Shown: in pieces, positions 1 through 32,870 of the stretch
Layout of the letters: every line of letters begins with the position of its first letter
How positions within the stretch are numbered: position 1 is the stretch's first letter
The notes under the pieces: generated by a model
Told to the model about the DNA's origin: nothing
Seen by the model: the letters and a program-made list of their open reading frames with translations, nothing else
The model's database searches: none
DNA from: Pyrinomonadaceae bacterium
GTDB taxonomy: Bacteria; Acidobacteriota; Blastocatellia; Pyrinomonadales; Pyrinomonadaceae
Direction of reading: 5' to 3'
Assembly (NCBI GenBank): GCA_025922875.1
Contig: JAICGZ010000029.1
Coordinates: 1-32,870 of the forward strand
Length of the DNA stretch: 32,870 bases
Program-made: the position numbers and the translations under genes

Positions 1-2243
1 CTGAGACCACCTCGCGCACCTCCTCGTCGCGTGGGCCGAGAACCGATGCGTACATGTTCCAGTTCCTTAACCGGAGTGGCCTCCTCGAAGTAGGTCAGTA
101 CTTCTTCGTCCTCGGCAATTTTTTCTCGATAGAACTGAAACGCTTCCTGAGACATTTTCTCCAGGGCCGCTTCGCTCTCCTGGTCTAAATCTTCGACATT
201 ACCCGGACGAGACAGCACTTCCAGCGACGCTGCAATCATCAGCTCGAGGTTTCTTTCCGCTAGTACCCGATCCGAGTACTTCCAATTCATCACTTCACCT
301 TGTTCCGTGATCTTTATCTGCCCCGTGAAGGCGCCCCGCGGCTGCGCAATTATCGCGTGATGGGTTGGTCCACCACCACGACCGACCGTTCCACCTCGTC
401 CATGAAACAACGTGAGCTTTACGTTGCATTCAGCAGCGACCTGATGCAGTGCGCGATGGGCCTTGAATATCTCCCAGGTGCTGGTGAGCATTCCGCCATC
501 CTTGTTTGAATCGGAGTACCCAAGCATCACCTCCTGCCGCCGGTCCCACGAGTCGAGCAAACGTGCGTAGCCGGAGTTGGTCCACAAATTCCGGCTGATG
601 GCCGGGCAGTTACGCAAATCTTCAATCGATTCAAAGAGCGGCACAGGCATCACGCCCGGATCAGATCCTTTTGTGGAGGCCACCTGTACGCCGTTTAACT
701 CGGCCAGCGACACCAGCGCCGTGACGTCGGAGGCCGACTGTGCTCCGCTAATGACGTAACTACGAATTGCTTCGGGAGGATAGTCGCGCTTTAAATCACG
801 GACCATCTTCAGTGAATCAAGCAGATTTGCGGTTTCTTTCGACGGTTCCGGTGAAAGAGTCCCCTCGTTCGCTGCGACAACATTCGAAAACTCAAGCAAG
901 GCGCGTTTGTGAACGCTCGCATGCTCTCTAACATCCAGTGTGTGTAAGTGGAAGCCGAAAGTATCCACCTGGCGCAGCAGGGGATCGAACAAAAACCTCG
1001 CGATACGTTCGCCGCCATTTGCAGAGAGACTTTGACGCGCCACGTTTAGATCTTCGCGGAACTCAGCGGCGTTCTTGTATGCATGCGTGTTGTTCGGTTC
1101 GTCTCGCGCCAGGACGAGACGCGCCAACACGTAATCCAGAAAACGACGGTAGACTTCTTGTGGCGGATGTCTTTCCGGATTGAGCTCAGGCGCCGAAACA
1201 GTCGCCGCATAAGAATTGAGTGCGGCCTGGAGTTGCATTGAGACTGAAACCTGATACGTCGAAGGACTGAGCTGCCAAATCAGATCGTTCACTCGCTCGA
1301 TGTAGTAGCTGAGAATCGTGTCGCGAGCTATCTGCAACGCATCTCGCGTGCACTCGGGCGTGACCAAAGGATTGCCATCCCGATCGCCGCCGATCCACGA
1401 ACCGAACCGCAGCATTCGAGGCAATGCGTTCGCCGGTATCTCTATGCCATACGCTTCGCGGAAATCGTCGGCCAGCTCTTCATAAAACGCAGGCAAAGTC
1501 TCGAACAAAACACTTGGATAGTAATCGAGGCCCATCTTAATTTCGTCGGAAACTGTTGGATGGCGGCGGCGTACTTCGTCGGTTTGCCAGAGTGCCGTTA
1601 TCTCCGCAATGATCGCCTGCTCGTGTTCTTCTGATTCTCTCTGCGTCAGGGGCAGGCGATCTAATTGTTCGAGTTCGGCAGCAATACGTTGTCGCTTGAA
1701 TAACACCGTGCGCCGTGCGACTTCCGTGGGATGAGCAGTAAATACGAGTATGACTTCAATCTTCGCCAGCCATTCAAGTACCTGCTGTTGAGTAATCCCG
1801 GCAGCACGCATCCGGCGCAGAGTTCCGAGAAATGAGCCAGGTTGGGCGAGCAACTCCGGCGAGGTCTGGGCAGCGCGTCGACGACGTTTGCGATGATTTG
1901 TTTCAGCGAGGTTTGTCAGTTCGAAATAGATGGCGAACGCTTTCGCCATCTGGTGCGCTTCAGCAACATCCAAGCGACCGACAATTCTCTCCGCACGTTC
2001 GATCAGGCGTCGCTCGTTGCGGCCTGGTTGCGCATGCAACTCTCGATGCTCGATCAACAACACGCGCAGCTCTTCAACCGCTGAAAATAAGTTGTCGCCA
2101 ACCTGCTCCTTGAGCACTTCGCCAAGCAGACGGCCAAGCGACCGCACATCGCGGCGCAGGGGAGCTTCCTTCAGATCGCGATCCTGACTGGTGAGTTCCG
2201 CGAGCCGCGCGGCTTGATCGTCTATATTCCAGAGCTGAGACAT
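1..2243 (-). CDS. ppc: Phosphoenolpyruvate carboxylase, 3' end cut by window edge
   Basis: Carboxylates phosphoenolpyruvate with bicarbonate to oxaloacetate, an anaplerotic cytoplasmic reaction feeding the TCA cycle. The reading frame is open from ATG at 2243 to the left edge, giving about 747 residues. Family motifs appear in order: VFTAHPTEV at about 167-175 with the catalytic His171, YSDSNKDGG at about 590, the FHGRGGTVGRGGGP loop at about 613, and IGSRPTRRGG near 735-742 just before the edge. Full-length bacterial enzymes are about 880-950 residues, so roughly 150-200 C-terminal residues lie outside the window. The frame is intact and no frameshift was seen. It is transcribed away from the gene at 2331. 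Confidence 0.95.
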   Translation of the reverse strand, partial: MSQLWNIDDQAARLAELTSQDRDLKEAPLRRDVRSLGRLLGEVLKEQVGDNLFSAVEELRVLLIEHRELHAQPGRNERRLIERAERIVGRLDVAEAHQMAKAFAIYFELTNLAETNHRKRRRRAAQTSPELLAQPGSFLGTLRRMRAAGITQQQVLEWLAKIEVILVFTAHPTEVARRTVLFKRQRIAAELEQLDRLPLTQRESEEHEQAIIAEITALWQTDEVRRRHPTVSDEIKMGLDYYPSVLFETLPAFYEELADDFREAYGIEIPANALPRMLRFGSWIGGDRDGNPLVTPECTRDALQIARDTILSYYIERVNDLIWQLSPSTYQVSVSMQLQAALNSYAATVSAPELNPERHPPQEVYRRFLDYVLARLVLARDEPNNTHAYKNAAEFREDLNVARQSLSANGGERIARFLFDPLLRQVDTFGFHLHTLDVREHASVHKRALLEFSNVVAANEGTLSPEPSKETANLLDSLKMVRDLKRDYPPEAIRSYVISGAQSASDVTALVSLAELNGVQVASTKGSDPGVMPVPLFESIEDLRNCPAISRNLWTNSGYARLLDSWDRRQEVMLGYSDSNKDGGMLTSTWEIFKAHRALHQVAAECNVKLTLFHGRGGTVGRGGGPTHHAIIAQPRGAFTGQIKITEQGEVMNWKYSDRVLAERNLELMIAASLEVLSRPGNVEDLDQESEAALEKMSQEAFQFYREKIAEDEEVLTYFEEATPVKELEHVRIGSRPTRRGGARGGL

Positions 2244-2330
2244 GTGGACAATTTAAACGTGACTTCTTCACAACTCCAAAGCCGCCCACGACGTATACTC
2301 CGTCATACAAAAGAAAATTGGGAGGTCGGT

Positions 2331-2681
2331 ATGAACATTCGTAAACGAGCAGCAATGGTGGTAGTTGCTTTTAGTCTTGCCGTCATCTCTATTGCAGTTG
2401 TGAGGACCGTCGGACAAGAAGGAAACGGAAGCGACAGGATAGTTGTTGACCAATGGGAATACCTGGCGGTCGCTGGTCCAAGTACGACAAATTTTTCAGC
2501 GACAAGTTCACCCCGGATGCGAAAGGAACCAAATGCTCCGTTCGGACGTGAGGCATTTGTTTTAGAACAGCACCTTGACAAGCTTGGCGCAAACGGGTGG
2601 GAGCTTGTGGCCGTAGCGGGACCACCAACCGACCCAGCCTACTATTTCAAACGTAGGAAACAAGCGGACAGTCAGCGTTGA
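2331..2681 (+). CDS. Small secreted DUF4177-like protein
   Basis: A protein of 116 residues with a basic N-terminus and hydrophobic stretch (about residues 7-25) that looks like a signal peptide. The mature part carries the pattern QWEYLAVAG, then LDKLGANGWELVAVAG, then YYFKR, which resembles the DUF4177 family of small proteins. Its function is unknown. The start at 2331 is chosen because GGAGG sits at 2321-2325. An upstream in-frame start at 2214 would add a non-signal leader overlapping the divergent ppc start. The stop overlaps an ATG at 2681 that opens the tandem-repeat frame. Confidence 0.75.
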   Translation: MNIRKRAAMVVVAFSLAVISIAVVRTVGQEGNGSDRIVVDQWEYLAVAGPSTTNFSATSSPRMRKEPNAPFGREAFVLEQHLDKLGANGWELVAVAGPPTDPAYYFKRRKQADSQR

Positions 2682-2707
2682 TGGAGTTCGGAGCTTTTAC
2701 TTCTGAT

Positions 2708-2934
2708 ACGGCTGTACCGCCGGATCATACGGCTACGCCGCTGGTTGATACGGCTACGCCGCCGGTTACTACGGCTACGCCGCCGGTTGCTACGCCTACG
2801 CCGCTGGTTGCTACGCCTACGCCGCCGGTTGCTACGGCTACGCCGCCGGTTGCTACGGCTACGCCGCCGGTTGCTACGGCTACGCCGCCGGTTACTACGC
2901 CTACGCCGCCGGTTGCTACGGCTACGCCGCCGGA
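2708..2934 (+). repeat. 21-bp tandem repeat array, ten full units plus a partial one
   Basis: Ten full units of 21 bp and one 17-bp partial unit, with consensus ACG-GCT-ACG-CCG-CCG-GTT-GCT. Variation is confined mostly to GCT/CCT, GTT-GCT/GTT-ACT and CCG/CTG. Units 1 and 2 are the most degenerate. Many units contain the mini-palindrome CGGC-TAC-GCCG. Because 21 is divisible by three, several frames stay open. The frame starting at ATG 2681, which overlaps the preceding stop, would give a 97-residue Thr/Pro/Ala/Val protein of heptad TATPPVA. I see no signal peptide or homology supporting translation, so I call it a repeat. It is not CRISPR-like because there are no spacers. Confidence 0.9.
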
Positions 2935-3094
2935 TGTGAGGCGGGGCTCTGCCCCGCCGTCTAGATTTGAGTGATCAGGTTGGGCTGTGCCCCTGGTCCG
3001 GGCTCTGCCCCAGTCTTTAAGGCCAGAGGCCGGACCAGGGGGCACAGCCCCGAGGCTAATTGAACCTGACGGCGAGGCATAGCCTCGCCTCACA
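2935..3094. repeat. Nested GC-rich fold-back element
   Basis: The outer arms 2935-2958 and 3071-3094 are imperfect inverted copies, and each is itself a hairpin (GGCGGGGC-TCT-GCCCCGCC and GGCGAGGC-ATA-GCCTCGCC). Inside them, CAGGTT at 2976-2981 pairs with AACCTG at 3063-3068. A 20-bp arm at 2982-3001 pairs with 3030-3050, with one extra G. The whole could fold into one long cruciform or hairpin. The recurring unit is GGC-N3-GCC, which is also found in the adjacent tandem array and at 3099-3110 (GGGCGGCGTAGCC). I see no transposase or coding signal. Confidence 0.8.
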
Positions 3095-3188
3095 TCGGGC
3101 GGCGTAGCCGAGACTCAGCAAATCCAATCTCAAAGGTTCACGACCAACAACTGGGAATTCCTTAGTGCTCACTGATACCCCAACCAAA

Positions 3189-4757
3189 TCAACCGGCCGG
3201 CAGCAAAGGTGACGCTCCAACAACTTCCCTGAGATAGCTTTCCGCCGCGACTGCAGAACCTTTGGCCGTAATGAACCCGATGTAATTATCCGGTCTCAAG
3301 AGAATGGTGAAAGATCGATGTGTGCCGAGTGTTTCCGTCACTTCACGCGTGAGTTGAAATTTATGGAAGTCAACCAGTCCGGCGTATTTTTCGACGTTGG
3401 CTTCTTCGAACTCGCCTTGCTCGTTTGAAAAAGCAAGCAAATGAAATCTCGGTTCACGCAAACGGTCATACACACTCTTGCCATCCAGCAAAAAGTACGG
3501 CATCCGATCTCCTGCTTTGACTGTGAAATCTTCATCGCCGGCGTGGCGGCTAAGCGAACTGTGCCGGTAATTGATACCGATCTGCGAGAGTAGTGGAAAA
3601 ACGAAATTCCTCACCATGTCGAGACCTAGAACATAGTTGGCCACAGACGGGAAGACGTTTGTGCGGATAAAAGCGATCCACCATTCGTCGCCGGCTGCAA
3701 GTTGAAACATGCGGTCGGTTGTTCGCAGCAGATTCCTGGCGTTTTCCAGTCGTTCTTCGTTGTACGTCTCCAATAAGTTCGGACCGCTGATTCCGCGCAG
3801 AACTAAAGCTATTTTCCAGGCGAGGTTGTAACCATCCTGAATTCCAGTGTTCATTCCCTGAGCACCGGCCGGCGAGTGTATATGCGCCGAGTCTCCAGCA
3901 AGAAAACATCGTCCGGCGGAAAATCCAGAGGCGTGGCGTGTGTGTACCTTGTAGGTTGAGAACCACTCAACGTCGTGAATATCGAGTTCGAGTTTGGTTA
4001 GCTCTTTGATTCGCGTTTCAATCTCTTCATACAGGACCTCGCCATCGTCTTTCGCGAACTCCTCCGGAAATGTTCCAACAATGCGGTAACGCTTCTCACC
4101 CTTCAGCGGAAAGAAAACTGCGAACGACTCTTTCGCGAGACAAATGTGCAGCGCGTCGTGAGAGAAACGCCAATCAACCTGCGCGTCCGCAACATAAAAC
4201 ATGCGCTCAAAAGTGCTTCCGCCAAACCCAAGTCCGAGCGTATGTCGAACCAGACTTTTCGGACCATCGCAACCGGCAAGGTATTGGGCTTCGATCGTGT
4301 GAGTTTCACCATCAGGAGTTTTTACTCGAGCGGTGACGAGAGAATCAGTTGCCGTGAAATCCTGTAGCTCAGTTTCCCATTGAACTTCCTTCCCATGACT
4401 TCGCAGATACGCGTAGAGAAGTTGCTCGTTTTTACTTTGCTCGAGCATCAATACAAACGGATAGGGACTCATGCCCTCCCCGATGTTCGAGAAATCCAGT
4501 TCACCGCGCACTTCTCCGTCTACGATTAGGCGCCCCTTTCCCGCGACCGCGCCTTGTTCGACTGCTCTTTTCGCCAAATCAATTTGCTCGTAGATCTCAA
4601 GCGTACGGGCATGAACGCCAATCGCTTTTGAATAAGGAGTGACGCCTTCTTTCTTATCGATTATGAGGAAGTCAATGCCGTACCTAACCAACTGACAGGC
4701 AAGCGAGAGTCCCGTTGGCCCTGCACCAATGATCAAAACGTCGGTTGTTTGCTTCAT
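3189..4757 (-). CDS. FAD-dependent aromatic-type monooxygenase
   Basis: A flavoprotein of 522 residues of the PheA/TfdB group (FAD_binding_3), expected to hydroxylate a (poly)cyclic or phenolic substrate using NAD(P)H and O2. Near the N-terminus is the Rossmann motif DVLIIGAGPTGLSLACQL. Mid-protein is the FAD-ribityl motif GRCFLAGDSAHIHSPAGAQGMNTGIQDGYNLAWKIA. The C-terminus has the thioredoxin-like tail typical of the group (FTILLRPDNYIGFI). The start at 4757 is chosen because the Rossmann strand begins eight residues later. A longer TTG start at 4820 adds an unrelated leader. The ribosome site is weak. The substrate cannot be named. A gene relic and a cupin gene lie upstream on the same strand. 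Confidence 0.88.
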   Translation of the reverse strand: MKQTTDVLIIGAGPTGLSLACQLVRYGIDFLIIDKKEGVTPYSKAIGVHARTLEIYEQIDLAKRAVEQGAVAGKGRLIVDGEVRGELDFSNIGEGMSPYPFVLMLEQSKNEQLLYAYLRSHGKEVQWETELQDFTATDSLVTARVKTPDGETHTIEAQYLAGCDGPKSLVRHTLGLGFGGSTFERMFYVADAQVDWRFSHDALHICLAKESFAVFFPLKGEKRYRIVGTFPEEFAKDDGEVLYEEIETRIKELTKLELDIHDVEWFSTYKVHTRHASGFSAGRCFLAGDSAHIHSPAGAQGMNTGIQDGYNLAWKIALVLRGISGPNLLETYNEERLENARNLLRTTDRMFQLAAGDEWWIAFIRTNVFPSVANYVLGLDMVRNFVFPLLSQIGINYRHSSLSRHAGDEDFTVKAGDRMPYFLLDGKSVYDRLREPRFHLLAFSNEQGEFEEANVEKYAGLVDFHKFQLTREVTETLGTHRSFTILLRPDNYIGFITAKGSAVAAESYLREVVGASPLLPAG

Positions 4758-4820
4758 AACACTTACTCTAATCAGTGAGAACCGCGAGGTCGAGTTGCTC
4801 GAGCCGCTGACGGTAAACAA

Positions 4821-4969
4821 TTATTCAACCTCGACGATCTTTCCATTCACGATCGTGAAGCCGAGTGCCGGCGACGATCAATCGCCCAAAGATCGTGCAA
4901 GGGAACATTAGCCAGCAACGAATGCAAACGGAGTGGGATTCGCTCGAATTCCTCTACGGTGACACGCAA
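4821..4969 (-). pseudogene. Probable relic of a small gene, frameshifted
   Basis: From TTG at 4969, preceded by GAGGAG, a frame reads LRVTVEEFERIPLRLHSLLA and then NVPLHDLWAID. This looks like the ordered N-terminus of a real protein. After that it becomes a basic, low-quality sequence ending at a TGA at 4847. In another frame the following bases read ALGFTIVNGKIVEVE and then a TAA stop at 4821, which looks like a genuine C-terminal strand-turn-strand. The two halves are consistent with a gene that lost its middle and shifted frame. This is judged by eye only. It could also be chance open sequence. Confidence 0.35.
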
Positions 4970-5010
4970 AATGTTGCTCCTCGTCGCTACCTGACCCTGT
5001 GATCACTGCC

Positions 5011-5541
5011 TCAGACTCGAGTCCATGAGCGCGGTTCATACTCGCGTGCGGCTCCCGAGTCGCAGCTTATTTCCTTTAGTTCATCAGAGTCGCACGTATG
5101 AAACGACACAACGACCATGTCTCTTCCCCCGGGAAAGAACTCGTGCGGCACGCCTTCAGGAATGACGTACCAAATTTCTTCCAGAGAGCAATCCGGGTCG
5201 CCAAACTGTTTCATCTGACGTGAGATCGTTCCCACTTTAGATGTACCCTCACCTTCAATCATCACCATGTGTTGAATGCTGTTTGGATGGTAGTGACAGC
5301 CTGACCGCACGTCTTTTTTAAGCACAAAGATCCAGCTCGATCTTATGCTGTCCGGAAGCGGCGCTGTGAGAGATTGCGGTTCGATGGTGGACCACACAAA
5401 CGGCTCCGGGGTTTGTTGCAGTTGTTGCTTAAGCGTATCAATGAGACTGTGCGTCGTAGGGCGCGTGATTAGTTCCGTGACCGCTTCGTTCAGCTGTGGC
5501 AAGTAATTCGCCGCTACTTCTCGCTCTTCCCGCATAATCAT
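5011..5541 (-). CDS. Cupin-fold protein of unknown substrate
   Basis: A soluble protein of 176 residues. The centre carries a cupin core: SGCHYHPNSIQHMVMIEGEG at about 81-100 supplies the first histidine motif, and EEIWYVIPEGVPHEFFPGGR at about 121-140 followed by MVVVSFHTC supplies the second. The N-terminal 60 residues look helical. Such metal-binding single-domain cupins bind small ligands or act as isomerases or dioxygenases, and the sequence does not tell which. ATG at 5541 is the first start. A second ATG at 5535 has better spacing from the GGAG upstream. It is divergent from the DGPF gene at 5767. Confidence 0.75.
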   Translation of the reverse strand: MIMREEREVAANYLPQLNEAVTELITRPTTHSLIDTLKQQLQQTPEPFVWSTIEPQSLTAPLPDSIRSSWIFVLKKDVRSGCHYHPNSIQHMVMIEGEGTSKVGTISRQMKQFGDPDCSLEEIWYVIPEGVPHEFFPGGRDMVVVSFHTCDSDELKEISCDSGAAREYEPRSWTRV

Positions 5542-5634
5542 GTACTCCGTCTAATTAGTACCGCGTTGATCCGGCCTGACCAGTTCTTCAGTAATAATCA
5601 TTTGCTGTCATATGATCCCCCTCCGCAATTTGAT

Positions 5635-5656
5635 ACTAACCTTTGTCCGGGTTAGT
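5635..5656. other. Short inverted repeat in the divergent promoter region
   Basis: ACTAACC (5635-5641) pairs with GGTTAGT (5650-5656) across an 8-nt loop, in the gap between the cupin and DGPF genes. There is no U-tract, so it is not a clear terminator. It may be an operator or simply a hairpin. Confidence 0.35.
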
Positions 5657-5675
5657 TTCACTCAACGCGAAAAAA

Positions 5676-5698
5676 CGTTGTGCCTGGAATGCACAACG
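5676..5698. promoter_or_regulatory. Perfect 8-bp inverted repeat just upstream of the DGPF promoter
   Basis: CGTTGTGC-ctggaat-GCACAACG is a perfect palindrome with a 7-nt centre. It ends 3 nt before the TGTCGA box at 5702. Position and symmetry suggest a dimeric regulator site, but no regulator can be named. Confidence 0.45.
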
Positions 5699-5701
5699 AT
5701 A

Positions 5702-5727
5702 TGTCGAATTATGCTGTCGCCGTTCGA
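5702..5727 (+). promoter_or_regulatory. Candidate ECF42 promoter upstream of DGPF gene
   Basis: TGTCGA (5702-5707), a 17-nt spacer, then CGA (5725-5727), lying about 40 nt ahead of the DGPF start at 5767. The same boxes and exact spacing occur upstream of the second DGPF gene (13458-13484, minus). TGTCGA with a CGA-type -10 box is, as I recall, the motif reported for ECF42 sigma factors. Confidence 0.65.
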
Positions 5728-5766
5728 CCATTCAATGAACAATCGAAAATAGAAGGTGAATGTCAA

Positions 5767-6156
5767 ATGAGATACATACTGCTGGTTCATCACGATGAAA
5801 TCGCTTTTGCGCAACGCCCCGAGCACGAGCGGCAAGATATGTTGCAAGAGTCGGTTCAGCTTGCGAACCAGCTCTACGCGAGCGGTCAATATGTTAATGC
5901 GGCTCCGCTTCATCCTACCTCCCAGACGTCTTGCGTTCGTGTTCGCGATGGCAAAAGGCTGGTAACTGAAGGTCCTTTTGCCGAGACGCGCGAACAAATT
6001 GGTGGTTTCTTTCTCGTCGAGGCGAAGGATGTGAGTGAAGCCATTGATATTGCAGCTCAAATTCCCGGGGCGAGAATCGGAACCGTCGAAGTCCGGCCCG
6101 TAACCGAAGTCGCTGGACTCCCAGTGGTCTCGGCTAACGGGCTTGAGGCGTCGTGA
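5767..6156 (+). CDS. YCII-related DGPF-type protein
   Basis: A protein of 129 residues of the YCII/DGPF family, a small dimeric alpha-beta fold often encoded beside ECF42 sigma factors. Its biochemical role is not established. It shows the hallmark N-terminus MRYILLVHHDE and the segment VRVRDGKRLVTEGPFAETRE, where the usual DGPF is EGPF. ATG 5767 is chosen because GAAGGTGA at 5752-5759 is a good ribosome site and because homologues begin MKYMLL. The longer frame from 5680 would run through the promoter. It is a clear paralogue of the gene at 13067-13435, whose sigma-factor partner is 7.7 kb away. Confidence 0.85.
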   Translation: MRYILLVHHDEIAFAQRPEHERQDMLQESVQLANQLYASGQYVNAAPLHPTSQTSCVRVRDGKRLVTEGPFAETREQIGGFFLVEAKDVSEAIDIAAQIPGARIGTVEVRPVTEVAGLPVVSANGLEAS

Positions 6157-6356
6157 GTCCTCGTGCTATATCCGTTTCGTTTCACCCGCAGCGTTTTCTT
6201 CCTGGTTTCCATCGATAGATCGTGGAAGAGCGTGGCGTCGATGAGTTGAGTCCGATTTGGAATTTCCTTGATTTGACGCCGCGGCGGCGAGGCACCTTTT
6301 ATCCGTCGTTTGGTTATGGTACGAAGGTGCAAGCAGCACGGCGTTAGATTGTTATT

Positions 6357-6427
6357 GCCACAGAGATGCACAGAAGTCACAAAAATTCGAACATAACCTT
6401 TTGTGCTTTTTGTGCCTCTTTGTGGCT
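6357..6427. repeat. CACAAAA-family fold-back repeat
   Basis: The left side starts GCCACAGAGA with CACAAAAA further in. The right side is TTTTGTGCTTTTTGTGCC then TCTTTGTGGC. This gives an imperfect hairpin of the same family seen at 7704, 14771, 22417 and 24048. The right half overlaps the start of the gene at 6366 and is translated as its signal peptide. Confidence 0.7.
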
Positions 6428-7700
6428 CCTATTTGTTACGTTTGCGGCAGCGCAATCGCCTGCCATCGACACCAAACTCGCTACACAATATTTTCGACAG
6501 CTCAAGCAGACTTCTGATCGTGACGGCGGCAAGACCTGGGGCGTGGCCTTGTATGGGCCGATTATGTTTGTTGATCCGCGCACCGGGAACGTCGTCGCGA
6601 ATCAAGCAGATCTCGAACATAAGCTAGTGGCGCAAGACGGTGTGTTTGTTGGCACGCTTCCCCGCGAGATTAATCCGGCGAACACCGCGATGCACTGGGC
6701 GGGCGTCCATTGGACAATGGTGATGTGGCCAGTTTCCGAGTTCCGTCAGCCCAGGGAGCGCTTGTTACTACATGAGTCTTTCCACCGGCTACAAGAAAAA
6801 CTGGGATTACCTGCGCGGGATGCGGTGAATGCGCATCTTGATACGCTTAATGGTCGCATCTGGATACAGATGGAGTGGCGAGCATTGGAGCGTGCATTAC
6901 GCCAGACCGGCTCGACGCGAGGAGCCGCGATCGCGGACGCGCTGCTCTTCCGCGCCTATCGCCGCTCACTGTTCCCGGATTCCGCCAACAATGAAAACGC
7001 GCTGGAACTCAACGAAGGATTATGCGAATACACAGGCGTGAAATTAAGTTCGGCAGATCTGGGAGAAATGGTGGTGCGGGCAAACCTCATCCTTCGCCAG
7101 GCGCGCAACAATCCTACGTTTGCTCGCTCGTTTGCGTACGTTTCAGGACCGGCATACGGCGCTTTACTCGATCTCAGTGGCAAACCGTGGCGCGTTAGTG
7201 TGAAGCCCTCGACTGATCTCGGAGCGCTTTTACAACAGCGATACGGAGTTACAGTTCGGGTATCGGAAGCAGCCGCGCGTGCTGCTGTATCGCGTTACGA
7301 AGGCGAGGAGATCGTTGCGATTGAGACTCAGCAGGACCAGAGAAGGAAGCAGCAAATTGCAGATGCGAGAAAGAAGTTTTTGGACGGACCTGTACTGCTA
7401 CTGCCTTTGTCCAAGAATGTGAATTACAGCTATGACCCTAATAATGTGATCGGAATTGATGCAAGCAATACTGTCTATCCGACATTGCGTCTGGTGGACG
7501 AATGGGGTGTGCTAACGGTAAGCAATGGAGCATGGCTTGAACGCGCTCAAACCGGGCACATCGTCCGCGCTCGCGTGCCGGCGCCGCCGGACCTTTCCAC
7601 CCGTCCATTGAAAGGAGAAGGCTGGTCGCTGGAACTGGCCACCGGCTGGGAAGTGGTTCCCGGCGAGCGACAGGGAGACATAAAGATTAGAAAGAAATGA
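6366..7700 (+). CDS. Secreted HEXXH-type metallopeptidase-like protein
   Basis: A protein of 444 residues. Residues 10-30 (FCAFCASLWLLFVTFAAAQS) form a signal peptide with an AAAQ-type cleavage site, so it is probably exported. It has a zinc-binding HESFH motif at 136-140, the HEXXH pattern of zincins. A candidate third ligand lies in ELNEGLCEYTG (E217 or E221), a long 76-80 residues later. Between them is a helical segment rich in Arg and Glu. The C-terminal 180 residues look like beta-rich domains (LSKNVNYSYDPNNVIGID). No ordinary peptidase family is recognised, so protease activity is inferred. The signal peptide lies in a CACAAAA-family repeat. The ribosome site is poor. Confidence 0.7.
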   Translation: MHRSHKNSNITFCAFCASLWLLFVTFAAAQSPAIDTKLATQYFRQLKQTSDRDGGKTWGVALYGPIMFVDPRTGNVVANQADLEHKLVAQDGVFVGTLPREINPANTAMHWAGVHWTMVMWPVSEFRQPRERLLLHESFHRLQEKLGLPARDAVNAHLDTLNGRIWIQMEWRALERALRQTGSTRGAAIADALLFRAYRRSLFPDSANNENALELNEGLCEYTGVKLSSADLGEMVVRANLILRQARNNPTFARSFAYVSGPAYGALLDLSGKPWRVSVKPSTDLGALLQQRYGVTVRVSEAAARAAVSRYEGEEIVAIETQQDQRRKQQIADARKKFLDGPVLLLPLSKNVNYSYDPNNVIGIDASNTVYPTLRLVDEWGVLTVSNGAWLERAQTGHIVRARVPAPPDLSTRPLKGEGWSLELATGWEVVPGERQGDIKIRKK

Positions 7701-7703
7701 TCT

Positions 7704-7780
7704 GCCACAAAGAAGCCAAAAGGCACAAAAATAGCAGAAAGACATTTGTGGTTTTTGAGCTTTTTATGCTTCCTTGTGGC
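7704..7780. repeat. CACAAAA-family fold-back repeat
   Basis: GCCACAAAGAAGCC with AAAAGGCACAAAAA on the left, and ATTTGTGG to TTCCTTGTGGC on the right, form an imperfect hairpin between two co-directional genes. It may act as a weak terminator, since T-rich runs are present on the right side. Confidence 0.7.
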
Positions 7781-7819
7781 TTTAGACTTTTGAGGCAAAA
7801 GCCTCGCGGAGGGAGAGTT

Positions 7820-8827
7820 ATGTCGCAATCATCAAAAATCCTAAACACACTGGCAGTTACAATTGTGCTCCTCGTGAGCAGTGCAACTGTTGTTTATTCT
7901 CAGGACGAAAAGCAAAAGCCAAAGAAACAGTTGCCTCAAGGCGCACCGTCGATCCTTTGGCGAGAGCCCGCCAATATTGAGTCTCGAGATCTCCTGCTTG
8001 GACCAGGCGGTGAAAGGATGAAGCCGGATCTCAGCCGCCTCACGTTCATCAAAGAAGAAAAGGGCGGCTACTCCAAAAAGTATCGCGTCAAGGATGCGAA
8101 GGGTCGCGTGTGGGTGGCAAAGCTTGGCAAAGAAGCGCAGAGCGAGACTGCCGCGGTCAGATTAGTGTGGGCGGTGGGCTATGTAACGGAGATCAATTAT
8201 CTCGCGCCTCGTGTGACGATCGAAGGCAAAGGAACTTTTGAAAACGTGCGCTTCGAGGCCAGACCTGAAAACGTCGACCGTTTCGACGAGTGGCGTTGGA
8301 CCGACAATCCGTTTAGCGGCAAGCGTGAATTGCAGGGACTCAAGGTGCTAATGGCGCTGCTGGAAAACTGGGATCTCAAAGACGAGAATAACAAAATACT
8401 CGTGGTCCAAAACGGCAATCGCAACGAATTGCATTACATTGTCAGTGACCTCGGAACAACTTTTGGAAAGACTGGCGGACAGAAGTCACCGGTGGCATTC
8501 TTTAAAAGCATCAAGGGAAGCCGCAACGAACCCAACGACTACGTAAATGATCAGTTTATCGATGGCGTCGAGGGGAATATTGTGCGATTGGACTACAGTG
8601 GTAAGAACTCCGATATGATGCGCGATATCACCGTTGAGGATGCGAAGTGGATTGGCGGATTGCTATCGCGTCTGAGCGATCGACAGTTACAAGATGCATT
8701 TCGGGCGGCCAATTACAGCGCGAGTGAGGTGGATATGCTCGCGCGCTCCGTTCGAAAACGGATCAATGAATTGACGAGCTTGCAACCACAGTCCGCTACA
8801 GTGTCTACAAAACCCCTGCGCGAGTAG
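7820..8827 (+). CDS. Secreted protein with kinase-like core
   Basis: A protein of 335 residues. Residues 5-27 are a hydrophobic signal peptide ending VVYSQ, so it is probably exported. The fold looks kinase-like. A beta-rich lobe has GRVWVAKLGKE (Lys101 as candidate ATP-lysine), followed by QSETAAVRLVWAVGY (Glu109 as candidate helix-C partner). Then come LLENWDLKDENN (Asp185 and Asn190, resembling the catalytic loop) and YIVSDLGTTFG (Asp210, resembling the DxG metal motif). These are by-eye matches to the protein kinase/HipA/FAM20 layout, not a database result. The start at 7820 is chosen because CGGAGGGAGAG precedes it. The longer frame runs into the repeat. The target is unknown. Confidence 0.65.
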   Translation: MSQSSKILNTLAVTIVLLVSSATVVYSQDEKQKPKKQLPQGAPSILWREPANIESRDLLLGPGGERMKPDLSRLTFIKEEKGGYSKKYRVKDAKGRVWVAKLGKEAQSETAAVRLVWAVGYVTEINYLAPRVTIEGKGTFENVRFEARPENVDRFDEWRWTDNPFSGKRELQGLKVLMALLENWDLKDENNKILVVQNGNRNELHYIVSDLGTTFGKTGGQKSPVAFFKSIKGSRNEPNDYVNDQFIDGVEGNIVRLDYSGKNSDMMRDITVEDAKWIGGLLSRLSDRQLQDAFRAANYSASEVDMLARSVRKRINELTSLQPQSATVSTKPLRE

Positions 8828-9039
8828 TGACGCCGTTTTGAGTTCAAACTGCCGTCATTCCCCGCGCGCTACGTCTTGATCGGATCGATACTCCGCAGTA
8901 TTCTCGCCGAGGCGTACAGGACGCCACCCGTCCGCGGGCAGGACTGAGTCCACCTGATTAGCCTTAGCGACTCCAGGTTCCAACGCGAACCTCCTTTCGC
9001 CCGAATAGCGGACAACGGGCACAGAATGAGGAGGCTCGT

Positions 9040-10323
9040 ATGTCTGATCAGAACAACCACACACGTCTACTTCCCGTCCGTCCTGACCTCGATCAACTCA
9101 AGCATCAAGCAAAAGACTTGCTGCGAAGTATTCGTCGCCGCGATCCAGCAGCACTAGCTGAATTCCACGAATTCGCATCGGATGCGGAGCAAGCAAAACT
9201 TGCCGGCGTGCAGTTGGCGCTCGCTCGAAGTTATGGCGCTTCAAGCTGGCCGCGCCTGGTCCAATCGTGCAAGCTCATCGACGCGATCTGGCGCGACGAT
9301 GTTGATGCCGTACGTGAACTGGTGCAGAAGCATCCAAAGCTGCTGCACGAGAACGCAGGTATTCGAAACCGCAATTGGGGACCACCGCTGACCTACGCGG
9401 CAAATCTCGGCCGCGATCGCATTATCAAAATGCTCTACGAACTTGGCGCGCGCGATCTCGAAACGGCTATCGACCGCGCCACGCTCCAGAGCAAGATCGG
9501 CACTGCGCGAATGCTGCTCGAGATGCTGGGCTCACCACCTCCACTTCAAAGAGCGCTCGATGGACCAGCTTACACTCTGAGTACTTCCGGTACTGCACTC
9601 ATGCTCGAGCTCGGTGCCCAGGTTGTGGACCAGAACGGTAAGAGACTAGCGCCGGTAGACGTCGTACTTGAAAGCGACAGCCGCAAGCCTGCAGCGAAGC
9701 ATGAGATTCTCGAGCTGTACGTACAACATGGACTCGAGTTGCCTGACACGCCTGTGATGGCGCTGCATCGTGGCCGCATCGATCTGCTCGAAGCGCATCT
9801 GCGTCGCGATCCACAACTACTCCAACGAACCTTCACGCACGAGGAGATCTTTCCTCCTGAGTTGGGTTGTCACGACGAAGTGCTCGCAACGCAAGGGACA
9901 CCACTCTCAGGCACAACCTTGTTGCACATGTGCGCCGACTTCGACGAGATAGAGATTGCGCGCTGGTTGCTTGAGCGCGGAATGGATCCCGATGCGAAGG
10001 CCGCTCTAGATTCGCAAGGATTTGGCGGACACACTGCACTCTTCGCAACCGTGGTGTCGCAACCGAATTATTGGATGAATCGCACGCACCAACCACAGGT
10101 TGCGCCGTTCACGCAGTTGTTGCTCGACCATGGCGCGAATCCAAACGTTCGCGCTTCACTACGCAAGCGGCTCCACCCGGGGTACGCGGGAAGATTTGAT
10201 GTCGAGAACACGTACGAGTATCGCGATGTTACACCGCTCGGGTGGGGCCGGCAGTTTCACGCGAAGACCTTCGTAAGCGAGCCTGCCATGCGCCTCATCG
10301 AGGAGCACGGCGGCCTAGGGTAG
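9040..10323 (+). CDS. Ankyrin-repeat protein
   Basis: A cytoplasmic protein of 427 residues with no signal peptide. Ankyrin-type units are visible as DDVDAVRELVQKHPKLLHENAG, GPPLTYAANLGRDRIIKMLYELGA, GTTLLHMCADFDEIEIARWLLERGMDPDA and GGHTALFATV with FTQLLLDHGANPNV. The N-terminus (RPDLDQLKHQAKDLLRSIRRRDPAALAEFH) is the leader often seen on such bacterial ankyrin proteins. These repeats mediate protein contacts, and the partner is unknown. The start is firm because TGAGGAGG lies seven bases upstream. It has its own upstream gap of 212 bp, in which nothing else was recognised. Confidence 0.85.
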   Translation: MSDQNNHTRLLPVRPDLDQLKHQAKDLLRSIRRRDPAALAEFHEFASDAEQAKLAGVQLALARSYGASSWPRLVQSCKLIDAIWRDDVDAVRELVQKHPKLLHENAGIRNRNWGPPLTYAANLGRDRIIKMLYELGARDLETAIDRATLQSKIGTARMLLEMLGSPPPLQRALDGPAYTLSTSGTALMLELGAQVVDQNGKRLAPVDVVLESDSRKPAAKHEILELYVQHGLELPDTPVMALHRGRIDLLEAHLRRDPQLLQRTFTHEEIFPPELGCHDEVLATQGTPLSGTTLLHMCADFDEIEIARWLLERGMDPDAKAALDSQGFGGHTALFATVVSQPNYWMNRTHQPQVAPFTQLLLDHGANPNVRASLRKRLHPGYAGRFDVENTYEYRDVTPLGWGRQFHAKTFVSEPAMRLIEEHGGLG

Positions 10324-10401
10324 TGATGCAGTTTGAGTCGACGCCTCCATGGAGGGCTAATTTTTTGTAACCAAACCCGCCCCTCGCGTGTCTTAAAGAT
10401 A

Positions 10402-10446
10402 GGTCGGGCTCTCCCGGAAGACGCGGGAGAGCCCGACCACTTTTTT
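10402..10446 (+). terminator. Strong intrinsic terminator or attenuator
   Basis: A 15-bp perfect stem, GGTCGGGCTCTCCCG (10402-10416) with CGGGAGAGCCCGACC (10424-10438), a 7-nt loop, then a run of six T. It ends only 20 nt before the next gene's ATG at 10467. It could end ankyrin transcription or work as an attenuator for 10467. Confidence 0.85.
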
Positions 10447-10466
10447 GTGTTAAAGAGGGGAAAACA

Positions 10467-10787
10467 ATGAAAAGAGTACTAGGCATTACACTCGCGTTGC
10501 TCTCCATGGGTTTTGTGATTTCGGCGGAAGCGAAGCCGGCTGATGTATCGAGCCAGAGCACCGTTGCTGTGAGTTCAGCATCTCAGTGGCAATACGATCG
10601 TTACGGCAGGCGGTACGATCGCCGCTACAACAGGCGGTATGATCGCCGCTACAACCGCGGTCGGAGTGTGACTCGGTCTCGCGTCGTTCGCTACGGCAGG
10701 CGCCTCTACCGGGAGACTTATTTGGTTACGTACTGGCCAAATGGCCGTACAAATGCACGGTTAATTAGCCGCTACCGCATCGGTTAA
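10467..10787 (+). CDS. Small secreted Arg/Tyr-rich protein
   Basis: A protein of 106 residues. Residues 1-22 form a signal peptide (MKRVLGITLALLSMGF, then AEA). The middle contains a fourfold RRYDRRYNR-type repeat between about 46 and 66, from an internal DNA duplication (the pattern TACGATCGCCGCTACAAC recurs). The C-terminus is YRETYLVTYWPNGRTNARLI. No function is recognised. The charge suggests cell-surface or nucleic-acid/polysaccharide contact. The ribosome site AGAGGGG is good. The gene is followed 28 bp later by another small secreted protein gene and is probably co-transcribed with it. Confidence 0.7.
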   Translation: MKRVLGITLALLSMGFVISAEAKPADVSSQSTVAVSSASQWQYDRYGRRYDRRYNRRYDRRYNRGRSVTRSRVVRYGRRLYRETYLVTYWPNGRTNARLISRYRIG

Positions 10788-10815
10788 TGCGGTTTAGAAC
10801 AAGGAAGGTTGAAAT

Positions 10816-11283
10816 ATGAAAAGAAATTATTTGCGAAAGATCGGCGGTCTCGCTCTCACCGCGCTCATGCTGTTTGGGATTGCGTTCGTTTCATCGAGCG
10901 AAGTCCAGGCTCAGAAGCGCCGGAGAGTGGTGATCGTTCGTCCTTACCCGTATCGCATATATCGCCCGTTCGGTTTTGGATATCGTGATTGGTGGGGTTA
11001 CCCGTATGGTTGGGGTTGGGGATACGATCCCTGGTCTCACAATTTCCGGTACAGCCACTACGTTTTTGATAACAGCGAAAAGGCCGGCAATCAGGGCTAC
11101 AAAGACGGTTTCAAAACCGGCAAGAAGGACGGCAAGAAAGATAAGAGCTACGATCCCCAGCGCTCTCATTATTTCAAGGAGGCCGGTTTCGGAAACTTTG
11201 CTGACGTTTACCGATCCGCCTTCTCGAAAGGTTACGAGGATGGTTACAGTGAAGGTGGCCGCGAACGCGAACGTGCCGGCTAA
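10816..11283 (+). CDS. Small secreted Tyr/Gly/Arg-rich protein
   Basis: A protein of 155 residues with a signal peptide (residues 1-32, ending VQAQ). Next come an aromatic stretch (PYPYRIYRPFGFGYRDWWG) and two copies of a short motif: GYKDGFKTGKKDGKKD at about 95-110 and KGYEDGYSEGG at about 139-149. This motif recurs in secreted acidobacterial proteins of unknown function. AAGGAAGG precedes the ATG. A strong terminator follows at 11315, so with 10467 it forms a short unit. Confidence 0.72.
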   Translation: MKRNYLRKIGGLALTALMLFGIAFVSSSEVQAQKRRRVVIVRPYPYRIYRPFGFGYRDWWGYPYGWGWGYDPWSHNFRYSHYVFDNSEKAGNQGYKDGFKTGKKDGKKDKSYDPQRSHYFKEAGFGNFADVYRSAFSKGYEDGYSEGGRERERAG

Positions 11284-11314
11284 TCCTGATCTGCTAATCG
11301 TTACTTAAATCGAG

Positions 11315-11347
11315 CCGCCGCGACGCAAAGAGGTCGCGGCGGTTTTT
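11315..11347 (+). terminator. Intrinsic terminator
   Basis: Perfect 10-bp stem CCGCCGCGAC (11315-11324) / GTCGCGGCGG (11333-11342) with an 8-nt loop and TTTTT. It ends the secreted-protein unit and overlaps the end of the convergent peroxiredoxin gene at 11346. Confidence 0.88.
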
Positions 11348-12149
11348 ATTTGAGCGACTTCGCTGCTTCCAGCACTTCCTCCGGTCGTGCACGGTCAAAG
11401 TAGCTTTCCGTTAAGTTGACCCAGCGCACTGTTCCTGATCGATCAACCAGAAACTCAGCGGGCCGTGCGATGTCATTGCCATTCTCTCCGGCGCCGGCAT
11501 GAACCAGGTCATAACGTCGAATTACTTCGATATTCGAATCGGAAAGAAACGTCAAACTATAACCTTCGTTCTGAGCAAGATTGCGTGACGCTTCGGGAGG
11601 ATCGACGCTGATCGCAACCGGACGAATCCCCGCCGCATTGAACTGGTCCAAACTCTTTTCGATGCTCCGTAACTCGGAGTTGCATAATGGTCACCAGTGG
11701 CCTCTGTAGAAAATCAGCAGCACACCTTTCGCTGGATTGCCGTTGACGGGTTGTGACAGGAGTTCCGAAAGAGAGACGGACCGACCTGTCGCGTCAGGAA
11801 GAGTGAAGTCGGGTGCTCGTTGGCCCACTTGTGGCGCGCCAGTCGAAGGTGGTAACCAACGCGCCACGACAAACAGCGAAAAAAGAGATAATCCGATCAC
11901 GGCCAAACCGAGGAGTCCGACGATAGAACTGACAATCCTCGAACGCGTGGGATGTGGGCGATCAGCAGCAAAGCCGCGCCGGATGCCTGCGAAGAGCAAT
12001 ACCGCTGCTATCAAAAACAGCAGGAGGTTGGCCCACGGAAAATCACGCGTGACAGGAAACCAGACAAAGATAAAGAAATAACTGAGAAACGACGCGAAGG
12101 TGAGCAGGAAGCCCACCCACAGCGGCCAGTTCAAACGTCGTGCGTTCAT
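11346..12149 (-). CDS. Membrane-anchored peroxiredoxin-like protein, probable selenoprotein
   Basis: A thioredoxin-fold peroxidase (AhpC/TSA type) expected to reduce peroxides or disulfides outside the cytoplasm. Three membrane segments come first (about residues 10-31, 39-55 and 72-96), then the domain starting GAPQVGQRAPDFTLPDATG. The active-site stretch reads FYRGHW, then TGA at 11693-11691, then PLCNSEL. Homologues have Cys there, so residue 153 is read as selenocysteine in a UxxC pair. Eleven bases after the TGA lies CTCCG-AGTTA-CGGAG (11679-11665), a SECIS-like hairpin. The frame continues intact for 114 more residues, with DPPEASRNLA. The start at 12149 has AGGTGA upstream. Without Sec decoding this would be a nonsense-mutated gene. 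Confidence 0.8.
11665..11693 (-). promoter_or_regulatory. Candidate bacterial SECIS element with UGA codon
   Basis: The TGA at 11693-11691 is followed by 11 nt, then a 5-bp stem CTCCG/CGGAG with loop AGTTA. The loop has G as its second base and starts 16 nt after the UGA. From memory, bacterial SECIS rules require a G in the first two loop bases and a distance of 16-37 nt, and both are met. Confidence 0.65.
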
Positions 12150-12172
12150 ACAATCACCTGTTGGAACATGAT

Positions 12173-12237
12173 TTACAGGATGTTTCAAGATGTTCAGGAT
12201 AACCACCTTGTCAATCCTGTAACATCCTGTAATCCTG
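12173..12237. repeat. ACAGGAT-family fold-back repeat
   Basis: ACAGGATGTT on the left pairs with AACATCCTGT on the right, followed by a further AATCCTGT. It sits in the gap between the VOC gene and the peroxiredoxin gene. The same family occurs at 15368, 16993 and 21965. Confidence 0.7.
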
Positions 12238-12242
12238 TCTAA

Positions 12243-12644
12243 CTATTCGCAATTGACCATCCATGGAATGCCGAAACGATCGACGCACATTCCAAAACCC
12301 GAGGCCCAGAACGTCTTCTGAAACGGCATCGTGGTCTTCCCATTTTGCGCGAGCGCGTTAAAGATCTGTTCTCCTTTCGCCGGGTCCTTGAGCGAGATCG
12401 AAACCGACACACCCTGCGGTTTTTCGTATTGTCCCGGCGGTGCGTCTGACGCCATCAGACGTTGATCGCCAATCACCATACTGGCGTGAAGAACCTTGTC
12501 GCCCCAGTCGCCAGGTACATGTTCCGCCGCGGGTGATCCGGCGAAATTCATTATCGCCTCGATCTTGCCGCCAAGCGTTTGTTCGTAAAACTTGAAAGCC
12601 TCGGCGCAGTCGCCGTTAAAAGTTAGATATGGGTTCAATTGCAT
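12243..12644 (-). CDS. VOC-superfamily PhnB-like protein
   Basis: A protein of 133 residues of the glyoxalase/bleomycin-resistance/dioxygenase superfamily, PhnB-like subgroup. It opens MQLNPYLTFNGDCAEAFKFYEQTLGG and shows the HVPGDWGDKVLHASMVIGDQRLMASDA and FGMCVDRFGIPWMVN segments typical of this group. The reaction is unknown, as the group binds metals or ligands through paired beta-alpha-beta-beta-beta modules. AAGGAGG precedes the ATG. It lies in line with DoxX and DGPF genes, probably one operon from the promoter at 13458. Confidence 0.85.
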   Translation of the reverse strand: MQLNPYLTFNGDCAEAFKFYEQTLGGKIEAIMNFAGSPAAEHVPGDWGDKVLHASMVIGDQRLMASDAPPGQYEKPQGVSVSISLKDPAKGEQIFNALAQNGKTTMPFQKTFWASGFGMCVDRFGIPWMVNCE

Positions 12645-12675
12645 ACTCTTGCCTCCTTAATTATTAGTGATGAAA

Positions 12676-13053
12676 TTAACGAAGCGGGGCTACCTTCGCC
12701 CGCCCATACGCCACGAACAAGCAGAGAACTCCGATTATGAACGGTGATGCGGCTGCCATCACTCCACCGCCTATGAGCGAAACGACGATCGCCCCAATCA
12801 TGATGATCAATAATCCGATAGCAGCATATATGGTCAGATATTGCTTGCGGCGAAATATGCCCGGCAGGATCAATCCAAGCGCTCCAAGTACTTCACACAA
12901 GCCAATGAATTTAAGAAACCAACCCGGAAACAGAATCGCGTTTGGCGGCGCCATCGAATTCAAAACCTCCGTGGGGATAACCAGCTTCATGCCTCCTGCA
13001 AACAGAAAAGTCAGTGCCAACAGGATCTGAAAGATCCAAAGTAAGATGTTCAT
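12676..13053 (-). CDS. DoxX-family membrane protein
   Basis: A protein of 125 residues with about four membrane helices, starting MNILLWIFQILLALTFLFAGGMKL, as is standard for DoxX-like proteins. Later segments are FPGWFLKFIGLCEVLGALGLILPG and LTIYAAIGLLIIMIGAIVVSLIGGG. The family is often found near redox and ECF-sigma loci, and its substrate is unclear. It begins 13 bp after the DGPF stop and sits 31 bp before the VOC gene, consistent with an operon. Confidence 0.88.
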   Translation of the reverse strand: MNILLWIFQILLALTFLFAGGMKLVIPTEVLNSMAPPNAILFPGWFLKFIGLCEVLGALGLILPGIFRRKQYLTIYAAIGLLIIMIGAIVVSLIGGGVMAAASPFIIGVLCLFVAYGRAKVAPLR

Positions 13054-13066
13054 AAACGGGGTCCCT

Positions 13067-13435
13067 TCAAGCAGTTTTAGATTGTGCCGGCAAGCCTTTA
13101 ATCTCTAACACTGGCCGGATTTCGATAGTTCCATGTTTCGCAACCGGAATTCGTTCGGCAATACTCATCGCCTCGTCCAAATCCCGCGCATCGATCAGGT
13201 AGTAGCCGCCGAGTTGTTCACGAGTTTCAGCGAATGGTCCATCCGTTACCAGACGCTTGCCGTTACGCACACGAACGCTGGTCGCAGTCGCAACCGGATG
13301 CAGCGGCGCGGACGCGAGATACTTACCTTTCGCACTCAGATCCTGTGCGAGTTGTGCCGATTCGACGTAGCAATGCTCCCGTTCAGTATCGCTTAGCTCT
13401 TTTTCATCGAGGTAAACCAGCAACATGTATTTCAT
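13067..13435 (-). CDS. YCII-related DGPF-type protein
   Basis: A protein of 122 residues of the YCII/DGPF family. It opens MKYMLLVYLDE and carries VRVRNGKRLVTDGPFAETREQLGG, the motif that names the group, then YYLIDARDLDEAMSIAERIP. It is about 60 percent alike by eye to the protein at 5767. The ATG has GGAGGT upstream. The candidate ECF42 promoter starts about 20 nt upstream. It is divergent from the ECF42 gene at 13514, the classic arrangement for ECF42 loci, and heads a probable operon with DoxX and VOC. Confidence 0.92.
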   Translation of the reverse strand: MKYMLLVYLDEKELSDTEREHCYVESAQLAQDLSAKGKYLASAPLHPVATATSVRVRNGKRLVTDGPFAETREQLGGYYLIDARDLDEAMSIAERIPVAKHGTIEIRPVLEIKGLPAQSKTA

Positions 13436-13457
13436 AAATTCGTACCTCCACTGGTAA

Positions 13458-13484
13458 ATCGAACGGCGAGGTCTCGAATCGACA
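13458..13484 (-). promoter_or_regulatory. Candidate ECF42 promoter upstream of DGPF-DoxX-VOC
   Basis: On the minus strand, TGTCGA (13484-13479), then 17 nt, then CGAT (13461-13458), about 22 nt before the DGPF start. Boxes and spacer match those at 5702-5727. Confidence 0.7.
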
Positions 13485-13513
13485 CCTCAACATAAGTTTT
13501 TTTATTATCAGCC

Positions 13514-14770
13514 ATGCTGCAGAACTCGAATGTTGCTGTCGACTCAGTCTATCGAACCGATTGGGGCCGCATTGTTGCAACCCTGATACGCCAGTTTGGC
13601 GATTTCGAATTGGCCGAAGACGCCGCACAGGACGCGTTTACGGCAGCCATTGACCAGTGGCGAACTGAGGGCATTCCCGATTCCCCGCGCGCCTGGATAA
13701 TTCAAACAGCCAAACACAAAGCCATCGATCGCCTGCGACGTCAAACACGTCTGCAGGAAAAACTTGAAGCTGATCCGGACTTCGCTTCCGAGCCGATCGT
13801 CGAAGCTCCAACACTGGACCTCGGTGAAATTCCGGACGATCGTTTGCGACTGATCTTTACCTGCTGCCATCCGGCGCTATCGCTCGACGCTCAGGTTGCG
13901 CTCACCCTGCGTACTTTAGGCGGACTTCAAACCGACGAAATCGCGCGCGCATTTCTTGTCCCTACCGCAACGATGGCCCAGCGACTCGTGCGCGCCAAGC
14001 GAAAAATTCGCGATGCCGGAATCCCTTTTAGCGTTCCGGATACGAGCGAAATGCCCGCGCGGCTCGATGGCGTGCTGACTGCGATCTATCTCATCTTCAC
14101 CGAAGGCTACGCAGCAACGCGCGGCAAGCCACTCATCAGGGCCGATCTCTGTGCCGAAGCGATTCGCCTCGGACGTCTTGTAAGAACGCTCCTGGAACCC
14201 AGACCGCCGGCCGAAGCGACTGCACTGCTGGCGCTCATGTTGTTGCACGATTCTCGGCGCGAGGCTCGACTTGATGAAGACGGTAATCTTGTTGTGCTCG
14301 AGGAACAGGATCGCACTCTCTGGAATAGACCACAAATCGATGAAGCACTCGCTCTCGTCGAAGAGACGCTTCGCGGTGAACCTGGTCCATTCGCACTCGA
14401 AGCGGCGATCGCTGCGGAGCACTGCAAGGCCGCGCGACCTGAAGACACAAACTGGTCCAGGATCGTGACACTGTACGATCTACTGGAACAAGTTATGCCT
14501 TCTCCGATCGTGTCGCTAAACCGCGCCGTGGCAATCGCCATGGCTAAAGGTCCTCAGCCGGCGCTCGAACTGATCGACGAACTGGCCGCATCAGGCGAAC
14601 TCGACGAATATCACCTGCTGCACGCCGCTCGTGCTGACATGTTGCGCCGGCTGGGATCCAACGACGAAGCTGCTCAAAGTTACGAGACAGCTCTGCGTTT
14701 AGTTACTAACGATAACGAGCGGCGCTTCCTCGAGCGCCGCCTCAAAGAAGTGCAAGGATTGCCACAATAA
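13514..14770 (+). CDS. ECF42-type RNA polymerase sigma factor
   Basis: A protein of 418 residues, much longer than a standard ECF sigma (about 190). The sigma2 region is DFELAEDAAQDAFTAAIDQWRTEGIP with RAWIIQTAKHKAIDRLRRQ. The sigma4 region is LRTLGGLQTDEIARAFLVPTATMAQRLVRAKRKIRDAGIPF. The remaining 200-plus residues form the C-terminal TPR-like extension characteristic of ECF42 (ALLALMLLHDSRREARLDEDG, then LNRAVAIAMAKGPQPALELIDEL). No anti-sigma gene is adjacent. ECF42 proteins are thought to be controlled through this extension. It is divergent from a DGPF gene and presumably drives it. No clear ribosome site was seen ahead of the ATG. Confidence 0.92.
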   Translation: MLQNSNVAVDSVYRTDWGRIVATLIRQFGDFELAEDAAQDAFTAAIDQWRTEGIPDSPRAWIIQTAKHKAIDRLRRQTRLQEKLEADPDFASEPIVEAPTLDLGEIPDDRLRLIFTCCHPALSLDAQVALTLRTLGGLQTDEIARAFLVPTATMAQRLVRAKRKIRDAGIPFSVPDTSEMPARLDGVLTAIYLIFTEGYAATRGKPLIRADLCAEAIRLGRLVRTLLEPRPPAEATALLALMLLHDSRREARLDEDGNLVVLEEQDRTLWNRPQIDEALALVEETLRGEPGPFALEAAIAAEHCKAARPEDTNWSRIVTLYDLLEQVMPSPIVSLNRAVAIAMAKGPQPALELIDELAASGELDEYHLLHAARADMLRRLGSNDEAAQSYETALRLVTNDNERRFLERRLKEVQGLPQ

Positions 14771-14820
14771 GGCACAAAAAGCACAAAACAATTTGCTGAA
14801 TCACTTGTGCTTTCTGTGCC
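14771..14820. repeat. CACAAAA-family hairpin between convergent genes
   Basis: GGCACAAAAAGCACAA (14771-14786) pairs with TTGTGCTTTCTGTGCC (14805-14820), with one mismatch and an 18-nt loop. It may serve as a two-way terminator between the ECF42 and VOC genes. Confidence 0.75.
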
Positions 14821-14837
14821 TCTTTGGTGGCTAAGTG

Positions 14838-15320
14838 TTAATCGCCGGCAGCGCCGGAAGCTCCTGTATGCATAGCAGCAAGGCGCTTCTCAATCTCTTC
14901 GGGTGTGACGTCTTCCTTGTGTGTTGCTACCGTCCAGACGTGTCCGAACGGATCAGTCAACGTACCTGAACGATCTCCATAGAATTGATCCTGCAACGGC
15001 TTCGTCTCTGTACCGCCCGCTGCAAGTGCCTGCTTGAAAGTAGTGTCCACGTCGTCAACGTAGATCATGATACCGACCGGTGATCCACCCAGTGACTTCG
15101 GTCCCTTGTGGCCCATCTCCGGGTGCTCGTCCGCGAGCATGAAAGGCGAGTCGCCAATCTTCATCTCGGCATGGCCGATCTTTCCACCATGGTCCATGCG
15201 AAACAGTTCGATAGCGCCGAATGCCTTCTTGTAATACTCGAGGGCCTCAGCCGCTCCATCAATGACGAGGTACGGGGTAATCGAGTGGTATCCTTCCGGG
15301 ATCGGTTTTACGTCTGCCAT
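14838..15320 (-). CDS. VOC-superfamily PhnB-like protein
   Basis: A protein of 160 residues of the PhnB/glyoxalase-like group, with SITPYLVIDGAAEALEYYKKAF, GHAEMKIGDSPFMLADEH and DRSGTLTDPFGHVWTVATHKEDV. The last segment holds the usual C-terminal metal-region Asp/Trp. The tail TPEEIEKRLAAM is a common helical extension. AAAGGGGAAAG precedes the ATG. It is distinct from the VOC protein at 12243 and convergent with the ECF42 gene. There is no TGTCGA motif upstream, so it is not an obvious member of that regulon. Confidence 0.88.
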   Translation of the reverse strand: MADVKPIPEGYHSITPYLVIDGAAEALEYYKKAFGAIELFRMDHGGKIGHAEMKIGDSPFMLADEHPEMGHKGPKSLGGSPVGIMIYVDDVDTTFKQALAAGGTETKPLQDQFYGDRSGTLTDPFGHVWTVATHKEDVTPEEIEKRLAAMHTGASGAAGD

Positions 15321-15367
15321 AACTTTCCCCTTTCAATTGGTTTAGGTTGTTTTTAATAGAGCTTTAG

Positions 15368-15429
15368 ACAGGATTTGCAAGATTAGCCATGATTTACATG
15401 TTAATCCTGAATAATCTTGTAAATCCTGT
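15368..15429. repeat. ACAGGAT-family fold-back repeat
   Basis: The left arm 15368-15385 and right arm 15412-15429 are 18 bp each with one mismatch (ACAGGATTT and CAAGATTA against TAATCTTG and AAATCCTGT). It lies in the gap between the VOC gene and the phosphatase gene. Confidence 0.8.
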
Positions 15430-15433
15430 AAAA

Positions 15434-16279
15434 CTAATCATTGTTTCTCACGACTACGAGTGTCATGTCATCCGTCAGCGGGCGTGGAGCAGCGAAGTCC
15501 TGGACTGCGCCCAGCACTGAAAAAAGCACGGACTCTGCGGAACCGCCTCGTGCGCGACGCAATTCAGTCTCGAGCCGCTTACCGCCAAACTCCTGATCTG
15601 CTTCGTTAAATGACTCTAAGATGCCATCAGAACAGGCCAGCAGCAAATCGCCGCCGCCCAAAATCACACTGCCGCGGTCAAACCTGATGCCAGGCACAAC
15701 ACCGAGCACCGGTCCGCCATCCGAAAGCAATTCGAGTCTGCCATCCACGCGCAAAAGCAAAGCAGGCGGATGTCCCGCACTACAGTAGTCCAACTCTCCG
15801 GTCACGGAATTCAGTCGCGCTACAAACAGACTGCTTAGCGGCTCGACTCCAGCGAGACACGCGATGTCACGATTGACTCCCGCGACGATCGCTTCCGGGT
15901 CACTATTGACAGCCGTGTGCATGCGCAGCAACCCGACCAGATGTGTGACCCACATTCCCGCAGCGAGTCCTTTACCACCGATGTCGCCCAGCGCGAGCAC
16001 CAGACCTTTGCTGGTTTCCTCGATACTAAAGAAGTCTCCGGGCAAGTGACGCACGGCGAAGATCTCGCTCGCTACATCGAACGCACCGCGCCGCACGAGA
16101 CTCGGAGCACATAATCGCCGGTGTACCTGCGCAGCTTCGAATATCGCGGTGTTCAGTTCTGCGTAATTCCGCTGAAGTATTTCGAGCTTCGCCTCAAGCT
16201 CTCGTTCTCTGAGAGGAATAGGGGTTTCGACTGCGCGTTTAGTGCCCAGACCTGCACTGAATACTGCTGGGAGAGTCAT
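15434..16279 (-). CDS. SpoIIE/PP2C-type serine/threonine phosphatase
   Basis: A protein of 281 residues. The N-terminal 65 residues look coiled-coil (LRERELEAKLEILQRNYAELN). They are followed by a PP2C SpoIIE domain with FDVASEIFAVRHLPGDFFSI, LALGDIGGKGLAAGMW, YCSAGHPPALLL, LLLACSDGILESFN and LTDDMTLVVV, the aspartates of which bind the two metal ions. Such RsbU-like phosphatases usually dephosphorylate an anti-sigma antagonist or signalling partner. It starts 12 bp after the response regulator stop, so it is surely co-transcribed with it. The input is probably the upstream kinase. Confidence 0.88.
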   Translation of the reverse strand: MTLPAVFSAGLGTKRAVETPIPLRERELEAKLEILQRNYAELNTAIFEAAQVHRRLCAPSLVRRGAFDVASEIFAVRHLPGDFFSIEETSKGLVLALGDIGGKGLAAGMWVTHLVGLLRMHTAVNSDPEAIVAGVNRDIACLAGVEPLSSLFVARLNSVTGELDYCSAGHPPALLLRVDGRLELLSDGGPVLGVVPGIRFDRGSVILGGGDLLLACSDGILESFNEADQEFGGKRLETELRRARGGSAESVLFSVLGAVQDFAAPRPLTDDMTLVVVRNND

Positions 16280-16291
16280 AACCGGAAGACC

Positions 16292-16975
16292 TCATCCAAC
16301 AAACTTATAACCACTACCATGAACGGTAAGAATGAAACGTGGTTCTTCGGGGTTTGGTTCTAGCTTTTGTCTTAGATGCACGATGTGCGTATCGACAGTG
16401 CGCGTGGTTGGATAGTTTTCATATCCCCACACCTCATCAAGCAGGCGATCGCGACTCAGTATCTCAACCGGATGCGCGATGAAATAGGCCAGCAATGCAA
16501 ACTCTTTGGCGGAGAGATCGATCACGTTTCCGTTGCGCCGAACTTCGTTGCTGCGAATGTTGACCTCGACATCGCTGAACCGGTACACCTCAGGCGCGGG
16601 TGCGGGCGATGAGACTCGTCGCAACACGGCTTTCACGCGCGCCATCAGTTCGCGCACGGAAAACGGTTTTGTTACGTAGTCGTCAGCGCCTAACTCCAGA
16701 CCAACAACTTTATCGATCTCCTGACCGCGCGCTGTCAGCATGATGATCGGCACCGAAGGGCGCTTGGCTTTCAACTGCTTGCAAACGTCGAGTCCACTCA
16801 TTCGCGGCATCATCACGTCCAGCACAACCAGATCGGGATTGTCGGCGAGTGCACGCTCGAGACCGGTGACACCATCTTCAGCGCTGATCACTTCGTAACC
16901 TTCGTATTCGAAGTTGTCGCGCAATCCGGCGACCATTGCCGGTTCATCTTCAACGATCAGAATTTTGTTTTTCAT
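16292..16975 (-). CDS. OmpR-family response regulator
   Basis: A cytoplasmic regulator of 227 residues. The receiver domain starts KILIVEDEP, with phospho-acceptor Asp53 in VLDVMMPRMSG and the Lys switch in DDYVTKPF. The C-terminal winged-helix DNA-binding domain shows LSAKEFALLAYFIAHPVEILSRDRLLDEVWGYE and TRTVDTHIVHLRQKLEPNP, with the end GSGYKFVG. It forms a pair with the histidine kinase upstream (17040-18740), with a 64-bp repeat-filled gap between them, and with the SpoIIE phosphatase downstream. Confidence 0.95.
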   Translation of the reverse strand: MKNKILIVEDEPAMVAGLRDNFEYEGYEVISAEDGVTGLERALADNPDLVVLDVMMPRMSGLDVCKQLKAKRPSVPIIMLTARGQEIDKVVGLELGADDYVTKPFSVRELMARVKAVLRRVSSPAPAPEVYRFSDVEVNIRSNEVRRNGNVIDLSAKEFALLAYFIAHPVEILSRDRLLDEVWGYENYPTTRTVDTHIVHLRQKLEPNPEEPRFILTVHGSGYKFVG

Positions 16976-16992
16976 GATGATTAAAACCTTTT

Positions 16993-17046
16993 ACAGGATT
17001 TACAAGATTAGACATGATTTACATGTTCATCTTGATAAATCATGTG
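16993..17046. repeat. ACAGGAT-family fold-back repeat
   Basis: ACAGGATTTACAAGATTAG on the left. The degenerate right side is ATCTTGATAAATCATGT. It fills the gap between kinase and response regulator and touches the kinase stop. Confidence 0.65.
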
Positions 17047-18740
17047 AACTGGCTTTGAGCCAACGGCAACGACAAAGTGAACTTACTTCCACGGCCAGGC
17101 GTGCTTTCCACTTCAACCTCTCCGCCATGTGCGTGAGTGATGTGACGCACAAGCGATAAACCGAGACCACTTCCCTTCGTGTTGTGGACCAACGGATCGC
17201 CCGTGCGATAAAACTTCTCGAAGATACGCGTCTGCTCGTGCCGCTTGATCCCGATACCGCGATCACTCACCTCGAGCTTCAGCACACTCTTGTCACGGTA
17301 AAGCCTGACGCCCAGAAACTTTTCGTTGTCGGAATATTTCAGTGCATTGTTAACCAGATTGACAAGTGCGCGCGCGATGGCTTCGCGATCAACACGCACT
17401 GCGGGAACCGGTTCGATTTGCTCTTCGAGCGCAAAGCCTTGCTGCTCGATCTGATAGCGATACGAATCGAGTGTGTTGCGCACGAGTTCGGCGATGTCAG
17501 TCTCTCTGAAATCGTACTCTTTACGCCCGGCTTCAATGCGAGAGAAATCAAGGATGTTGTTGATTAAGGCGCTTAATCTTTCACTCTCTTTGCGAATAAT
17601 GCCGTAGTATTCGTGCTTCTTTTCCGGCGTCGTAATTCGTCCCAACTCGAGTGTTTCCGCATAAAGCCGAATCAAAGCCAAAGGCGTGCGCAACTCATGC
17701 GACACGTTGGAAACAAAATCTGACTTCAAACGCGCCAGCGCCACTTGCTTGTTCACGCTCCGATAGGTCAACACCAAACCGCCAATCATCAGAACCGACA
17801 ACACTCCGAGTATCAGAAAGCTCTGCCACACCCACCGGTCGCTGATTGCCCTCGCCGTCGTGCCTTGAAACTTGATGCCCAACGAAAGACCACTAAAAGG
17901 GTTGCCGAGACTCTGTGATACTTCCGGCTTACCTGTACCCCAACCAGGCGACATTACCAGCGGCCGATCGTATTCTGCTTTCAACACATCCGCCGGATAA
18001 ACCATCATCGCAAGCCGTTGATCCTGGTGCTCATTTAATTCCTGAGGAGCGAATTCACGAAACATCGGTGAAGCATGTTGTTCTCGATCCTCAGTAAACT
18101 TTTGCGACGTCAACTCATTCAGAAACTGCGGAAAAAAGGTTTTCTTCAAGTAGTCGGCATCGAAGCTTGCGACTCCTAAAACGATTCGATCCTTCGGGGG
18201 CCGCGGCAAGGTAAAGATAGCTGTCGTGGTGTAAATCCATCCATTCGGCCCGTAGTGTTCTCCGGCAAACCAGATTATGGGCTTGGTTTTGTTGCTCATC
18301 TGCTGGAACAGATAGCGTCCCTCCAACCCCAGCCAGGCCGCATACATTTTGCTGTAGTCAGTAGGGTCTTTGCTGCCCGGCTGAGGCTGAAATGTCACTC
18401 CCTCTTTGGCGTCGAAAAGCGCCACGTGCGCAAACCACGGACTCTTCGACAGAAGAAGATCAAACTTTAATCGTTTCTCATCATGCGCATCGGCTTCGGT
18501 CGGGAAGGAGTCTCGGGCCTGTTCGGCCAGTTCATACGCCTTCCCGTTTATCTGCTTGGCAGCGATAGTAAGGAGGTATTGAAAGTCGCGATGAATCAAT
18601 GCTTCGACCTTCTTGTCTCGCTGGATCGATTTGACGTGTTGAAAGTTGACGAAGATGAGGGTCAAAGCCGGCAACACCACCGCCAGCCCGAGCGTAAGGA
18701 CGAGCCGGAACCGGGTGTTACCTTCTCTTCTAGACTTCAT
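17040..18740 (-). CDS. Membrane sensor histidine kinase
   Basis: A protein of 566 residues. TM1 is at about 12-32. A large extracytoplasmic sensor region at about 33-303 is of no clear type, and TM2 is at about 305-326. HisKA follows with phospho-His348 (VSNVSHELRTP). The HATPase domain has the N-box ALVNLVNNALKYS, the G1-box VSDRGIGI and the G2-box GSGLGLSL. The start at 18740 is chosen because GGAGG sits just upstream and the TM follows; an upstream extension would run into a fold-back repeat. It is the partner of the OmpR-type regulator downstream, possibly with the SpoIIE phosphatase as an output. The signal is unknown. Confidence 0.93.
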   Translation of the reverse strand: MKSRREGNTRFRLVLTLGLAVVLPALTLIFVNFQHVKSIQRDKKVEALIHRDFQYLLTIAAKQINGKAYELAEQARDSFPTEADAHDEKRLKFDLLLSKSPWFAHVALFDAKEGVTFQPQPGSKDPTDYSKMYAAWLGLEGRYLFQQMSNKTKPIIWFAGEHYGPNGWIYTTTAIFTLPRPPKDRIVLGVASFDADYLKKTFFPQFLNELTSQKFTEDREQHASPMFREFAPQELNEHQDQRLAMMVYPADVLKAEYDRPLVMSPGWGTGKPEVSQSLGNPFSGLSLGIKFQGTTARAISDRWVWQSFLILGVLSVLMIGGLVLTYRSVNKQVALARLKSDFVSNVSHELRTPLALIRLYAETLELGRITTPEKKHEYYGIIRKESERLSALINNILDFSRIEAGRKEYDFRETDIAELVRNTLDSYRYQIEQQGFALEEQIEPVPAVRVDREAIARALVNLVNNALKYSDNEKFLGVRLYRDKSVLKLEVSDRGIGIKRHEQTRIFEKFYRTGDPLVHNTKGSGLGLSLVRHITHAHGGEVEVESTPGRGSKFTLSLPLAQSQFT

Positions 18741-18841
18741 TCCAGCCTCCGCAGGTGATTGCACAGCGTGGCAGAGCATACGCCGGGAATGCCCGGGCTG
18801 TGTCAAGACCAGGTAAAAATTTGTTAAGAGTTGTGAATTCG

Positions 18842-18982
18842 TCCACAGATTACACTGTTTGGGCGCTTCTTTGGAGTGCGGCGGGCCTGGCGCCGCTTTG
18901 TTCCGATCACGCGTTATCGAGGCCAAAGCGGCACCAGGCCGCCGCACTCCAAAGAGGCTCACAAATCCGCGTAATCTGTGGA
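18842..18982. repeat. Nested inverted repeat (MITE-like)
   Basis: The outer arms TCCACAGATTAC (18842-18853) and GTAATCTGTGGA (18971-18982) are perfect complements. Within, a 32-bp arm at 18869-18900 pairs nearly perfectly with 18924-18954 (CTTTGGAGTGCGG at the left end, CCGCACTCCAAAG at the right). It contains no coding sequence. The inner part shares GGAGTGCGGCG with the repeat at 20251. Confidence 0.8.
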
Positions 18983-19010
18983 TCTCACCTGAGTGAGTTA
19001 TATTAAAACC

Positions 19011-19589
19011 ATGGAGTCAACAGTGAAACACTTGACGATACAGGAGCTCGAAGCAGCGCTGGATCATCTGCGACACGCGCCGAAAGACGGAGGCGTTTTG
19101 CAACTAATCGTACGGCGTCCGGAGATAGATCACAGAGAGGTTGTTGAGGAAGCTGAGCTTGATCCCGTCCTCGGCTTGATCGGCGACAACTGGAGCGTGC
19201 GCGGCAGCTCCAAAACCCCGGACGGATCGCCGCATCCCGAGATGCAGATCAACATCATGAACGCGCGCGTCACTGCTCTCATCGCACAAGAGATCGAACG
19301 CTGGCCGCTCGCAGGCGATCAACTCTACCTCGATATGGATTTGAGCAAAGAAAATTTGCCCGCCGGGTCGCGAATAGCAGTTGGTTCAGCAGTAATTGAA
19401 GTCAGCGCATTGCCACACACTGGCTGTCGCAAGTTTGTATCTCGCTTTGGCGTTGATGCAATGAAGTTTGTCAATTCAGAAGTAGGCAAGGAACTCTGCC
19501 TGCGCGGCATCAATGCAAAGGTGGTCCAGGGTGGTGTAGTGAAGGTGGGTCACACTGCGAGAAAAATAACCACGAACCAACGCGGATGA
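19011..19589 (+). CDS. MOSC-domain protein
   Basis: A protein of 192 residues. The MOSC core is visible as QINIMNARVTALIAQEIERWPLAGDQLYLDMDLSKENLPAGSRI and HTGCRKFVSRFG, with Cys in the position expected to carry sulfur. It is followed by FVNSEVGKELCLRGINAKVVQGG. MOSC domains are linked to molybdenum-cofactor-dependent enzymes and sulfur transfer. The start is not decided by a clear ribosome site. GTG at 18993 would add six residues inside the repeat boundary, so ATG 19011 is preferred. The last residues TTNQRG and the stop are encoded within the hairpin repeat that follows. Confidence 0.85.
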   Translation: MESTVKHLTIQELEAALDHLRHAPKDGGVLQLIVRRPEIDHREVVEEAELDPVLGLIGDNWSVRGSSKTPDGSPHPEMQINIMNARVTALIAQEIERWPLAGDQLYLDMDLSKENLPAGSRIAVGSAVIEVSALPHTGCRKFVSRFGVDAMKFVNSEVGKELCLRGINAKVVQGGVVKVGHTARKITTNQRG

Positions 19590-19616
19590 CAGGATCTGGT
19601 TCATGTCATCCGCGTT
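19579..19616. repeat. 13-bp inverted repeat at the end of the MOSC gene
   Basis: AACGCGGATGACA (19579-19591) pairs perfectly with TGTCATCCGCGTT (19604-19616) around a 12-nt loop. It overlaps the MOSC stop codon at 19587-19589 and lies between convergent genes. It has no T-run, so its terminator function is uncertain. Confidence 0.75.
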
Positions 19617-19631
19617 GATCAATGGCAGACC

Positions 19632-20198
19632 TCACGCGGCTCTCTGCCGCGAATGTCGGCCTTCTGCAAACTCCTCGATCATCTTCTTATTGAACGCGGG
19701 TATATCGGCAGGCTTCCGACTGGTTATTAAGCCGTTATCGACAACTACCTCTCTATCAACCCAACGTGCACCTGCATTCATCAGATCCTTTTTCAGTGAC
19801 GGCCACGACGTCATCGTTCTTCCTTTAACTACTTCGGAATCGATTAGTGTCCATGGCGCATGACAGATTGCCGCCACGGGTTTTCCCGTCACAAAGAACC
19901 CATCGATAAACTCGACCGCTCGCATCATCATTCTCAATTGATCGGGATTTCTCACGCCACCCGGCAGTAATAGTGCGTCGTAATCATCCGAACGTGCCCG
20001 GCTCAAGGGCATATCAACGTTAAATGAGTCCGCTTTTTCGTCGTGATTCCATCCCTGCACTTGCTCTTCGGCGGGCGAGACGATCTCGGTCGTCGCTCCT
20101 GCCTGTTCCAACGCTCTCTTCGGCTCCGTCAGTTCAACCTGTTCGAACCCATCGGCGACCAGAATCGCCACCTTTTTTCCCTTTAATATTTTCTCCAT
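19632..20198 (-). CDS. DJ-1/PfpI-family protein
   Basis: A cytoplasmic protein of 188 residues. It shows VAILVADGFEQVELTEPKRAL, DYDALLLPGGVRNPDQLRMM and the nucleophile elbow PVAAICHAPWTLIDS with the catalytic Cys, plus the Glu of the N-terminal ADGFEQVE motif. These match the PfpI/YhbO subgroup, linked to stress protection and repair of glycated proteins; protease activity is disputed. The start at 20198 is chosen because of GGAGGAAC upstream. A longer frame to 20315 would cover a repeat. It is convergent with the MOSC gene. Confidence 0.9.
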   Translation of the reverse strand: MEKILKGKKVAILVADGFEQVELTEPKRALEQAGATTEIVSPAEEQVQGWNHDEKADSFNVDMPLSRARSDDYDALLLPGGVRNPDQLRMMMRAVEFIDGFFVTGKPVAAICHAPWTLIDSEVVKGRTMTSWPSLKKDLMNAGARWVDREVVVDNGLITSRKPADIPAFNKKMIEEFAEGRHSRQRAA

Positions 20199-20250
20199 GA
20201 GGTTCCTCCGTGCTCTCCCGAAACTATTGCCGGAGCTGACATCTCTACAT

Positions 20251-20313
20251 GGAGTGCGGCGACTTGACGCCACTTGGTCGGCGGGTCCGAAGCCGGGCAA
20301 GTCACCGCACCCC
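20251..20313. repeat. Inverted repeat related to the inner arm at 18869
   Basis: GGAGTGCGGCGACTTG (20251-20266) pairs with CAAGTCACCGCACCCC (20298-20313), with two mismatches. It shares its outer 11 bases with the element at 18869-18954. The rest of the 298-bp gap to 20496 shows nothing further to me. Confidence 0.7.
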
Positions 20314-20496
20314 AACCGTGCCCTGCTCTATTTGGCAATCTTTCTTACGCAACAAAGGTGCCGCCGATCTCGATCGCTAAAGTGTTTAAGTATTCCACCG
20401 TACAGATCTGAGGTGAGCTGAAATTAGCGGCAGAACGTAACGAACTGAGGCAGCCCTATGCGTACTCATGCCACACAAACGTACGCTATAGAACAT

Positions 20497-21942
20497 TCAG
20501 ACGACTCTCTTTTTCCAGCGACCCCGGCGGAAGACGACCGCACTGACCACCGCCAGCGTTGAAAAGGCAATCGTCATCGCGACGAATACCCCTCGAGGCC
20601 CGAGCCCGGCCATGACACTCAGCACGTATGCAAGGGGGATCTCCCAAAGCCAGAACACGAAGAGGTTGATAATCGTGGGCGTCCAGGTGTCGCCTGCGCC
20701 ATTGAACGATTGCCCCAACACCATGCCGTACGCATAGAAGAGAAAACCATACGCGACGATGCGGAGACAGTCGACGCCATAGTGCGCGACGTTCGGGTCG
20801 TCGGTGTAAAACCAGATAATCTGCGGGGCGAAGACTATAAAAACCAGTCCGACAATGCCTAGAAAGATCATGTTGTAGAAACCGGCTTTCCAAACTGCGC
20901 GTTCCGCACGTTCCGGATTGCCTGCGCCCAGCGCCTGACCAACCATAGTCGCCGCAGCGTTTGCCATTCCCCACGAGGGCAAGAGGGCGAAAAGGATCAC
21001 GCGAATGCCGAATGTATAACCCGCAACTGCATTACTTCCGAAACTCGAAATGATACGCACCAGGCCGATCCAGCTCGCCATTCCGATGAAGACCTGAAAC
21101 GTTCCGGTGGCTGAAAGTTTAATAAGACGACCGATAATTGCCGGTTCGATGCGAAGGTGGCGGCGCTCGATATTGAATCGGCCACCGGAACGAATGAGCT
21201 TCGTGAGGGCGTAAAGTGCTCCTGTTCCCCTGCCGATGTTCGTGGCGATGGCAGCGCCGACGATACCCAGCTTCGGAAAAGGTCCGAGTCCAAAGATCAA
21301 ACAAGGACCCAGCACGATGTTGATCCAGTTCGCGAGCCACAATGTGCGCATCGCGATCGCCGCATCACCAGCGCCTCGGAAGATCGCGTTGATCATAAAG
21401 AGCATCACGACCGTCACGTTTCCGGCCAGCATCACTCGCGTGAACGCGGCGCCATGCTCAACTACCCACGGCGAACCGCCCATCAAAGCCAGTAGTTTTG
21501 GCGCGAGTGGAGCGCCGACAACGCCGAGTACGATCGACACGATTAGCGCCACCACGATCGCCTGCACTGCTGCGCGCGCGGCGCCGTCCGGATTCTGTTC
21601 TCCGATGCGCCGCGCCACCATCGCCATCGCGCCGATGCTTAAACCGATGGCTAGGGCATAGATCAAAGTGAGCAGGGATTCGGTGAGACCGACAGTCGCG
21701 GCGGCGTCAGTGCCGAGGTGCGACACCCAGAAAATGTCGACGACGGCAAACACGCTTTCCATGATCATCTCCAGGACCATGGGTATCGCGAGCAACAGAA
21801 TTGAGCGTCCGATCGGGCCGGTGGTGTAGTCGCGGTGCGAGCCGCGAATCGATTCCTTCACCGCGGACCACAGGCTTTGTGAGTCTTCGTGAGGAACTGG
21901 TATTTGTCCGGAGGAAACGAGTTCGTTTGGGGAGTCGGACAT
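20497..21942 (-). CDS. MATE-family efflux transporter
   Basis: An inner-membrane protein of 481 residues with about 12 hydrophobic helices. It opens IGRSILLLAIPMVLEMIMESVFAVVDIFWVSHLGTDAAATVGLTESL, the standard N-terminal MATE signature. The second half repeats the theme in LIKLSATGTFQVFIGMASWIGLVRIISSFGSNAVAGYTFGIR and the motif MVGQALGAGNPERAERAVWKAG. MATE proteins export drugs and toxic cations in exchange for Na+ or H+. The substrate is unknown. The gene stands alone, with a repeat separating it from the cupin gene upstream. Confidence 0.93.
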   Translation of the reverse strand: MSDSPNELVSSGQIPVPHEDSQSLWSAVKESIRGSHRDYTTGPIGRSILLLAIPMVLEMIMESVFAVVDIFWVSHLGTDAAATVGLTESLLTLIYALAIGLSIGAMAMVARRIGEQNPDGAARAAVQAIVVALIVSIVLGVVGAPLAPKLLALMGGSPWVVEHGAAFTRVMLAGNVTVVMLFMINAIFRGAGDAAIAMRTLWLANWINIVLGPCLIFGLGPFPKLGIVGAAIATNIGRGTGALYALTKLIRSGGRFNIERRHLRIEPAIIGRLIKLSATGTFQVFIGMASWIGLVRIISSFGSNAVAGYTFGIRVILFALLPSWGMANAAATMVGQALGAGNPERAERAVWKAGFYNMIFLGIVGLVFIVFAPQIIWFYTDDPNVAHYGVDCLRIVAYGFLFYAYGMVLGQSFNGAGDTWTPTIINLFVFWLWEIPLAYVLSVMAGLGPRGVFVAMTIAFSTLAVVSAVVFRRGRWKKRVV

Positions 21943-21964
21943 GTCTTAAACTCGAAAGTCAGCT

Positions 21965-22015
21965 TTACAGGATTTACATGTAAATCTTGAATAATCCTGT
22001 AAATCCTGTAAAAAG
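21965..22015. repeat. ACAGGAT-family fold-back repeat
   Basis: TACAGGATTTAC on the left pairs perfectly with GTAAATCCTGTA on the right, between the MATE start and the end of the cupin gene. Its core differs from the other copies. Confidence 0.75.
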
Positions 22016-22019
22016 CACC

Positions 22020-22367
22020 TCAATTGACTCTGCCATAATCATCCTGAAGACGTTCGATATCGTCTTCGCCGAGATAATTTCCTCGCTGCACTTCTATAAA
22101 GATCAGATCTGTCTCTCCTGGATTCTCCACTCGATGAGCCGCTCCGATAGGGATATCGATCGCTTCACCTGTTCGAACTGTGATTTCCTTACCATCGAGT
22201 GTGACCTTCGCCGTTCCTTCTACTACGACCCAGTGTTCGGCGCGTTGCGAGTGTTTTTGGTAACTAAGTCTTTTCCCAGGCAGTACCTCGATACGTTTCA
22301 CCTTGAAAGTTGTTCCTTCTTCAAGCACCGTGTAGGTTCCCCAGGGCCGGCGATCAAACTCTCGCAT
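22020..22367 (-). CDS. Stand-alone mannose-6-phosphate isomerase-type cupin
   Basis: A cytoplasmic protein of 115 residues. It equals only the C-terminal cupin of the bifunctional GDP-mannose pyrophosphorylase/phosphomannose isomerase: RPWGTYTVLEEGTTFKVKRI, PGKRLSYQKHSQRAEHWVVVEGTA, IPIGAAHRVENPG and FIEVQRGNYLGEDDIERLQDDYGR. It would interconvert mannose-6-P and fructose-6-P, feeding GDP-mannose for polysaccharide. No pyrophosphorylase partner is in the window. GAGGAGGAACG precedes the ATG. Confidence 0.88.
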   Translation of the reverse strand: MREFDRRPWGTYTVLEEGTTFKVKRIEVLPGKRLSYQKHSQRAEHWVVVEGTAKVTLDGKEITVRTGEAIDIPIGAAHRVENPGETDLIFIEVQRGNYLGEDDIERLQDDYGRVN

Positions 22368-22416
22368 GCATGCGTTCCTCCTCGAATCGTGGAACGTACA
22401 TTAGGCCACAAAAAAA

Positions 22417-22443
22417 CACAAAGGCTCATTTCGAGCCTTTGTG
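22417..22443. repeat. CACAAAG-type hairpin at end of the htrA gene
   Basis: CACAAAGGCTC (22417-22427) pairs perfectly with GAGCCTTTGTG (22433-22443) around a 5-nt loop. It lies between the htrA stop and the cupin start. It belongs to the CACAAAA group and may act as a terminator. Confidence 0.7.
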
Positions 22444-22470
22444 CCTTTGTGCCTTTATCGTCTCGGACGG

Positions 22471-23934
22471 TTACGAGTTTGCTTTTAGCGTCACATAGAT
22501 GACGTTGTTGCGTCGCTTGATCAAGACAAGTGCAGGTCTTGCACCCGACTGTTGAATCGCGCTGTTAAACTCAGGAACCGTTCTTACCTGTTGCCGGTTC
22601 ACTTCCTGAATCAAGTCGCCTTGCCTGATACCCGAGTTTGCGGCATTGCTGGCAGGATCCACTTTGGTCACCAGCAATCCCTGATCGTCCGCATCGAGAC
22701 CATAACGAGACGCCATTTCAGCGGTGAGCGGTTGCAGCGTTAGTCCGAATTTGTCAGTTCCGGCGTTGCCACTGCTGCTCGTATCTTCACTTTCCGGTCG
22801 CTCCCGCTCAGGCAATTCCGCAAGCGCTACCTGAAGATTTTGATCGCGTCCATTGCGCATCACGGCCACATCGACAGTGGTGCCGGGCGCCATGCTGGCA
22901 ACGAGGTTACGCAAACTGTTGTTGTCAACAACCGGTTGTTTATTGATTGCGGTGATCACGTCGCCGCGTTTGATTCCAGCCTTTTCAGCAGGACCGCCAG
23001 CCTGAACTGAAGTCACAATGGCTCCTCTCGCAGCCGGCAGATTCAAGCTCGACGCCAGGTCTGCGTCCACTGACTGAATCGTTACGCCAAGCATTCCGCG
23101 CCGGACTTTTCCAGTCTTCAGCAACTGGTCCATCACGGCCTTTGCCATATTCGACGGGATCGCGAAGCCGATTCCGATGTTGCCGCCGGACGGCGATAGG
23201 ATCTGCGAATTGACGCCAATCAACTCACCGTTCGTATTCACGAGAGCGCCGCCGGAATTGCCGCGATTGATAGCCGCATCAGTCTGAAGGAAGTCCTCAA
23301 AACTGCCGTCGCTCAAACCAGTGGCCCTGCCTTTTGCGCTCACAATGCCGGAGGTAACTGTTTGTCCAATGCCCAGCGGATTGCCGACAGCCAGGACGAA
23401 GTCGCCGACGCGCACCTTGTCTGAATCGCCCATCGTAAGTGTCGGCAGGTTCTTCGCATCGATTTTCAAAACCGCCAGGTCGCTCGGCGGGTCCGAACCC
23501 ACCAATTTGGCGGGGAACGTGCGGTTATCCGTTAGTTCAACTCTGATCTCGAGTGCTCCATCGACAACGTGATGGTTTGTCACGATATAACCGTCGGGAC
23601 TGAGGATTACTCCCGATCCGACTCCCTGTACTTGTCGCGGAATCTGTGGCTGCTGCGGCAACCGATCTCTGAAGAACTCCCGGAACATCGGGTCGTCCAT
23701 GAAAGGAAACTGTTGGGGCGAACGCGCACGTTCCGTAGATCTAATCGTCACAACGGCCGGCGAAACCCTACTCACCAGGTCCGCATAGGACCCCTGGACG
23801 TTAATAGAATCCGCAGCCGCGACGGTCGGCGCCGGCTGACCGGGCGCGAAGTTCATCAACTTGCTCTGCGCATTACACGAGGTGAAAGAAAATACAACCA
23901 ATACCAAGCCTAAAAAGAGGTTCGCTTGCTTCAT
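22471..23934 (-). CDS. HtrA/DegP-type serine protease with two PDZ domains
   Basis: A protein of 487 residues. An N-terminal signal ending FSFTSC at residue 20 is a likely lipobox, so it is probably a periplasm-facing lipoprotein. The trypsin-like domain has the triad His122 (VTNHHVVDG), Asp152 (PSDLAVLKID) and Ser227 (NRGNSGGAL). PDZ1 starts GMLGVTIQSVDADLASSLNLPAARGAIV and PDZ2 is about GLTLQPLTAEMASRYGLDADDQGLLV. It degrades or holds misfolded envelope proteins. The start at 23934 is chosen because AGGAG sits seven bases upstream. ATG 23958 (MNRIRRG) is also possible. Confidence 0.93.
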   Translation of the reverse strand: MKQANLFLGLVLVVFSFTSCNAQSKLMNFAPGQPAPTVAAADSINVQGSYADLVSRVSPAVVTIRSTERARSPQQFPFMDDPMFREFFRDRLPQQPQIPRQVQGVGSGVILSPDGYIVTNHHVVDGALEIRVELTDNRTFPAKLVGSDPPSDLAVLKIDAKNLPTLTMGDSDKVRVGDFVLAVGNPLGIGQTVTSGIVSAKGRATGLSDGSFEDFLQTDAAINRGNSGGALVNTNGELIGVNSQILSPSGGNIGIGFAIPSNMAKAVMDQLLKTGKVRRGMLGVTIQSVDADLASSLNLPAARGAIVTSVQAGGPAEKAGIKRGDVITAINKQPVVDNNSLRNLVASMAPGTTVDVAVMRNGRDQNLQVALAELPERERPESEDTSSSGNAGTDKFGLTLQPLTAEMASRYGLDADDQGLLVTKVDPASNAANSGIRQGDLIQEVNRQQVRTVPEFNSAIQQSGARPALVLIKRRNNVIYVTLKANS

Positions 23935-24047
23935 TACTCCTCTCCTGATTCTGTTCATCACAATATCTCCATCTGCTTCCAATTACAAAAATATGGACTT
24001 TGGATTCAAACAAGCCCTTTTCCGTTTACCGCCACAAAAAGAGCATT

Positions 24048-24123
24048 CAGCCACAAAAAGCCGCAAAAAGCACAAAAATCGGTCCGCTGAACCCTTGCGC
24101 ATTTTTGTGCTTTTTTGTGGCTG
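24048..24123. repeat. CACAAAA-family fold-back repeat
   Basis: CAGCCACAAAAA and AGCACAAAAAT on the left pair with ATTTTTGTGCT and TTTTTGTGGCTG on the right, with a short asymmetric insert. It fills much of the 334-bp gap between htrA and the kinase. The remainder shows nothing firm. Confidence 0.75.
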
Positions 24124-24268
24124 TAGTGATATACTTCGCCGCTCTAAAATGCCAGTTAATCCCGGAATCTGTTCAACTACTAATGCCAATCGCGTGATTC
24201 ACAGCCTGTAAGCCGTTTCGCCCCGGTCTTCCAACCAAAATACGGCAGTAGTTCGAGGTATAGCTCTG

Positions 24269-26494
24269 GTGCATCGGATAGAAATCTCTAACGGTCATGA
24301 GGACAATTCCGTCCTGATCATCAACGACGAGCCAGATCAATTGACCCTGATGGGCAATCTGCTGCACAAGGCTGGGTACTCAGTCCTGACGGCAGAAGAC
24401 GGGGTCGACGGTCTCACCCTCGCAAAGCAAAAACGACCTGATCTCGTGATCAGCGACGTCTCCATGCCACGGATGAATGGCCTGGAGTTTTGCCGCGAAC
24501 TGCGCGCTGATTCAGAGTTGCGGACAGTCCCGATTCTACTCGTCAGCGCACTCGAAAAAGATACCGAAAGCATGGTTGCAGGTCTTCGAGCCGGCGCCGA
24601 CGATTATCTCGAAATTCCGTTTGATTCAACTCGTCTCGTTGCAAAAGTATCGCGCCTGCTGGAACGCTCGCGCCTGGAGGCCAGTTATCGAGACCTCGTC
24701 GAACATGCGAGCGATATGATCTTCACCCAGGATCTGACGGGCAAGTTAACCGGCGCCAATCTCGCCGTACAAAACTTTCTCGGACGAAAGCCTGAGAACA
24801 TTATCGGCAACTCCCTCTTTTCATTATTCGGCATCATTCCCGAAAGCAATGGTTTCGCCGGCAGCCTCACCGGCCCGCAGGAGGCGCGCGAGTTTCGTCA
24901 TCAATTCGTAGCCCGTTCTGCTGACGGCGAGGACCACTGGCTGGATCTAATCCTTTCTCCAATAAAAGACAAACTCGATGAGACCGTCGGTTTTCGCGGA
25001 CTCGCTCGCGACATCACCGAGCGAAAGCACTTCGAAGAAGCATTGCGCGATTCCGAGGAGCGTTATCGTCTCCTCTTTGAATCCACGCCGCAGCCAATCT
25101 GGGTCTACAACGAAGACACACTTTCGTTTTTAGCAGTCAATGAAGCCGCCACTCGTACCTATGGATTCACGCGGGACGAGTTTCTTACGATGACCATCAA
25201 CGATATTCGTTCAGGCGAAGACATCCCCACGTTGATGATCAAAAACGATCCCAACGATCTCGTGATCTCGAGTCCGTGGCGTCATAAAACAAAGGATGGA
25301 AAGACGATCTACGTCGAGATGAGCTCGCATCCGGTCGTTTTTGACGGCAAGAACAGCAGGCTCGTGATCGTCAACGACGTCACCGAAAGAAAACTTCTCG
25401 ACGAGAAACAGCAGCGACTACACACGTCACTACAACAGTCTGCAATGGAGTGGCGGCAGACTTTCAACGCGATCGATTTTCCAGTGCTCATTATCGATCT
25501 TGACGGCGCCATCAAACGTTCAAACCTCGCCGCAGAACAGATCATTGGTATCGAGGCCGAAAAGATCGTGGGGACGACGCTGGGTCAACTCGGCGACAGC
25601 CAGCCATGGAAAAAGGCCGCCGAACTGCTCGAGAGCATTCGTGTTAACAATGCTCCGGTCACGGAAGAAGTCAAAGACGACGCCAGCGGTAAAACCTGGG
25701 CCATCACCGTCTACCACGTCAACGAATTCGGCTCGGCAGGCGAGCGCGCAATCTTAATCGCACACGACATCACGAAGAGAGTCGAGCTCGAAGCTTCGCT
25801 GCGGCAAAGCGAAATGATGTCGTTGCTCGGCTCGCTCGTGGCCGGTGTCGCACATGAAGTCAGAAATCCGCTGTTTGGTATCTCTTCAATACTCGACGCT
25901 TTCGAAACAAGGTTCAGCGATCGCACTGAATACTTGCGTTATATAAATGTATTGCGTGATGAGATAGGACGACTCACAATTCTGATGGAAGAGTTGTTAG
26001 AGTACGGAAAGCCTTTTCGCGGCGATTTGTACCTGGTGTCGATGGAAGAGATGGTCTCACGGTCCATCCGCGCCTGCATGCCGGCCGCGGAGGTGGCCCA
26101 CGTAAATCTCGAAAGCAAAGTCGAAGAGTCGTTGCCAAAGATTAGAATCGACCGCCGCAGGCTCTCTAAAGTCTTTGTAAACCTGATTGAAAACGCAATT
26201 CAGCACTCGACGCAGGAAGGTTCAGTTATCATCGAGGCGCGGAAGATCATCGACGGAAATCACGAGTGGGTTGAGTGTGCGATCAGGGATTCCGGGAAGG
26301 GCATCCTGGATGAGGATCTTCCCAGAATTTTCGAACCATTCTTCTCCAAGCGACGAGGCGGAACCGGACTCGGTCTGGCGATCGCGCAACGCATCATGCA
26401 GGAACACGGAGGAAAATTGATCGCCGGCAATAATCCCGAAGGAGGAGCCTGTATGATAGCCAGGTTCCCGATACCAGTTGAGGGAGACGCTTAA
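24269..26494 (+). CDS. NtrB-like hybrid histidine kinase (REC-PAS-PAS-PAS-HK)
   Basis: A cytoplasmic protein of 741 residues. The receiver domain comes first (SVLIINDEP, Asp63 in VISDVSMPRMNG). Three PAS domains follow: about 140-255 (LVEHASDMIFTQDLTGKL), about 265-375 (LLFESTPQPIWVYNED) and about 390-500 (TFNAIDFPVLIIDLDG). HisKA has His529 in VAGVAHEVRNPLFGIS. The HATPase domain has VFVNLIENAIQHS, DSGKGILDEDLPRIFEPFFS and GGTGLGLAIA. There are no membrane segments. GTG at 24269 is the start, with GAGG ten bases upstream. The stop overlaps the next ATG (TAATG), so it is translationally coupled to the NtrC-like regulator it surely phosphorylates. Confidence 0.9.
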   Translation: MHRIEISNGHEDNSVLIINDEPDQLTLMGNLLHKAGYSVLTAEDGVDGLTLAKQKRPDLVISDVSMPRMNGLEFCRELRADSELRTVPILLVSALEKDTESMVAGLRAGADDYLEIPFDSTRLVAKVSRLLERSRLEASYRDLVEHASDMIFTQDLTGKLTGANLAVQNFLGRKPENIIGNSLFSLFGIIPESNGFAGSLTGPQEAREFRHQFVARSADGEDHWLDLILSPIKDKLDETVGFRGLARDITERKHFEEALRDSEERYRLLFESTPQPIWVYNEDTLSFLAVNEAATRTYGFTRDEFLTMTINDIRSGEDIPTLMIKNDPNDLVISSPWRHKTKDGKTIYVEMSSHPVVFDGKNSRLVIVNDVTERKLLDEKQQRLHTSLQQSAMEWRQTFNAIDFPVLIIDLDGAIKRSNLAAEQIIGIEAEKIVGTTLGQLGDSQPWKKAAELLESIRVNNAPVTEEVKDDASGKTWAITVYHVNEFGSAGERAILIAHDITKRVELEASLRQSEMMSLLGSLVAGVAHEVRNPLFGISSILDAFETRFSDRTEYLRYINVLRDEIGRLTILMEELLEYGKPFRGDLYLVSMEEMVSRSIRACMPAAEVAHVNLESKVEESLPKIRIDRRRLSKVFVNLIENAIQHSTQEGSVIIEARKIIDGNHEWVECAIRDSGKGILDEDLPRIFEPFFSKRRGGTGLGLAIAQRIMQEHGGKLIAGNNPEGGACMIARFPIPVEGDA

Positions 26495-27846
26495 TGTCCA
26501 GGAACAAGGTGTTGGTTGTCGATGATGAGTCGGGAGTCAGATTTGGTATCCGTGATTTCCTGGAACAACACGGCTACGAAATCGAAGAAGCTGAAAGCTG
26601 CCAGGATGCGCAGCACCTGTTTCGCACCTCTCGCCCTGACATCGTCATCGCTGATTACATGCTGCCGGATGGCACCGCACTCGATCTGCTTCCGCGATTA
26701 AAAGAGATCGACGCCGGAATTCCTTTGCTGGTCCTGACTGCGCACGGGTCTATAGATCTCGCGGTAAGAGCGATTAAAGAAGGCGCCGAACAATTCCTCA
26801 CGAAGCCGCTCGAGCTTCCCACACTGCTGGTGATTCTCCAACGTTTACTTCAGAAGCAGCGCAACTATCACAAACAACTGGCCAGTAAATCGCGGCAGGT
26901 GCGCCAGGCGATCGATCCGTTCATTGGCACTAGCGCGGCGATTCGCAATCTCGCGGATCAAGCCAGAAAGATTCTTTCCACTGAGAGCCCTGTCTTGATC
27001 CTCGGGGAAACGGGAACCGGCAAAGGCGTGCTTGCTCGATGGCTGCATGACAACAGTCCGCGTGCTGACGAAGCGTTTGTCGATCTAAACTGCGCCGGAC
27101 TCACCAGGGAACTTCTCGAAACAGAACTCTTTGGTCACGAGAAAGGTGCATTTACCAGTGCGACCGCTTCCAAGCAGGGACTGTTTGAAGTGGCCCACCG
27201 GGGCACGATCTTTCTCGACGAAGTCGGCGACGTCGATCTCCAGATTCAACCGAAACTGTTGAAGGTGCTGGAAGAGAAACGTTTCCGACGTGTGGGAGAC
27301 GTGAGGGACCGCCAGGTCGATGTACGGCTGATTGCCGCGACGCATCAGGATATCGGCCAGCTCGTGAGAGAAAAGCGTTTTCGCGACGATCTCTATTTTC
27401 GCATCAGTACCATTCCTCTTTCCTTTCCCGCTCTGCGTGACCGCATCGAAGATATTCCTACGATGGCCCAATACCTCCTTAATAAGGTGTCGGCAGATCT
27501 GGGCCGGGGAGAATTGCGGTTGGACCAGGGTTGCATTCGAGCACTGCAAGCCTATTCCTGGCCCGGCAACATCCGCGAATTACGTAACGTAATCGAACGT
27601 GCGGTTTTACTCAGTGACCAGAAAAACATCACTCTCAACGATCTTCACTTCGATGGACACACGCAGGTCGGCGCTCCTTTTCTCGACTCACGCCTCACTC
27701 TTCAGGAACTTGAAAAGCAGCACATTGAGCGTGTTCTTCAGGAAGAACAAGGGCGCGTGGAGAAGGCCGCGAAGCGCCTCGGCATCCCACGAAGCTCGCT
27801 TTATCAGAAGATCAAGAAGCACCAGATCCAATCGTCCAAAGTCTAG
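26494..27846 (+). CDS. NtrC-family sigma-54 response regulator
   Basis: A protein of 450 residues. Receiver: VLVVDDES and Asp54 in VIADYMLPDG. AAA+ domain: Walker A GETGTGKG (171-178), the GAFTSA loop (218-223) that contacts sigma-54, Walker B GTIFLDEVGDVD, and the arginine-finger region FRDDLYFRIS. The C-terminal Fis-type helix-turn-helix is VEKAAKRLGIPRSSLYQKIKKH. It activates sigma-54 promoters after phosphorylation by the coupled kinase. It sits next to two PEP-CTERM genes, echoing the PrsK-PrsR-RpoN control known for PEP-CTERM proteins in Zoogloea (recalled, not checked). Confidence 0.95.
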   Translation: MSRNKVLVVDDESGVRFGIRDFLEQHGYEIEEAESCQDAQHLFRTSRPDIVIADYMLPDGTALDLLPRLKEIDAGIPLLVLTAHGSIDLAVRAIKEGAEQFLTKPLELPTLLVILQRLLQKQRNYHKQLASKSRQVRQAIDPFIGTSAAIRNLADQARKILSTESPVLILGETGTGKGVLARWLHDNSPRADEAFVDLNCAGLTRELLETELFGHEKGAFTSATASKQGLFEVAHRGTIFLDEVGDVDLQIQPKLLKVLEEKRFRRVGDVRDRQVDVRLIAATHQDIGQLVREKRFRDDLYFRISTIPLSFPALRDRIEDIPTMAQYLLNKVSADLGRGELRLDQGCIRALQAYSWPGNIRELRNVIERAVLLSDQKNITLNDLHFDGHTQVGAPFLDSRLTLQELEKQHIERVLQEEQGRVEKAAKRLGIPRSSLYQKIKKHQIQSSKV

Positions 27847-27951
27847 AATCCAGTCTGAATACTGGACGGCCTATTTGTGCCTCAGGCCGATCACTGATTC
27901 TCATTCGCAAAATCGCTAAGGTTTTACCTTAATAGAACCTACGGATCTTCA

Positions 27952-27967
27952 TGGCGCAGTGTTTGCT
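27952..27967 (+). promoter_or_regulatory. Candidate sigma-54 promoter
   Basis: TGGCGCA-GTGT-TTGCT at 27952-27967, with GG and GC ten bases apart, close to the consensus TGGCACG-N4-TTGC. The start of transcription would be near 27978, about 160 nt before the PEP-CTERM start. Confidence 0.55.
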
Positions 27968-27983
27968 GCGTCATGGGCCACGT

Positions 27984-28030
27984 GCCAAACATACGTATGT
28001 TTCTCGGGTAGTTCTCCGAGCAATCTTGGC
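27984..28030 (+). other. Possible branched leader RNA
   Basis: GCCA/TGGC could close a helix (27984-27987 with 28027-28030) containing two hairpins: the palindrome AAACATACGTATGTTT and CTCGG-GTAGTTCT-CCGAG (28003-28020). It begins about six bases after the predicted sigma-54 start. It matches no riboswitch class that I recognise. Confidence 0.3.
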
Positions 28031-28140
28031 TGAACTGATTAGGGCCTGCATTGCCCCGCATGGCTCTCGTTTTCAAGCCTCCCACAATTAACTATCTCAA
28101 GGGCCTCCCTGTTTCGGGAGTCGAGAACAAGGAGCATGAA

Positions 28141-28794
28141 ATGTCCCGATATGGGTCACTAAAAAACTTTGTACTTGCGTTGGCGGTCGTCGGAATCGTC
28201 AGCGTTTTCGCAGGTACAGCCAAAGCCGATATTGTTGTCGTCACAGGCGTCAACAATCAAGGCACGGATAATGTCCTGCTTAACCCGGCAACCAACGTCA
28301 CCACCGTGACGGGTACCGTTGGCCAAAACAATCTCCTGGTCAACTTTACCTCCAGCAGTGGCAGTGGGTTGCTGAATGCCAATCCGTCTGGCCAGGCAAC
28401 GGTCAGCGGAGGAACCGGGAACACCGCTTTAACTCAATTGACCTTTGGTTTAGCCGACGGTGGGACCTTTACGCGTGCGGTATTCAACATAAATGCCGCG
28501 ACCAATGGGTCAGTCCTGATCCACGTCGAGGGTATCAACATCGACGGCGGTTTCTTTGAAGATGATTTCGTGGTGGATGCCAATGGCGAGAACTTCTTCA
28601 CAGTTGACGCCATTAATGGCCAGTTCATTACGTCGATTAGCTTAACGGCAATCAATGGCGCTGTCTTTGAGGACGTGAGACAGGTTCGATTGGGTGGTGC
28701 GGAACCCATTCCTGAGCCAGCCAGCATGTTGCTCCTGGGCTCAGGCCTAATTGGGGCAGCCGCCAGTCTTCGTCGACGATTCAAAAAGAAATAG
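28141..28794 (+). CDS. PEP-CTERM secreted protein
   Basis: A protein of 217 residues. The signal peptide ends at AKADI. A beta-rich, Asn/Thr/Gly-rich body follows with no known catalytic motif. The C-terminus is the PEP-CTERM sorting signal: PIPEPASMLLLGSGLIGAAASLRRRFKKK, that is PEP box, hydrophobic span and basic tail, recognised by exosortase/EpsH. It is thus sorted to the surface or extracellular matrix. The ATG at 28141 has AAGGAG upstream. A longer frame to 28051 would have no signal peptide. A sigma-54-like promoter lies upstream and the NtrC-like gene precedes it. Confidence 0.9.
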   Translation: MSRYGSLKNFVLALAVVGIVSVFAGTAKADIVVVTGVNNQGTDNVLLNPATNVTTVTGTVGQNNLLVNFTSSSGSGLLNANPSGQATVSGGTGNTALTQLTFGLADGGTFTRAVFNINAATNGSVLIHVEGINIDGGFFEDDFVVDANGENFFTVDAINGQFITSISLTAINGAVFEDVRQVRLGGAEPIPEPASMLLLGSGLIGAAASLRRRFKKK

Positions 28795-28843
28795 TGGAAG
28801 AAGCTCTGCTTTCAAACTATTTCTGAATTATCAACAAATAACT

Positions 28844-28883
28844 ATGTTTCCACGGCTGCATTGCTCCGCGGCTGTGGAAACAT
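28844..28883. other. Long hairpin between the two PEP-CTERM genes
   Basis: ATGTTTCCAC (28844-28853) pairs perfectly with GTGGAAACAT (28874-28883). With G-U pairs inside, the stem extends to about 16 bp. There is no T-run. It may be a processing or regulatory hairpin. Confidence 0.6.
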
Positions 28884-28977
28884 CAACCTTAAACCGGGTG
28901 TCATAGCCACGCGATCAGTCGTTCCTCTTGGAGGGCAAGTGCGGACGTAAATCGAGGCGAAGCAAAAGGGAGCAAAC

Positions 28978-29586
28978 ATGGCTTTCAAAGCAACTCTGAT
29001 GAGTGCATTGCTGCTTGCAATGTTGGCACTCGGAACATCGGAGGCGAAAGCTGACCCTGTGACTTTCTCCACGTCTGGCACTTTTACTTGTGGAGGTTGC
29101 TCGGGCAGCGGCACAAACTCTGTAACCTTTCTGGGTGGTATGGGCAATGCTCTCATGATCACGTTCACTGGTCTGGGATCTACTGCCTTGAATACTCCCA
29201 CAGGTTCCAGCTTCGGTAACTTTCAAACTTTCGTGAGCGGCACTGGCGCGGTTGCGTCCGGTACTTTCACTCTCACGATTACACAGACGGTTCCAATCGC
29301 CGGCAGCGATAGTTTCTCGGCTACTTTTAGCGGGACTTTCAGCGCTAGTAATTCCGGTACCGGAGTAGTCAATTTTACTGTCACTTCGGTGACCATCGGC
29401 GGTATTACCTACGCCATTACTAACAATCCACTGAACCTGGTACCTCCAGCGTCGAACAATGGAATCACGACGGTGCAGGGCCAGATAACCGCCGAGCCCG
29501 TTCCGGAGCCAACCAGCATGTTGCTTCTGGGAACAGGTTTGCTGGGTGCTGCTGGAGCGGTAAGGAAACGTTTCAAGTCCCGGTGA
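28978..29586 (+). CDS. PEP-CTERM secreted protein
   Basis: A protein of 202 residues with a signal peptide (residues 1-25, ending EAKAD). The body is rich in Thr, Ser, Gly and Phe, with an early CGGC pair (TFTCGGCSG) and repeated beta-strand patterns (SFSATFSGTFSAS). The C-terminal sorting tail is PVPEPTSMLLLGTGLLGAAGAVRKRFKSR. AAGGGAG precedes the ATG. It is similar in layout to the protein at 28141 but not a duplicate. No sigma-54 motif was found in its own upstream gap. Confidence 0.9.
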   Translation: MAFKATLMSALLLAMLALGTSEAKADPVTFSTSGTFTCGGCSGSGTNSVTFLGGMGNALMITFTGLGSTALNTPTGSSFGNFQTFVSGTGAVASGTFTLTITQTVPIAGSDSFSATFSGTFSASNSGTGVVNFTVTSVTIGGITYAITNNPLNLVPPASNNGITTVQGQITAEPVPEPTSMLLLGTGLLGAAGAVRKRFKSR

Positions 29587-29597
29587 CGGGTGTGGCT

Positions 29598-29640
29598 TAA
29601 ACCGGCACCCTCACCCAGGGTGCCAAACTTGACCGGTTTA
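29598..29640. terminator. Inverted repeat, likely terminator
   Basis: Outer TAAACCGG (29598-29605) and CCGGTTTA (29633-29640), inner GGCACCCT-CACCC-AGGGTGCC (29604-29624). The hairpin follows the PEP-CTERM stop by 12 nt, without a T-run. Confidence 0.55.
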
Positions 29641-29695
29641 GAACAGCTAGTGCGGATCTGTATTCGAGCCCGGGTAAAGAGGGAGTTCTTTGCAA

Positions 29696-29902
29696 ATGGA
29701 ACCAACGATTCTTCCCCTGGACGCGAACGGGCAGATCTATGCCCTGCAGGATGAAAAGGGAAACACGATTGGGACCGGCACGCGTGAGGTATGTGAGGTG
29801 CTGCTCTACATCATCACGAAGCCTGCTTCCCAAAGTATTTCAGGCCGAATAAACGTGCCTGGCGCACAACGAGCTAATGTGCGTGCGGCCATAGCTATAT
29901 AG
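29696..29902 (+). CDS. Small protein of unknown function
   Basis: A protein of 68 residues with no signal peptide. It opens MEPTILPLDANGQIYALQDE, continues GNTIGTGTREVCEVLLYIITK and ends RANVRAAIAI. Its even composition and well-formed hydrophobic pattern look like a real small folded protein, and I cannot name a family. GAGGGAG lies about 11 nt before the ATG. It is downstream of the PEP-CTERM gene, and a hairpin separates them. Confidence 0.55.
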   Translation: MEPTILPLDANGQIYALQDEKGNTIGTGTREVCEVLLYIITKPASQSISGRINVPGAQRANVRAAIAI

Positions 29903-29913
29903 CCATTGGTTGG

Positions 29914-29941
29914 GTGGCGGCAGTCAATTCGCAACTGCTGC
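29914..29941 (+). terminator. Hairpin after the small gene
   Basis: GGCGGCAGT pairs with ACTGCTGCC around a 9-nt loop with one G-U pair. It sits about 12 nt after the stop, with TTTTA some way on. A modest terminator candidate. Confidence 0.4.
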
Positions 29942-30167
29942 CCTGACCTTCATCGTTTTATCTGTGCGGAGTTATAACGATGGGGCTAAAGAAGTATTAG
30001 AATCACTCCGCATGATGCGAGTGCTCGCATCAACCCTCGCCATAAGCTAACGACTTAACAATGTGATTGGTTTAGTGTGCCCTGTGAAGCAAAGCCGATT
30101 CGGAGCGCTTAAGAAAGTCTCGGGTAGACTGAGACAAATATGGGCCGGGCGCGAGGAGAAATCTGAG

Positions 30168-30569
30168 TTGCCGACCCCGCGTTTGCTGGTCGTCGATGAC
30201 GAAGAGTCGATCTGCTTCTCGATGAGCGAGTATTTCTCTTTACAGGGATACAAGGTTGATACAGCTTCTGAAGTCGAAGAAGCAGAGAAGCTGCTCGGGG
30301 CCACTGATTACAGAGTCGTAATCCAGGATCTGCGCCTCACGATGACCAACAATCACGACGGCCTCGACATGATCAGGATGATCAGGGAACACAATCCTCA
30401 AGCTCGAATCATCGTTCTGACTGCTTACGGTTCGCCTGAAATTGAAGAGGAGGCGAGACGTTGTGGCGCCGATGCGTTTCTAAGAAAACCCAAGCCACTA
30501 TCGCAGGTCGCACAGATCGTTCAAGGTCTATTGGAATCCCCTCCACGCCACGCCGCCCGGCACGCCTAA
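30168..30569 (+). CDS. Single-domain response regulator
   Basis: A protein of 133 residues that is almost only a receiver domain: PRLLVVDDEESICFSMSEYF, phospho-acceptor Asp in VVIQDLRL, switch Thr in IIVLTAYGS, and FLRKPKPL with the conserved Lys-Pro. There is no output domain, so it probably passes phosphate or binds a partner. The start is chosen at TTG 30168 because GCGAGGAG precedes it by nine bases. The longer frame from GTG 30063 adds 35 residues with no domain and no ribosome site. It is near the PEP-CTERM genes, but no kinase is adjacent. Confidence 0.8.
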   Translation: MPTPRLLVVDDEESICFSMSEYFSLQGYKVDTASEVEEAEKLLGATDYRVVIQDLRLTMTNNHDGLDMIRMIREHNPQARIIVLTAYGSPEIEEEARRCGADAFLRKPKPLSQVAQIVQGLLESPPRHAARHA

Positions 30570-30581
30570 GACATTTTCCGT

Positions 30582-32870
30582 CTAGTGAAAGTCGTGCGAA
30601 GGAGTCCCGGCTATCGTAAACGAGAGCGGCTCCACGTGGCTGGCTTTAACCGAGATAACGTTATCCTGGTTTTGCAGCACTCCCTCGATTAAGAGGAAAG
30701 GGTGATCTACCAATTCCAGGCGATACTGATCGAAGAGTGGCGGGGTGACGATTATGTTGCTCACTCCTGTCTCGTCTTCGAGACTTAAAAACATAAATCC
30801 TTTTGCCGTCCCCGGCCGCTGGCGAACAATCACCCACCCGGCCACACGCACAAAAGCACCATTGCGCAGCTTACGAATGTCTACCGCTCTTAAGGTCTTG
30901 AGCTTGTCCAACTCCCCTCGATAATAAGCAACCGGGTGCTTTCCAATCGTCAACCCTGTCCCACGAAAATCCGCATCCACTCGCTCCAGTAAACCCATCT
31001 GCTGCAAAGGTGAATTGGCATCCTGCTCGAGCAGCTCCTCGTAGAGTTTGCCCGGAGCACGCGTCACACGTGCAACCTGCCATAAGGCAGCGCGGCGATG
31101 TGTCTTTGGCGTTTGATTTTTGGTCTTGCGACTAGAAGGAGACTGGATAAAATTCAACGCGCCGATTGCGGCCAGCTTTCTCATTTCATCCTTGTGCAGT
31201 TCAGGCACGCGATTACGCAAGTCATCAATGCCTGCGAAATCACGCACGGCGCGCGCGCGAACAATTGCCTCCCCCGACTGCTGGCTCAATCCCTTCGCGT
31301 ATCTCAGTCCAAGACGAAGCACAGGGACGCCGTCTTCTTTCTCGAGCGTACACAACCAATCCGAGCAACTAACATCGATCGGCAGGACCTTCAGGCCATG
31401 ACGCTGCGCATCCTTGATGATCGTGAACGGTTGATAGAACCCCATCGGTTGATTGTTGAGTATCGCCGCGGTGAACGCCGCCAGGTAATTACATTTTAGA
31501 TAGGCACTCGCATAAGCTATCAGCGCGAAGCTGGCGGCGTGCGATTCCGGAAAACCGTAAAGCGCGAATGAACTGATAGCCTGCACAATCTCTTCCTGAG
31601 TTTTTCCGGTGACTCCATTCCGCGTCAGCCCTTGCCGCAGTTTTCCTTCGATCGCTTTCATGCGAGCTTCCGAACGTTTGAAACCAAAAGCGCGGCGCAA
31701 CTCTTCCGCCTCGCCGCCGCTAAAGCCGGCACACACCATCGCCATTCTCAACAATTGTTCTTGAAACAGCGGTACGCCGAGTGTTCGTTTCAAGATTGGC
31801 TCCAAAAGAGGGTGCGCATAAGTCACTGGCTCTCTACCCTGCCGGCGTTTCAGATAGGGATGGACCATGTTTCCCACAATGGGACCGGGCCGGATAATCG
31901 CCACCTGGACCACGATGTCGTAAAAAGTAGCCGGCCGCAGTCGCGGCAGGCACGACATTTGGGCGCGGCTTTCGACTTGAAACATTCCGATGGTGTCGGC
32001 GTTTTGCAGTGCCTCATAAACCGCCGCATCATTTTGCGGAAGATGCGCGAGGTCAACTTCCTCACCATAGGAATCGCGAATCAGCCTGATCGAATCTTCC
32101 AGGACCGCCATCATTCCGAGTCCCAGTAAATCCACTTTGATCAACCCCAGGTCCGCGCAGTCTTCTTTGTCCCATTGGACCACCACGCGTCCCGGCATGG
32201 CCGCAGGCTCGAGCGGCACGATCGAATCGAGCTGCCCCTGACAGATCACCATGCCGCCTGAATGCTGGCCCAGGTGACGCGGCAGATCCTGCACCATCTG
32301 ATAAAGCTGGAAGAACTTCTTGATACGGGGATGACTCAGATCTAAACCCGCATCGCGAAACTGGCGCTCGCTGGAGTCGTTTGGATCTTTCCATTCCCAC
32401 GTGTGGACCAGCGCGGCAAGACGTGAAAGCGTTTCTTCATCAAAGTCCAGCGCCTTACCTACCTCGCGCGCGGCCGAGCGCCCTCGATAGGTAATGACGT
32501 TCGCGGTCATGGCGGCTCCGAGTTTTCCGTAGCGTTCGTAAACGTATTGAATTGCTTTCTCACGTTGATCTCCGCTCGGCAGATCGAGATCGATGTCGGG
32601 CCATTCGCCTCGTTCCTCGGAAAGGAATCGTTCAAACAACAAGTCCATGCCCACGGGGTCCACGGCCGTGATCCCCAACGAGTAACAGACCGCGCTGTTT
32701 GCCGCCGATCCACGTCCCTGGATCAGGATGCCTTCTTTGCGACAAAACTGGACGATGTCCCAAACAATCAGAAAATAGCCTTCCAGCTTGAGCTTTTCGA
32801 TTAACTTCAACTCGCGTTCGAGTTGCGGGCGTGCCTTTTCGTAAGTGGGTGTATCTTTCACACCTGTATA
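30582..32870 (-). CDS. dnaE2: Error-prone DNA polymerase DnaE2, 5' end cut by window edge
   Basis: A C-family polymerase alpha subunit used for damage-induced mutagenesis with ImuA/ImuB. The visible 763 residues start inside the palm region (LERELKLIEKLKLEGYFLIVWDIVQFC). The frame is open to the edge, so the N-terminal PHP domain lies outside. Motifs: QGRGSAANSAVCYSLGIT, the catalytic PDIDLDLPSGDQ, HLGQHSGGMVICQ, and PLFQEQLLRMAMVCAGFSGGEAEELRRAFG. The C-terminal OB fold is GAFVRVAGWVIVRQRPGTAKGFMFLSLEDETG. It ends SHDFH, close to the SRDFH ending typical of DnaE2. The imuAB partner genes are not visible here. Confidence 0.93.
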   Translation of the reverse strand, partial: YTGVKDTPTYEKARPQLERELKLIEKLKLEGYFLIVWDIVQFCRKEGILIQGRGSAANSAVCYSLGITAVDPVGMDLLFERFLSEERGEWPDIDLDLPSGDQREKAIQYVYERYGKLGAAMTANVITYRGRSAAREVGKALDFDEETLSRLAALVHTWEWKDPNDSSERQFRDAGLDLSHPRIKKFFQLYQMVQDLPRHLGQHSGGMVICQGQLDSIVPLEPAAMPGRVVVQWDKEDCADLGLIKVDLLGLGMMAVLEDSIRLIRDSYGEEVDLAHLPQNDAAVYEALQNADTIGMFQVESRAQMSCLPRLRPATFYDIVVQVAIIRPGPIVGNMVHPYLKRRQGREPVTYAHPLLEPILKRTLGVPLFQEQLLRMAMVCAGFSGGEAEELRRAFGFKRSEARMKAIEGKLRQGLTRNGVTGKTQEEIVQAISSFALYGFPESHAASFALIAYASAYLKCNYLAAFTAAILNNQPMGFYQPFTIIKDAQRHGLKVLPIDVSCSDWLCTLEKEDGVPVLRLGLRYAKGLSQQSGEAIVRARAVRDFAGIDDLRNRVPELHKDEMRKLAAIGALNFIQSPSSRKTKNQTPKTHRRAALWQVARVTRAPGKLYEELLEQDANSPLQQMGLLERVDADFRGTGLTIGKHPVAYYRGELDKLKTLRAVDIRKLRNGAFVRVAGWVIVRQRPGTAKGFMFLSLEDETGVSNIIVTPPLFDQYRLELVDHPFLLIEGVLQNQDNVISVKASHVEPLSFTIAGTPSHDFH

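Follow-up and report, generated by a model that had tools for sequence, protein, structure and literature searches.

The window, a 32,870-nucleotide stretch of Pyrinomonadaceae DNA, contains on its minus strand an apparently split gene that, judged from comparative sequence analysis, is very probably one intact selenoprotein gene in which UGA is read as selenocysteine (Sec). The gene (positions 11346 to 12149) would encode a protein of 267 residues, with Sec at position 153 and a TAA stop, and a Pfam domain is recognized on the read-through product. In the reading that we hold with high confidence, Sec153 would be inserted by means of a stem-loop in the mRNA, the product would sit in the inner membrane with its redoxin domain in the periplasm, and Sec153 and Cys156 would form a redox pair.

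One reading frame crossed by a single UGA

A single frame runs on the minus strand from 12149 to 11346 and is crossed by only one TGA, codon 153 (11691 to 11693). An earlier note on this DNA had described two adjacent minus-strand frames that join in the same frame across one TGA, and reading of the sequence and its translation confirmed this. Four nucleotides before the ATG lies AGGTGA (12154 to 12159, minus strand), which was read from the sequence and resembles a ribosome-binding site. The active-site string is FYRGHW-(TGA)-PLCNSEL, in which the sole Cys of the protein, Cys156 (11682 to 11684, minus strand), follows Sec153 as the only U/C pair; the UxxC pair of the earlier note can thus be read directly as U153-P-L-C156.

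As had been anticipated for automatic gene calling, the mechanical listing of open reading frames divided the gene at the TGA, and it started the 3' frame at a TTG at 11651. The mechanical existence of that frame speaks for a UGA that is a true stop, with the 3' part a separate gene or dead DNA. However, protein conservation carries on at the codon right after the TGA, ahead of the TTG at 11651, and the redoxin fold predicted by AF2 spans both halves. On these grounds, a true stop followed by a second gene was rejected, and we consider it very improbable.

Conservation of the UGA among relatives

Matches at 1e-15 were present in 48 of the 119 genomes of the order. Sixteen matches, including the window's own gene, were full length, each with exactly one TGA, and the whole-length matches, with 61 to 69% identity, run across it. 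In a draw from the phylum, 18 of 396 genomes matched at 1e-40, and each match had one TGA (three of these genomes were already among the known carriers); the selenoprotein gene is thus shared across sampled genomes of the phylum. The matches from the order and from the phylum draw, plus L023 and L147 (the latter found with L107 as the query), make up the 33 long genes analysed here. The nearest named record, the Pyrinomonadaceae MAG contig L022 (69%), is identical to a contig of G099, a genome of the window's own genus, and was dropped from the counts because it is the same contig as L070. The copy in G113 (L085) was not counted, since it matches only residues 16 to 85 and 199 to 267; no active site was seen in it (G113:C831:4-400), which points to an internal deletion or an assembly fault.

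TGA occupied the FYRG-x-W-TGA codon in 33/33 long genes, own included, with FFRGHW in L105. Close relatives with a Cys codon and no hairpin, named in the earlier note as a refuting case, were looked for and not found: among relatives at 1e-15 in the order or at 1e-40 in the phylum, the long protein was never seen with Cys at this position. The peptide pattern of the scan that gave L023 and L022 carried Cys at the site, so its matches are biased to Cys forms. The alignment with Cys-containing homologues that had been suggested placed Cys at the UGA column in 48 of the 90 wider homologue rows, from which L064 was dropped as a gap artefact. This frequent Cys in the wider family is the sole support for a nonsense mutation or sequencing error that has broken a Cys gene at codon 153. 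Against such an event stand the TGA in every one of the long genes, the whole-length matches in the order that cross it, and the covariation of the hairpin (see below). It was rejected on the conserved TGA and the covariation, and we regard its probability as negligible.

A tree was calculated from 79 of the 90 rows, without nine remote rows (L058 to L063 and L065 to L067), L064 and L022. In it, 32 long genes formed one clade with a support of 100/98, which splits into groups of 26 (100/99) and 6 (99/75), and the Sec/Cys labels require three changes over the 79 rows. The tree and the covariation counts do not include L147, and the protein alignment omits L104 and L106, which have no start codon in range.

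Short Sec paralogues nest with Cys relatives in the tree, apart from the long clade. The four short Sec rows examined by sequence (L087, L088, L093 and L094) have one hydrophobic N-terminal segment and a UxxC TGA of their own; their hairpin is in the same register as that of the long genes and has a different stem. A single genome may contain as many as three TGA matches (G089 and G094). A relative in a Latescibacterota MAG (L055, near 5001-5444) has TGA at the same column, in FYRGYW-TGA-PHC.

A SECIS-type hairpin downstream of the UGA

The stem-loop CTCCG-AGTTA-CGGAG (11665 to 11679, minus strand) begins 11 nt past the TGA, and its loop AGTTA, with G in second position, begins after 16 nt, exactly as the earlier note had described it. 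With a loop of 5 nt, a stem of 5 bp, G second and a spacing of 16, it falls within the published bSECIS shape rules (loop of 3 to 9 nt, stem of 4 to 16 bp, G in loop position 1 or 2, spacing of 16 to 37). The same model sets an energy limit of -7.5 kcal/mol or lower; the hairpin falls short of it when isolated (-5.6 kcal/mol) and over 48 nt (-7.1 kcal/mol) and passes it once the flanks enter with further pairs (-13.9 kcal/mol over 60 nt). As a single sequence the fold is ordinary (z of -1.11, with 25 of 200 shuffles equally stable or more so), and no Rfam family reached its gathering score in the window.

Covariation was determined in 30 genes, that is, 26 long genes and the four short Sec paralogues named above, which share the register. 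All of the 150 cells were paired, each of the 30 genes pairing at all 5 positions. Double (compensatory) changes were found at 5/5 pairs, a value reached by 17 of 500 shuffles, and the covariation score was 0.568 versus 0.189 in shuffled alignments, with 0/500 shuffles reaching it; the number of further pair types did not go beyond that of the shuffles (121/500). Control registers obtained by sliding paired in 24 to 60% only. When the 26 long genes were analysed alone, 100% were paired, with double changes at two pairs and three pairs invariant; here, the shuffles reached the covariation score in 0/500, the double-change pairs in 35/500 and the pair types in 268/500 cases. RNAalifold, with no structure supplied, returned the same five pairs.

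Synonymous variation is also frozen at the hairpin. Mean synonymous codon identity was 0.87 at codons +4 to +8 versus 0.43 over 129 other columns; none of the 130 windows exceeded this value, and only the one starting a codon earlier equalled it. Asn was encoded by AAC in 25/25, Ser by TCC in 24/24 and Glu by GAG in 26/26 cases, and Leu solely by TTA or TTG (23/23). Because the TGA is present in all 33 long genes and the stem is paired in all 30 aligned genes with compensatory changes, the hairpin is more than a product of chance. Sec decoding with a SECIS, as originally proposed, is strongly supported by the conserved TGA, the covariation, the freeze of synonymous codons and the Sec machinery described below.

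A second hairpin register in a sister subclade

The first hairpin was complete in 26/26 genes of one subclade and in 0/7 of a sister subclade of long genes (L107 to L109, L111 to L113 and L147). In all seven of the latter, CUGCA pairs with UGCAG, giving five pairs and a loop that starts 23 nt after the same UGA. The loop is AGGTT in six genes and CGGGC in L147, where other codons surround it. This stem is invariant across the seven genes and hence shows no covariation, and it was part of the minimum-energy fold in only two (L109 and L111) of six 48-nt stretches. L105, the 24th of the 26 genes in the first subclade, can pair in both registers and might be an intermediate. A putative turnover of the SECIS between the subclades is plausible from these alignments. 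Tentatively, and at somewhat less than even chances, we suggest that the SECIS has moved within one all-Sec orthologous clade, so that Sec insertion would have persisted while its RNA signal was replaced, in the unchanged protein context of a membrane-tethered periplasmic selenol enzyme. In the literature searched, we met no account of a sister subclade with a putative SECIS loop at 23 nt. A comparison of the two subclades, with their hairpins in different registers, would be a natural way to learn what SelB requires for recognition.

Selenocysteine machinery

The genome of the window (6.8 Mb in 542 contigs, 93.5% complete) contains all four components that the earlier note had advised to search for, and their absence, named there as a refutation, was not found. 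tRNA-Sec scored 69.4 bits (RF01852) and has the anticodon tca according to ARAGORN; selA, selB and selD scored 526, 390 and 366 bits, respectively, and selD has one in-frame TGA of its own, in CSGUAAK. A second RF01852 match above the cut-off in this genome, L002 with 51.6 bits, is a serine tRNA; therefore, only matches well above 51.6 bits were counted as tRNA-Sec. A tRNA-Sec of at least 67 bits was present in 28 of the 30 other carrier genomes tested, a sample that leaves out the genomes behind L023 and L147. In the remaining two, G090 (67% complete) gave nothing over the cut-off and G306 (84% complete) a doubtful 55 bits at best. selB passed the cut-off in all carriers of the order except G090, G095 and G099 (13 of 16).

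The complete machinery also bears on the idea that the ribosome passes the UGA by inserting an amino acid other than Sec. Several observations argue against such a read-through: the Sec machinery itself, the Cys of homologues at the column, the SECIS-type hairpin, and the use of UGA as the terminal stop of the same gene in 13/32 long genes, from which it follows that UGA is not reassigned wholesale. Read-through with another residue was rejected for these reasons and is, in our view, highly improbable.

Active site and family placement

On the read-through product, Pfam AhpC-TSA (PF00578) matched residues 108 to 243 (11421 to 11828, minus strand) with 3.4e-28 and 98.5 bits versus a cut-off of 26, and AF2 and Foldseek also place the redoxin domain, with its thioredoxin fold, here. 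The earlier note had put the UGA exactly at the peroxidatic Cys, which is off by three residues. In an alignment to solved peroxiredoxins, the UGA lines up with the Thr of TxxC, and C156 occupies the column of the peroxidatic Cys. Since the UGA is in the Thr column and C156 in the peroxidatic column, the protein belongs with the Prx-like (UxxC) proteins and not with Sec-peroxiredoxin (TxxU). The UGA column is also that of the first Cys of CxxC relatives, and it contains Thr in three rows of the 90-row wider alignment that have the PxxxTxxC motif. The Pro and Thr of peroxiredoxin PxxxTxxC/U are absent from the window protein, their columns being occupied by Arg149 and Sec153. Arg149, Cys156 and a downstream Arg229 are each invariant in 30/30 aligned long proteins; Arg229 aligns with an Arg of 2ywn and corresponds to the catalytic Arg of peroxiredoxins. 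The window protein is a Prx-like redoxin of the UxxC type, preceded by three predicted membrane helices, and its location is probably periplasmic.

No NCBIfam model reached its cut-off for the window protein: the SelL-related NF040769 scored 43.9 bits (curated cut-off, 120), ResA NF002854 scored 42.9 bits (curated cut-off, 170), and NF040737, for PrxU (TxxU), matched weakly with 26.2 bits (cut-off, 270). PrxU is of the same domain family, but Sec is the peroxidatic residue there, whereas here Sec is in the Thr column and Arg149 replaces Pro. The Prx-like thiol:disulfide oxidoreductase selenoproteins (PF00578, UxxC/UxxU) are likewise AhpC/TSA proteins with UxxC in place of the TxxU/C of Prx; the window protein differs from them by the three predicted membrane helices before the domain and by a long clade that is all-Sec in the sample (33/33). 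Prx-like Cys proteins with FYRGxWCPxC, which we take to be CDD PRX_like2 (cd02970), share the FYRG-x-W-(C/U)-P-x-C motif, with Cys at the Sec column; their matches mostly start at about query residue 100, and the three-helix part is therefore missing from most of them. A cd02970 entry with UxxS is present in a review table of selenoproteins. The UxxC arrangement also resembles that of thioredoxin-type selenoproteins. ResA/TlpA proteins are membrane-anchored, probably periplasmic redoxins of the CxxC type, ResA having one helix. The ResA model NF002854 was matched by 30/30 members, with the window protein below the cut-off; in contrast to ResA, the window protein has UxxC and three helices, and Foldseek ranked peroxiredoxins first and a ResA-type chain 29th.

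Predicted membrane topology and proposed mechanism

AF2, run on 30 sequences from the window and the loci, gave a mean pLDDT of 90.6 and a pTM of 0.83, with three helices followed by the redoxin fold. Together with hydropathy, it predicts membrane helices at residues 8 to 26 (12072 to 12128), 39 to 59 (11973 to 12035) and 67 to 93 (11871 to 11951), all on the minus strand, and these predictions agree with the three N-terminal membrane segments noticed earlier. Three or more hydropathy segments were found in 26/32 long genes, two in 5 and none in L106. In a Foldseek search of the PDB, the peroxiredoxins Bcp4, PrxQ and AhpE were within the first ten (TM by target, 0.65 to 0.89). Bcp/PrxQ and AhpE peroxiredoxins are cytosolic, and these best fold matches favour a Sec protein whose redoxin domain is cytoplasmic and acts there as a peroxidase or reductase. 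Against this, the window protein has 2 K/R residues in the N-terminus, 1 in the first loop and 5 in the second loop, and by the positive-inside rule this distribution favours a C-terminal redoxin domain outside the cytoplasm. We therefore consider a cytoplasmic domain unlikely, and the predicted location of the domain is most likely the periplasmic side.

For the periplasmic selenoprotein, we propose the following mechanism. SelB with Sec-tRNA-Sec would bind the stem-loop just past the UGA, and the ribosome would insert Sec at position 153, a step for which the comparative evidence is strong. The product is predicted to be held in the inner membrane by its three N-terminal helices, with the redoxin domain in the periplasm. 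Sec153 and Cys156 would function jointly as a redox pair, in which the selenolate may attack a peroxide or a disulfide, Cys156 would resolve the intermediate to a selenenylsulfide, and a membrane or periplasmic donor would re-reduce the latter.

Relation to published selenoproteins

The general kind is already known. Prx-like UxxC selenoproteins were already in print in 2005, with the Sargasso Sea selenoproteome (PMC1088965); they are listed in tables of PMC13188914 and PMC9312934, and are covered as UXXC in PMC12013277 and in PMC1794560, which gives 3 families and 4 selenoproteins for Acidobacteria. The selenoproteome papers compared mention Acidobacteria or Acidobacteriota between 0 and 2 times only. 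No membrane-anchored Prx-like selenoprotein of Acidobacteriota was found in the open-access literature, as far as its available text goes, among the matches listed. Two entries listed as "Redoxin family protein, UxxC" (HEU0032618.1 and MBA3499694.1) could be of the same group or a relative. With the present gene, the Prx-like UxxC group gains a form predicted to be anchored in the membrane.

Gene neighbourhood and repeats

Upstream of the selenoprotein gene are VOC/glyoxalase-like, DoxX-like and YCII genes and a sigma-70-type factor. Gene neighbourhood revealed no conserved partner, no neighbour cluster being present in more than 5 of the 32 loci. In 6/32 loci (5 of the 31 others and the window's own), the upstream region includes a DoxX-like gene of the same strand; all of these loci are within the taxonomic family of the window, and therefore, we built no partner claim on DoxX. 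The window's DoxX_2 protein (12676 to 13053, minus strand), with a weak MauE match, is a possible electron donor.

Apart from the genes, the window contains an inverted-repeat element built on ACAGGATTTACATGAT (12166-12232, 15368-15429, 16993-17045 and 21964-22012), with arms of 10 to 31 nt and 10 sites at up to 3 mismatches versus 0.13 expected. Genome-wide, 145 sites were found at up to 1 mismatch, versus 0 for the reversed control, and one copy lies just upstream of selD (C115:1036-1051); the element forms a REP-like family. On translation, a short-unit repeat at 2678-3093 of the window yields PPVATATPPV-like strings from one strand and GGVAVATGGV from the opposite strand.
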